From the NCBI GenBank assembly GCA_903813345.2, contig CAIIXF020000004.1, forward strand, positions 8,017,525 to 8,081,524: a stretch of DNA of 64,000 nt. The letters are read 5' to 3'. Positions 1-64,000 of the stretch are shown here, piece by piece (the first letter of the stretch is position 1; each line of letters opens with the position of its first letter). Made by a program: the position numbers and the translations under genes. The stretch comes from Owenia fusiformis. Taxonomy: Eukaryota > Annelida > Polychaeta > Sabellida > Oweniidae. The notes under the pieces are model-generated. The model made no database searches, was not told the origin of the DNA, and worked only from the letters and a program-made list of their open reading frames with translations.

Positions 1-59
1 CAAGTGAGCGTAGCGAACGAGTGAATATATTATATTCTCACGAGAGTATAAAATGCACT

Positions 60-545
60 ATATACAGAATGAATCATTATATAATCTTATTATGCCACTC
101 TAAGTTCAACTACAGTTGATTCGAACACAATCATAACGATTAAAAACCATAAAAATATCCCATAGCCAACTCAGTAATGCCGATGTTGATCTTGAACCAT
201 TTATGACGTCACTTGATTCTAGGAAATCATGCCGGAACCATTTAAGACGTCACTTGATTCTAGGAAATCATGAAAATTTTGGAGCGTCGGAACTCCTCAT
301 TCGCTCCGCTCATTCGAGGGACACAACAGTCTGTGTAACAAAACATACACGTTGTTCTTCGCTCTATATTCATTAGTTCCCAGAATGCACTTCTACAGTG
401 GTATACGCTGGAGTGTATACGGTGGAGTGTATACGATGACGATATACCACTCTCCACTATATATCGTTGTTATAGACCCATATTATACAACTGTAATTTG
501 ACTTAGAGTGGTATAATACATGATATATAATATGCCATGTATTAT
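60..545. repeat. MITE-like inverted-repeat element
   Basis: Imperfect inverted repeats of about 30 bp lie at 89-118 and 488-517 (both contain a CCACTCTAAG core followed by CAGTTG). They enclose about 370 bp with no coding potential. Within it a roughly 43-bp unit containing GACGTCACTTGATTCTAGG is duplicated in tandem (about 193-272), and short GTGTATAC repeats lie near 400-435. I could not define target duplications, so the outer limits are approximate. Confidence 0.45.
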
Positions 546-2087
546 TTATCATTTTACAGATAAATCATTTACAATATGAAACTTTCTGATTGAATAACCT
601 TTCTTTTCATGTGGAGTTAGAGGCTAAAATTGACACCAGGGGCTCAAATCCTGACTTAAACAATACTATACATAAAAATACATCTTTAATTCAATGCAGT
701 GCATATTTCTTTACAATATGTTACAATATGATTAAAAGAGTTACTGTACTAATTAATTTCGCAAATTTTGAGATATCACAATTTTGCAGCTATTAAATTT
801 CTAATTTCACATGTTTAAATTTCAAATATTCTGTGAGTCCTCAAGCCCTGTAAACTTAGTTATAAGGATGAGATTTACAATTACGAGATTTTGGTCAATG
901 ACACGCTGCACCTGCACCTCTACATGTATTTCATCATAATTTTTTGCTATATTTGATCTAACAAGCCAGTGTAACATTACACAAAATTTAACACATCAAA
1001 GTCCCAGGTGATAGCAAATAAACAAATCCATTATGATTTAACTGTCAAATTACATCATGATTATGTTTTTCACAATTTTAACACAATATTACATCCTTCA
1101 TCCACAAGTAAACACATTTTGGTCATTTATATTATACAATTAATATATTGGATACATACAAAATGATGAAAATGCAATTGCGTAATGCGTATGGTGGTTT
1201 CTATTGAGATTAGTTAGGTTTCGGTTATAAACTGAATTTAATTCTGCGATATGTCAGTATCTTCATTATTTACTTATGCTAATGTACTGTTGTTTAAGTG
1301 AGATATTCATTAGGTCACATGGTCACTCCAGTCTAGTACTCAGTCAGTCTTTTAACAGCTTACATGTAGCATTAGGCAGTAATATGCGCCGGCATTTTCT
1401 CCCACCCTCATTCCACTGGGGTCTTAGTTGCATTTGAGGGTTATTTTCATTTTATTACTTTTTCGTTTTATTTCGGTAGTTAAACTTTGGTTTTAGCTTA
1501 GTTTGTGTTATTAGTAGGTGCATAGTAGATGTTGTTATCAGGGTAATTAATTATGTAGGGTTATGTAAAGTTATATAATGTTGTGTAATGCTATGTTATA
1601 TTATGTAATATTATGTAATGGTATATTTTCTATGATGCAATATATTTCTATGACTCCAAACACTCTGGTTTACTTGTTTATGCTATTTAATAAATTGTGC
1701 TTGATATGTAAACAAGCCATGTTTTGTGAAGTAGAATCTTGATTGCATGTACACTTTAAGATCATTTAACATAATGTATCATTGTATATGTGCTCAAGTG
1801 GAGAAATAGAGGTTCTTATTCTGCATCCTCATTAATAAGTTCTGTTATTGTATAGTGATGGTCCGATTCAAATAATGTGTCAATTCCAATGCTGCTCAAA
1901 AATTGTGTGGTCATTTTTAATTCTGGTCATGCATTTAGATGGTTCTTAAAATTTGAGTATTGTGTAAAGAAAAAGATGATTCTTTGAATTTACTTATCAT
2001 TGTGGTTGTTATTTGTTGTCAGCATAAAAAGCTGATTACCAAGTGTCTCAAAATACTATAGTAATAATGCCCATGGAGTGTGAGTCA
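546..2087. other. Intergenic or intronic, no gene seen
   Basis: AT-rich sequence with no supported exon. A degenerate TTATGTAAT-type short repeat occupies about 1550-1625. TTTATT strings near 1451 and 1470 could serve as minus-strand polyadenylation signals for the TPR gene ending at 2088, but this is weak. Confidence 0.4.
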
Positions 2088-5000
2088 TTATATTATAGTA
2101 CAAGAACAACATCTTCTATTTCCAGATTGATCAGGGTTATCTGAAACATTAGAATGGTTTTCAATTAGACCACACTGTTCAATCAGTTCTAATGCTCCTG
2201 TGTAATCAGCATGGGAATCTCCTCCATACTGGTGAGCCATGTCAAGACTTTGCAGAAAATAAGACAAAGCTTCTGGGTTCTCCCCAATGTCAAGATGTAA
2301 TCTACCTATTTTTTGTAATAAGCTAATGATATCAGGATGAGGACTGTCTTGATAGATCAGTCTATACGTTGCCAGACTCTCAAGATGATATTCTAGTGCT
2401 TGAGTCTTATCTCCCATGCTATGATACACATAGCCAATGTTGTGAAGTGAAGAAGCAACGTGTATGTGGGGACCATCTTGATGGATCAGTCTTAACATTT
2501 CAAGACTCTCGTGATGATATTCCAGTGCTTTAATGTGATTTCCCATGTAAAAGTACACACTGCCAATGTTGTGAAGTGAGGTAGCAACATCTAGGTGGGG
2601 ACTGTCTTTATGGATCAGTCTTCTCATTGCTAGACTCTCTTGATGATGTTCCAGTGCTTTATTGTTGTCTCCCATGCTTAGATACACACTGCCAATGTTG
2701 TAAAGCGAAGAAGCAACATCTGGATGGGGTCTCTCTTGATGGATAAGTATTCTTATTGCTAGACTCTCTTGATGATGTTCTAGTGCTTTAGTGTTATCTC
2801 CCATACTTAGATACACACTGCCAATGTTGCGAAGTGAAGTGGCAACATCTAGGTTGGGATTGTCTTGATATTTCATCGCTTTAATGTGATCTCCCATATT
2901 ATGATACACACTGCCGATTTTGTCAAGTGAGTTAGCAACATCTGGGTGGGGACTGTCTTGATGGATCAGTCTTCTCATTGTCAGACTCTCATCATGATTT
3001 TTCAGTGCTTGTGTGTTGTCTCCCATACTTAGATACAAATTGGCGATGTTGTAAAGTGAAGTAGCAACATATGGGTGGGGACCGTCTTGATGGATCAGTC
3101 TATACATTGCCAGGCTCCCATGATGATATTCCAGTGCTTTAGTGTTATCCCCCATGCTATGAAACACACTGCCAATGTTGTACAGTGAAGAGGCAACATC
3201 TGGGTGGGGATTATCTTGGTGAATCAGTCTTAGCATTAATAGACTCTCTAGATGATATTTCAGTGCTTCAGTGCTATCTCTCATGCTATGATATGCATTA
3301 CCAATATTGTTTAGTGAAGTAGCAACATCTGGATGAGGACTCTCTTGATAAACAAGTCTTCTCATTGCCAGGCTCTCATGATGATATTCCAGTGTTTTCA
3401 TGTGATCTCTCATGCTATGATACACATTGCCAATGTTGTTAAGTATAGCAGCAACCTCTGGATGAGGATTGTCTTGATGGATCTCCCTCCTCATTGCCAG
3501 GCTCTCCTGATGAAATTTTAGTGCATTAGTGTGATCTCCAATGTTATGATACATGCTACCAATGCTGTCGAGTGAAGTAGCAACATCAGGGTTTGGACTG
3601 TCTTGATGGATCAATCTCTTCATTGTTAAACTCTCATGATGGTATGCCAGTGCTTTTTCCTGATCCCCCATTCTATCGTAGACTTTGCCAATGTTATTAA
3701 GTGAAATAGCAACACTTGGGTGTGGATTGTCTTGATGGATCTGCCTTCTCATTGCCAGGCTCTCCTGTTGATATTTCAGACCTTTAGTGTGATTTCCAAT
3801 GTTATGATACATACTACCAATATTGTCAAGTGAAGTAGCAACATCAGGGTTTGGACTGTCTTGATGGATCAGTCTTCTCATAGTAAGAGACTCATGATGA
3901 TATGCCAGTGCTTTATCGTGATCTCCCATTTTATCGTAAACTCTGCCAATGTTGTTCAGTGAAGTAGCAACATCTGGATGAGGACTGTCTCGATGGATCA
4001 GTCTTTCCATTGACAGACTCTTTTGATGGAATTCCAATGCTTTAGGGTGATTTCCCATGTTATCGTAAACATTGCCAATGTTGTTTAGTGAAGTTGCAAC
4101 ATCTGGATGAGGACTATCTTCATGGATCAGTCTTTCCATTGACAGACTTGCTTGATGAAATTCCAGTGCTTTAGTGTGATTTCCAATGTTATCATACACT
4201 TTTCCAATGTTGTTAAGTGAAGCAGCAACATCTGGATGAGAACTGTCTTGATGGATCAGTTTTTCTCCATGGATCAATTCAAACATTTTTAGACTCTCTT
4301 GGTGGCATTCCAGTGCTCGAATGTACTCTCCCATGCTATTATAGACACTACCAATGTAGCTTAGTGAGGCAGCAACATTTGAGTGGGGACTATCTTGATG
4401 TAGCTCTTTTTCAATTGTCTGGCTCTCATGATAATAGTCCAGTGCTTTTGTGTGATCTCCCATTTTAAGATAGACATGGCCAATTTTATTTAAGGATGCA
4501 GAGATGCCCACTTTATCTTTGACAATTTTACTCATGTCAAGACTTTCTTTTTGATATTGCAGGGCAATAGCATACTGCCCTTGTGACTCATATAGATGAC
4601 CTATTTCTTGTTGAATATAAGCTATGCTTTTCTGTTGTCCTTCTGTTTCAATCCTTTGAAGTCGTTTCAGTTCTCTCTCAAACTCAAACAATGCTCTTTT
4701 GAAGAAGAATATGTTCTTGTATAATTCTCCTCTGACTACACTATTTTCCTCAAAGAATCTCTGCCAGTATGTCCACGTGTCATCCACTTTCATATTTGAC
4801 CGGAGGAATTCACACCATGGCATGAATATGTTGTAAAATGGTAATATTGCTGTAAAACTCCTGACTGGCATAACTTCACTTGTTCCATCATTAATTGTGT
4901 CACTATGTAGGAATGATATAAGTTCCTTTTGTTGCTTATAGCTGCCATAGACCATGTGTCTTAGATTGATAACACCACAAACCATCATTTGTAGATCCTT

Positions 5001-6351
5001 CTTTGCTCTCCTAGTTAAGATGTGTTTCTTGTGCAATTCCTCTAAAACATCGAGTGGGGCTGATGATGTGCAGCCATGCATGAGCTTGAGAATATTGATT
5101 GAGATTGTAGCAAATCTATAAATATCATGCTTGGTGTGTATTTTCTTTGTGAATGACTTTGGTGATAGGGGATTCTTATTGTATTTATCTAAATCATCTA
5201 TCAGTGTCTTCATTGCTCTTTCCTTCCCAACAGTGATTTTTGGATTTTCTGTTGAGGGTGATGCTAGTATTGCATGGACTTTGTCATTGTACTCCTTCCA
5301 AAGATTTTGGTCTCCAAGTATGAGGGTTGATGTCATTAGAACATCACTAAGGTGGTATCCCTCTTTCAGTGATTCATCCTTATACTGAAATTTACTCATC
5401 TCTTCAACAGTCATGATCAGTTCAAGTCTTGCAGGCTTGCTAGTGGTAAGGTCCTTTTTAGATTTCCTACCAATAGCTGTCTTACTAGCCCATGGCTGTG
5501 TCCCATCAAAAGAGACCCCTCTGGTGGTCACTTTATCCCAAAAGTCATTGTCTGTCATGTCATTCGGAAGGTGATTGTTATAATCTGTCAAAACAGGTAT
5601 GTCTAAGCAGTTTAACAATGTTTCCCCCAAGTTAAGTACCTTTAAGTGCATGTAATAGGCTATCATACGCAGTTGCATTTTGACATGTTCTACTGGTTTC
5701 CCCAAAGGATCATACAAAATTGCCCACTCAATGTCAGAGTATGCCGTGACCTCTTGACGAGACAGGGAACCAAGTGCTAAAAATGCAAATTTACAATCAG
5801 GCTCCCCTAAAACAGAAATACAATCTTCAATCATAGATTTATAAAAATCTAAAAGCTGTTTTGTGAGTCCACCATACAGATCTTTACTGTGTTTTATAGT
5901 GTTGTCTTCATCTTCTTCTTTCATCTCTGTTGTCACCTCATCAACTGTCATGTCTTCGTTTATAATGGTATTCACTGTGGTGTTGGAATAGTCTCTTATT
6001 TCCTCCAGTATGTCTCTGTACTTCTGAGTTGAATCTTTCGTTGGCACATCATAACTTTTTGACAGCTTTTCTAAAAAGCTATTCTCGATTAGTTGAAGCT
6101 GTTCATCAATACTAACCGAGTCATGGTCTGTCGAAATGTCTCTGTCAGTAGACAGTATTTCAATTCTTCGCTTTGCAGCATTATACAATGCACATGACCA
6201 ACTGAATGTTCATACCAGATTCCTGAGGTCTGAGCTAATCTGATATGCTCTTCTCCAAGGAGACACATCAGCTCTGCCTGTTTTCTCAGTTCGGTCTTTT
6301 GGTCACAGGCAGTTATTTTGCAACCAAGTTCATACATTGTTTGGGTAACCT
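2088..6351 (-). CDS. Exon 2: nucleotidyltransferase-like domain, TPR array, CaaX tail
   Basis: The exon opens after a pyrimidine-rich acceptor at 6352-6354. The first part (6349 to about 6212) reads EVTQTMYELGCKIT and LRKQAELMCLLGEEHIRLAQ in one frame. From about 6210 the coding frame changes and stays open for over 1,360 codons to TAA at 2088-2090. Numbered from 6188, residues 140-154 (GSLSRQEVTAYSDIE) match the hG[GS]-x-DhD/E nucleotidyltransferase pattern. TPR units run from about residue 540 to the end with consensus VATSLNNIGSVYHSMGDHTK then ALEYHHESLAMRRLIHQD. Two two-unit blocks are nearly identical, and one unit lacks about 12 residues. The C-terminus is CCSCTII: a CaaX box with extra cysteines. 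Confidence 0.8.
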
Positions 6352-8670
6352 CTGAAAATGAAAAATGTTTTTGACTTATTTTTTCTTTTGTATCATTATA
6401 CCATATTCTCTCTAATAGATGGAAATACTTACACTATTTTTGAGGGCCATTATGATTTAGCAATTGATTTAATGCATTAACCTTAATCCATTCCAAAAAT
6501 TTAAAATATCTTAAAGACCCCACGGAAAGTTTCTTATTGTAGTCATTCCTAATGTTATCAAGATTTGATATATTAAATATCTGCTTGAATTATTGAAGAA
6601 GTAGTTTTGAAAAACCGTCTATCCAAAAATGAGGAATTTTTATTTACTTAAATGTCTCAATCATCTTTTTAAGTCTCCTAAAATAATATATGGATGAATA
6701 AAAAAATATCAAACTTTACATGGGACCTTTAATTATGCTATCTGTGCATGGATAAATGATACTTTAAAAAAATAGTATTGATACAAAGGTGAAATAAAGA
6801 ATATGAAGTTCTTGAGGTTAATTATTGAATGTATTAAAGTACCTCATTGTTCTTGCTTTCAACTGAAATACTTTATTGATTTTATTGATGATTATTAGAG
6901 GTGTAACTCCCGAGTCAGTACTTCGAGTACAGCTCGTCAGAGCTGCCTATACATTGGCTCGAGTTGTCCTCTAGAAACTCGCAATCTATTTCAACTCGCG
7001 AGCTAGCTATAACTCGAGTCAACTCGCGAGTTTAGCCTATCTTGCAAGCATGTAAAATGAATTCGGGTCCCAGAGATCGTGCAACATTACTTCATTAGTG
7101 GAATAAATATACCAATGATCACCATTTTTAGCGCCCGTCACCTAAAAACACTCTCAAAGCTTCACAAAGTTCAACAAATATCGTGGAATGAAGAGTTACA
7201 CCAAAAAATCAGAAAAAGATCGACTATCGAAGGAACGGGCGATAATAGAGTAGTCACTAAAATTGAATAAAAATGGTCCCCTTATTCTCACGTCGTTTAC
7301 ACGACTTTTACATAAAAAAGATGATCTATCATTAAATTAAGATCATAAGTCTTAACTTTAGATCGATAACCAGCAGTCTTTAGTATAAATAATGAAGATA
7401 ATCCGGGAAAACCATTCATTAATTTGGGGGGCCCTTCTGGGTTTTCTAAAATATTGTTTGGTTAGATTCTAGCGATCTCTCATCCTTACCGTATGTGTTG
7501 ACGTCTATACCAGATCGTTTTTGATTGAAATATGAGATAACTGCAATGAATACCACACTTTCTTATGGCCCCAACGTGTTAAACACCTTTTAGATGAGAC
7601 TAAACCAGAGAAACTTGCCGCTTGAAGTTACAGTAATTTTTTATACCCGGGTTTACAATATGTACTGGACGAAATGAATGAACTCGAGTTTTACTCGAGT
7701 TTTGGAAATATTTGGCAAGTTGAACTTGAGTTGGATTTTTCTGGCGAGTTACACCTCTAATGATTATACAAATACAACCAAGGTCGTACAGGGTGGACCA
7801 AAAACATTTGAACACAATTTTTTCTTTATTGCCACAAACACCAAACAAGATTAAGCTTTCAATTAATTGATTTTCTGTAATGAATATAAAACAAACAAGA
7901 AATAAATATTGATCACCAACTTAATTTTTGTATTGCGTGTGTTAGGAAAGAGATTCAAATATTCATTGCTTCAATATTGTATTTTTCATCACAACCTTTG
8001 CTAACCTTTCAAAAAGCCTTTATGCAAAACCTATCAGATTGTAGCAATCAGTATGGCTATTGAGGAAAGTTAAAGATGACCCCCCCCCCCCCATAAAGAA
8101 CTTGTCACTTCATCCATAAATGACTGTCAGCCATAGCTAGATCAAGCTGATTGTTCAGAGGGTGGAGAAAAGTAAATAATTAAATTCTAGGGTTTGAAAA
8201 ATTGGGTGTCCACTATCCATCATAAGAAATGGAAAATGGAGAAGAGTTATCAGACTTCGATTCTTTTGCAACAGGTATATAAGATAGATAGTGCTGACTG
8301 TTTGACTAATTGTGATCATTCCTGGCCAAGTTAATTTTCAGCTTTTACATATGAGTTAACATAAAGTATCATAACATTTTGGGGACGGATCTTGAAAAAA
8401 TTTTGGACCATTTTGAATATTACTATTTAGTTTGATTTTTTGATTGTTATGAGTACCTGGTTTATTGTTACCTGATTTCTTTTGTGGTTGGGATTGTGGG
8501 CCTGGGTTTTGTTCAACTCCTCCTCGTACCAGCAGTATCGTAATGATTTGCAGTATCAATATCATCTGTTTTGGAGATTTAACGATTCTCGATAAACGGA
8601 TTGTCTTTTTTTGCCGGCCACCATTGAATGTTCCAATGGCAACTCTCCATTGCTCCATTGAGATCCCCAT
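2088..8670 (-). CDS. 2A-leader / nucleotidyltransferase-like / TPR repeat protein (two exons)
   Basis: Minus-strand gene. Exon 1 is 8670-8472 and exon 2 is 6351-2088. The junction is inferred from donor CAG|GTAACA and acceptor TTTTCAG|AGGTT, both phase 1. Exon 1 encodes a leader with a 2A-like GVEQNPGP motif. Exon 2 encodes a linker, a polymerase-beta-type nucleotidyltransferase signature (GS at 5771-5766, DIE about 36 bases later), about 19 TPR units of 43 residues of the kinesin-light-chain type, and a CaaX end (CTII). Large invertebrate TPR proteins with a similar GSL-R-EVT-YSD-E motif are known to me from general knowledge; their function is not established. The reading frame shifts once near 6186-6212, so the gene is either broken, allelic or mis-assembled. 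The first in-frame ATG after the shift (at 5951) would give a shorter protein. Confidence 0.7.
6186..6212 (-). other. Apparent frameshift inside TPR gene exon 2
   Basis: Upstream of this point the coding-like frame contains WYEHSVGHVHC; downstream it is LYNAAKRRIEIL. The downstream frame meets a TGA at 6212-6210 and the upstream frame continues only to 6089. One base would restore continuity. No splice pair fits. A sequencing or assembly indel, a null allele or a true recoding site are the options. Confidence 0.6.
6896..7759. mobile_element. Non-autonomous hAT-type element
   Basis: Terminal inverted repeats TAGAGGTGTAACTC and GAGTTACACCTCTA are flanked by a perfect 8-bp duplication ATGATTAT (6888-6895 and 7760-7767). 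An 8-bp target duplication with this kind of end fits hAT transposons. The ends carry many CTCGAGT/ACTCG subterminal motifs. No transposase frame is seen. It lies in the intron between the 2A exon and the TPR exon. Confidence 0.85.
8472..8670 (-). CDS. Exon 1: N-terminal leader with 2A-like ribosome-skipping motif
   Basis: The ORF starts MGISMEQWRVAIGTFNGG, has a basic segment, then a hydrophobic stretch (residues 36-48, MILILQIITILLV) and RGGVEQNPGP (residues 49-58). The canonical 2A motif is D-V/I-E-x-N-P-G-P; here the Asp is Gly. Known 2A peptides make the ribosome skip the Gly-Pro bond, which here is between residues 57 and 58. Unspliced, the frame ends after 104 codons at 8356. The donor is GTAACA at 8471; a second possible donor (GTACTC) lies further into the intron in the same phase. 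Similar leaders are known before NLR-type proteins and non-LTR retrotransposon ORFs in sea urchin and other invertebrates, so an origin from a retroelement is an alternative. Confidence 0.65.
8497..8520 (-). other. 2A-like motif GVEQNPGP
   Basis: Codons GGA GTT GAA CAA AAC CCA GGC CCA. N55-P56-G57-P58 are intact, and a hydrophobic helix precedes the motif as in active 2A sequences. The conserved Asp is replaced by Gly, which may reduce activity. Confidence 0.7.
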
Positions 8671-10076
8671 GTTCCTGACAAGTTGCTTTTACCTTTCTAA
8701 AACTAGATTCAGTTTTACATTTTTCTCGATAGTTATCATGTAAGTTGATAACTTTTATTGACCAGTGATCAATTATGTAATGATTTAGCGTTCAGTTTTC
8801 ATCCTTTTGATTTTGAATTTTCTAATGACGACTCTCCATTTCTGAATATAATTGGCCATGTTTTTTTATTTTGTTTTGCTTTTAGCTTTCAAATATCCAT
8901 TTTTAAATTTTTGTTTTTATCCACACTTTATTGATCCCTGATTACGATTTGAGTGGTAATACTTTTATATACTCAAACTGTCATCTTCAGTCATATGCAT
9001 TTTTTATAAGTAACATTGTCTTGCTTAAAGGGAGACATCTCTCCAACGATTTTTAATATTGTTGTTAAAACTTTTATGTGATGTCCATTTTGACTCTTAT
9101 AATGCCAAGTTGTTTGAGTAAACGCCCAGATATAATGATCTAAGAAAACGCCCAGATATAATGATCTAAGAAAATGCCCAACATGATCTCAAAACTTTAA
9201 ACACTGAACAGTGCAGTTTATTTAATTGTCACAAGTGGAGTAATAAAACATTTTATAACTATTCATATGGTTTAAACATTAATTGATATCTGCAATATTT
9301 ATTTTAAAGGCGTTGGAGATCTTTTTCTCAGTTTTTCATATTGAAAACACAATGAAATAAACCAAAATGTGTCAATAAAACTCTGATGTTTTGTTGTTAT
9401 TCAATTTCATGTCCCAAATTAAATTGTCTGTATCTAGTTTAAAAAGAAGTATAAACACAAAATTAAAGTGAAATGTACATATTCTGGGGATGTAAGGTTG
9501 GTTTATAAAGTGAGGTACTGTAGCTATGTACTAACAAGTGGTCACTTGACTTGGTTTTAAAACTGTGAACACAAGTAAGGGTTCTGTTCTGCATACAAAT
9601 GTCCTTTTTATACAGATGGGGTTTCCAGTGATTTTGTTAAGATTGCTTGTTGGGTATATGCTGTATTTATTTTGTCATAAATAAGTTCAGAAATTAGAAA
9701 AATACAAGGTGTCCAGAAAAAGATGTAAATGAGTTGGATTTATATTTTCATTGTCATGAGTTTTTCTACAAAGAAATACATTTTCTACATTTACTTGGAT
9801 GAAAACAATGTTTTATTGAAAATTATTGTAGAGATTTTCAGAAGAGATTCATGGTCCAATTTATATCTACTATTACCTCCCAATTAATTACTTTACATGG
9901 CAAGGTTTTGAAAAAATCTGTCCAGACACTAGGTAGTTCTACTATAGTAAGTGTGCCCTGGTATGGTATTAAATTGACAACATTTTGAGAGGAAAATGTC
10001 CACATTGTTGTACTTCTTACAAATATCAAAGTTTACTATCAAGCAGCAATTGACTGTGGAGTTTGTCTTGTTACAG
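8671..10076. other. Upstream of the 2A exon / intron of MED12
   Basis: No supported exon on either strand. It must contain the promoter of the minus-strand 2A/TPR gene. A 28-bp unit (CGCCCAGATATAATGATCT) is tandemly repeated at about 9121-9180. The MED12 exon expected before 10077 was not found here. Confidence 0.4.
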
Positions 10077-10199
10077 AGGCGCCACCTTTTGCACATTATA
10101 TGCTACCGAGAGCCACTGAAGCAGACACCGTTTGACGATGATGACGATGAAGATGATGATATTTTTGACCAGAAGGATAGGATTACTAAAATATTACAG
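10077..10199 (+). CDS. MED12: MED12 exon a
   Basis: 41 codons, phase 0 at both ends. Begins [14 protein letters not shown], contains an acidic run of Asp/Glu and ends RITKILQ, matching the vertebrate LMQLICYPHRLL...RIKRILQ stretch. Confidence 0.9.
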
Positions 10200-13100
10200 G
10201 TAAGACAAAGCTCTTAAAACAATTTCAAGAATGTTACATGCCATCAGTTTTTTATTGGTTGGTATTTCTTCATGTTTATTTCAATTTCAAATGAGAACAT
10301 ACCCTTGGGTAATTGATCAAAATGTATGCATTATTCCAAATATTTAGCACGAGTGCCGAAGAGAAGGACTAAAAATTATTACAGAACCCAGCAAGAAAAA
10401 AACCCATCTAAGAGTACACCAGTCATAAGGAAAACAAAACCCAACCATCCAAAACCATGATTTAACATAAAAGAAACATTGCTAATTCCCCCTCCCCCAC
10501 CTTTCAAGTACCATTATCATAGTCCAAGGGAAATTCAAGTTAGAATTAAAACATGCCCTTAATTGTAAATTATCACTCGTGACTAAGAGAGTTGCAAACA
10601 CCTTTTTTAGAATCTGGCCATGTGGTCTTTAAGAGTGAACTGGCTAGAACTACAGCTGATGTTCAAACAAGCCACTTCTATTCAGATGTCAAATCTTCTA
10701 GAGAATATCGCCAAGGCAACCATAGAAGTTTTCCAGCAGCAGACGGAGCCTAAAGGTTCAAATAAAGATGGCAGCACTAATGGGAATAATGGGAATAAGA
10801 CATCAAGGTTTGATTTTACTTAATTCATCTGATTTATGATGGTATAACATGGAGAATTGGAGATTTTGGATTGCTTATTTATATTCCGTATTGTTTAATC
10901 TCTGAGAGAAGAGGACATTTAAGAGGGAGACCACTTTTTGAAATCTTAGCTTTACTAGCCAGAGTTATAACAATTGACCGAATGTAACAAAGAGCACAAT
11001 TACCAAATACAGTATTTGCTATATCTAATTTATTTTATTTAAATTCCATATTGTTTAATCTCTTAGAGAAGAGGACATTTAAGAGGGAGATTTTAAGAGT
11101 ATTTGCTATATCTAATTTATTTTATTTTGTTTTTAGAAATGACCAGGAAGGGAGCGTTTGGTTGGTTGCTCCTCTGATCTCCAAGTTGCCAGGCAACGTC
11201 CAGGGACGTGTGTTGAGGGCCGCAGGTCAGGTCCTCGAGAGTGGCAACAACTTCTGGTCACGTAGTAAATATGACAAGGATCGTAGTGTACAAAGAAGGT
11301 GAGTACACTTTTTGGAACTGTAAATTGTGCTTAATATATTTATCATATCTGTCATAACATCTGGTCACGCAGTGAATTGAGTTCATTATTTAAAACTGTA
11401 TACAGGGCTTGTATTTATTGATTCAAGAATCCATGAAAATCTTGATAATCTGTCATGATTAATATACAGATATAAAAGCAAGAAATTATTTTAAATACAT
11501 GTGCGTAAGCAAAATTTCATACATTTTACCAATGTAATGGCTGAATTGGCCCGATGGATTTATCATATTTCTGGGAATAATTCATGATTTACAGTACATC
11601 CCTCTTGAGCCACCAGCCATTCTTGTCTCTGGTATTGACATGTCTAAAAGGACAAGACGAACAGAGAGAGGGGCTTCTTAACTCATTGCATTCACAATTG
11701 ATTTATTTTGATGAATAATTCATGATTTACAGTACATCCCTCTTGAGCCACCAACCATTCTTGTCTTTGGTATTGACATGCCTAAAAGGACAAGACGAAC
11801 AGAGAGAGGGGCTTCTTAACTCTTTGCATTCACAATTGGAGAAGTTCCTGCAAACAAAGGATGAGAAACAATTTCCATCAGATAACAAAATTCGTCAAGT
11901 AATGAGTGAGGCCCTGCAGTTGCGCCTTAGCTTGGTAAGCTTCTCAAGTTTTGGGATAAACTTTTAATTAGATATTCTTTGAAAAGTAGACAGTGTGAAG
12001 AGGTAATAAAGAACAGCAAAGTGAGAGAAGTTCAATGGGAGCCAGGACTCGTATAGATGGCAGTTAACTACTAGGTTGTTCTCCACAACTGGCCCAATGT
12101 TTTATGTGTAAATATTGCTGTTTTGAAACTTCAAATTCTCTACATATATCAAATAAATATCATATTTTCGTTCATCATTATTTACAAACATGTTTTAAGA
12201 ATCAAAATTAGAAGTTTTGGATATTTTCAATAAAATTTATCTTGGGAGATTTTTCGAACATTTTTTACATGTTAAAGTATGCTACTAAACCTACTGAGTT
12301 TTTTGCGATCTATTGACAGTCCTGAAGGCCATTTTATAATGATTGCACATTTTATTTAATAATACCAATACAAAACCAGTATAAAAGTCAATCATAAATT
12401 CACTAAACAAAGTATATTTGGAATGCTTGTATTATTTTCATACAAATTGAGCTTTATTGTGGTCCTGCTGATTTTTGTCATTGCGACTGTAGGAAACCCA
12501 ATTGTTGGATTCTCTTCATATAAATACATATATTAAAGGGTACATGTTCTTGAACTTTTGTGTGGCCGTCTTGTTCCAAGGTTAGTTGTACTTTGAAATC
12601 TGATTACTATGCCAATTTATGTTTTTTAAAGGTTGGTGGAATGTTTGACACAATTCAGCGAAACAACTCTGCTACGACAGACTGGGCTCTCTTGTTTGTA
12701 CAGTTGGTCTGCAATGGTGTTGTGGATACATACAACAACAGGTAATATACATGATAAAGTGTACATAGTTTATCTATGTGGCCCTTACCATGTACTCGTA
12801 TAATCATATAACATTATATAATATACATATTCCATTTACATGTTTAGCTAAGTGGCCCCAAACATGTATTTTATATTTCAGTGAGCTGTTCACCAGTATA
12901 ATAGACATGTTGTGTGTGATGATACATGGGACCTTAGTGACAGATGCAAACCCAGATAAAGATGACGCCAAACCATCTAGTAATGAAGGAAGAAAATTGT
13001 ACCAGAATATTACAAAGAAATTACGAGTAAGAGATTTTTTATTAAGATATGCTGGGGCCCTCTCAAAATTTTATATACTTATATGGTTTGTGGACAATGA

Positions 13101-16100
13101 GCTTCATAATTTTTTGAGATGAATGTTATGTTATACCCTGCGTGCAGTTTAGTTATAAACTACCCTCTGCCTATTTTAGACTTTTACAGTACATTACTCG
13201 ACCTATGCCCGTGACAGTCCGGTGTAAAAGGGTAGGAGGTCCTATCAAATTATGGTCCTACTCTCCATTGATTTATATGGCGACCTAAATATAACTTTTT
13301 CCCTAATTATCTTATACGCAATCAGGCCAGTAAGGGCCGTTAAGAAAGAAGACAATAATCCCTGGGGGACCATCATTTCTTTCACACCGGGTCATAAATT
13401 ATTTCAAACCTACTATGCTGATCATTTCTCAACCAATTAGTGAGCTGGAAGGAACACGGGCTAAATTTGTGCTTATTACTATGCAATGATTTCAGAGGAA
13501 ATTACCATATATAGAAAGTATTTTATAATTTCAGAAAGAGGTTGGTGACAAGTCCTCAGAGGGTATTAACATAGTTCGCCAACTAATACCTCTACCAAAG
13601 AAAATGTGTGAGATCATTGCTTGTCAGCCATTCGTAGATAACAAAGGTCAAAAATCACAAGGTTTTGAGAATGCGGAGAAAAAGCAGGTAATATACAATT
13701 TCAATGTTTATCGTGCGATCTGTAAAATGAAGCCCCCTGATTGGTCAGTTCATGTGCTGTACCAATCTGTATTGCTACTGAGATTGTTCCAATTGTTCAT
13801 CTCCGTAGCAATACAGAAAATATTGGTACTAAGGGGACAATCTCAATACAGAGAATACAGAATATTTCCTAGAAATTATATCCTAAGTAAAATGTATTGG
13901 CTCAGGATCACAAGATAAAAACGTTATAGCATGATCACCCTATGCAGACAGAGCCTGTGGGAAATATTGGGTGCGGCGCAAATGAGCATAGGGTGCGGAG
14001 CTAACGGTCATTCTTGAATTTAAAATTGGGATATTTCTGAAACTAAGCCGTTTTGGGACTTCAAATATACCAAGATATGTGTATTTGACACCAAATATCA
14101 ATAAAATTGTGAAAATAGTAGTGCAATTCATTTTATAGCGATGCAGTATACCTTAAACATTTCCCAGACCTATATATTTTGAGACTATCCTTTAATACTG
14201 CGTCCCCAGCATTCATAAAAAATGGTGTTCAAGATACACTACCCATGCAAATTATTTTTGCATCTTGGAAGCCAGGCAGAATCTGTGTGATTTTATAAAA
14301 ATTCGGAAATGTTCTTCAGATATGAGCCCCCTCTAAATATTGGGTGCGGAGGTACGTTTATGGAGCTCCTCCGCACCCAAGATGCAAAAATAATTTGTAT
14401 AGATAGTGTACCTTGAACACCATTTTTTATGAATGCTGGGGACTCAGTATTAAAAGGATAATTTCAAAATATATAAGTCTGGGAAATGTTTAAGGCACAC
14501 TGCGTCGCTATAGAATGAATTGCGCTACTATTTTCACAATTGTATTGATATTTGGTGTCAAGTACACATATCTTGGTATATTTGAAGTCCCAAAACGGCT
14601 TAGTTTCAGAAATATCCCAAAGGATAGGTATCGATATGGAGAACTGAATTCAACAATGTTTTTCTCTTAAACCAATCATTGAAAACATTCTGTAAAAAAA
14701 ACATGGTATTTTATGTAATGTTGACTGATTAACAACAATTTAATCCGAAAATTATTTAGAAATATTTGATATATCTGTTTTTGTTAACATTTTTTGTTTT
14801 TTTAGTGCAATTGTTTTTGCTCCTTTCTACCAATTCTTGAGAATGAAATAAAATGTCTTTCCGAACCTTGTTGGAACAAAATACCATATACAACATGTTT
14901 TTGGACCTCTCAATATTAAAGTTATACAAAGGAATTTTTGGTTCATTTTAAAAAAGTATTCAAAAAATTAAAACAAAATCCCCCCAAAATAGATAAAAAT
15001 CAAAAAAAAACTTTATTTCATTAACAAGATACTTTTTTAAAATGAACCAAAATTTCCTTTGTACAATTACAATATTGAGAGACCTAAACATGTTGTGTTT
15101 ATGTCGTTTTGTTCCAATGAGGTTCGGAAAGATGTTTCAGTTCACTCTGGAAACATGATACCAAGAACAAAACAAGTGTTTGATGTGCTTTTTAAAACAA
15201 TATAGATGAAAGTATGTATATCTATTTCAAATTATATTGTTACCATTCAAAAGATGGCCATTCAATTGACAATTTGTAAGATTTTCAAAAATTTTTGATG
15301 ACCGGTTTAAGAGAAACGTGTGTTCAAAAAGTTCGCCATATCGATACCCAATCTTTAAATTCAAAGATGACCATTAGCTCCGCACCCTCCGCTCATTTGC
15401 TCCGCACCCAATATTTTCCTCAGGCTCTGTCTGCATAGGGTGATGATTTGAAATTTAATACAGGATATATTGTGTTCACGATATTTTGTATTTGCACTTG
15501 ACTGCATCTCTAACTAATACAGACTTTCTCAAGCACAATATATCCTGTATTGCACTTCAAATTATTCAATAACTTAAGGTATTAATATTAATCTGACTCC
15601 TAACATGTACATCTGACACTGATGGGATCTCCTGGAATATACATATTTACCAGGCTTGATTATGTGGCTTATGTATATAACGTGTGTATTATGTCAGGGT
15701 TGGCAATGTCATATACATATAAAACATACCTGGTTTTCTATGTGGCCCCTAACATGTATATTATGCCTTCAGGGTTGTCTACAAGTAGACCAGAAGATGA
15801 AGGTCAGCCCCTGGGATCTACTAGAAGGTCATAAGAACCCCGCGCCATTATCTTGGTCATGGTTTGGTGCTGTTAAAATGGAGAGGAAGCCATTGAAATA
15901 TGAGGAACAACACAGGTTTGCCAAATTTTTATTTTTCCAATTTCAAAAATATGCTATGAAAAAAGACAAATATTTCATATTATTATATACCCAATATGTA
16001 ACACTCATCCTGATTGGTCAATACATACTCATGGGTCATAAAATAGAATTACTATTTCCTGCCAAAAGTTCTATTCCCTCAAATGTGAGAAGCGGGAATA

Positions 16101-19100
16101 TACATTTGAACTATTGCCCGCTGACGTCACAATTGCAACTTCTTTTACCCCAGGAAACGTCTGTGCATCGTCACTGCGCACACGAAAAACAGAAAAATGG
16201 AGAAAACACACAGACATAACTCTGTTCACCATGACACCTGTGCGTGAACTAAACAATATTGGCAAGATGGGTAAAGTTCCCTAAGATCAATATGTCTGTG
16301 TAATTTCAAATGTTATTATTCCGAGTGAGAGTCTCAGAAATCCAGAAATCCTTGACGAAAAAAATTCTGTTGAGCATATCATGACATCACAGGTTTTAAT
16401 ACTTAGTTTTAATGCTAACAAAAATATGGACCTGGGGGCCTGGCTGTCCTGCTGAAATAATAAATCATTATTGGGTATATAATAAAACAAATACTGTAAA
16501 ACATGTTAAATTCGCGAGCATCTTGAATTGCGTATATTCGTGTGGTGTAAAATTGCGAATTCAGGATCCAGTGAATTAAAAATAGCACATCACATTTTTC
16601 CTGGGCAATGTGAATGAAGAATAAAATATACTAATATACAATATTTCTAAATGTGTTTTGTTCCCCTTATTCAAGTGTTGTATGCAATTATAAAACAAAC
16701 GTGAAAACAAACTTAGAAGTCATGTTGAAATATATTTGTCCATTGCAATACTGCATGCTATGTTTTAAACAATAAAACAATTGTACTTTATGAAGTTAGT
16801 TAAAAGCAGAGTTTGTTGTTTTAAAATACCATCATAAATCATAAAACTGTCATAATTGTGTTCAGGTAAAACGATAAAGTAATGTGTTGAGAAATCGTCA
16901 TAGTAATAATTTAAGATGAGGTAAAATGTTGAAATTATTCTTTCCCCTGGGACTTGATTCCTCCATTCACACATTCAAATCAACGGGTATTAACTCATGA
17001 CAAGAACGTTTCTTTCTAGGATTATGTTTATAATTAGGTATGATGAGTTTTATTTTCAATCGAAAAACAACAGATGGCAAACGTACCTTGTTAGTTAACA
17101 AGATAATACCCCAAGATACAACCAATTAGAATATTAATCCAAAACAATCATATCTTACACTAAATATTTTCTGAGACAGGTTTTATTCCTTATCACATTA
17201 CAATGCAATTTGACAATTAATAGTTGGTAACATTAATTTTACAACACAGAATTGATTTATTATTCGCATATTGTGGTGGTAAATAGTGAAAACATGAATA
17301 TGGGAATTGAATCAAATGTACAAATCGGCGAAAATTGCTCCCACGAATTTAAAACTTTTACAGTAGTGACTGCCTAATTTCGAGCAATTGTGTAAATGAT
17401 TTCCCCTTGGGAATATCCTCTAAAATGTACCATTCCCTCAGCCTGCAGCTTCGGGAAAAGTATATTTTAGAGGATATTCCCTTGGGGAAATAATTTACAC
17501 TATTGCCCTCAATGGCAGTAACTATTTGTATACTGTTGAGAGGAATACCTGTTTTTCTTTCAATGATTTTAGCATGGTCTATCGATCCTTAAAGTCCAAA
17601 GATTAATTTCTCTTTTTTGTACATTTAATTGTATTGTCTGCGTAAATTACACAGTATTCTTTCCTTTTCCTCATTGGAAATCTCCTTGAACTTATGTTTG
17701 TCTGACATTTTTCATGAAAACGGCACAGCTTGTGAATATGTCTTATTGAATACGCCTAGAAACTAGTAAAACAGTTTGTTAGTTGTGTAAAAATGTCAGA
17801 ATCTTGGGCAAATCATTAAATTCTTGAGTGAGAAAAGCATAAAATACTTTAATATTGTTTATTACATATTACATTGTTATCGACAACTTTATCTAATATG
17901 ATGTTTCGCTCGTTAGATACTTGACATATTGGTCAGCTATAGATAAAAGGATATAAAAGGATGTAAGGCCACCTTAAAATTTCCTAATGTATGAAAGCAT
18001 TATTTTGTATATTGATATTTATTTATATTTTGTTTGTTCTAGGTTACTGCTGTATCACACTCATAATCTTGAAAAGCCAGCCAGTCATTATTTGGATCCC
18101 CCAGTATTACCCCCTGAGGATTTAGAACCACCCCCAGATAAACAGGTGAGTCCTTTCTTGCCCTCTTCCGCCCCTTGTCTGACCCACTGAAGATCTAGAA
18201 CCATCCCCAGATAATAGGGTGTGTCCTTTCTTGCCTTCTTCCGCCCCTTGTCTGACCCACTGAAGATTTAGAACGATCCCCAGATAATAGGATGTGTCCT
18301 TTCTTGCCCCCTTTTTTCACCCTCATTGAAAGTTCTCCATTTAATATTTTGCCGAACTTGTAGATAGTTTCAGTAACAAACATCATTGTTTGAGATATCT
18401 GCGTCCTCTCATACAAGAAAGCCTAGACTAAAGCTAAAGGCAATTCAATTTAAAGATCAAAGCTTAAGCTTGTCTAGAATTGTATAAAGAATATTTTTTT
18501 GTGTCCAAGAACTGTAAAAATAAAATGGTAAAAACAAAGCTAAGGAGAAACCCCAAGCTTGTATAAAGTGAATTAATTTGTCCATCCCCTAGATAAATAT
18601 TTGTGTCTCTTATTTAAAGGAAAAAGCCAAAACTCAAACTGAGGAGAAACCTCAAACAGGTGTGGAATCAGATGATGGCAAGAAACCCACCAAGAAAAAG
18701 AGAATCAAGCGTGTCCCATCAGGAAGTCGCAATTCTTCCTATATGGACGTCACTGTAAGTTCATGTTGGTTTGATCTGTCACTATCAAGGAGAAGCAACA
18801 TATTGTAGCCAAAGTGATTTTCTGACCTTATAATTTTTTTACAGTTAAAACACTATTCCATAATTTATTTATAAAATTATAGGTCAATGTAGCCTCGAAG
18901 TCACGATAAAGATCCTTTGTTTCCCATCCCACTCCTTTATGTCTTTCAAAAATTGACCAATCAGAACTCCATAGGTCACAAAGTTTGTGCATACTTCCCA
19001 AAAATAACACTTGATATTATATTATTTTATATATGGCCTGTTTCCAGCATATGTTGTCATTCTCAAAGCATGATTGTAAAATTTGATGATTAAGCCTACC

Positions 19101-22100
19101 CTAAAATCATACGATATATTTTAACTACAAAACTTTCCATTTAACCTCTACATACCCATGCTTATTTTTTATTCAACATGGTGAATATTGAGTTTATCCT
19201 ATATCGATAATATATTCAATGCTAACCAAGAAACAGAGTTTAGTACAAGATTATCGGTCCAAGAACCTACCCTTTGAAACTACAAAACTGACAATTCCAA
19301 CTTTCAAGCCCCATTTAAATTATAAATGTAAGTCCCCCTCCCCCTACCAATGAAGGTATTTAAATGAAGCAAAGGTGGAATAACAGACCAAAAAACACCG
19401 CCATAGCGCCTGGTATGCATCGCCTAGTAAGCACATGCGTACCAGATGGTTGCAAACACACTCCAAATACAACCAAACTTTTTTCTTTGGGGGAACCGCT
19501 CTAGAGCCCCCTGAATGCTCATTTTTTGCTTCGCTCAACTCATGCTCCCATGGTGGCATACAACTCATAAAAATAGCGCTACATGTACACTCATGAAATG
19601 TGAAAATACTCCATTCTAGTTTTGTAAAGTGTCACATTTATTCTATTCTAGAGTCCGAGAAGTTCAACATTTTACAACAATGAGCCAGTAATGTACCAGC
19701 AGCCCCAGACAAATAGCTGGGGGTCATACAACCAAACCCCCATGAATCCACCTTATTATGGTCATGGCCAGCAGTTGCCACCTGGTAAGTTCACACTTTA
19801 TCATACATGCAAAATGGCATGGATTCATAAAATGTCCGTCTGCTTATGACTTTATTTTTATTATTACTCTTTAGAATTTGAATAAAGTGTCTAATTTTCT
19901 GATCATTTTGTAAAATTCAGGGTTTGATATAATGCATTCATGCTTTACTCCTTGCTGATTTCTCTCCATTTTACTTGATTTAGGATTTCAGAATTTTGTC
20001 CTCAAATGTCCTACAATCAAGGTTGATCAGTACAGTATATTATTTTTGAAATAGGATTGACATTATTGAGATAAAATATGTAGGTGACCAGATCCTTTAA
20101 AACACATGTATAGAGATATATTTTCTGATTACAGTGGAGTAGAATAAGCAAAGAATAAACTATGTAGCTAGGTTTAAATATGTTAGATGTGTTGTAGCAA
20201 ATTAGCAATGTCATTAAGAGTGAAATGTGATTGTGTGCTTTTGTGAAACTGAGTACATGTACACGTATAAGAATTAAAAGAAAATTGCTCTCAAAATGCA
20301 TAGAAAACAAAATGGCATTTTAGAGCAATCTTTAAGTATGAATCACCCTCACAGGCACTTACAGAACATATGTTCAGTGGTTTATGGTGACACAAATCCC
20401 TAAAGATCATCTTTAACATTAAGAGTGTAAACTGACCTGATCAATTGTAATATTGAATACAAAACCACCATGTCCGTCCATAATTAATGGATAAAACAGG
20501 AGCAATTAAATAGTGTCATACAACTTTATGAGTGATGTCGTCAAATACAAATACAACTAGAGACACCTATCTTTGACTTAAAGTCTCATATTTGTAATAT
20601 CACATGACAGTAGCCAACATATATTATGATAGCTAATTGCAAATTTAATCATAGCGAATTACTCTCAGCCAATACACTTGATTATTATACTGTTCATTAT
20701 TAAACAACAATGAACAATTTTATCTCTTTCACATCTGGATTCAGAGTTTGATATTGTGAGGTCATTCCCACCTCAGCACAAAATCTTTTTGTTTACATGT
20801 ATTTTGACCATTTCGCCTTTTTGGGCATCTTGCTTCATCAAGCTTCGGACCTATCTGGATCCTCACCCTGATCCACCGCAAATTATTGGTAATACACTAA
20901 ATAAACAAACCCCAGCTGACACTGTGCAAAATGTGCGGTATCTCTCGTTTTATTTCAAGAGAATTGGACAAATAGTTTGTATATATCTCTAGAATCCCCC
21001 AAAATATAGTTAGATATGATATATCTGATACGGACAAATTTGCGTATCGAACCAGTTCTACTTAACTATTTGATGGTATGCCACAGAATAGGTCTCATAT
21101 TATACCCGTGGTAATCAGGAGATTTGCTAACTATATTATACATCTTCCATCTATAATCTTAAAACACTGACTATACTTTACTATTCATACAATATCGGAC
21201 ATGAAGAACAAGAGATACGCTGCCTATTCTGTGCTAAAAACAGCAGATATCAGCTTATATCAGGAGATACTCTCATATCAGACTTCCCAAAACAGGAGAT
21301 ACGGTAACTATACGAAATGACGTCATCAAGTCTCATTATTTGCAATGCTAATTTGGTTACATCACTTATCTGGCTTATTAACAATTACTCCGGTAGTTAA
21401 GTCATTAAATAAACAAATAGGGAGAATCTGAATCATATTCTTTATCTCTTGTTTATCAATAAAGTTTAATGTTAATAAAATAAAGAACTGTAATTTTAGC
21501 ACCTAGGTTTTAAGAAACGTACAGCATTCTTCGGTACATACTGTACTGCTAATAATAATTTATTATTCAATAATTAATCCGTATGTTAGGGTTAATAGAT
21601 AATCTCTACAGCTGATGGCTCTTAATTCCACAAAAATAATTTGCAAAATAAGTTTTTTTCATATATATTTGATTGTATGATGTCCCTCATGTTATGTTTA
21701 ACATTGTGTTAAATTTTTGATTCAATCAATTAAATCATTGTAAAGTTAATTTTTGAATTTTTAATCAATAAGTTTTACTCACATTTTTTATTCCATTGTT
21801 TCTCTGTCACATTAAGTTTATAACAAACAACATTTAAATCCCCCTCTAACACAGGTACTAACAACCATTCATTTTGCCAACCAAAACAACAGTCATAACA
21901 CAGAACTGCTAAATATTCAATAAACACATTGTGCATTTTATACAGACCTGTTCCTAAGGACCCCCCTCCCCGTGGCCAACAATTCTTTCAAAATTATGTA
22001 GTTTTTCACCATTCACATACATACAGGGTGTCCCAGAACTCATGAGAATTTTTTGAGGGAGATATAAGGCATGGGTGATTTTTCTTTAAATTTGGTACAC

Positions 22101-25100
22101 TTATTAAACACACTTTGGGCAATAACTGACATGAATTTAAGGCACATATCTTTTATATTTCCGAATTTATTGACATTTGAATTATACATCGCCACAAACC
22201 CCGGAGTTACCAGGGAAAATACAACAGTTTATGTCACATTTTGTCAATTTTATACAAATTCTCAACTATAAAACCAATGTTTTTTGTGTAAGCTTAGTTC
22301 AGCATTTTTCTCATATTGATGATCCACTTTGATAAAACGATATATAAACTTTGATAGAGACCCAATACATCAATAGATTGTTCGTTTGGTTTGCTGAAAG
22401 ATCATAATGACATGTTCCTGAGGGACTGAAAGAAATGTCCCCATTTGCTAGCCAATGTGATCTTGCATATTGACAATGCACCAGTGAATAAGTCACTAAA
22501 TGCATGTCTGTAGTGCATCCATTTTACTTTCTATTGAGACTTTACAGTATATAGTAGCTCCATATACTTGCCAGATTTTGCTCTACTAGACTTTTCACTT
22601 CTTTGGGGACCTTAAACAAAGATTAGTGGGCCATGTCACTGAAACGGAGGAAGAATTGAGTCATGTTGTTTCAGAGGACCCTACAGAAATGGCTATTGGA
22701 CGATTTGGGAATGTGTATAAAGAGTAGCTGAAAATATGACATGAACTGCAGATAATATGCTATAATAACTCTGTAGAGATGCGTCAGCTGAATGTGTATG
22801 ATCCTATTAACTAATGTACTGAAACTCTGAAATAATTCAATGAAAACAATGCTATTAGGGTAGAGAGGTTGTATAAATATTATCAAAATGTGACGTAAAT
22901 TGTTGTAATTCTCTGACTACTCCAGGGTTTGTGGCGATGTAGAATTCAAATGTCAATAAATTCGGAAATATAAAAGATATGTGCCTGAAATTCATGTCAG
23001 TTATTCCTCAATGTTTGTTTATTAAGTGCACTTAATTTGAAGGGAAATCATTCATGCCTTATATCTCCCTCAAAAAATTCTCATGAGTTCTGGGACACCC
23101 TGTATATTGACATTCCAGAGCAATATAATAAGTCAAACTTTAATCCCTAATTATTCAATTTCTATGATTTGAGTTTTGTTCACATTGATAGATAATCTGT
23201 TTGTTAGAGTTAATGGATTAATTTCTACAGCCGATGGTTCTAATTTCAACCGAAAAATAATTTGGTATGTTTTGAAAATTGATCCTCTGGGGTAAAACTT
23301 ATTACGAGCCTGTAATATATTGGATGTGTTGCTCCAATTTCTTCTGACAACTGTGATAATAAATTAGGAAACATGCATTAAATTTGCATGATACAAGTGG
23401 TGTTAAGCCATGCTAAAACAAAAACTTGAATTCTCTCACATTTTACAATTTATTTACTCTGTTATCAATATAATATATGAGATATAAACCAGGGATATAA
23501 ACAACACATTAGTCCATGATGTAATACATTTGTTTCTACTACAATTGGACCATTTCTTGTTATTACAGCTAGTTTTATTAACCTTTCTTTGTTTTCCATT
23601 TACAAACATACATGTATATATATTCAAAAGGTGCGAGATTCGGTGTGTTTAGTTGTTTGATAATGAAAATAAAGAAGCGGGTACATTTTACATTAATTCC
23701 TAATGTTTCATCTGACAAAGTGATGATTACACTTTGAGCAAGTTGGAGCATGGTAGAACAAACTGATTTAAATAACATATTGACATACAGTACACACTGT
23801 ATGTACAGAGATCGCCTAGTATTAAAAGTGGGTGATCAAAGACTCGACAAGATGCGCAAAATCCAAAATGTCGGAGGAAAGGTATGTTTGTTTGTCTTCT
23901 CTTTACCAGTTTAAAGTCATTTTACCTACAGATGGTATTTCATATGCTGTATAAGAAACTCAAGATTCATTTGGTAACAGGATGCAGTGATTAAAGTGAT
24001 TAAATCAACCGAAATACCTGAACTGAGTTGATAAAAGAAGCAAAATCAAAAACCCGTCGAACGAAAATGTAATTTTTCACAAAATTTTCTGTTTTTAGAT
24101 TGCCAAAACCACAAAACCAATTTCATCTATGGTTAATATACATAAAACTTAACATCACATGCATATCAGACGTTCCAACTCCCCTTCAGTATCGAGTAAG
24201 GAGGATGTTATAAAAAAAATTATGATCAGCCATGTGAGTGATTTTACCATGTGGATTCTAATGATATGTTCTTTGCATTTCAGAGTGGTTGGATTTACAT
24301 GTTTCTATTGTCCTTCACTACGAACTGTCAAATTTCAAAACATTATAAATCACCTTATAGAACACCATGAAGATGAAGAGATGAAGATGAGAAAGAATAT
24401 TGAAAATAGAGGCAAATTTAGAATGATTACAAGAAATTTCTCAGGAATAATACCAAATGAAGTGAAATCAATAAATAAACACATAATTGTAGAAAGTGAT
24501 GAATTTATGACAATTTCAGTGATTGACAATGGCCTAAACTGGAACTTTTCCTCAGCCCCATCCACATAACGCTGTCTAGAATAGCATAGTATTTATTTCA
24601 CACTTTGTTTCTCTAAAAACTCCCACTGGGCGTTTATTTTGCATTCGATTACATACAATTCTAACATTTTCAAGCTAATCACCTATACACCTTAGTAGAA
24701 AATTGATCAATAAATCTTCTGAATATTGAACTATAGAGCAGCTTTCCCCTATACCTATCATTTACATATGACCCAAGTTAGCCACCTCGTGGTGAAACTG
24801 GGAACTGACTACTGGCATCTACTGAAGGTTATTACATTTTTCTATAACTTATTGATACCTTGCTGCAAAAGAATGATATAACTCCCCAATGAAATAGATA
24901 GTGTATAATTCAGATTTAATAAGTTTATTATGAGACCCCATGTCCACAACAACCACAATCATGACAATGGGTGATACAGTGACATACATTTTCATTTATG
25001 ATTTATTCAATTCTTGCATTACAATTCGACAGTCATCTTGGGTGCTAAGGTGTAAAGTTTTCATACCTTTGAATCAAAGGGTAAAATAAATGGACTGAAA

Positions 25101-28100
25101 TGTGACTTTAAAAACTGTTCCATTTATAAGGTGTTACGCTTCAAGAGGTTTTTCTCTTAGCAGTGTACAGTGTACATATCGTATTGTATTCAAACAAAGA
25201 CAGAATAACAAAATATACGCACACAGTGACCATTTAATCGAATGAATCAATGAACGGTGATGTACATGTTTATTTTAATTTGGACATACATTTTGCATGA
25301 AACCCCATTTTTCTTCTCTTTAAAGCATATAGTTATGGGTGTATGATCTGCTGAAACTCACGCTATAGGCTGATCCATTCATTTCTGTGTTAAAATATTT
25401 ATTCCATGTTATTTAAGAGGAAACGTGAACTTTATCATGGTCATATGGAAGCCCAAGACCCTACCTAAGTATAAAAAATTAAAGTGAGTAAAAATCTTCT
25501 ATTGCTTTTTATATTTTAAAGCTTTTTAAATAAAACAGGACATATTATATCGCATTTATATCTTTACATCGTAAAATCAATCACATATACGAAAAATGGC
25601 CAAAGTAATATATATTTTTCAAAGCATATGGGTGTTCTTATATATTTTTCAAAGCATATGGGTGTTCTTGTGCCTACAAAACCTTATTGAATCACCAGTA
25701 GCGTGTTATATAAACACAAATAAATCTTTTAAAAATAACCGTTACAAGATATTTGAATTTTGCGCATCTTGTCGAGTCTTTGATCACCCACTTTTAATAC
25801 TAGGCAATCTCTGTACATACAGTGGTACAGTACATGTATGTCAGAGCAATATGATAAGTAAAACTTTAATCCCCAATTATTCAATTTCTTTAATATGAGT
25901 TTCGTTAACACTGATCACTAATCCGTTTGTTAGTGGTAATGGATTAATTTCCTACAGCCAACAGTAAAATAATTTAATAAAAACTAAGTTTTTCATAACT
26001 ATTTGATTGCATAATGTCCCTAATGTTATGATTAACATTGTGTTAAAATTTGGATTTAATTGATTGACTCAACGGAAAGCTAATTTTTAGACATTTTTAC
26101 TCCATTGTTTCTCTGCCACATTAAGTTTACAACAAACAACATTTAAGGCCCCCTCTTACACAGGCACAAACAACCAAGTGTATTCACTTTGCAAACCACG
26201 TACAAAAATAGTCTTGACACAGAACTGCTCAAATTTTAGCTATATACATTACGCATTTTAAACAGGCCCGTACCTAACAAGTAACGATTCCCTCCACTTG
26301 GCAAACAATTCTTTCAAAATCATACAGACTTTCACCATTCACATACATGTATTGATGTCAGAGCAATATAAGTAATACTTTAATCCCTAAGTTATTTTCA
26401 ATTTCTATGAAATGAGTTTTGTTCACTGATAACTAATCCGTTTGTTAGAGTGAACGGATTAATATCTAGAGCCGATTGTTCTAATTTCCACAAATATAAT
26501 AATTTGCAAATTAAGTTTTTCATATTTATTTGATTGTATATTGTCCCTCATTCTATGATTAACATTGTGTTGAAATTTGGATTGAATTGATTTACTCATT
26601 GGAAAGTTAATTTTTTGATTTTTAATTATATTGATGACTTTTCTTAACATTTTTACTATAAACATCTTTTAATATATTATTTATCGATTTCATCAAGTGT
26701 TAAAGATAAAAATCATCTCTATTAATACTAATTCTGACTAAATAATGTGTATAAAGTGAATCTATCAGTTTTTTGTTTGTTTAATTACTTAACGCTGACA
26801 GTGCATTGTCAATCATTAATAAGCCAGATAAAATAAAGAAATAAGAAACGATGACGTCATTTCGTATAGTTAGCGTATCTCCTGTTTTTAGAGCTCTGAT
26901 TTAATAGTATATCCTGAAATAGGCCAGAAGAAGCTGTTTTCCATAGAATCGGCGGGTATGTCTGGTTCTATAGGTCCAATAGAGTGGTAGGCAAACTATT
27001 TGTTAGCCTAGATATATAATGCAGCCTATATTAGCCCATATTTCGTAGAGTTGAAAATAGTACTAACTATACTAGTTGTCCGCCAAATCTCTTGGTATAG
27101 GTTGTGTCTCTACAACACGGGAGATACGGGAGATATTTCCCACTATGACAGTTGATATTAGAGCATAGTTAACAGGAGATTCTATTACTATATAGCCTTT
27201 TTGGCACAGTGTGATGCGCTGTCTTGAATATCATTATCCATAGGAAGGGCTCCACGATGATAATAATCTGGTTTGATATTTTGCCCGTGAAATAACTTCT
27301 ATCAAACTTTGATACACCAAACTCTTTCCCTGTCCAGTTTTCTGGGACATGAATACATCCCTGCCTTCCATTATCACCTCTATCGCTTCTTTTTGATAGG
27401 GTTTTATAGAATTCAGATGAAATTTGCCGCAAATTTTTTCAAACAGTTCCTCCATTTTATTTTCTGAATACTGATTCAGGGGCCTAATTTAAATAATTTC
27501 CTCAACTGTGATTGGTGCATGGACTATCCCGCGCACTCCGCGAAGCATTTCTACTACGTAGTGATTGAGCGTGGGAACCGACGATGCTTTTTGGGAAGTG
27601 AGTCAAATAGTTGAATTGAAATATTGAAAATGGAGATTGTTATCTAATTATGATCTTGTTTGATGAACTTAGCTTAAAATAAATGTAATAAGATCCACTT
27701 GTTTGTATCTAGAGACTTTTAATTCATTATCCCTGAAAAATTTTTTAGATCATATTCATCAATTCAGTGCATACTGTAAACATTCGGTTAACATTTGTTT
27801 AATGGTGTATGAGAGGATATTGATAAGATTTTCTGATAATATAGTAATTATAGGTCAATTATTTTTACCTTGACCAATGGATCTTACTGGGTTTAGTTGT
27901 TTTTTATATTTATTAATTATAATATAATTTGTTAATTATTTTGAAGAATATTTATATTAACAATGATTCACATTTCAACCAAGTGAGGACCTATGAGGAA
28001 TAGATTGTTGGAAACTTGCATGAACAATTGAACTTTTTTAAGACCAAACATGAAAGTATAAAAATGTCAAACAGCAGTTAATTCCCAGCCAAAAGTACAT

Positions 28101-31100
28101 GTACCTGTAAAATAATGTACTTCTTTGACCAAAAAACTTAGCAATAACATAGTTTAATCCCAAGGATTTAATACTACTATTTTAAAGTTTATACTGACTC
28201 AAACAGATCTGTGCATCTTAAATTATTTCACCATCAAATTGTTCTGTTAACAAAGAGCCCTTTAATGAAATCCACTATTAAGAGTACCAGTGGATGTGTC
28301 TAAGGGGTTCATGTGAAAGTCCATGCTTGAGTATAAGGAGTGCTGGTCACCATACCTTGGTGGCTTGAGATAAGACAAAATATTACTATAAAAGCGGACG
28401 CAAATTTCCTCTCATCACTTACAAACCGACGAGTCAAGACAGCAACTTCAACATGAGGACTTTCATCATTCTCGCTCTTTGCGCTCTGGCAGTATATGGT
28501 GAGTACAATATTTTTATATACAATAGAATAGAATAGAATATTTATTGAGTACATTCACACCCCTGAGGGTCAGGTACAAGAAAGTGTAATACATAAAAGG
28601 AATATATATGATTTAACACTAGACTACTATATACAACATATAATATATGCCTAACTGTAAAATATGTGTTACTACAAAATGTTTTTTGCGCAGCAGGAAT
28701 TAGCCTTTCTAAATTGAGTATTACTTGTTAATATTCGGAAGGCATCACTAATATATTTTGCAACCTTGATGCAATCTTGATTTACTTGATAGATGTTTCG
28801 AGTGTTCAAGCCATTTGTCTTTTTAATGGTTGAAAAATATATTATTGAATGTTTTTTGCTTTAGAGAGTGACACATGTAGACAACTGATTAATTTTGGAA
28901 CTACTAATTTATAAAAAATGACGGATTATTCTTAAAATGACTAAATCAAGCATTCCTTGTACAAAGTAAATTGGCAGTGGCCTTACAAAATTTTTTTCTA
29001 AAACATAAAAGCAAATGAAGTTTTAATAACTCTATTATTTATCGATTTTCAAAACATTACAAAAACTTGGATTGGATTGGATTGGAACTTGGATTGTTCA
29101 GAAACAATCCCTCTTATTAATTTAGTCGTTGATGAATGTATTTATATTGAGGCAACTCCATTCATCCATTGATATTGTTTTATAGCCCAGGATCCTCCTT
29201 GCACATGTAACCCAGATGGAGAGGACATTTGCATTGGTGAGACTCCAGCGGGTTGCTCAGCAGATGGTGGTTCATGCCAAACTGACCCAGACCCATTCGG
29301 TGATAACAACCCATGCCCAGATGGCCAGGAACCTGGTAAATACTAATTTTACCAATCCAAAATGAAAAGTTGAAGGGATGTAAACAGAAACCAAAACTTG
29401 ATACAAACCATCTTTTCTGATACATTTTGACTCTGTGTTTCTGTAAACATCAATGCTTGAAATCACCTTAAAGTATTTTTCAATACCTAGTCTTATTATA
29501 GAATTTGGTACTTAAAGTAGAATCAGATCTAGCAAGTTGTCAGTAACATGTTTTTGACAAGAGCTGTTTCAATTTTTACAATTATTCATGCATAAGTATT
29601 ATTTTAACTATTTTTATGGTAAGGCCTACCATTTTTATTGTTTGAGAAAAATTTGTCACTTTGAATCTTAACTTCAATAGTTTATAACATATAATGGATA
29701 TTTTGGGAGATGAAATTTTGAGATTGTAAGGAATATATTGGTAGATCAACTGTACTACATGTTGCTTGCAATTCTGTCCCTCCCTATTGGTCTGATTCTG
29801 TCTTTGATAATCTAGTTTGCAAGTTTTGATATATTCAGAAAAAAATGTTTTGTTAAGTCTGAGTCTATTCTGATTCCTGGACTGTGGTTTTATATTTTGT
29901 GGAGATTTAATGATTTAATGTCAACAACAGCAATATTTGATGTAAAATTAAGATACAAACATTCTAAAAAGTCTAACTGTGGTGAATTCATACAAATTCA
30001 ATACTTTTTAAACTCACATTTTCAGCCATATAGGTTAATGTCTATGTCTATTGATACAAATTAAATTCAATAAAACTATCAATTTCAGCCGTATGGATTG
30101 TCGGAGATTGTTGTGATGCTAGCTACACTGAGGCCCATACCTGTTGTACTCCAGCAGAACCTTAAGTAAGTGTATCAGTATATATATTGCCTAATTAACA
30201 AAGAACAATATTATAAATAGCACTATTAATATATCCTTAGAGTGAATGCCTTGGGTGCATGTATTACTCTCATCACGTTTTAAATTCTCAATTGTGTATA
30301 TACCTTGAGATATATTGTCTGAAATGTTCATAAGGTATATTTTCTTAGGATATGTTGTCATTAGTGTTCAAAGAATTTTAACCTGGAAGTACCTTTCATT
30401 ACTGCTCTTGTTGGTAACCATGATGACTAAATATATCTTGTTATAATAGAAATTATATGACTGTGTTGCAATGCTGGATCTTTTTCACTATAAAATACTG
30501 TATGTAATTGATAATAATACTGTTATGGGATTTTATTTCTATTTTCAGATTGATTGGTGGCAGTTTTACAACATCAGTTGAAACTTGTATACAAATACAT
30601 TTAATACAAAATAAAAGAATTTAGTTTACATTTAAAAGTATTTGTTTAGTTGCACATGAGTTTTTGTAGTAGTAGGTCACTTTGATTTCAATACGTTGTA
30701 GTAAATTATCTACCCTGAGCTAATAATCTACTTTGTTCTCTGTAATTAGCGCCTAGGGGATTAGAAATTTAAAATACTGTAGATTGGGTTAATTTGGCGA
30801 TACTTAATTTGGCGATTTTGCCATTTTTGGCATATTGGCGGCTATTTAATTTGGCGGATTGCAAAAAGAAAAAAAACATTTTAAGGACCACTGGCGATAT
30901 TCACCACGTTTGTACATTTTTGTAAGATCATCCTTTACATTTTGTACCTCGATCTATGCTGCTACCATACTGCGTTTTTCCCTGAGTATTAATGAGTGAC
31001 TGACCAGTTCTGAGCCAATTTATGAGAGACATTTTTTCATATTTTTGGAGATAAACCGGAAGTGACCTAAATACACTGCAAATACCCTAGATAATTCCCG

Positions 31101-34100
31101 GGGATTCATTCCTTTTTGGCGAAGATTTAAATTGGCGAATTTTTCATTTTCGCCAAATTCGCCAAATTAAAGCGGGCGCCAAATTAACCCAATATACAGT
31201 ACATCCTTCAGACTGTTCTAATAAGCATCCATATACATTATAGAAGTCAAAAATCCCCAGGAATTTTGTGTACGACAATTTTTTTTTTGCGAAGAATGTC
31301 TTATTTGCAACATCAAAACGAAGTAACCACATATTTTTAAAATAATGATATATATTTTTATTGGAAAGATTATGGTAAAGATCGATGAAATAAATCAAGA
31401 GTCTTGCAAGTTTTGGGGCAGTGCTACTAAACTGTAATATAGTCTATATTAGGCAGAGGGTAGTTTATAACTACACTCTGTGCACAGGGTACCACTAGAG
31501 ACTGTTGGGTATCAATCTTGTAAAGTTTAACCTCATCTTTTTAATTGATGATAGATCACCATTTTTCATGTAAAATATTGAAAATGAAGATTGTTATCTA
31601 ATTATGGACTTGTTTGATGAACTTAGGCCACTTTTTCAAATCTGGTTTTTCACTGTTCAAATTAGGGGGTGTTCAATTTTCAATGTTTTTTTATTATGGG
31701 AGTCAATGGGAGGAAAATATGGGATCGAAAAAAAAATAGTTCAAATTGGAAGGTGTTCGGATTAGCCAGGTGTTCAGGTATACAGGTTCTACTGTACTGT
31801 TAATGCAAGACTGAAAGGTACAGGTGTATGGAATGAGAGATGTGTATACCTGAAACTAACTAACTAAGGAAATCATAAAAAAAATTTGAGGAATACAAAA
31901 TAATATGTGTAAATACCTAGAAAGTGTATATGTGTCTACATCATTTTAAATGTGTGAAATATGATTGGCAACCTGACATTTTCTCAAGGCTGTCACATCT
32001 GCTTATTTTCTCAATGCTTTATATGAGTTTAAATATTGTTATATTTGGGGATGTGGTGTCAAAGGGATATATAGTTCCTTGTACCTAATTTAATGACTAC
32101 TAAATATGCAAGCACACAACTATTTTTATGGTAAGGCCTACCATTTTTATTGTTTGAGAAAAATTTGTCACTTTGAATCTTAACTTCAATAGTTTATAAC
32201 ATATAATGGATATTTTGGGAGATGAAATTTTGAGATTGTAAGGAATATATTGGTAGGTCAACTGTACTACATGAAAAATAGAAAATACCAAAATGGTTAC
32301 AGAACACAGCAAGAAAAAGAAATATCTAAGAGTGCACCTTTCATAAGGAAAATAAACCCCAACTATCCCAAATCATAATCCAATGTGAAAGGAAACAGTG
32401 TCTCACCCCCCTCTCCCAACATTTAAGTACTGATATCACAATCTTATACCGCAACACCAAAGGACATTTGAATAAATTGAAAGGTTGGAAGAAGGTTTAC
32501 CACGCTATATGACTCGGTGTACTCAATAAATGCTCCAACTACCAGACATTAAGGACTCTCAGTCTGAATCCTTCTTTCAATCATTTATGTTGACTTAGAC
32601 AAGTTTGTGTTGCAGAGATGGACAAATGTAGAAATATTGGTGTGATAGATCATATAAACATAATATATTGATCCTGAATTATTGGTGTGATACATAGGTG
32701 TCACATTTGCGCTAAGAGTCATGAGCTAGCAAGACCTTTATTCTGAATTGTATCAACTCTAAATGTTGGACTAGTTAATGCTACTGTGATGGACAAATGC
32801 ATACCATCATTCAATATCTTTAAAATAGCATTAAATGTTCAGAGAAATTTATTTTTGCTTCTTCAGACACATGTACAGAAGTTTGTCTGGTTCATGATCA
32901 GTCAAACTATTTGTAAATCGTGTACTCTATAATAACAAGTTCCTGGTTAATATTATACATTTTTTATATCTTTTGCTTTCAGGGGGACCACGATTTGGTG
33001 CAGGATTTTCTCCAGTGAAGAATAAACTTCACACCATGCTGAATAATAGACATCCTCAGGGGGCTGCCAACTACATGTCACCAAATATGATGCAAAATCA
33101 GGTATGTCACGGCCTATATACACAGTACAGTTGGACTAGTCCATTCCCCCTGAATGTATCAGTCCATTTTGAAATATAGGTGTGTGCTGTCAACAACTTC
33201 GATAGCACATAATAAAGTTTTTAAAAATGATGAGAAATTGGATACTAGAGCTCCCTCAAGCTGTTTATGATATTTTCTGATCTTCCACACCCAGCTACAA
33301 AGGAATTTTTCTTGCTTGATGTATCATGTATCTCCAATTTGATTAATTTAGAGCTCTATTGGCATACACCTGGATAAACTTCTTGACATGCTTAGTGGTC
33401 CAATTTGATTAATGTAAAGCATACACCTAGATAAACTGTAAAGCTTGTGTAAAAAGTAATAGATGGAATTGAAACAGCTCTGATTGTAGAAATATCAATT
33501 TCTTGGTGGTTTGATATGTGAATATCACATATTAATACTCCAAATTCACATTTAAGAGCAGATTTCTAAACATTTAAGTTTATTTTTATCACATTCAACA
33601 TTTTTACTCTAGACATTAGCTGACCAGAAAAAACGTCAGATGCTACTCCGCAATGAGCTTTTACGCCGCACACAAATGCAGCAACGTAATATAGGAGGCA
33701 GCAGTAGTGGCAATATGTTTGGGCAACCACCAGACCCTAGGATGGCAGGAATGAATCAACAACCATTGCATCCTGGGATGCAGAATCAACCAGGTGCGGA
33801 AGGATCTATGTATATATAAATATTATTCTAGTATATCATATCATTAACTTATTGCTGGCCAAAGCTATTTTGGAGGTTGTCTGCTGATCACCACGAACTG
33901 AAAATATTTGGATTATTTCCATATTTGCCAAATGCAGCTTATCATGGCTTTACATCAATATATTGAACAGAACAAGTTTAAATAGATTTCATGATGCTCT
34001 GTATGATGTTGATTTAAAAATTAATGACCTTCTTTTCATTATATTTTGAATTTTTCTGTTATAGGTTATGACCAAACTTCGATGATGTCAGGACAGTCAA

Positions 34101-36730
34101 ATCCCATGATGCAACAGCCTGGTTACGCACAAGCGCCATCTTACAACAGCAATCCTAGTTCAGGGATGATGCCAAACATGGCTCCTCCTAGTGGGCAATC
34201 TGGAAACTATTTAGGCCATCACCAAACTCCACAATCCAACTTTGCACCAACTAGACAACATAGCTTTGAGTGAGTTGTCATTTTGAACTACCCCTTTTCA
34301 TTTTGCTCTAAAAACCCTCGCTGAAAAGACTAAGAACCAATTAAAATACTCTATGCTGAAAATCAGAATACTCAACAGTTTAAACCAATCAGAATACTTC
34401 TTTCTAAGAACCAATATACTAGATGAGATTGAATCAATACTCAAAGGAGAGTACAAGGGTGCATCGTATTGAGAACCAATCAAAATATCTTCCGATGATG
34501 TATGACCCAATATTCAAAATTCACCATTCTTTGAATCAACCAAGATGTAGATCTTAGATATCCTAGGCCTGAACTAATGCAAAATATAACTTATTCTATG
34601 TAATCTGTATTATAGATCTCAATATGGTAGCATGAACCAAGGCCCAGGACCAGGGAGTGTTGCACCTCAAGGTCCTAGTCAAATGCATATTATTACTTAT
34701 TCTGTGTAACCTGTTTTATAGATCTCAATATGGTAGCATGAACCAAGGCCCAGGGCCAGGGAGTTTAGCACCTCAATGCCCTAGTCAAATGCATATTTTT
34801 ACTTATTCTGTGTAACCTGGTTTATAGATCTCAATATGGTAGCATGAACCAAGGCCCAGGGCCAGGGAGTTTAGCACCTCAATGCCCTAGTCAAATGCAT
34901 ATTATTACTTATTCTGTGTAACCTGTTTTATAGATCTCAATATGGTAGCATGAACCAAGGCCCAGGGCCAGGGAGTGTAGCACCTCAATGCCCTAGTCAA
35001 ATGCATATTATTACTTATTCTGTGTAACCTGTTTTATAGATCTCAATATGGTAGCATGAACCAAGGCCCAGGGCCAGGGAGTGTAGCACCTCAAGGTCCT
35101 AGTCAAATGCATAATATACCAAGTTCCAACACAATGTCTGGCAACTACAGCTCCATGGCACCCCAGCAATCATACATGGGACCACAGAATGTACCTCCCA
35201 GCTCACATCAAGTTCAGCAGTTACAGCAACAGAGGTTTGTTAATGCATTAGGGAAAGAATGGGCGAATATGTATTTTTATGTCACCACCATGGTGACATA
35301 TTTGTATGGTTTCCAAATATTTTGTGGATGGCGGTCGGCATCTGTTACAAAATTCTTGTAACAAAGTCTTACAACTTCCAATAACTTAACAAAGTACTGT
35401 TATGACTGGCTTCAAATTTTCTCAAAACCATCTACAAGTTCTTAGACATTCAAATCTGACTTAATATTTGACCCTGAATGACCTTCTCAAGGTCAAAAAA
35501 GAACAAAAAGGTCTTTTTTCAACTTGCCTCAGATTGACCAATTTTTTCAAAATCATCTACACGTTCTCAGAAGTTCAAATCACAATTTAGTTTTGAGATT
35601 TGACCTTAAATGAGCTTCTTAAGGTCAAAAAATATCTGAACGATCTTTCAACTTGCTTCAAATTGACGAAATTATTTTTTTCAAGTTCTCAGAAGTTTCA
35701 ATCTGACGTTAGATTTGACCTTTAATGACCTTCTTAAAGTCAGAAAAGGTTAAAAAGATGTTTTTCAACTTGCTTCAAATTGACAATTTTTTCCAAATCA
35801 TCTCGCAAAAGTTCTCAGATGTTCAAATCTGACTTTGGTTGACCTTCAATGACATTTGAAAGGTGGTGACATTTTGTCATATTAATGCCTTGTGTAACTT
35901 AACTATATCTAGTGAATATATTCAGTAGTTCTAACCTACCTTGTAACTGTACAAAATGATATTGAAGTAAATAGGATGAGTAGTAATATTACAGCAACAG
36001 AGATCACTGCATCATTTGTAGGCCCAACATTTTTCTTTTTCCATATTTTGGGACCCGATAATCTTTATTTTTGTCTTCCTAAATTTCATCTTCCATATTA
36101 AAAATCACAACATTAATTAAAACATACTTTTGCCAAACTTATGAAGGGGAGTGTATATGGATTAGGGTGTTCCCTTTTCTCCCCAACTCCTTCTTCCACA
36201 ATGCTTTCTCAAATTGACTCGCAAACCCCTACCGTGCAACACTCTAACACTGACATCACAATACTTACTGTTTATGTGTTACCAGTCAAACAACACAATA
36301 CTTGTTGCATATAAAAAAGTTCAAATCTAACTGAAATATACCATACTGGCTAAAAACTGAATATGTGATGTAAATGTCAGTCCTGGGGTACCTGTACCCC
36401 CTTCACAGAAATAAAGATATATCAACACGTATTATATATCTTGCCTTCAAATCTTCAGAATTGATAGATAATTGAATGATGTATCACTGGTAGGAAAATC
36501 ACTGGGATTGGTCAATAAAAAGTATCTGTGTAAAAAAGCCACTACTTAATGATCACCCCTCGTATATTTCTAGGATGCTAGCCATGCAGCAACGACAACA
36601 ACAAACCCAGCAGCAACAGACAACTGCATTATTAGCAGGATTAAGAGGACATTTATCTGGTGGACAACCTCAACAACAACAACAACAACCTCCACAATAT
36701 GGGCAGTTTCAACAACCCCCACAATACTAG
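10077..36730 (+). CDS. MED12: Mediator complex subunit 12, C-terminal exons
   Basis: Sixteen exons give an uninterrupted 820-codon reading frame: 10077-10199, 10611-10807, 11137-11298, 11733-11934, 12632-12741, 12882-13026, 13535-13687, 15773-15915, 18043-18145, 18620-18754, 19652-19784, 32983-33101, 33613-33793, 34065-34269, 35040-35234, 36574-36730. All junctions are GT-AG and all phases agree. Diagnostic matches to animal MED12 include [24 protein letters not shown]-like [66 protein letters not shown] and a Gln-rich end. MED12 belongs to the Mediator CDK8 kinase module in the nucleus and activates cyclin C-CDK8. The N-terminal exons are not in the window. The C-terminal PQL-type region is shorter and less Gln-rich than in vertebrates. 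Confidence 0.95.
10611..10807 (+). CDS. MED12: MED12 exon b
   Basis: Begins NLAMWSLR and contains LELQLMFKQ and [15 protein letters not shown], almost identical to vertebrate MED12. Ends phase 2 before GTTTGA. Confidence 0.93.
11137..11298 (+). CDS. MED12: MED12 exon c
   Basis: Encodes [18 protein letters not shown]. Acceptor TTTTTAG|A, donor AAG|GTGAGT; phase 2 in and out. A short stretch of the preceding intron (about 10880-11130) is locally duplicated. Confidence 0.93.
11595..11718 (+). pseudogene. Upstream duplicate of the 3' splice site and 5' part of MED12 exon d
   Basis: About 125 bp (near 11575-11699) duplicates the acceptor TTTACAG and the first 35 codons of the next exon, 138 bp upstream. 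It has the same frame and the same [18 protein letters not shown] coding. It then reads six more codons to TAA at 11716-11718 and has no donor. If used as an acceptor it would truncate MED12. Confidence 0.8.
11733..11934 (+). CDS. MED12: MED12 exon d
   Basis: Complete copy of the duplicated exon, encoding [18 protein letters not shown] and EALQLRLSL. Donor TTG|GTAAGC, phase 0 out. Confidence 0.93.
12632..12741 (+). CDS. MED12: MED12 exon e
   Basis: Begins [11 protein letters not shown], matching vertebrate VGGMFDTVQR; ends AACAG|GTAATA in phase 2. Confidence 0.92.
12882..13026 (+). CDS. MED12: MED12 exon f
   Basis: Encodes [19 protein letters not shown], matching [20 protein letters not shown]; ends KKLR|GTAAGA in phase 0. 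Confidence 0.92.
13535..13687 (+). CDS. MED12: MED12 exon g
   Basis: 51 codons including [16 protein letters not shown] and NKGQKSQGF, corresponding to LLPLPKQTRDVITCEP and TKGNKIAGF of vertebrates. Confidence 0.92.
13934..15444. mobile_element. Fold-back element with two internal hairpins, in MED12 intron
   Basis: Outer inverted repeats of roughly 100 bp start ATCACCCTATGCAGACAGAG at 13934 and end with its complement at 15444. Inside are two adjacent long hairpins. About 14028-14619 has arms of about 240 bp and a loop near 14270-14375. About 14626-15349 has arms beginning GGTATCGATATGG. Both ends contain GGGTGCGGAG repeats. No transposase is visible. Target duplications are not clear. Confidence 0.75.
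15445..15570. repeat. Small hairpin next to the fold-back element
   Basis: AATACAGGATATATTGTG near 15461 is repeated inverted as CACAATATATCCTGTATT near 15535. Confidence 0.6.
15773..15915 (+). CDS. MED12: MED12 exon h
   Basis: Encodes [19 protein letters not shown] and FGAVKMERK, the most conserved stretch of the MED12 C-terminal half. Donor CACAG|GTTTGC, phase 2. Confidence 0.95.
16494..17363. mobile_element. TA-flanked MITE with TTAAATTCG ends
   Basis: Ends read TA-CTGTAAAACATGTTAAATTC and, inverted, GAATTTAAAACTTTTACAG-TA. TA flanks (16492-16493 and 17364-17365) suggest a Tc1/mariner-type target. No transposase frame; it sits in a MED12 intron. Confidence 0.6.
17384..17505. repeat. Hairpin of about 120 bp
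   Basis: GCAATTGTGTAAAT and GAATATCCTCTAAAAT at the left are mirrored as ATTTTAGAGGATATTC and ATTTACACTATTGC at the right, with a loop of about 25 bases. Confidence 0.7.
18043..18145 (+). CDS. MED12: MED12 exon i
   Basis: Encodes [20 protein letters not shown] and a proline/acidic end, matching vertebrate [20 protein letters not shown]. Donor CAG|GTGAGT. Confidence 0.93.
18119..18318 (+). repeat. Tandem triplication of a MED12 exon end plus donor
   Basis: A unit of about 73 bp beginning GATTTAGAACCA, which covers the last 27 bases of exon i, its donor and the first intron bases, occurs three times (from about 18119, 18191 and 18265; the last is partial). In the second and third copies the donor CAGGTGAGT has become TAGGGTGTG or TAGGATGTG and an in-frame TAA/TAG appears, so only the first copy looks usable. 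Confidence 0.8.
18620..18754 (+). CDS. MED12: MED12 exon j
   Basis: 45 codons, phase 0 both ends; Lys-rich with [11 protein letters not shown], a likely nuclear-localisation cluster at the place where vertebrate MED12 has RKKKSTKGKKR. Confidence 0.88.
19652..19784 (+). CDS. MED12: MED12 exon k
   Basis: Tyr/Gln/Pro-rich coding ([18 protein letters not shown]), ends G|GTAAGT in phase 1, which fits only the exon at 32983 further downstream. Confidence 0.85.
22024..23102 (+). mobile_element. Mariner-like element, degraded transposase
   Basis: Ends CAGGGTGTCCCAGAACTCAT are perfect inverted repeats flanked by TA (22022-22023 and 23103-23104). Inverted similarity continues inward for about 190 bp on each side. 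In the plus direction the body encodes [10 protein letters not shown] then [16 protein letters not shown], which match the catalytic Asp region and the YSPDLAP-DF-LF-L motif of mariner transposases, interrupted by stops. It interrupts a repeat whose uninterrupted paralogue lies near 26340. Confidence 0.9.
22440..22760 (+). pseudogene. Mariner transposase remnant
   Basis: Only fragments of the C-terminal catalytic half are readable ([14 protein letters not shown]; a later [13 protein letters not shown]), with in-frame stops. No intact ORF. Confidence 0.75.
23788..23881 (+). pseudogene. Exon-like fragment, also present inverted at 25741-25840
   Basis: ATG at 23801 reads [20 protein letters not shown] and ends at AAAG|GTATGT. 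The same coding stretch, slightly diverged, occurs on the minus strand at about 25741-25840. A repeated coding fragment inside a transposon zone suggests part of a transposon-encoded gene; I do not recognise the family. Confidence 0.4.
24287..24569 (+). pseudogene. Possible C2H2 zinc-finger exon in transposon zone
   Basis: After the acceptor-like TTTGCATTTCAG the frame reads [20 protein letters not shown] and LIEHHED, a C-x2-C ... H-x4-H pattern, then about 60 residues to a stop. The frame is also open upstream to 24159, and no splice phase matches the fragment at 23801 cleanly. Confidence 0.35.
25741..25840 (-). repeat. Inverted copy of the exon-like fragment
   Basis: About 95 bp are the near-identical reverse complement of 23788-23880 (CTAGTATTAAAAGTGGGTG core). 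Confidence 0.85.
25850..26700 (+). repeat. Tandem/direct repeat copies (about 500 bp units)
   Basis: Two consecutive copies of a unit with AATCCGTTTGTTAG, TTCTTTCAAAAT and CACCATTCACATAC. Related copies are at 21580-22020 and 23105-23300. The copy spanning 26340 is the uninterrupted version of the mariner insertion site. Confidence 0.75.
27169..27455 (-). pseudogene. RecQ-like helicase fragment
   Basis: Minus strand from ATG at 27455: the [18 protein letters not shown] region (Q-motif side) and Walker [11 protein letters not shown] match the start of a superfamily II RecQ-type helicase. The frame then shifts; the neighbouring frame continues with [14 protein letters not shown], which resembles the next helicase motif. 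No other helicase motifs follow. Truncated and frameshifted, so probably a transposon-borne relic. Confidence 0.65.
28387..28394 (+). promoter_or_regulatory. TATA box of the nested small gene
   Basis: TATAAAAG lies 59 bases before the ATG at 28453. A start of transcription near CTCATCACTT (28411-28420) would be at the expected distance. Confidence 0.7.
28453..30165 (+). CDS. Small secreted cysteine-rich protein, nested in MED12 intron
   Basis: Three coding exons: 28453-28498, 29186-29335 and 30089-30165, with TAA at 30163-30165; 90 residues, phase 1 at both introns. The first 15 residues ([15 protein letters not shown]) are a clear signal peptide start with cleavage near GA-Q. The mature part has 10 cysteines, including C-T-C early, two Cys-Cys pairs near the end, and an Asp/Pro/Gly-rich middle. 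A further intron starts right after the stop (GTAAGT at 30166), and a 3' UTR exon begins near 30549. I do not recognise the family; a defence or other secreted peptide is possible but not shown. Same strand as MED12, with its own TATA box and poly(A) signal. Confidence 0.85.
29606..29761 (+). repeat. 156-bp direct repeat, copy 1
   Basis: Nearly identical to 32118-32273 (starts AACTATTTTTATGG, ends GTACTACATG). Lies in the second intron of the small secreted gene. Confidence 0.9.
30610..30615 (+). terminator. Poly(A) signal of the small secreted protein gene
   Basis: AATAAA in the last, non-coding exon (starts near 30549 after TTTTCAG). Confidence 0.75.
30777..31199. mobile_element. TA-flanked MITE with AATTTGGCG ends
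   Basis: Ends CTGTAGATTGGGTTAATTTG and, inverted, CAAATTAACCCAATATACAG, with TA on both sides (30775-30776 and 31200-31201). Multiple TTTGGCGA motifs inside; no coding sequence. Confidence 0.75.
31640..31795 (+). mobile_element. Right-end remnant of a pogo-like MITE
   Basis: GTGTTCAGGTATACAGGTTC then TACTGTA matches the right terminus of the elements at 47779-49572; the left end is missing. Confidence 0.55.
32118..32273 (+). repeat. 156-bp direct repeat, copy 2
   Basis: Differs from 29606-29761 at one base that I can see. It is followed directly by a second repeat (32296-32460) that is shared with 10370-10520. Confidence 0.9.
32296..32460 (+). repeat. Interspersed repeat also found at 10370-10520
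   Basis: Shared stretches ACAGCAAGAAAAA, ATCTAAGAGTGCACC-like and TCATAAGGAAAA, then a C-rich CCCCCTCTCCCAAC segment. The two copies are diverged. Confidence 0.6.
32983..33101 (+). CDS. MED12: MED12 exon l
   Basis: Encodes [20 protein letters not shown] and NNRHPQGA, corresponding to the SRLDPAG...LSNMLQRR region in MED12/MED12L. Phase 1 in, 0 out. Confidence 0.88.
33613..33793 (+). CDS. MED12: MED12 exon m
   Basis: Encodes [20 protein letters not shown], a Gln/Arg-rich helix, then a Gly/Ser/Asn/Pro-rich stretch. Donor CCAG|GTGCGG, phase 1. Confidence 0.85.
34065..34269 (+). CDS. MED12: MED12 exon n
   Basis: Low-complexity Met/Gln/Pro/Ser coding ([18 protein letters not shown]). Donor TTTGA|GTGAGT, phase 2. 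Confidence 0.85.
34616..35039 (+). repeat. Four extra tandem copies of the MED12 exon-o acceptor and exon start
   Basis: A 106-bp unit holding CTGTTTTATAG|ATCTCAATATGGTAGC and the next 70 exon bases is repeated. Acceptors precede positions 34616, 34722, 34828, 34934 and 35040, exactly 106 bp apart. In copies 1 to 4 the frame reads ...[10 protein letters not shown] then TAA. Only copy 5 continues as a full exon to a donor. Copies 2-4 share CAATGCCCTAG where copies 1 and 5 have CAAGGTCCTAG. Confidence 0.93.
35040..35234 (+). CDS. MED12: MED12 exon o
   Basis: Encodes [19 protein letters not shown] and [14 protein letters not shown], ending QQLQQQR across the phase-2 donor AGAG|GTTTGT. It is the fifth and only complete member of the acceptor array. 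Confidence 0.9.
35279..35880. mobile_element. TGTCACCACC-ended repeat element
   Basis: Starts TGTCACCACCATGGTGACAT and ends GGTGGTGACATTTTGTCA. The interior has about four copies of a unit with AACTTGC-TCA-ATTGAC-AATTTTTTC and GTTCTCAGAAGTTCAAATC. Diverged, partial relatives lie at about 46381-46500 and 47170-47431 (inverted). Confidence 0.6.
36574..36730 (+). CDS. MED12: MED12 last exon
   Basis: Encodes [20 protein letters not shown] then [12 protein letters not shown] and a Gln/Pro tail ending QPPQY, matching the vertebrate terminus ([20 protein letters not shown]). Stop TAG at 36728-36730. Confidence 0.93.
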
Positions 36731-37410
36731 CAACAGAGGACAATATCTAGACAAACAACAACCCTCACAATACTAGCAACAGAGGACAATAACTAGACAA
36801 ACAACAACCCTCACAAAATGGGCAGTTTCAACAACCCCCACAATACTAGCAACAGAGGACAATAACTAGACAAACAACAACCCCCACAATACTAGTAACA
36901 GAGGATAATATCTAGACAAACAACAACCCCCACAATACTAGCAACAGAGGACAATATCTAGACAAACAACAACCCCCACAATATGGTCAGTTTCAACAAC
37001 CCCCACAATACTAGTAACAGAGGACAATATCTAGACAAACAACAACCCCCACAATATGGGCAGTTTCAACAACCCCCACAATACTAGCAACAGAAGACAA
37101 TATCTAGACAACCAACAACCCCCACAATACTAGCAACAGAGGACAATAACTAGACAAACAACAACCTCTACAATATGGGCAGGTTCAACAACCCCCACTA
37201 TACTAGTAACAGAAGACAATATCTAGACAACCAACAACCCCCACAATACTAGCAACAGAGGACAATAACTAGACAAACAACAACCTCTACAATATGGGCA
37301 GGTTCAACAACCCCCACTATACTAGTAACAGAGAACAATAACTAGACAAACAACAACCTTTACAGTATAGTCAGTTTCAACAACCCCCATAATACTTGCA
37401 ACAGAGGACA
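36697..37410 (+). repeat. Minisatellite derived from the MED12 coding end
   Basis: The final codons (CAACAACCCCCACAATACTAG) and following bases (CAACAGAGGACAATATCTAG, ACAAACAACAACC) are repeated irregularly about a dozen times downstream of the stop, some copies including ATATGGGCAGTTT. It forms the start of the 3' UTR. Confidence 0.9.
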
Positions 37411-37416
37411 GTTATT

Positions 37417-38567
37417 ATCCCACCGAACGAAGTTCGAGGGGGATATATTAAAGCCGTCCGTCCGTCCGTTCGTCCGTCCGTTCTTCCGTCCGTCCGTTCG
37501 TCCGTTCGTGTGTCCGGGCAATAACTCAAATACCGGTTGACGGATTTCATTCAAATTTTATAGGCTTATGCCTTATGGGTGTAGGACCTCTGCTCGAGAA
37601 GGAATTTTCAATATGGCCACTTAATTCAAAACGGCGGCCATTTTTTGGAAAAAATATGATCTTTAATAACTCAAATACTAGTGGATGGATTTGGTTCAAA
37701 TTTTATATGCTGTTGCCTGGGTACAAAGGAGCCTTGCTCAAGAAGACATTTTCAAGATGGCCACCAAATTTCAAAATGGCGGCCCTTTTTCGTAAAAATC
37801 TGTTATCTTTGATAACTCAAATACCATTGAATGGTTTTGGTTCAAATTTTAGATGCTGATGCCTAGGGACATAGGAGCTCTGCTCGAGAAAGAATTTTCA
37901 AGATGGCAGTTAAATTTCAAAATGGCGGCCATTTTTCGTAAAAAAACATTATCTTTGATAACTCAATTACCATTGAATGGATTTAGTTCAAATTTTACAT
38001 GATGATGCCTAGGAACATAGGAGCTCTGCTCGAGAAGGGATTTTCAAGGTGGTAGCTAAATTTCAAAATGGCCGCCATTTTTCATTAAAAGAACGTAACC
38101 TTTTATAACTCAAATACCAGTTGACGGATTTGGTTCAAATTCTTTATGCTGATGCCTAGAGACAAAGAAGTTCTGCTCAAAAATAAATTTTCAAGATGGC
38201 CCCTGAATTTTAAAATGGCCGCCATTTTTCGTAAAAAATGTAATTAATGATAACTCAAATACCAGTGGATGGATTTGGTTCCAATTTTATATGCTGATGT
38301 TTAGGGAAAAAGGAGATCTGCTCCAGAAGAAATTTTAAAGGCGTTAGCTGAATTTCAAAATGGCTGCCATTTTTCATTAAAAAAGTAATCTTTGATAACC
38401 CAAATACCATTGAACTGACATTCTCTGCTAAAGAAGAAATCTAAAGATGACAGCTGAATTTCAAAATGGCAACCATGTTTCATAAAAACATAATCTTTGA
38501 TAATTCAAATACCAGTGGATGAATTTGGCTCAAATTTTTCATCAAAACATGTTTTGTTCGGTGGGAT
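37417..38567. mobile_element. ATCCCACCGAAC-ended element with internal tandem units
   Basis: Perfect 12-bp inverted ends ATCCCACCGAAC / GTTCGGTGGGAT. After a CCGTCCGT simple repeat (about 37453-37515) come about seven diverged units of roughly 165 bp with ATAACTCAAATACC, GGATTTGGTTCAAATTTTA, TGCTGATGCCTAGG and TTTCAAAATGGCGGCCATTT. The right flank GATTTGCTACTCCGTGGAG recurs, inverted, at about 46619-46664, so the true element probably extends to about 38598. No coding capacity recognised. Confidence 0.7.
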
Positions 38568-38599
38568 TTGCTACTCCGTGGAGTTGCTGTTTTTCTAGT

Positions 38600-39994
38600 T
38601 TTACAAGATAAACAATCTGCAAGAGATAAAATATTTGTCTATGTGGGGAAACTTATAAGCAACATCGGCTCCTCTTGTCAGCCAGCAACTATTGTAATGT
38701 TGTCATTTCTGCATTTCTCGAAAATGATGTAATATTTGGATCAGATAATTCATTTGATTTGTGGAAAAAAGTAAACATCCACCTGTATATAATTATCTGG
38801 ACTTATTTCACCTTCCTGAACAGCTAAAATTGTTATCACCTCACAATAAAAAGAGCTACATACCTTTTATATATAGATACTTATCTAAATACACTGAAGA
38901 TTTTAATGTATATTTTATTGTATGTAAAACAGTGCAATTGATGTGTCTGTCTATAATTATAGTGTAAATAAATATACAAAAAGTACATGTGTAATTCACT
39001 TTGCATTTCATTATCCACTAATAAATATCCATTTTTAGTTCCAAAGCTGGTTTTCTGGTACATATTTTAAACAAGCTCGTTTCGCAAATCGCAATATACT
39101 AGTATGTTAACCAAAACTTGTATGACATATATCATATTCTTTAGAAGTAATGATACTGTAAATAGAATTCAAAATTGTAAGTATAGTAGTCAATAGATAG
39201 GAGTATGTTTCCCATTGTGCAGTTACACCAACGTGTAATCAAATGTAAGCTAAGCGGGCATCTGATGTAGACTACGTTCCATAAACATTCAGGTTATGAA
39301 AAATAGTGCACGCTTAAACTCCCTATTGTCTGGACATAGAGACGTCCGGATGGAGCCGTTCTCTATATCCCTGTATTAGTTCGATTGGATTATGATATCT
39401 ATTGTTTTATTATTATCAGGGCATCATATCTCAAAATATACAATGAAGGGTTAGGACTAGAGATATGATATATCTCTTACTTCCTGCATACGTGCATTTT
39501 TCTCATTTTTCAAGTACTTTCAGGAGATGAGTGGAGTACTAGTATGTATGATAAACAAGGTATTGCGATTGTATTTGTTTATTGAAATGCAATGACAATG
39601 ATAAACATAAGTTCTAGTCATTGGCCAGGATAGACAACAGGACAAGTATCTCACGGCAGAGCATGAAAAAGGCATACTAACAATACATAAAGATCACAAT
39701 ATTTTTCCAAAGTGACAGAAAAGGTAAGTTCATATTACCTTTTAAGCACGTCAGTTTTATTACAAAAAATTAATTCTTTGCTTACATGTATGTTCATGTT
39801 TTTCTTGATCGGAAGATTTGTACGCCTGCTATTAATTCATGAACATTCTCCAAAATATACCAAGAACATCCCGCAATATTTTTTCAACTCGAATATTTCG
39901 TTATGGCAAATAAGAATAACCTCTGTGCAATAGATAAATAATTTAAAGAAACCTCCACTTCTGTTTGAAGTCAAATAACGTTAAAAGTTTAATA
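38600..39994. other. Intergenic, no gene seen
   Basis: AT-rich; short reading frames here have no recognisable features. This is the interval between the MED12 3' end and the LRR gene. Confidence 0.4.
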
Positions 39995-39998
39995 TTAA

Positions 39999-40182
39999 GG
40001 TGCAGTGGTACTAACAGGAAACGACCTGATCCTTGTGATCCTTATCCTGTAAATGATATATGGAATTATTTGAATTGACTGGAGGTCAAAACAACTCTGT
40101 TATCTTTGTTCAAAAAATGTCTAAAAATGCCTCTTTTTTGTCACTTCCTGTTTTGTCATTTCCTGTTTAGTACCACTGCACT
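39999..40182. mobile_element. Short TTAA-flanked MITE
   Basis: TTAA at 39995-39998 and 40183-40186 encloses 184 bp with inverted ends GGTGCAGTGGTACTAACAGG and CCTGTTTAGTACCACTGCAC. TTAA targets are typical of piggyBac and Kolobok families. Confidence 0.7.
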
Positions 40183-40599
40183 TTAAAAAGTTATGAAGTT
40201 ATTAAAAGGAGGCGTATTACACTCTGAAAAGTACGTTTTAAGTCACAAGTTGGTGTGCTACATGTAGCCTTTGAATTAGCAATCCCCCCCCATTTAGTCT
40301 CAAACAAGACCTTTGTGCTTAAAATCGTCCAAAATTCGTTCAGCCCTGAGCTTAAATCCTTAACCATAATCCTCATTACTTCATGTACTTTAAATAAACA
40401 TTTTTCAAGGTGTCCAAATTCCAAAACAAGACTGGTGAATGATTCTTGGCTTCTCCAAACACAACTTCATCCTTATCGTTTATGAAAAAGTAATAGGCTA
40501 ATTATATAAATTGTCGAGAACTAATTTTTACGAAGTATGATATGAAAAATTAACAAAATGTTGCTACTTTTAGAGCTAAAACTGAAAACAAAATACAAA

Positions 40600-41109
40600 A
40601 TGGCTAACAGAAACAATAGTGAAGCTCCACCGCCATCATATAATGAATTATTTCCTGCCCAGTGTGGGCCAGAACGCACGAGTTTACCACAACTTAGAGG
40701 GGCAATTCCACCACCACTTCCGAACAGAAGAGAAATTGACCGGAGGGTCATTCCTACTGCACCGCCTGAAGAACAGTCAGGACATTTCAGCCTAGATATA
40801 AGAGCTGTGAGAAGCCATAATCGAAGAGTGTTCCCTGAGCCACCATCTCCAATAGAACTCCCAACAAATGATGAAGCAGTTCCTGCGCCATCTCAGAGAG
40901 AGCTCCCAACAAATGATGAAGTAGTTCCTGCGCCATCTCAGAGAGAGCTCCCAACAAATGGTGAAGTAGTTCCTGCGGCATCTGCGACGGAAGTCTCACG
41001 GAGCGCGACAAGAAAAAGTTCATGTTTCCAAAGAATTGATAATCTCTACGAGTTCAAACCACCATGTGAAAGACTAAAATTGAGTTTCGTTGTCAGAGCT
41101 ATAATCGTG
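40600..41109 (+). CDS. LRR gene exon 1 (cytoplasmic tail and start of membrane segment)
   Basis: 170 codons. The 45-bp tandem repeat at about 40858-40990 encodes the LPTNDE(A/V)VPAPSQRE units. Confidence 0.8.
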
Positions 41110-43780
41110 GTATGTAGGCTTAAGTCTGCCGTGGAATGTCTGTTGTGATGTCTTTAAAACATTCATACGTGTGTATTGACCATGTAACATTGACCTCTTT
41201 TAAATACGAGGACCTTGAATCTGAAACTTCTAAAATTTAAATAAATTTTATTTTCTTTAGGTAGCTTTGACCATCGTGATTTCTGTGTGTGTTGCCACAA
41301 TAAAGAAACCCGGTATTTGCCAGAACTACTGTCCGGAAAACTGTAGATGTAGTGAAACAGTGGTGGATTGTAAAACCAAAGGCCTCACATCTATACCATC
41401 AAAGTTATTTAGCTGTACGCAGACGTTAGTTGATATCAGCGGAAATAACATCAAGAATGTTCAAAAACTTGCTTTTTCTAAGGCAAAACGAACTGAAATA
41501 CTTTTACTTAACAGCTCGAAAATCATGACAATTTCAGAGAAAGCGTTTTATGGCCTTGAACAAATCGTGTGCCTAAACCTTTCAGATAATAAAATTCACA
41601 CAATTACAGAGAAAACATTCAGTGGGATGAGTTTTCCAAGCGAGATGTATAGCAAATGTCACGAAATTAGAGGTCTTCTTTGGGATGACTGCTCCCTGAA
41701 TTTAAGGTCAAATCCAATTCATGAAATCCAAAGAGGAGCATTTCAGAACAGTCACGGGCTTAGAGTTTTTATCGGGGCAAGTAGTGTGAGTATGCGTGTA
41801 TCTACAGATGCATTCACTTCATGCAATGTTTATGAAATAGTATTTGATAGCATAAAAGACCTTCAATTTGCGAGAAACACATTCAACTCTAAAATACAAC
41901 ATATCGCGATACTGAATTCCGTCTTACCTAATTTTGTAAGTGAAACATTCAGCGGGACAGATAATCTTCAAAGCTTGTTGATATCAAAATGCATAATTGA
42001 AGAAATCGAGGAAAGTGCCTTTGGTGGCATGGCATTCAAGGTCGATTCAATATTCCCAACCAACATAACAATTGAGGATTCGGTTATCAACGACTCCTTT
42101 TCCGAAGATTGTTTCCAAGGGTCAGATATGAAAGTAATCTTAATTCAGAATAACCATATGGAAGGGTTTGACGCATTTACCTTTCAAGGACTGGCCTTAG
42201 ATAAAATCATGATCATATCAAATTCAAATTGGAATCAAATAAATACAAATGCATTTTCTAACATTGGAAAAGTAAACCAAGGAATTCATTTCGAGGGAAA
42301 CAATCTAAGTACCATCCAATCGGACTCCTTTAAATTATCCCATGGTATTAACACGATACGGCTGAGTAGACAGTCTTCTACCTTGACATTGAACTCTGGT
42401 GCTTTTAGAGAGATCTATGGTCTTGATAGTCTGGTGATTTCAAATTGTAGAATTGGCGAAATAGAGACCGGTGCTTTTGGTTCGATTAGATTTAATGGCC
42501 AGTCATCATTTACAACCAACATAACAATTGAGCGTTCACTTATCGAAGGCTTTTTTCCTCGAGATTCTTTCCAAGGATCTAATATGAAGCAAATCATTTT
42601 TTACATGAATCATATGAAAGGGTTTGAAGCATTCGCATTTCAAGATTTAGTTTTAGACAAACTCATGTTTACATTAAACTCTAACTGGACTCAGATAAAT
42701 GCAAATGCATTTTCTAATATTGCAGAAGTTAGCCAAGGAATTCATTTTTATGAAAATGACTTCGCTGTTATCCAAAACAATTCATTTATGAAATCAAAAG
42801 GAATCGCAACGATAAGGTTCACCGGGCAAACTTCTAAATTGACAATTCTCTCTGATGCTTTTAATGGTATTTATGGTCTCGATAGTTTGGTGATATCAAA
42901 TTGTAGAATTGACCAAATAGAAAGCAATGCTTTTGGTGGGATTAGATTCAATCGCAACTCAGGATTCTCAAGCAACGTAACAATTGAGCATTCACATATC
43001 GATACCTTATTCCCACGAGATTCTTTCTATGGGTCTAACATGACACAGATCATAATTCAAATGAATCGCTTGAAAGGGTTTGGAGCGTTTGTCTTTCAAG
43101 GCTTGACCTTTAACAAGCTCATGATCATGTTCAATACGAAGTGGAATAAAATCGAAACAAATACATTTGCTAACATCAAAAATATAACAGATGGAATATA
43201 TTTCCAAGGCAATAAGCTATACGAAATTCAATCCGACTCTTTCGCAGATTCAGTAATTAAAACCCTTAAGTTCATTGATCAACCGACTATATTACACTTG
43301 AATCCTTATAGTTTCAGAAACCTGGAGCATACCAAAAGCATTGTTTTTGAAAATATGGCTAATGTCTATATAGAGAAATGGGCCTTCTACGGAATATGGT
43401 ATTTTGGAACGTTATTATTCCAAAATGGAACGATGATTTCAAATTTTGACAGACAAGCAATTGATTTTTACCAGGGGAGCAGGGGAATACAAAATTTACA
43501 GCTTTTGGATTACCCCATACAGTGTAATTGTGACGCGAAGTATTTGGCAAAAAATTCTAAAATGAAAGATATAGACTTCACTATAACTTGTACGGATAAG
43601 GGTGAAAGTAACCACACTATAATTGTTTGTTCGGATATGATTGCTGATTGGCAACCTCCAAAAGCATCTCTGCCGATGTGTAAAGATGAGAGAAAATGTC
43701 CAAGACATAATAGGTCTGTTGCCAATTCTCTATCTTCATATTCAGTCTGTTTTGTCTTAATAATGTTGCGGTTATTGTAG
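40600..43780 (+). CDS. LRR membrane protein with PPxY/PTAP cytoplasmic tail
   Basis: Two exons: 40600-41109 and 41261-43780 (donor GTG|GTATGT, acceptor CTTTAG|GTA, phase 0); about 1,009 residues. I prefer ATG 40600 (AAAATGG, better context) over 40558. The N-terminal ~150 residues are Pro-rich and cytoplasmic, with PPPSYNEL (PPxY), PTAPPEE (PTAP) and three 15-residue LPTNDEVVPAPSQRE repeats. A membrane segment (FVVRAIIVVALTIVISVCVA) spans the exon junction, so the protein is type II. An LRRNT cysteine cluster (CPENCRC), irregular leucine-rich repeats with three ~152-residue super-units, and an LRRCT-like CNCDAKYLA...C end follow. The last 13 residues are hydrophobic. Ligand and function unknown. 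Confidence 0.85.
41261..43780 (+). CDS. LRR gene exon 2 (ectodomain)
   Basis: 839 codons plus TAG. GLDSLVISNCRI occurs at 42419 and again at 42875, 456 bp apart; a weaker counterpart lies near 41960. Several N-x-S/T glycosylation sites (for example SNVTIE, TNITIE). Confidence 0.88.
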   Translation, partial: VALTIVISVCVATIKKPGICQNYCPENCRCSETVVDCKTKGLTSIPSKLFSCTQTLVDISGNNIKNVQKLAFSKAKRTEILLLNSSKIMTISEKAFYGLEQIVCLNLSDNKIHTITEKTFSGMSFPSEMYSKCHEIRGLLWDDCSLNLRSNPIHEIQRGAFQNSHGLRVFIGASSVSMRVSTDAFTSCNVYEIVFDSIKDLQFARNTFNSKIQHIAILNSVLPNFVSETFSGTDNLQSLLISKCIIEEIEESAFGGMAFKVDSIFPTNITIEDSVINDSFSEDCFQGSDMKVILIQNNHMEGFDAFTFQGLALDKIMIISNSNWNQINTNAFSNIGKVNQGIHFEGNNLSTIQSDSFKLSHGINTIRLSRQSSTLTLNSGAFREIYGLDSLVISNCRIGEIETGAFGSIRFNGQSSFTTNITIERSLIEGFFPRDSFQGSNMKQIIFYMNHMKGFEAFAFQDLVLDKLMFTLNSNWTQINANAFSNIAEVSQGIHFYENDFAVIQNNSFMKSKGIATIRFTGQTSKLTILSDAFNGIYGLDSLVISNCRIDQIESNAFGGIRFNRNSGFSSNVTIEHSHIDTLFPRDSFYGSNMTQIIIQMNRLKGFGAFVFQGLTFNKLMIMFNTKWNKIETNTFANIKNITDGIYFQGNKLYEIQSDSFADSVIKTLKFIDQPTILHLNPYSFRNLEHTKSIVFENMANVYIEKWAFYGIWYFGTLLFQNGTMISNFDRQAIDFYQGSRGIQNLQLLDYPIQCNCDAKYLAKNSKMKDIDFTITCTDKGESNHTIIVCSDMIADWQPPKASLPMCKDERKCPRHNRSVANSLSSYSVCFVLIMLRLL

Positions 43781-44420
43781 AGCGTTCGTGTCAAATCCAT
43801 ATTTGAACTTGTAAGCTATGTAAATAATTTGTGCATGGTCCATTTAGTGTTTGTGTAGTTATGGACCCCATGTGAGCCACTATTGTAGAATTTTCATGTC
43901 AAATTCATATTTTTTCTTCTAAGCTATGTAATAAAATATACATTTATGCACGATCCATTTTACAGCTTTGTGTAATTATGGACCCTATGTGAGCCACTAT
44001 TGTAAAACTTTCATGTCAAATTCATATTTTTTCTTGTCAGAAATAATATATAAATTTTTGCATGGTCCATTTAGCGTCTGTGTAGTTATGGACCCCATGT
44101 GAGCCACTATTGTAAAATTTTCATGTCAAATTCATATTTTTTCTTGTAAGAAATAATATATAAATTTTTGCATGGTCCATTTAGCGTCTGTGTAATTATG
44201 GACCCCATGTGAGCCACTATTGTAAAACTTTCATGTCAAATTCATATTTTTTCTTGTAAGCTAGGTAAATAAAATATACATTTAAGCACGATCCATTTAG
44301 TGTTTGTGTAATTACTAGACCCGATGTGAGCCACTATTGTTGAACCTTCATTTCAAATTCATATTTGTACTTATAAGCTATGTATATATAAAATATACAT
44401 TTATATTTATTTGAGTTGTG
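43770..44420 (+). repeat. Satellite-like array, part 1 (LRR gene 3' UTR)
   Basis: Monomers of roughly 110-120 bp with ATGGACCCCATGTGAGCCAC, TTTCATGTCAAATTCATATT and AAGCTATGTAAATAAAATAT. The array starts at the LRR stop codon, and several monomers contain AATAAA, so poly(A) choice may be multiple. Confidence 0.9.
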
Positions 44421-44840
44421 TGCGGTTTGGAGTCGCTTGATCACTACTTTAACACAATATGTTATATCAATTATTGGGTTTACATGATTTCAACATAATT
44501 CTTACAGAAACATTAGTTAATCTATCTCAATTTAATACTATATTCTTATATATATTACAATAGACAATATATTTTATATATGTTTTTTACTTACTTTAGT
44601 TGCAGTACATTAACCTGTTCATTACTTTGGTTGGTGCTGGGGAGGCTGGTGGGCTTTCCATGGTATGAGTTCACAAACTGATTCCCGCCAGATGTAGTCA
44701 CGTGACATTTCATCCTTATCACATGGTCTATATAAATTAACTCACCTATGAACTGGTGCCATCTATACTTCACTTACGGGATAGATTTAACTGTATGAAT
44801 AAAGAGTGATCTGAGACAACTCCAAAACACATAAATATTT
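44421..44840. other. Unique-looking interruption of the array
   Basis: No gene recognised. TCACATGGTCTATATAAATT near 44720 looks TATA-like, and GAATAAAGAG near 44800 could be a poly(A) signal; no coding exon lies between. Confidence 0.35.
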
Positions 44841-45740
44841 ATATTTCATATAAGTCATTTATGCACGATACATTTAGTGTTTGTGTAATTACTAGACCCG
44901 ATGTGAGCCACTATTGTAGAACCGTCATTTCAAATTCATATTTGTACTTATAAGCTATGTAATATAAAATATACTTTATGCACGATCCATTTAGCGTCTG
45001 TGTAGTTACGGACCCCATCTGTGCCAATATTGTAGAACTTTCATGTCAACTCCATATTTTTTCTTGTAAGCTATGTAAATAAAATATAAATTTTTGCATG
45101 GTCAATTTAGCATCTGTGTAGTTACGGACCCCATGTGAGCCACTATTGTAGAACTTTCATGCCATTGTATTTGTACTTATAAGCTATGTATATATAAAAT
45201 ATACATCTATGCACAATCCATTTAGTGTTTGTGTAATTATTAGACCCCATGTGAGCCACTATTGTAGGACGTTCTATTCATTTCAAATTCATATTTGTAC
45301 TTATAAGCTATGTATATAAAATATACATTTATGCACGATCCATTTAGTGTTTGTGTAGTTATGGACCCTATGTGAGGCACTATTGTAGAACTTTCATGTC
45401 GAATTCATATTTGTACTTATAAGCTATGTATATATAAAATATACATCTATGCACAATCCATTTAGTGTTTGTGTAATTATTAGACCCCATGTGAGCCACT
45501 GTTGTAGGACGTTCTATTCATTTCAAATTCATATTTGTACTTATAAGCTATGTATATAAAATATACATTTATGCACAATCCATTTAGTGTTTGTGTAGTG
45601 TTGGACCCTATGTGAGCCACTATTGTAGAACTTTCATGTCAAATTCATATTTTTTCTTGTAAACTATGTAAATAATATATTAATTTTTGCATGGTCCATT
45701 TAGCGTTTGTGTAGTTATGGATACCATGTGGGCCACTTAG
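44841..45740 (+). repeat. Satellite-like array, part 2
   Basis: Same monomer as 43770-44420, about eight further copies. A longer period is visible: the block with TTCTATTCATTTCAAATTC recurs near 45270 and 45510. Confidence 0.88.
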
Positions 45741-46084
45741 CTTAGCAAGGGATAATTTATCCTGATTCCTGAGATGGAGTTCTTGAAAGTCACATGGTGA
45801 TTTTGACCAATGAAACTCCCGCCTCAGATGTACAAGAAGTACAGTATAGTATAAACAATAAGATTCGTGTGTTTATTTAAATTCACTATCTGTCTGTTCA
45901 TGAATTCTTCATGTTACAATATAATAGTTAATTAATATCAATATAGAATTTATTGTTATACAAAATTTGATGAAATTTCCAAATTCAATCAATTCAATTC
46001 AAGTATTAATATTATAAATCTAAAATATTTCAATATGTCATGCATGAATTAAATATGTTTGATTTTACTAATATGCAATATTCA

Positions 46085-46345
46085 TCAAGAAATTCTAGCG
46101 GCCTCCATAATGTCTTCTAACTCCTTAATTTCATCTGTAATTTTTGAAACATTTTTAATTTTCTCAAGTTGATTGTCTTCCAGTTTTTCACCATTTGCTT
46201 GTCTTTCTTTAAGTTTTTCAACTTGAGTGAGTTTTTTGTTTAAAGCACGGATTCGTTTCTCTGCAGTTGTGAGGTTGCTGCTACCTCCACCGCCACCCGC
46301 CCCCACCTCCACCGCCCCCACCTACCAACACACTTTCTGATGGAC
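46085..46345 (-). CDS. eIF2A/PYM-like gene, last exon
   Basis: Acceptor TATTTCTAG|GTCC. PSESVLVGGG and the following glycine codons are in one frame; the coiled coil and stop (TGA 46085-46087) are in another. The shift falls in the G-rich tract about 46274-46322, most likely a one-base indel. An internal acceptor (GGTAG|GTGGGG) is a less likely alternative. Confidence 0.6.
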
Positions 46346-49300
46346 CTAGAAATAAAAAGACAAGGCATTAAAATGCAAAATGTCACCACCCACATTTGTT
46401 ACAGACGCCATACACCAACCACCGAGCACCAACCGATGCCACGAAAAAGTTGAAGACTATAACAATATGTCACCACTTGTAGTACTTAGTAATGACATAA
46501 AAATAATACTTTGTTCAGAGACAATGTCTGTTGAGTGGGATCTTTTATAAATATGACCTTAAGGCAAGGTTTTTTATTTTTTACACTAAAATTGTAAAAA
46601 ATGCGTCAAATTAAAAATATAACTAGAAAACCGCAACTCCACGGAGAAGCAAATCCCAACGAACGCTATATAACATATATGAATCTGTATTTTTCACAAA
46701 AAATACAAACATTAGAGATATATCAGAATTTTTGCCAATGTAAGCATTTGGGTGACCATTTAAGAGTGTTTAAGAGTGTTTTACATTTACTAATGCAAAA
46801 TATCAAGGGGTAGCATAATAGTGCTCCTATCTGACACAGTCTCTTTAAGTACCTGTTATTTTCTCAGCCTTAGGTGCTTCTGAAACAGGGGCACTCTGTT
46901 GTAGACTACATAGGGGGAGGCTGTCAATCACTTTCTGTAACTCCTCCTCTGGAATATCTGTCCTACAAAAAAATTTTAAATTATCAACTTTAAAGCTCCA
47001 TCACCATTTAGGCATTTTCAATTTAAAAAGACTGGTATTTGGAGGTATGGATATTTGGAGATATGAATATCAGAGTGAGACATCTTGAATCTTGCTAATA
47101 AAGGTTCTCTAGTTCTCTAGTGCAGCAAAAGATGTTTGTTGGAAAGTTATCTTGCTTAGTTTTTTTTACTATTGGAACATTTCAAGTTCCATGAATTCTG
47201 AGCTGTTGATGTTTTATTTGAAGAAAATCTTAAATATAAAATCAGATTTGAACTTCTGAAAACATGTAGATAATTTTGAAAAAAATTAAGTCAGTTTATA
47301 CTGTATTTGTTAAGTTATTGGAAGTTGTAAGAATTTGTTACAGATGCCGATCGCCAACCACCAACCGCCATCAAATAAACGGAGACGATAACAATACATG
47401 TATGTCACCACTTTTTGGTGGTGACATAATCAAAAATTGAAAAGAAAGTTTACAGCTTAATCTAAATTTTGTTCAAAAATGAATGAATGTAACAAAGGGA
47501 TTGGCTTTTCTTTTTTATTAGCTGCTTTTTCTCTAAATGAAATAATAACAGATATCTACTGAACAGTGAACACATGTACATATATATGACTCTTTATGTA
47601 ATAAAGTTAGCATGTACGTTGTTGTATGAGCTACTTGACTAAGTGATTGCATGAGCACAACCCAATAGTGAAAGTGAAACTGTTGTATCCCAGAATGCAT
47701 CAGCCATGTCTATTCAGGAACTTTAGACTATTTATGTTCTATATTATATATAATTCATATCTGCAATAAGTTAACATGCAGTAAAACCTGCGTATAGTGA
47801 ACACATCTCTCTAGTGAACACCTATTAACAGTGAACGTTTTTATTCGGCAAAACCTTTTCTCCCATTGACTGCCATGTTAAAGTGCAATCCTATAGTGAA
47901 CACCTACCAACTACGAACAGTGAACACTAAACCCTGGCAAAATCAATTGAATTATCCTGTCTCTAGTGAAAATTGAATCAGATAAGATTTCTTGCGGACT
48001 TTCTGCAACTGCCTTATCAGAGTTAAGCAGTTTATGTTTATATTACCTGCCAGAAATAATTAAAAGGTCAATTTGAGATCTTCTATTGAAACAGGTGTGA
48101 CTAATTATAATTCTTAATAAGCTTTGTTTTTGTTACAAAGGATATGCGTCTGGGATTGATTGCTTGGATATAATCTGGTTAACTATTATTACCTCTATCT
48201 GCTGAGTCCCAACTAAATCTTTTTCTCATCCCGTAAATTTAAAAAACAGATTGGATCAAAATTATAATTCATGATCATTTTACTATTAACTGCATCTATC
48301 ATGTCCTTTAACTAATTCAATAAAGTCCTTTAACTGACTCAAATGTCTCAAAAATTCCACTATTTAAAGGACCATGTTGATGAGATAAAAAGAATTATAT
48401 AGAGATAAAAATTTGACAATAAAAGGATGAACCATTCAAATGACAGTCAGTGTAAAATAAGTCAGTTTGTATATAACATTACACCAAATCAAATACTTAA
48501 CGCTTGAGTGTTATGGGTTAATATGGGTAGAAAATACAATTTAAATTGATTATTCCCTCCTCTCTTTTAATAGCTGGTCTCTTGATATAATACGGCAAAA
48601 TGCCGCGAAATCAAATCATTGCTGTAATAAACACCTACCAACAGTGAACATTTTTTTCTTGGCAAAATATTGTTCACTATACGTAGGTTTTACTGTACGT
48701 CACTTTAATTTCAGAGAATAACTACAGTAGAACCTGTGTAAGTGGAACACCCTCCGTTCTGCCAAAAAGCGTTCCACTTAGGAGGTGTTCCACTTACGGA
48801 GGTTTGGGTTCGCGGGGATTTAAAGAACATACAAGATCAAATATAAAGGGTTTATTATGTATCACCTGAAATCTGATTCTCCATTCATTGCACTGTTGCA
48901 GGGCAGCCAAATACCATTAACTGTCCATTTGTTTTACTCAAAAAGGTATCTGACATTCGTAATCCTCCTCATTCTGCCAAAAATATTCTGACATTCTTAA
49001 TCCTTCTCATTCTGCCATCAAGCACAAAGATTTGGCAATTAAGTTTTAAAGACTTGTTCCTATTGCTAATAATTCACTTGTAATTCAACTGACATTCTTA
49101 ATCTTACTTATCAAGATTGAAACAAACAGCAAGGTGTATTAATTAGAGGTAGCATCACGTGTCCATCTCTACAGGAGTTTAATCCAATTTGATGAATGAT
49201 AATCTTATGAAATCCTTATTTGCTAATTATCAAATTAATTAGTGGTAGCATCACATGTTGATCTCTACAGGAGGTTAATCCAATTTGCTATATGGTGATC

Positions 49301-50419
49301 CTAATTTGCCAATTATCATGTTATTACCTGTTTTCATACCCAGATATCACTGTAGAAGGTTAATTCTTTTTACATAAGTATCAATATTGAAATTTATGGA
49401 AAATTGACTGTTCCACTTAGCAGGTTAATTTTTCAATATGGGGTGTTCACTGTTCAAGTCTGGAGGTGTTCCACTTACAGAGGTTAAATTAACATTAAGT
49501 CAATGGGTTTTTAAAATGGGACTTTGAAAAAGCGTTCCACTTGCGAGGTGTTCCACTTAGCAGGTTCTACTGTATTTTTCAAATGAAAAAAATGTGCAAA
49601 AAAATATTAATTTTTCTTTGTAAAATTCTTACTTACTTTACTCCCCGTACAATGTCAGTAATAACCCATAGCTGATCTCTAAGTTTATTTGCTAGTTCAC
49701 TATCCTGGAATTTAAAAAGCAAATGGTGAAGAACTAATCAGGTCTTACAGAACGGAAAAACTTTGGTCATCAATGTTTTATGTTTGGTAAATTAATCCAC
49801 ATATTTTGAAAAACTATGGACAAATGGTTTCATACTGGCCTTGTCAAAATGTCTATTCAATTTTCCATGCATCTTTAAACACTCTGGCCTAGAAAATGTT
49901 TTATTTGGCTATTTCTCCAGAATTGAAGTCTAATGTTTCCAATTTTTAGACTCCTCAATTTTTGATGGCTTTATTTAATTTCATTTTGTTAGTTTAAAGA
50001 ATATTTTTATCTCAATATAGAATGTAATTTACAAGAATAATTTTCATACTTTTTTGAATTAGTATTTGAATCTATCGATTAGAAGGCCAAAAAATAATTA
50101 TTTTTTTCCCTCAAGAACCTGAGTATTTCCAATATATAAAAGAAAGCCTCTTTTCATATTCAAAGACCCATGTTACATTTGGGCTCATTAAAATCTTATG
50201 AGGGCCAATTAAAACTGTCAAAGGGCAGCCAATAGGAATTGAGGATACCAATACATATAGACTAATGTACCTTGTTTGCTTTTGCCACAGCAAGTTGCTC
50301 TTTAAGTACAGGTAGCAAGTCTGCTGGGTCTAGTGAGACTCCTTTGTAAGTGTTGCCCTCTCCTTTCTTATTTTTGCGCTTCTTGTTTTTCTTTGCTGCC
50401 TTAGAAGCAAGATCTGCAT
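46085..50419 (-). CDS. 3' exons of a gene with eIF2A/PYM-like C-terminal coiled coil
   Basis: Minus strand, four exons in order: 50419-50271, 49704-49637, 46962-46853, 46345-46085. Junction phases agree (0, 2, 1). The sequence starts ADLASKAAKKNKKRKNKK, continues through LLPVLKEQLAVAKANK, a short acidic stretch (DIPEEELQKVIDSLPL) and a Gly-rich linker, and ends AEKRIRALNKKLTQVEKLKE, QANGEKLEDNQLEKIK. That end resembles the C-terminus shared by translation factor eIF2A and PYM (partner of Y14-Mago), which binds the small ribosomal subunit. The middle matches neither as I know them, so the identity is uncertain. Upstream exons were not found before 57.5 kb. Confidence 0.55.
46619..46664 (-). 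repeat. Terminal fragment of the ATCCCACC-type element
   Basis: Reverse complement matches the right edge of the element at 37417-38598 (TGGGATTTGCTTCTCCGTGG). Confidence 0.7.
46853..46962 (-). CDS. eIF2A/PYM-like gene, third visible exon
   Basis: TDIPEEELQKVIDSLPLCSL; acceptor TTTTTTGTAG|G, donor CAG|GTACTT, phase 1 out. Confidence 0.65.
47170..47431 (-). repeat. Fragment of the TGTCACCACC-ended element
   Basis: Inverted, diverged relative of 35279-35410 (AACTTCCAATAACTTAACAA, GCGATCGGCATCTGTAACA when read on the minus strand). Confidence 0.65.
47779..48695. mobile_element. Pogo-like non-autonomous element 1
   Basis: Ends CAGTAAAACCTGCGTATAGT and, inverted, ACTATACGTAGGTTTTACTG; TA follows the right end. 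Internal AGTGAACACC motifs repeat near both ends, as in pogo/Tigger MITEs. In an intron of the eIF2A/PYM-like gene. Confidence 0.8.
48725..49572. mobile_element. Pogo-like non-autonomous element 2
   Basis: Ends CAGTAGAACCTGTGTAAGTG and CACTTAGCAGGTTCTACTG with TA on both sides (48723-48724 and 49573-49574). GGTGTTCCACTTA repeats inside the ends. Only 29 bases from element 1. No transposase frame. Confidence 0.85.
49637..49704 (-). CDS. eIF2A/PYM-like gene, second visible exon
   Basis: 68 bases: DSELANKLRDQLWVITDIV; acceptor AATTCCAG|G, donor AAA|GTAAGT. Confidence 0.65.
50271..50419 (-). CDS. eIF2A/PYM-like gene, first visible exon
   Basis: Acceptor ATATTTTAG|AT, donor AAG|GTACAT. Lys-rich start, then helix-forming LLPVLKEQLAVAKANK. 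Confidence 0.65.
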
Positions 50420-50787
50420 CTAAAATATATCAAAAACCAGTTTTGTATATATAAGTGTGCTATTGGAAAATTCACAAAACTGCGCTCATTTCCTGGCTGT
50501 CAGTCCTGCAGTCCAATATTTTCATTATTGATGTTTCTGATTTGCTGACTGGAAAAATCGAACAATTTGATTGGCTCCTGAAGTGATGGCCCTTGATCAC
50601 TAGAAGATCTAGTGGCCCAAACATTTTAAGGCCTAAATTAGTAGGTCTTCTTGTGCATTTCTGGGCCTTTGGGTACCTTATTTTAATCATATGGATCTAG
50701 GGGCCCAAAAATGATAACTGAGCATGAAAACTGGTTAATTGATGACCTCATTACAAAAATAGATGGCACTGACAGCCAATGCTTTAA

Positions 50788-51201
50788 GGACAGGGTGCAT
50801 GTTGGGAAATTTTCTGCATTCCTCAATTGAGTCACATGTTATTTTTCAAACATGAATAACTCCTTCCCCACATTGTCTACATCTTCCAAGTTTGCACAAA
50901 GAGTGCACCTTTGTGCCTAGAAAAGCCTTGTGAGAAGGTTTGTTTTGTAAAATGTATAAAAAATGAGAAAATTCAGTGAAAAAAAATTCTGAAAATTTTC
51001 TGATTTTTTTCACTGAATTTTCTTGTTTTTTATACACTTTATCAAAACATTCTTCTCACAAGTCTTTTCTAGGCACATAAGTGCACTCTTTGTGCAAAAC
51101 TGGAAGATAAAGAAAATGAAGAGAAGGAGTGATTCTTGTTTGAAAAATAACATGTGACTCAATTGAGGAATGCAGAAAATTTCCCATCATGCACCCTGAC
51201 C
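50788..51201. mobile_element. TTAA-flanked fold-back MITE (414 bp)
   Basis: TTAA at 50784-50787 and 51202-51205. Arms start GGACAGGGTGCATG and end CATGCACCCTGACC, and pair along almost the whole length (centre near 50995, AAAATTCTGAAAATTTTC). Confidence 0.85.
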
Positions 51202-51609
51202 TTAATTCCCTAACCCCGATAATTTACTCCATCGGCCATTTTGAATGGGACTTCCTATGCAAAAAATAATTTCCAATCCCAAATTTTAACATAAATGGGC
51301 TATAGTCTGAATATTTTCATTCCAAACTTCAAAAATTTTCAGACTAGAGGATATAGACAACATTCAAGGCATTACGATTGTGACTGACTAGGGCACAGTA
51401 GTAGTTGGAAACCTTAGTTGGAAACTAAGTAAGGACTGAGTCACCGGAAGAAGTATCAAGTCCCTATACAGAGAGGCCAGAGAGTGAGGACGCCAAAACC
51501 CCCTGGGAAAGGACCAAAAAGGACTTGATACAACTTCCTGTGGGCTGTCAGTGACATTCATTGTCAGATCAGACTTAGTCATATAAATCACTATCGTATG
51601 CTTTATTTG

Positions 51610-51723
51610 TCATTATTTTTTGATAATTTGGATATTTATTTTTTGTTATTTTCTTGCATACTAGGGACGCAAATGTTGAAAACAAAAATAAAAAACAAAT
51701 ATCCAAATCGTCAAAAAGAAACG
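51610..51723. repeat. Short hairpin
   Basis: TTGATAATTTGGATATTTAT is mirrored about 60 bases later by ACAAATATCCAAATCGTCAA. Confidence 0.6.
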
Positions 51724-51740
51724 TGAAACAACAACATTAA

Positions 51741-52459
51741 GGTTCAGCTGGAAAGTAACATTTTGGTAAAAAAATTGCTATACCTGCACATGTTATTTTC
51801 TGGTACAAAATTAAGTATCAAGTCATGTGTGTATTTCCTTGCTTTTTTCAGGAAAGGATCATTACACTGTCTATTTTTAGTAAACCTGGAAACAGGTCAA
51901 TGGTAGTTCCTGTGTTGACTGAAAACTTTGAAAGAAAATTTGGAAAAATAGAAAGTGTGAAATATCGGAATTTCCTGGAGTTCCCATTGAACCCCTACCA
52001 GATATTCTAAAAGAAGACAATGTAATGATACTTTCCTGAAAAAAGCAAGGAAAAAGGTACAGCTGGAAAGTAACATTTTGGTAAAAAATTGCTGTACCAG
52101 CACATGTTATTTTCTGGTACAAAATAAAGTATGAAGACATGTGTCAATTGCCTTGCTTTTTTCAGGAAAGTATCATTACATTGTCTTCTTTAAGAATATC
52201 TAGTAGGAGTTCAATGGGAACTCCAGGAAATTCTGATATTTCACACTTTCTATTTTTCCAAATTTTCTTTCAAAGTTTCCAGACAACACAAGAGCTACCA
52301 TTGATCTGTTTCTAGGTTTACTAAAAGTAGACTGTGTAATGATACTTTCCTGAAAAAAGCAAGGAAATACACACATGCCTTCATACTTAATTATGTACCA
52401 GAAAATAACATGTGCAGGTATAGCATTTTTTTACCAAAATGTTACTTTCCAGCTGAACC
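51741..52459. mobile_element. TTAA-flanked fold-back MITE (719 bp)
   Basis: TTAA at 51737-51740 and 52460-52463. Ends GGTTCAGCTGGAAAGTAACA and TGTTACTTTCCAGCTGAACC. The left arm is also repeated directly near 52060, so the element contains three copies of its terminal region and a long hairpin. Confidence 0.85.
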
Positions 52460-53002
52460 TTAAGTCGAGTTCACTTGACTAATCAGACTCAGAGATATTT
52501 TTATTGGGTCCATGTAAACTGCAACCAGACTACTATTGTTACTATAATTAATTGGCTATATAATAACAAACTGTAACCAATAAGAGCCAGAGTCACTGAC
52601 TCACTTTTGCAGTTTGCACACTCAGGCCAGGGCCAACACTTTTTTGTTCTTTGTCTTTGAAAACTAAAAGTGGAATTACTGTTCAATGCTAATATGAAAT
52701 AATGGTCCAAAATAATACATCACACTTTAAAAAGTTCATCGGTGCATTTGATTGTGGTGGAAGACCGTTACATTGCGATAAATCTTTTGTAGGAAAGAAA
52801 ATAACAAAAAGATACTTTTACCTGCCATTTTTTCAAATTATGTCAAACTGCAATGCGAAATCATTCATCTTTAGAAAATATTTAGGGACCTCATTTCCAT
52901 TATTATAGAAATTCAAACATGATTGTATACATGAAAATATAAAGTATTTATTATATCTCAATAATGGATTACATAGACTGCAATAATAACATATTGAATA
53001 TA

Positions 53003-53738
53003 ATATTTTTCACATGCTGTCAGACGTCAGACGGTCGAAAAATCCATTTATTTTCTCATTCGGCCGTATTCCTGAGTTTTTCAGCCATATATAATAAATT
53101 TGGTCTATGACTTATCTACACCTCCTTCCTTTCGTCAGAGAGCTGAGCAGAATCGTGTACAATAAAATTTTCTTCTGATTAATCCTCTAAATTTCAAAAT
53201 GGTGGATGATTCGAAAAAATCTCATGACATGACAAGGCATTATATTTTGTAAACTTGACCATCATACTTGAGATTGTCAATTACATATATTAGGTTATGT
53301 GAAATTACATATGTTTAGATTAGTTTGTAAACTGGATTATCACATTTGAATCTGTTTATTTATAATTTTGGATATTTATCACCCATTCAAAAATTAAACT
53401 ATAGTTCATTCATGGAATTCATGGAATTCTGGAAGATTCCTGGAACTCTGACGTCACTTGAACCAGGCCTGTCAACTGTCCCGCAATTTGCGTATTTGTC
53501 ACGCATTTGCTGAAGAATTTGAAGTCACGCCAGTTTTTTTTGCGTGACACAAAATGTCACGCAAATACGCATTTTACATGGTAATTGTCACGCAAATATG
53601 TTTCTGTAAAAAATTTTTCAAAATATCTTTATGATACGGCAAAACTACGAACGTCGGAAAAAAACGAACGCAATTTGTTCGGATTTGTCACGCGAATCCC
53701 GTATTTGTCACGCATGTTCACTGGAAATTTTCGTACCT

Positions 53739-53772
<34 letters not shown>

Positions 53773-54199
53773 TTGATGACATCGCGAGCGTAGCGAGCGC
53801 GAAAAATTTGAGGTTATAAAAGTTTAGCAAAGGTGCACAAACTTTGGCCAAAGGTGTTTAAAAGTTGGCCAAAGGTGTTCAAAATTTGGACAAAAGTGTT
53901 CAGATTTGGACTTCGGTGTCCAACATTTGTAAGTCACTCATATTAGGTGGTCCCAAGTTGACAGCCCTGCTTGAACAGAGGGTGAGAAGAAACTTTTCTC
54001 AAGAAAATGGCCGAGTTTCTTACTGTATTTGGATCCAATTTCGAGAATCTACCCATTGACTAGGCGAATATGCACACATTTGACTTCAAAAAATAAGTCA
54101 TGTAAATATGAGTAAGTAGACCAAATGATTTTATTGAGAGATTTGAACTTTTTCTAAAAAATAATTTTTTGACTGTCGGACAGCATGTGAAAAATATTT
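53003..54199. mobile_element. Inverted-repeat element hosting a second insertion
   Basis: AATATTTTTCACATGCTGTC at the left matches GACAGCATGTGAAAAATATT at the right. The outer border is uncertain. The element at 53464-53969 lies inside. Confidence 0.55.
53464..53969. mobile_element. hAT-like MITE with TGTCACGCAAA repeats and a C-tract
   Basis: Ends CAGGCCTGTCAACT and AGTTGACAGCCCTG, flanked by CTTGAAC on both sides (53457-53463 and 53970-53976). Several TGTCACGCAAAT motifs inside, and a run of 32 C at 53740-53771. Confidence 0.7.
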
Positions 54200-54982
54200 T
54201 AGTTATAATTACAATTTCGTTTTTCTAAAAGTTGTGCTTTCATAGCTTCCGGGTTACACATTCTGAATTCTCAATGCATGATTTTACCTTTACCACACTC
54301 TGCTTGTCTCAACTAAATGTATCTTTTTAATTGGTTCATTAACTCATACGGAAATATTTAATATATGAAAGATGGTTTTGCATAAAAATAAATAACACAA
54401 ATAATTGGAATGTGTTGTCTATGCCTTGTTACATTTAAGGAAATAAATCTTACAGTTTATTTTGAAATACTCTTACTATAGATTGTCAAAGGATTATTCA
54501 TCATAGTATTTTAAATGAACGTATGTTCTTTCTGATTTCTAGGGCAAGTAAACTTTGGAGACCGTTGTTTTGCAATACTAAAATACCATAAAGCGGATGA
54601 ATATAAATAGTTCAAGCAGGTGCCAAGATGGCGGACATTTTTCAGGAAATGATCTGATCTTTCTGAGAACATTTTGATGAATCACGAGAAATCCATATGA
54701 CTAACTTCATATTTTAGACAGCCTACGGAGACGTAACAAACCAGATATTATAAAATACATATAAAAATTACTGATGGATTGATAAAAGGTCAGTAACCAT
54801 TTGTTTTCTAATGAGATTTTTGATTTTCGATTTTTTTTCAGGAAATCAAATGACACATCTCATCTAAAATGTTTCTATTTTTGTGTCATTCCAAAAGCAG
54901 TAACAATAATTTGATAGTTTATAGTGTCAGGTAATTGAAAGAAAAGGTTGAGACATTGAATTGTGAAAACCTACTTTGTTAA

Positions 54983-55371
54983 AGTCCATTTCACTGCTTC
55001 ATTTCGTCAGTAGAACGGCAAAAATAAGAAATTGGGAGACCATTGTGCAATAATATATGGAAAAGTATATTCATAATGTACATGAATGACATTTGTATAT
55101 TTCAGATTTTTTAGTTTTTTGTGCAATTAGCCTGTGCCGTCTTGTAATTTGAAGAATTTCAGCCATGTTAATCTTATTGAAAATAACATGGCAGAGAAAC
55201 ATCCAAATATAAGTGGCCACACACTTTATAAGCCAAACTAGAAGCAATCCAAAATATACAAATGTCATTCATGTACATTATGAATATACTTTTCCATATA
55301 TTATTGCACAATGGTCTCCCAATTTCTTATATTTGCCGTTCTACTGACGAAATGAAGCAGTGAAATGGACT
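54983..55371. mobile_element. Fold-back MITE with ~115-bp arms
   Basis: AGTCCATTTCACTGCTTCAT ... ACATGAATGACATTTGTATA on the left is matched nearly perfectly, inverted, by 55255-55371. Spacer about 155 bp. Termini and target site not resolved. Confidence 0.8.
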
Positions 55372-56814
55372 CTAGACCAATGGTTCTCATCAGTAAAAAT
55401 CTGATTCCATCATTTCATGCATCGCCACTCCCATGTACAGTAGGGGTCCTCCGTCGAACCTTGACATGAGGAAACTGCGCCATGGGGCTATTTTGTCATA
55501 TTCTTATAATTTCAATCTACATATTCCATGTTTGCTTTTTAAAATTGTGTGGGATCTTATTCTAAGATGGTTGAACTGGCAAATTGTAATTATCGGTCAT
55601 GGTCGAAATAACATGGTGGAAGTAGCCTGATAAAGTTACCCAATATGCCAAATTCAAATTTCAAAGTAATTTCTCCAAATGCTTGTCATCGATTGTAGAC
55701 AGTACCCAAAAATGAATATCTTTCTTGTTTTCAGACTTATTTAGCTTGGTTTTAACCTGGATGGATTTTCCTTGACTCTTAAGCCCGGTTTCAATAAGTT
55801 CAATCATTCAATGCATGCATCATTTCCTCTGTTTCAATGCTTGTGTGATTTTGAGCATTTCAATCGATTCACCTTCAAAAAAATGAAAAGTACCACTGTT
55901 TACCCCTGTTTTGCTGTTTCAAGCATTTCAATTACGCGACCAATTTTAGGGGAAAACAGTGAAACGATTGAAAAAAAGGAACACAAACATTTCTCGTTTC
56001 TAGCATCTCGCCAAGTCTTTTCAACCGTCTCAATCATTTCAGTCGAGACATCTTGGAAAATGAAATTACAGTTTTGCTGCTTGTGCTTATTTCGCTGAGC
56101 TACTTTCACTTTCATTTCAAGCAGTTTGGCCATTATGCCCTCATTTCAAGTATTTCGCTTGCCAGTATATACAGGGCATTATACACAGTATTTCTTCTTC
56201 TGTTATTCTAAATGTTTATATTAAGCAATATTGGCAAATAACTTTATGATCCCCTGGTTAACTCCCCTGGTTAACTTTGCGATGAGTTGTCATATGATCA
56301 TGACCTTCACATGATAACAACTTAACAAGGAGCAGTGTTTTGATTAGTGTACTCATGGTCACCCTTTTGCAAAAAAAACATGTAATATTGATTCCAGTCT
56401 GATCTTTTTTAATGTAAGGATACATTTTTTGCCAATGGAGACTCCCTTAATTTTTGTTCATTGAATAAGACTACAGTTTGGGTTGATTAAGTAGTCGAGG
56501 CCTTATGTGATGCAAACCCTTCTGAGGTTTCATTAACAGCGTCCTTCAATGGAGAGGACGTAAATCAAGATTGGGTGGACGTAAATTAAAAAAATAATTA
56601 CGTTTTTGGGACGCAATTTGAATTTCGTAAATCAATTCGTAAATCCACTTACCTTAGTTTCTTTATTTCGTCAGAATCCACTAAATAATTGAAGGAAACT
56701 CTATTTCTAAAAGAAATAAAATTTTCTTTTGAAGTTTCCTTCCCGGAAGTTGATTTCTGATCGAAATAGTACGAGGCATGTGATAGGACAAATAGTTATC
56801 CAATACTCGATATC
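55372..56814. other. Intergenic, no gene seen
   Basis: Short frames only. GTTTCAAT/ATTTCAA motifs recur in 55790-56150 but without a clear unit. Confidence 0.35.
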
Positions 56815-57009
56815 TGAGCAGTAATCAGTACAAGTTTTACAATTGGTCGCTAGCTGAGGATCCGATTCAAACCATTTTCTATTGGTCAAGTGCGATCACA
56901 AGATCATTAAGATCACAAGATCATTGTGATCGCACTTGACCAATAGAAAATGGTTTGAATCGGATCCTCAGCTAGCGACCAATTGTAAGACTTGTACTGA
57001 TCACTGCTC
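56815..57009. repeat. Near-perfect 195-bp palindrome upstream of Nck
   Basis: Arms of about 95 bp (GAGCAGTAATCAGTACAAG ... TCAAGTGCGATCACAAGATC and its complement) with almost no loop. Confidence 0.85.
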
Positions 57010-57513
57010 GTTATTTAAGAATGCGCATGCGCAAGAAACTGAACCAAAAAATTGAACCTCGCGCAGATTGCCCCTAAACTAAAGCAAAATCAGTCGCTAA
57101 TTGCTTCGAAATACGCAAAGAAAATGTGTTTCTAATTGTTGAATATAAGTTATACCTCACAAGTGATGGTATCTGTATCTAGACTCGCCAGAACACTGAT
57201 TTAGACCGATAAATAGCAAAAGCGATACAAAGTTTCATAAATCTTATTTTGGTTAGTCTAGTGTAAAAGCGTGACTTTGAATTCTCGGGAACATATTTTC
57301 AAGGGACGCAGATTTTTGAGGGGAGACACATTTTTTGAAAATCTTTACGTCCCAGGGACGCAATCTTGGACAAATCTACTGAAAACACTGCCCTTCCATA
57401 TAAACAAAGCTTTTAGTAAAAATGCTTCATAGTATTGTCTGCTGTGTTATATGTACCAATGTTAGGAAAGTGATATATTTATTACTGACATCTGTTTTTA
57501 TGTTTTTTTTCAG

Positions 57514-58632
57514 GATATGGTCAACATGGCTGAAGTACAAGTAGTGGTTGCTAAATATGACTACACAGCTTCTGGAGAAGAGGAGTTAAACATTAAAAAG
57601 AATGAGAAACTTACAGTTCTCGATGACTCAAAAGCATGGTGGAAAGTCCAAAACACTTTTGGTCACACTGGTTTTGTCCCCTCCAATTTTGTTAAAAAAA
57701 CGAAGCCGTCTATATTGAGTACACTGAAGAACACGCTTGGACGTAGGCGTGGTAGTGAAAATAAACTGAATACATCATCGCATAGCAGTACAGCTCGGTC
57801 CAATGGACAGGACTCGGGTAGATCTAGTGAACAGTCGAGTTTAAGTGGCTTTGGGAACGTTGTTTGTGATAATATACCAGCCACAGCCAAATATGCATAT
57901 GACGCAAGACAACCTGATGAGCTTAAACTTGCAAAAGGAGAAAAAGTGTTTGTTACTGAGAAGTCGTCCGATGGTTGGTGGAAGGGTACCAAAGAATCAG
58001 GTGATTCAGGATGGTTTCCATCAAATTATGTCGACGAACTTACAGAATCTAATATGTACGAGCATCCAGCTGACTCATCAGATCAAACTGAAGATAAATT
58101 GGACGATTCTTCTCAACCAATCGAAACTGTTCGCACCCTATATCAGTTCTCGACCACAAACCCTGAGGAATTAGGGTTTGATAAAGATGAACATTTGGAA
58201 ATATTGGAAAAGCCAGAAGGAGATCCAGATTGGTGGCGAGCTCGTAATAAGATGGGCGAAATAGGACTAGTACCACGTAACTACGTGGAAGTGATAAGTG
58301 GGAGTTTTACTCAAAATAGCAGAGGTTATACTCAAATAACATCGCAAGCTTCTGGAAGTTCGCATTCTCAAACAAATAGCTCTGCTAGCTTAAGTTGCCA
58401 CTCATTTGATTCAGCGTCTGCATCTCAGTCTGCGTCAAATCCTAGCTCCTCCCCTCTTCCTGTATGTACACCTACCAGTACCAAGGATCCATATAGGTAC
58501 AAGTACAAACTGGAGGCATCATATAAGGACAGAGACTGGTTTTATGGCAATGTTAAAAGAGCAGATTGTGATGAGCTTCTCAATCAGTTTGCTGAAATGG
58601 AGGACTTTCTTATCCGATCAAGCGAGACAAAT
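57514..58632 (+). CDS. NCK: Nck exon with three SH3 domains and start of SH2
   Basis: One large exon after TTTTTTTCAG; coding from 57526. Donor AAT|GTAAGT splits SH2 right after FLIRSSETN. Confidence 0.93.
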
Positions 58633-61600
58633 GTAAGTCAATCTTGCCTTTACACAACTTTGGTTTTACATTTAGGCTTGTATTTTATATGCTTGTACGA
58701 GTCAGGTCTGTATCCACCTTTTGCCAAGGTGGGTTCACATTTGACAACTTTGGTCAAAATTTGAGAGATGCTCAGAACGATGAAAAACTGAATGATTTTG
58801 AAAGGATTTGCTCGAACCCCTGAATCCCCCTGGCTACGGACCTTAGTTATAAGTCACCTAACTATAATGATTAGAATGCATGATTTAAGTATCCAAACAT
58901 ATCCGAATGACTCAGCTTAAGGTAGGCTTTCTTAATGTTGTAGGCTGTCATACTGATGTCAAAGACAGACATCTGTTAAAGTTGTAACATCACTTACTCG
59001 TCTCACCTTAATGTTGTTCTGCACTTTCACATACAAGTTGGGAAGATTTTATTTCAACATTTAATCAAAATATTTTGGTAATGAAACATCTACCATGTCA
59101 TGTTAATAATATTCACTTAAAATGAGAAAAACAACTTGTAATGAAAAACAAGAAAATTACATTAAATTGTTAAACGAGTAGGAAGGATATTGAAATCATA
59201 AGAATTCATATTACAAACTTGATTCACTTGATCCACCTTAAGGATTGTGTCCAACATTCGACAGCTGTAGAAAAATAAAGTAAATTTTATCATTAGAGTT
59301 GTCACGGTCCAAAAAGATTTCGGTTCAGTATGGAACGGTACAAATGGTCTCAGGACACGGTACTTTCTGGACGGGACAGGACATTAAAGAAAAATGATGC
59401 AATGTCTGATGATGGCAGTTTCACTTTCAGTTTCACTTTTCAATATTTAAAATGAAAGACAAAGTTACATTTTACAATTCCATCAAATGAGAGGGGGTCA
59501 AACTATATTGAAATTAACTTCAGTTTTCCATGACTGATGATAATTTGACACCATTCCTAACCTAGCTTTAATCATTTGTAAGTTATAAATGCACATGATT
59601 GCTGGCATCCTAATGATATGAGCAATCAGGCCATGAAATGTGTGTGGGATTACATTTGTGGCAGACTAGTACCAGTGATCTCGACAGCATTAAAGCAAGT
59701 GGGTACACCCACTTGATATTTTAACAACAGAGATACACCCACCTGGAAATACATTTGCACCAACTTGAGAATGAGAAAAATCATTAAAAATAGGCATATT
59801 TTGACAAAATTTGGTCTAAATTATGGAAATAAGAATTTTGCACCTACTTGAGATAAAATCTTCATTGAGTACATAAATTATTTTAGATTTTAAAAGCTAC
59901 AATGTGTATTGCATATAAAAAATGATCAAATATGAAAATATATTAGTTATATGACATATATAGTTATATAAAAAGTGTATAGACGATGCCCAAAACATGA
60001 GCAAATATGTAGGGTAAACCCCAAAGAAATACTAAGAATGAATACTGACACCACCACCCAAATTCCTTATCAGAGTAATTGTTGTTTTAAGGAATTTCGC
60101 AACTCTTCCTATATAAAATAATATGTCCATTAAATTTCCTCATTCTCACTTTATTCTCCTTTTAAAGGTCAATTTGTTAATCTTGATTTAGCTGGCTAAT
60201 TTGTGTTTTTGGCTCACACACTTCAGCCTATGTTTCTATATTTAGCTGATATAATTGGACCATCTTGATGGTAATATGATCTCTACCAAAAACCTTCCTG
60301 GTGATCTCATACCATGTTGAAATTAAAGTCCAACATATATTATCTAACCATACCAGGTCATGATCCAGATACATGGCTACATGCTCTAACTATATACTTG
60401 GCGTATACAGTAAAACTTGTCTTATATGAACAACTATGAACATGGCAAAAAAATGTTCGGATTGACAGTGTGTCAATATTTGATTTTTTAAGTCAGTGGC
60501 AAAATGAATAGAAGGATTGAATAGGGGTTTGCAATTTCATACTTATTGAGATTGAAGTGAAAATTGAAATAATATGGGGGAAGGATGACCAAGTGAATAT
60601 GATTTCAATATAGGGATGACCAGGTGAATATGATTTCAATATGGGGATGACCAGGTGAATATGATTTCAATATGGGGATGACTTGGTGAATATGATTTCA
60701 ATATGGGAATGACCAGGTGAATATGATTTGAATATGAGAATGACCAGGTGAATATGATTTCCATATGGGGATGATCAGGTGAATATGATTTGAATATGGG
60801 AATGACCAGGTGAATATGATTTCAATATGGGAATGATCAGGTAAATATGATTCCAATACGGCAATGACTTGGTGAATATGATTCGAATATGGGGATGACC
60901 AGGTGAATATGATTTCAATATGGGGATGACTAGATGAATATGATTTCAATACCATAATGACCAGGTGAATATGATTTCAATATGGGAATGACCAGGTGAA
61001 TATGATTTCAATACCGTAATGACCAGGTGAATATGATTTCAATACCATAATGACCAGGTGAATATGATTTTATTATGGGGATGACCTGGTGAATATGATT
61101 TCAATATGGGAATGACCAGGTGAATATGATTCGAATATGGGGATGACCAGGTGAATATGATTTCAATATGGGAATGACTAGGTGAATATGATTCGAATAT
61201 GGGAATGACCAGGTGAATATGATTTCAATATGGGAATGACCAGGTGAATATGATTTCAATATGGGAATGACCAGGTGAATATGATTCAAATATGGGGATG
61301 ACCAGGTGAATATGATTTCAATACGGGGATGACCAGGTGAATATGATTCCAATACAGGAATGACTTGGTGAATATGATTTCAATACGGGAACTACCAGGT
61401 GAATATGATTCCAATACAGGAATGACCAGGTGAATATGATTCCAATACGGGAATGACCAGGTGAATATGATTTTAATATGGGAATGACCAGGTGAATATG
61501 ATTTCAATATGGGGATGACTAGATGAATATGATTTCAATACCATAATGACCAGGTGAATATGATTTCAATATGGGAATGACCAGGTGAATATGAAATAAT

Positions 61601-62976
61601 ATTTTGTTTTGTTAAATTGACTGTCTGGTAGGGTGATATGTGGCACTAAAACACAGTCATGTATGTTCTAAAGGGTTCACATGTTATGTGTTGTATTAAT
61701 ATTGCTCGTCTCAATCATTGATCTGATTAGATTAAATTGTGCAGCCTGAGGTGCTCCTATGTTAAATATAACAAGGTAAATGGGTCATATCTACATACAT
61801 CAGCAGTTCAACACAGTTTCCCATACAGTTTATGTTTAATATCACACATTTGAGGGAGACATGTGTCTACTATATAAATGAGTCAACCAAAAAATTATAA
61901 ATCACAACATTAACCATTCCAACCATGACAAATTCAATATAAGATCTATTTAGAAACTTGATCAAATGTAGAATTAGATCAATAGGGGGTGACAAAATTG
62001 CATTAGATCAATAGGGGGTGACAAAATTGCCATTAGATCTATAGGGGGTGACAAAATTGCATTAGATTAATAGGGGGTGATAAAATTGCATTAGATCAAT
62101 AGGGGATGACAAAATTGCATTAGATCAGTAGGGGGTGACAAAATTGCATTTAGATCAATAAGGGATGACAAAATTGCATTAGGTCAATAGGGGATGACAA
62201 AATTGCATTAGATCAATAGGGGGTGACAAAATTGCATTACATCAATAGGGGATGACAACATTGCATTAGATCAATAAGGAGTATCAAAATTGCATTAAAT
62301 CAAGTACAATCGAGCAACACAATCTCTAATATGATTTCTAAAAAGATCCACGTTAATTTGCATATTATCTAATTTGCATAACATACTATTTCCAGGTGGG
62401 AGACTACACTGTAGTATTAAAGGCATCTCCAAGAAATAAATATTAATGCATATTAACTAATTTGCATATTATCTAATTTGCATATTATCTAATTTACATA
62501 TTATCTAATTTGCATACTATAATTTTTCCAGGTTGGAGACTACACTGTTGTACTAAAGGCATCTCCAAGAAATAAATATTAATGCATATTAACTAATTTG
62601 CATATTATCTAATTTACATATTATCTAATTTGCATACTATATTTTTCCAGGTTGGAGACTACACTGTAGTATTAAAGGCATCTCCAAGAAATAAATATTA
62701 ATGCATATTAACTAATTTGCATATTATCTAATTTACATATTATCTAATTTGCATACTATATTTTTCCAGGTTGGAGACTACACTGTTGTACTAAAGGCAT
62801 CTCCAAGAAATAAACACTTCCGAGTACAAACTGTAGATCGTCAGTTTTGTATCGGACAACAGACATTTGACACATTGGATGACCTTGTATTGCATTATAG
62901 CACCCATCCTATATTTCGCAATGACGTAACAAAACTTTACCTTAAAAGGCCGTTCCGGCACCCGGATGATTCCTGA
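57526..62976 (+). CDS. NCK: Nck adaptor protein (SH3-SH3-SH3-SH2)
   Basis: Coding exons 57526-58632 and 62770-62976 join in phase 0 (AAT|GTAAGT to TTCCAG|GTT); 437 residues. SH3-1 about 4-57 ([23 protein letters not shown]), SH3-2 about 118-172 ([21 protein letters not shown]), SH3-3 about 200-257 ([22 protein letters not shown]), SH2 about 338-430 ([15 protein letters not shown] with phosphotyrosine-binding Arg 364, [16 protein letters not shown]). Order and residues match animal Nck1/2, which links phosphotyrosine receptors to actin regulators. Linkers are longer and Ser-rich, so it exceeds the vertebrate length of about 380. I chose [13 protein letters not shown] as the start, as in vertebrates; ATG 57517 is in frame 3 codons earlier. 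The first exon begins at 57514 after an acceptor, so a 5' UTR exon must exist upstream. Confidence 0.95.
59655..59860 (+). repeat. Interspersed repeat, copy 1
   Basis: Contains CAGTGATCTCGACAGCATTA and CACCCACTTGATATTTT; diverged partner at 63845-64000. Confidence 0.6.
60410..60560 (+). mobile_element. Left-end remnant of a pogo-like MITE
   Basis: TACAGTAAAACTTGTCTTAT and ATGTTCGGATTGACAG resemble the ends of the 47779 element family; right end lost. Confidence 0.45.
60580..61592 (+). repeat. 31-bp minisatellite in the Nck intron
   Basis: Over 30 head-to-tail copies of a unit GGTGAATATGATTTCAATAT plus GGGAATGACCA with small changes (GGGATG, CCATAATG). There are no unique spacers, so it is not CRISPR-like. 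The 31-base unit creates long open frames on the minus strand. Confidence 0.95.
61976..62300 (+). repeat. 30-bp minisatellite in the Nck intron
   Basis: About eleven copies of ATTAGATCAATAGGGGGTGA plus CAAAATTGC. Confidence 0.93.
62396..62769 (+). repeat. Three extra tandem copies of the last Nck exon's acceptor and start
   Basis: Acceptors TTTCCAG precede 62396, 62532, 62651 and 62770 (spacings 136, 119, 119). Each copy encodes [15 protein letters not shown]. In the first three, the frame continues AAA TAT TAA and ends; only the fourth continues as HFRVQ to the end of SH2. The spacers are made of CATATTATCTAATTTG repeats. Confidence 0.93.
62770..62976 (+). CDS. NCK: Nck last exon (C-terminal SH2)
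   Basis: 68 codons plus TGA at 62974-62976. Includes [16 protein letters not shown] and [12 protein letters not shown]. Confidence 0.93.
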   Translation, partial: VGDYTVVLKASPRNKHFRVQTVDRQFCIGQQTFDTLDDLVLHYSTHPIFRNDVTKLYLKRPFRHPDDS

Positions 62977-64000
62977 AAGATATGAGAGTGAGCAATCATG
63001 CGGAAATTGGCCAAATAGTTTTTTGTGACGAGTGATCATAAAAATTTGTTTTATTTCTTCGATTATGTCGTAAAATTTTTCAGCTTTAAAGGTATAAATA
63101 TGTTCTTTCTTGAAATAAGGAAATGATCAAATCTTCACATTTTAATAATTATAAACTGAACATAAAAAGCAAATCTTTTCACATGCGCAATATGAGAAAA
63201 ATAAAAAGTCTCGTGATTCTCTCATCATCCTGCAAATAATTATGATAAAAATATAATTTGATTACTCCTAGTAGAGTCTGGTCCTAGAAGTAGATCTCAG
63301 AAAGCAAACCAGGAAGTGGATATCAGATATATCCTTTAGAAGAGTGGGAGGGGAGTCACAATGGCTGAGAGAATGACTCACATGCCAAATATCACCACTC
63401 GACAGAAACATAATGAATTTTCATGATCACTCTTGTAAGAGAATATGGACTTTGTTTGCAAGTAAAAATATTGTAGCAATATAATGCGGTTAAGAGTTTG
63501 TAGAATTTGATATGTGGACCTGTGGATAAACTGTCATCGTGAACATGTCTTGAAATGTAAAATAAGGTAAATGTTAGAGGAAAATACAGAAAACATGGGC
63601 TGAGGCACTATCGAAATTAGGTGAGGCAAATTAAGATAAGGTGAGGCAAATGGCAGATTGATGAGGCAAATTAGGTTAGAAGTTATACATGTAGTACCAA
63701 TATTGGGCTTTTTCACAGTTTCAGTTGAAAGAATACCTGAATGTTTAATTTTCTGAAAAACTCAGGTATAGTCTTTGCCATACCTACCCCATGTTTGAAG
63801 TCTAGTGTCTCATCTGTGTCTCATGCCTCACCTGCCAAATGCCTGTGACCCAGTGATATCTCAGCATTACAGCAAGTTGATGCTGCGCCCACTTGAGATT
63901 TTCAAAGGAGGCTTGCACCCAACTGAAAACCTATTTGAACCCACTTGAAAATGAGACAAATCATGAGAAAATTATTTTGACCAACTGTCTTAATTATGAA
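62977..64000 (+). other. Nck 3' flank, no further gene seen
   Basis: Probable 3' UTR, then AT-rich sequence with a short GTGAGGCAAATTA tandem repeat (about 63590-63680) and the second copy of the 59655 repeat at 63845-64000. Confidence 0.5.

What the first reader, a model, noticed from the sequence alone, without database searches (positions are those of the whole stretch)
6186..8670. A 2A-like exon spliced to a nucleotidyltransferase-TPR protein
The hydrophobic leader plus GVEQNPGP exon lies upstream on the same strand, and its phase-1 donor fits the phase-1 acceptor of the TPR exon. 2A-like leaders before NLR proteins are known to act as dual targeting signals: skipping gives a cytosolic protein, failure sends it to the secretory route. 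Here the same device would control a large TPR protein that also ends in a CaaX box. The Asp-to-Gly change in the motif may tune skipping.
Basis: partly seen in the sequence, partly recalled or inferred. Interest (0 to 1): 0.8.

Follow-up and report, generated by a model that had tools for sequence, protein, structure and literature searches.

The report
Ribosome-skipping leader on nucleotidyltransferase-TPR genes
A short first exon that should make the ribosome split the new protein in two sits in front of about fifty copies of one large gene family, resembles the start of jumping genes in the same genome, and so looks like a mobile-element device put to work in cellular genes; the copy in this window, however, has a broken reading frame.

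Summary
The leader exon, its 2A (StopGo) octapeptide, the phase-1 donor at 8472 and the phase-1 acceptor at 6351 are real, and not private to this locus. In the source genome, 51 of 64 close nucleotidyltransferase (NTase)-TPR genes have a leader mark upstream on the same strand within 60 kb, 43 of 64 within 20 kb. The acceptor is phase 1 in 21 of 21 gene bodies read. Both leader ends look constrained, and leaders diverge in step with the NTase (Mantel r 0.88, n 20). Gly at the first octapeptide position is found in 43 of 43 extracted gene leaders and is active in print, so it is no special tuner. The N-terminal module QWRxAIGxF and a 2A-like sequence also open non-LTR retrotransposon ORFs here, so a retrotransposon origin is likely. 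Skipping is predicted, not measured. Dual targeting, as in urchin NLRs, is plausible for strongly hydrophobic leaders (this one included), less so for relatives with charged tracts. The window copy is frame-broken near 6204-6205; its tandem copy is open. The CaaX end occurs only in this tandem pair among those read.

The parts
8472..8670 (-). Exon 1 coding part: 58-aa leader MGIS...NPGP plus 8 codons and 1 base up to the donor
8626..8670 (-). N-terminal module MGISMEQWRVAIGTF, conserved in gene leaders and shared with retrotransposon ORFs
   Evidence: alignments; genome pattern; pN/pS 0.25; retrotransposon copies
8527..8562 (-). Hydrophobic tract ILILQIITILLV (12-residue Kyte-Doolittle mean 3.14)
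8497..8520 (-). StopGo/2A octapeptide GVEQNPGP
   Evidence: motif class (D/G/C/N)(V/I)ExNPGP in PMC12846837
6352..8471 (-). Predicted intron, phase 1 at both ends; contains a pair of 27-nt inverted repeats
2088..6351 (-). Exon 2: NTase-TPR coding exon (frame-broken in this copy)
6204..6205 (-). Place of the frame break relative to the open tandem copy L075
   Evidence: the frame from 6351 closes at 6089
5673..5846 (-). DUF294 nucleotidyltransferase core (PF03445, 24.1 bits, cut-off 21), with motif GSLSRQEVTAYSDIE
2226..4496 (-). TPR array (PF13424 in 12 stretches, PF13374 in 14)
2088..2102 (-). C-terminal CTII and stop (CaaX-like), present only in this gene and its tandem copy among those read

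Best explanation
The exon is the conserved first coding exon of a large NTase-TPR gene family. In intact members it is spliced, phase 1 to phase 1, to the NTase-TPR exon, and its 2A sequence makes the ribosome skip the last Gly-Pro bond. One mRNA then gives a free leader peptide (54-67 residues in 37 of 43 extracted leaders; longer in others) carrying the QWRxAIGxF module, and a separate cytosolic NTase-TPR protein beginning with Pro. A minor unskipped fraction keeps the leader; where the tract is strongly hydrophobic, as here, that fraction could enter the secretory route. The leader most likely came from the 5' part of a non-LTR retrotransposon ORF. Shown: the sequence, the family-wide linkage, the matched splice phases, the constraint on both leader ends, the co-divergence and the shared module. 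Inferred: splicing in mRNA, skipping, the fate of each product and the direction of capture. The window copy itself is probably a pseudogene or a frame-broken allele.
For: Linkage: 35 of 41 leader matches with E<0.01 lie within 20 kb upstream of an NTase match on the same strand, 0 of 41 on the opposite strand. By the octapeptide alone it is 40 of 53 G-type sites within 20 kb and 45 of 53 within 60 kb, 0 opposite, against 0 of the 67 D-type sites listed, of 95. From the gene side, 43 of 64 core NTase genes have a leader mark within 20 kb and 51 of 64 within 60 kb with no other core NTase gene between. Splicing: the acceptor is phase 1 in 21 of 21 gene bodies; of 53 sequences 47 have a donor-like site, and in 46 of these the first is phase 1, the exception being a retrotransposon by eye. 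Selection: median dN/dS 0.31 over 199 pairs, all below 1; pooled pN/pS is 0.25 for the N-module, 0.93 for the linker, 0.31 for the tract plus 2A. Co-divergence: Mantel r 0.88, n 20, 0 of 9999 permutations as high. StopGo signature: across 43 gene leaders p12 is G in 43, p13 V/I in 42, p14 E in 37, and p15, the position known to be free, takes 12 different residues (p16-p19 were partly fixed by how I extracted leaders). p11 is G or A in all, matching L-rich motif 5 of PMC12846837.
Against: No RNA or protein data. The window copy is frame-broken. 13 of 64 core NTase genes have no leader mark of their own within 60 kb: 12 have none and one has another core gene in between; three of the 13 are on minor contigs (C435, C495, C409; lengths not seen). 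Six of 41 leaders are not within 20 kb: three are 22-59 kb away, one is followed by 500 N, two are taken by eye as retrotransposon ORFs. Six of 41 leaders also have an NTase match within 20 kb on their 5' side; I take these for tandem arrays. Five G-type sites that look like gene leaders have no NTase match downstream within 60 kb. One leader (L021) has DPGP, five have Q and one H at p14, and L017 lacks its ATG. A Met directly after the acceptor is conserved, so a leaderless start is possible. In the window alone the NPGP pattern is not significant.
Confidence: 0.78

Rival explanations
1. Dual-targeting device: skipped product cytosolic, unskipped product sent to the secretory route, with the ratio set by the 2A sequence.
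For: An S. purpuratus NLR 2A leader does this in HeLa cells (PMC4981915, passages read). The window tract is strongly hydrophobic, 3.14. Natural p14 Q/H variants exist in one subclade, and E14Q was reported at 56% or 26% activity (PMC12846837).
Against: Several relatives keep the 2A but have charged tracts with 12-residue hydropathy 0.9-2.3, poor signal sequences by that crude measure. Leaders here have about 30 or more residues before the tract, unlike the 26-aa urchin leaders. No signal-peptide predictor was available.
Confidence: 0.35
2. The leader peptide itself is the selected product: a released peptide with the QWRxAIGxF module acts on its own, and 2A only frees it and the NTase from each other.
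For: The N-module is the most constrained part (pN/pS 0.25), with M1 G2 Q7 R9 I12 G13 F15 invariant in a 22-sequence alignment, while the distance from module to octapeptide ranges from about 31 to 192 residues.
Against: No function known for the module; no Pfam match to the window leader. The constraint could reflect translation or targeting.
Confidence: 0.3
3. The leader exon is a relic; the working protein starts at the conserved Met just after the acceptor from a downstream promoter.
For: The Met is present in the 21 gene bodies read; 13 of 64 core genes show no leader mark of their own.
Against: Constraint on both ends of the leader and 21 of 21 matched acceptor phases are not expected of a relic.
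Confidence: 0.1
4. The exon is a retrotransposon fragment that merely lies upstream.
For: The same N-module and a 2A-like sequence open retrotransposon ORFs.
Against: Gene leaders are G-type, have a donor and track the NTase; 0 of the 67 listed D-type sites, of 95, lie within 60 kb of an NTase match.
Confidence: 0.03

Closest known systems
2A-like signal sequences of Strongylocentrotus purpuratus NLR proteins (SpNLR2A; Roulston et al. 2016, PMC4981915)
   Same: 2A at the N-terminus of members of an expanded gene family, hydrophobic tract directly before it, non-LTR retrotransposons with 2A in the same genome.
   Different: Downstream protein is a DUF294 nucleotidyltransferase with TPRs, not a NACHT-LRR protein; leader has a conserved QWRxAIGxF module before the tract and sits in its own exon; octapeptide starts with G in the 43 extracted gene leaders; hydrophobicity is not kept in all members.
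StopGo/2A elements of RNA viruses, L-rich motif 5 with p12 = G (Li et al. 2026, PMC12846837)
   Same: (G)(V/I)ExNPGP core, L-rich upstream hexapeptide ending (A/G)G.
   Different: Cellular spliced genes rather than a viral polyprotein; activity not measured here.
APE-type non-LTR retrotransposons with 2A before the endonuclease
   Same: QWRxAIGxF-type module near the N-terminus, hydrophobic segments and a 2A or 2A-like sequence in one frame (L097, L099-L102, L104).
   Different: They continue into an endonuclease (all but L104 as read) and, in L098, a reverse transcriptase-like region; several hydrophobic segments; D at p12 in these six, H at p14 in five of six, and two depart from NPGP (NPGQ, HPGP).
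DUF294/GlnD-GlnE/DrrA-like nucleotidyltransferases
   Same: DUF294 match above cut-off and a weak profile match to DrrA structures 3nku (E 0.0018) and 6yx5 (E 0.004).
   Different: Fused to long TPR arrays in a eukaryote; substrate unknown.

Membership tests
StopGo/2A element | Core octapeptide (D/G/C/N)(V/I)ExNPGP | tested here: met
   Window GVEQNPGP; family counts; definition from PMC12846837
StopGo/2A element | Supporting upstream context (for p12 = G: L-rich, ending (A/G/S)G) | tested here: met
   LLVRGG in window; p11 G or A in all 43 extracted gene leaders; motif 5 described
StopGo/2A element | Ribosome skips the Gly-Pro bond | not testable with these tools
   Needs a translation assay
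SpNLR2A-type dual-targeting leader | N-terminal position before the main protein | tested here: met
   Own exon, matched phase-1 sites; splicing itself not observed
SpNLR2A-type dual-targeting leader | Hydrophobic segment fit to be a signal sequence | tested here: inconclusive
   Hydropathy 3.14 in window, 0.9-2.3 in several relatives; no signal-peptide predictor
SpNLR2A-type dual-targeting leader | Secretory targeting when skipping fails | not testable with these tools
   Needs a cell assay
NLR protein | NACHT or NB-ARC domain | tested here: not met
   Neither is among the 18 Pfam families at E<=0.01 for the long frame 2088-6209
DUF294 nucleotidyltransferase | Pfam PF03445 above curated cut-off | tested here: met
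   24.1 bits vs 21; 24.9-32.4 bits in the five further members scanned
DUF294 nucleotidyltransferase | GS...D-x-E catalytic signature | tested here: met
   Present in 20 of 21 members; L068 not matched. That D-x-E is catalytic is recalled
Non-LTR retrotransposon copy | Endonuclease/RT in frame after the 2A | tested here: not met
   The window leader frame is followed by a donor, and the next coding exon is NTase-TPR
CaaX protein | C-terminal C-a-a-X | tested here: met
   CTII in window and CTIS in L075, but only 2 of 20 gene bodies whose long frame ends in the fetched stretch; prenylation itself not testable

The most novel reading that the evidence does not exclude
A retrotransposon's StopGo leader (QWRxAIGxF module plus 2A) was captured once as the first exon of an NTase-TPR gene, its octapeptide fixed as the G type, and the pair then amplified to about fifty genes. 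Each intact gene makes a conserved retrotransposon-like leader peptide and a free nucleotidyltransferase from one mRNA. The leader may let the host protein family act alongside or against the elements it came from.
Probability: 0.5. Interest if true: 0.82.

Novelty: new variant of a known kind. Interest (0 to 1): 0.72.

Why it matters
StopGo is described as rare in cellular genes (PMC12846837). Here one genome offers about fifty cellular genes that appear to carry it (51 of 64 core genes with a leader mark), a set of natural octapeptide variants (G-type consensus; Q or H at p14; DPGP) and a range of tract hydrophobicities. That makes it possible to ask what a cell gains from skipping. The module shared with retrotransposons gives a concrete route from mobile element to cellular leader, a question on which the 2016 paper called it fruitless to speculate. 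'Not seen in print' rests only on searches of one open-access library; the most relevant survey (Rao 2025, Cell Reports, known to me only from a reference list and one mention) was not held, so the family may already be listed there.

Tried and rejected
Rejected: chance motif (148 matches against 1 in the control across the genome; in the window alone the NPGP pattern is not significant). Rejected: random retrotransposon debris at this locus (0 of the 67 D-type sites listed, of 95, lie within 60 kb of an NTase match). Rejected: Asp-to-Gly as a locus-specific tuner (G in 43 of 43). Rejected: CaaX as a family feature (2 of 20; the end of the long frame may not be the protein's end if a further exon follows). 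N-myristoylation was considered because the leader begins MG; from recall of the PROSITE pattern, position 6 does not fit, and no call tested it. Paper searches for the NTase-TPR family gave nothing on target in the listings; passages of PMC3710099 on DUF294 did not, as far as I saw, describe such an animal family. The profile search of solved structures gave two DrrA matches (E 0.0018 and 0.004) and two weaker unrelated ones. The lineage of the genome was not determined; a guess from chromosome number and size (recalled; one paper search) was not tested.

Limits of the counts. Leaders were found with the window leader as query, so weakly similar leaders are under-counted. Core NTase genes are matches of 300 bits or more. 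Of 59 leader loci, 45 fitted the extraction pattern used; 2 of these (L033, L034) are taken as retrotransposon ORFs and were left out of the 43. That L033, L034 and L046 are retrotransposon ORFs is by eye (near-identical copies, D octapeptide, no donor, coiled-coil-like sequence); Pfam was not run on them. Of 95 D-type sites only the 67 listed were compared, and 10 of these were read (L087-L096): by eye nine run into an endonuclease-like sequence and one into a zinc-finger-like sequence; none of the ten was put through Pfam, nor were L080, L082, L083. Pfam was run on five retrotransposon stretches: endonuclease in L097, L099 and L102, a sub-threshold RT match in L098, nothing in L104. The leader marks are leader matches with E<1, the 53 G-type sites and 14 module sites that I picked. 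The linker alignment is unreliable, so its pN/pS is rough; the 199 pairs are not independent and include near-identical tandem copies.
Full report
What was claimed.

The sequence. The leader is there: 58 codons from 8670 to 8497, then eight codons and one base to a CAG|GTAACA donor, so exon 1 ends at 8472. The acceptor TTTTCAG|A has its first exon base at 6351 and is phase 1. The long frame 2088-6209 carries a DUF294 nucleotidyltransferase match above Pfam's cut-off and a long TPR array, and ends CCSCTII. Alignment with a tandem copy places a net frame change near 6204-6205. The tandem copy, just beyond the window's left end, has a 2030-aa open frame that spans the acceptor region. So the window copy is a pseudogene, a broken allele or an assembly error, and relatives with open frames have to carry the functional argument.

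A gene family, not one locus. The window lies in a 498-Mb genome of 525 contigs. The leader protein found 69 matches at E<=10, 41 of them with E<0.01. The NTase part found 83 matches, 64 of at least 300 bits. Of the 41 leaders, 35 lie within 20 kb upstream of an NTase match on the same strand and none within 20 kb on the opposite strand; 6 of 41 also have an NTase match within 20 kb on their 5' side, which I take for tandem arrays. The six leaders outside the 35 are three that lie 22-59 kb away, one followed by a 500-base run of N, and two (L033, L034) that by eye open a retrotransposon ORF.

An independent test by pattern. In the window alone the NPGP pattern is not significant: 1 match, 0.27 expected, 22 of 100 shuffles with at least one. 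In the genome, the back-translated octapeptide (D/G)(V/I)ExNPGP has 148 matches and the reversed control 1. The 53 G-type sites (control 1) and the D-type sites behave differently: 40 of 53 G-type sites lie within 20 kb upstream of an NTase match (45 of 53 within 60 kb, 0 opposite), but 0 of the 67 listed D-type sites, of 95. By a hand estimate, 64 genes times 20 kb on one strand covers about 0.13% of the two strands, so fewer than one of 53 would fall there by chance. The eight G-type sites beyond 60 kb are three retrotransposon ORFs by eye (L080, L082, L083) and five sites in leaders of gene type with no NTase match downstream: L081 with the N run, L084 followed by a TPR frame 36-41% identical to the tandem gene's TPRs, L085 which accounts for two sites, and L086. 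From the gene side, 43 of 64 core genes have a leader mark within 20 kb, and 51 of 64 within 60 kb with no other core gene between; 12 of the other 13 have none, one has another core gene in between.

Splicing. In the 21 gene bodies read (20 fetched plus the window), every one has an AG at the expected place giving a phase-1 exon start: 16, L072, four. After the 2A, 47 of 53 sequences have a donor-like site within 58 bases, and in 46 of the 47 the first is phase 1. The exception is L059, a retrotransposon by eye. Of the six without one, three are taken as retrotransposon copies (L033, L034, L046), two (L008, L031) have a phase-1 CAG|GTAT by eye, and one (L029) has none. Sequences include near-identical tandem copies, so these are not independent trials.

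Selection and co-divergence. Over 199 leader pairs with synonymous divergence 0.05-1.5 the median dN/dS is 0.31 and all are below 1. Pooled pN/pS is 0.25 for the N-terminal module, 0.31 for the tract plus 2A and 0.93 for the linker. Pairs are not independent and the linker alignment is poor, so these are indications. Leader distances track NTase distances across 20 genes (Mantel r 0.88; 0 of 9999 permutations as high). This fits inheritance of the leader with its gene rather than repeated acquisition.

The 2A itself. Among 43 extracted gene leaders p12 is G in 43, p13 is V or I in 42, p14 is E in 37 (Q in 5, H in 1), p15 takes 12 different residues, p16 is N in 42. p16-p19 were partly fixed by my extraction pattern; p12-p15 were not. 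The freedom at p15 is what StopGo predicts. PMC12846837 (abstract and sections 9, 10 and 14 read, passages of the rest) widens the core to (D/G/C/N)(V/I)ExNPGP, finds G as prevalent as D in viruses, and describes an L-rich motif 5 ending (A/G/S)G at p12, which these leaders fit. So G is no detuner. E14Q, found here in one subclade, was reported as 56% or 26% active and p14 = H above 95%, which makes that subclade the better place to look for tuning.

Dual targeting. PMC4981915 (abstract, first part of the introduction, first part of the results, and the discussion read) reports that an N-terminal urchin NLR 2A leader (26 aa) skips about 80% in vitro by a qualitative estimate and that a skipping-dead form goes mainly to the Golgi. 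The window tract is strongly hydrophobic (12-residue mean 3.14), as are many leaders, but a set that includes several of the window leader's closer relatives is charged and weaker (0.9-2.3), with the 2A intact. I read this as: skipping is the constant, signal activity a property of a subset. No signal-peptide predictor or localisation test was available.

Where the leader came from. The module QWRxxIGxF as DNA has 104 matches against 2 in the control. Of the 100 listed, 45 lie within 20 kb and 52 within 60 kb upstream of an NTase match of at least 100 bits on the same strand, 0 within 20 kb on the opposite strand. Of the other 48, three have a G-type octapeptide within 1.5 kb, five a D-type one among the 67 listed, and 40 neither. 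I read 16 of these 48. Four are leaders of gene type (L047, L081, L086, L106). Twelve are of the other kind: L049, L051 (with L097), L052, L056 and L058, near-identical by eye, and L099-L105. L097, L099 and L102 have an endonuclease match in Pfam after a 2A-like sequence; L100 and L101 look the same by eye; L103 stops early; L104 has the module and a full D-type octapeptide but no Pfam match; L105 lies just upstream of L093, endonuclease-like by eye. In these elements the octapeptide often departs from the consensus: p14 is H in L097, L099, L100, L101 and L102, L099 ends NPGQ and L101 has HPGP, which explains part of the 40. L098, from the same element as L097, has a sub-threshold reverse-transcriptase match. 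Three further copies (L033, L034, L046) open a different ORF with D at p12. The simplest reading is capture of a retrotransposon leader by an NTase-TPR gene; the reverse direction is not excluded.

The downstream protein. The NTase part has the GS...SDxE-type signature in 20 of 21 members, DUF294 above cut-off in the window and in five of five further members scanned, and weak profile matches to DrrA nucleotidyltransferase structures. Nucleotide transfer to a protein is therefore a guess. Copy number, tandem arrays and variable frame length suggest an immune-type receptor or effector family, which is inference only. The CaaX end occurs in the window gene and its tandem copy but in none of the other 18 gene bodies whose long frame ends in the fetched stretch.

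Verdict. It is a new variant of a known kind: StopGo leaders on an expanded gene family, as in urchin NLRs, but on a different protein, with a different module and a visible link to retrotransposons. Whether it is already in print is uncertain, because the most relevant survey was not held.

Noticed in passing
window 6888-7767: Inside the intron a stretch of about 880 bases is bounded by 27-nt inverted repeats, 85% complementary; possibly a non-autonomous DNA transposon.
   Followed up: no
G000:C8:34412072-34413819: The leader module occurs five times upstream of one NTase match, spaced 906, 326, 326 and 163 bases, as if the leader exon had been duplicated in tandem.
   Followed up: no
L085/L106 (C11:27982685 and 27982727): A leader with two octapeptides in tandem (GIEKNPGP twice, 14 codons apart), followed by a GGTAAG that could be a donor.
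   Followed up: partly
L047, L048, L050, L053, L054, L055: A leader subclade with GGVQLNPGP (five) or GGVHLNPGP (one), a natural set of p14 variants.
   Followed up: partly
L037, L041-L045, L086, L107: Long leaders in which the QWR module and the 2A are about 70-190 residues apart by position; the frame between them was read in L086 and L107, where it is mostly hydrophilic.
   Followed up: partly
L021 and L017: One leader ends DPGP instead of NPGP, and one lacks the ATG of its module; possible loss of function.
   Followed up: no
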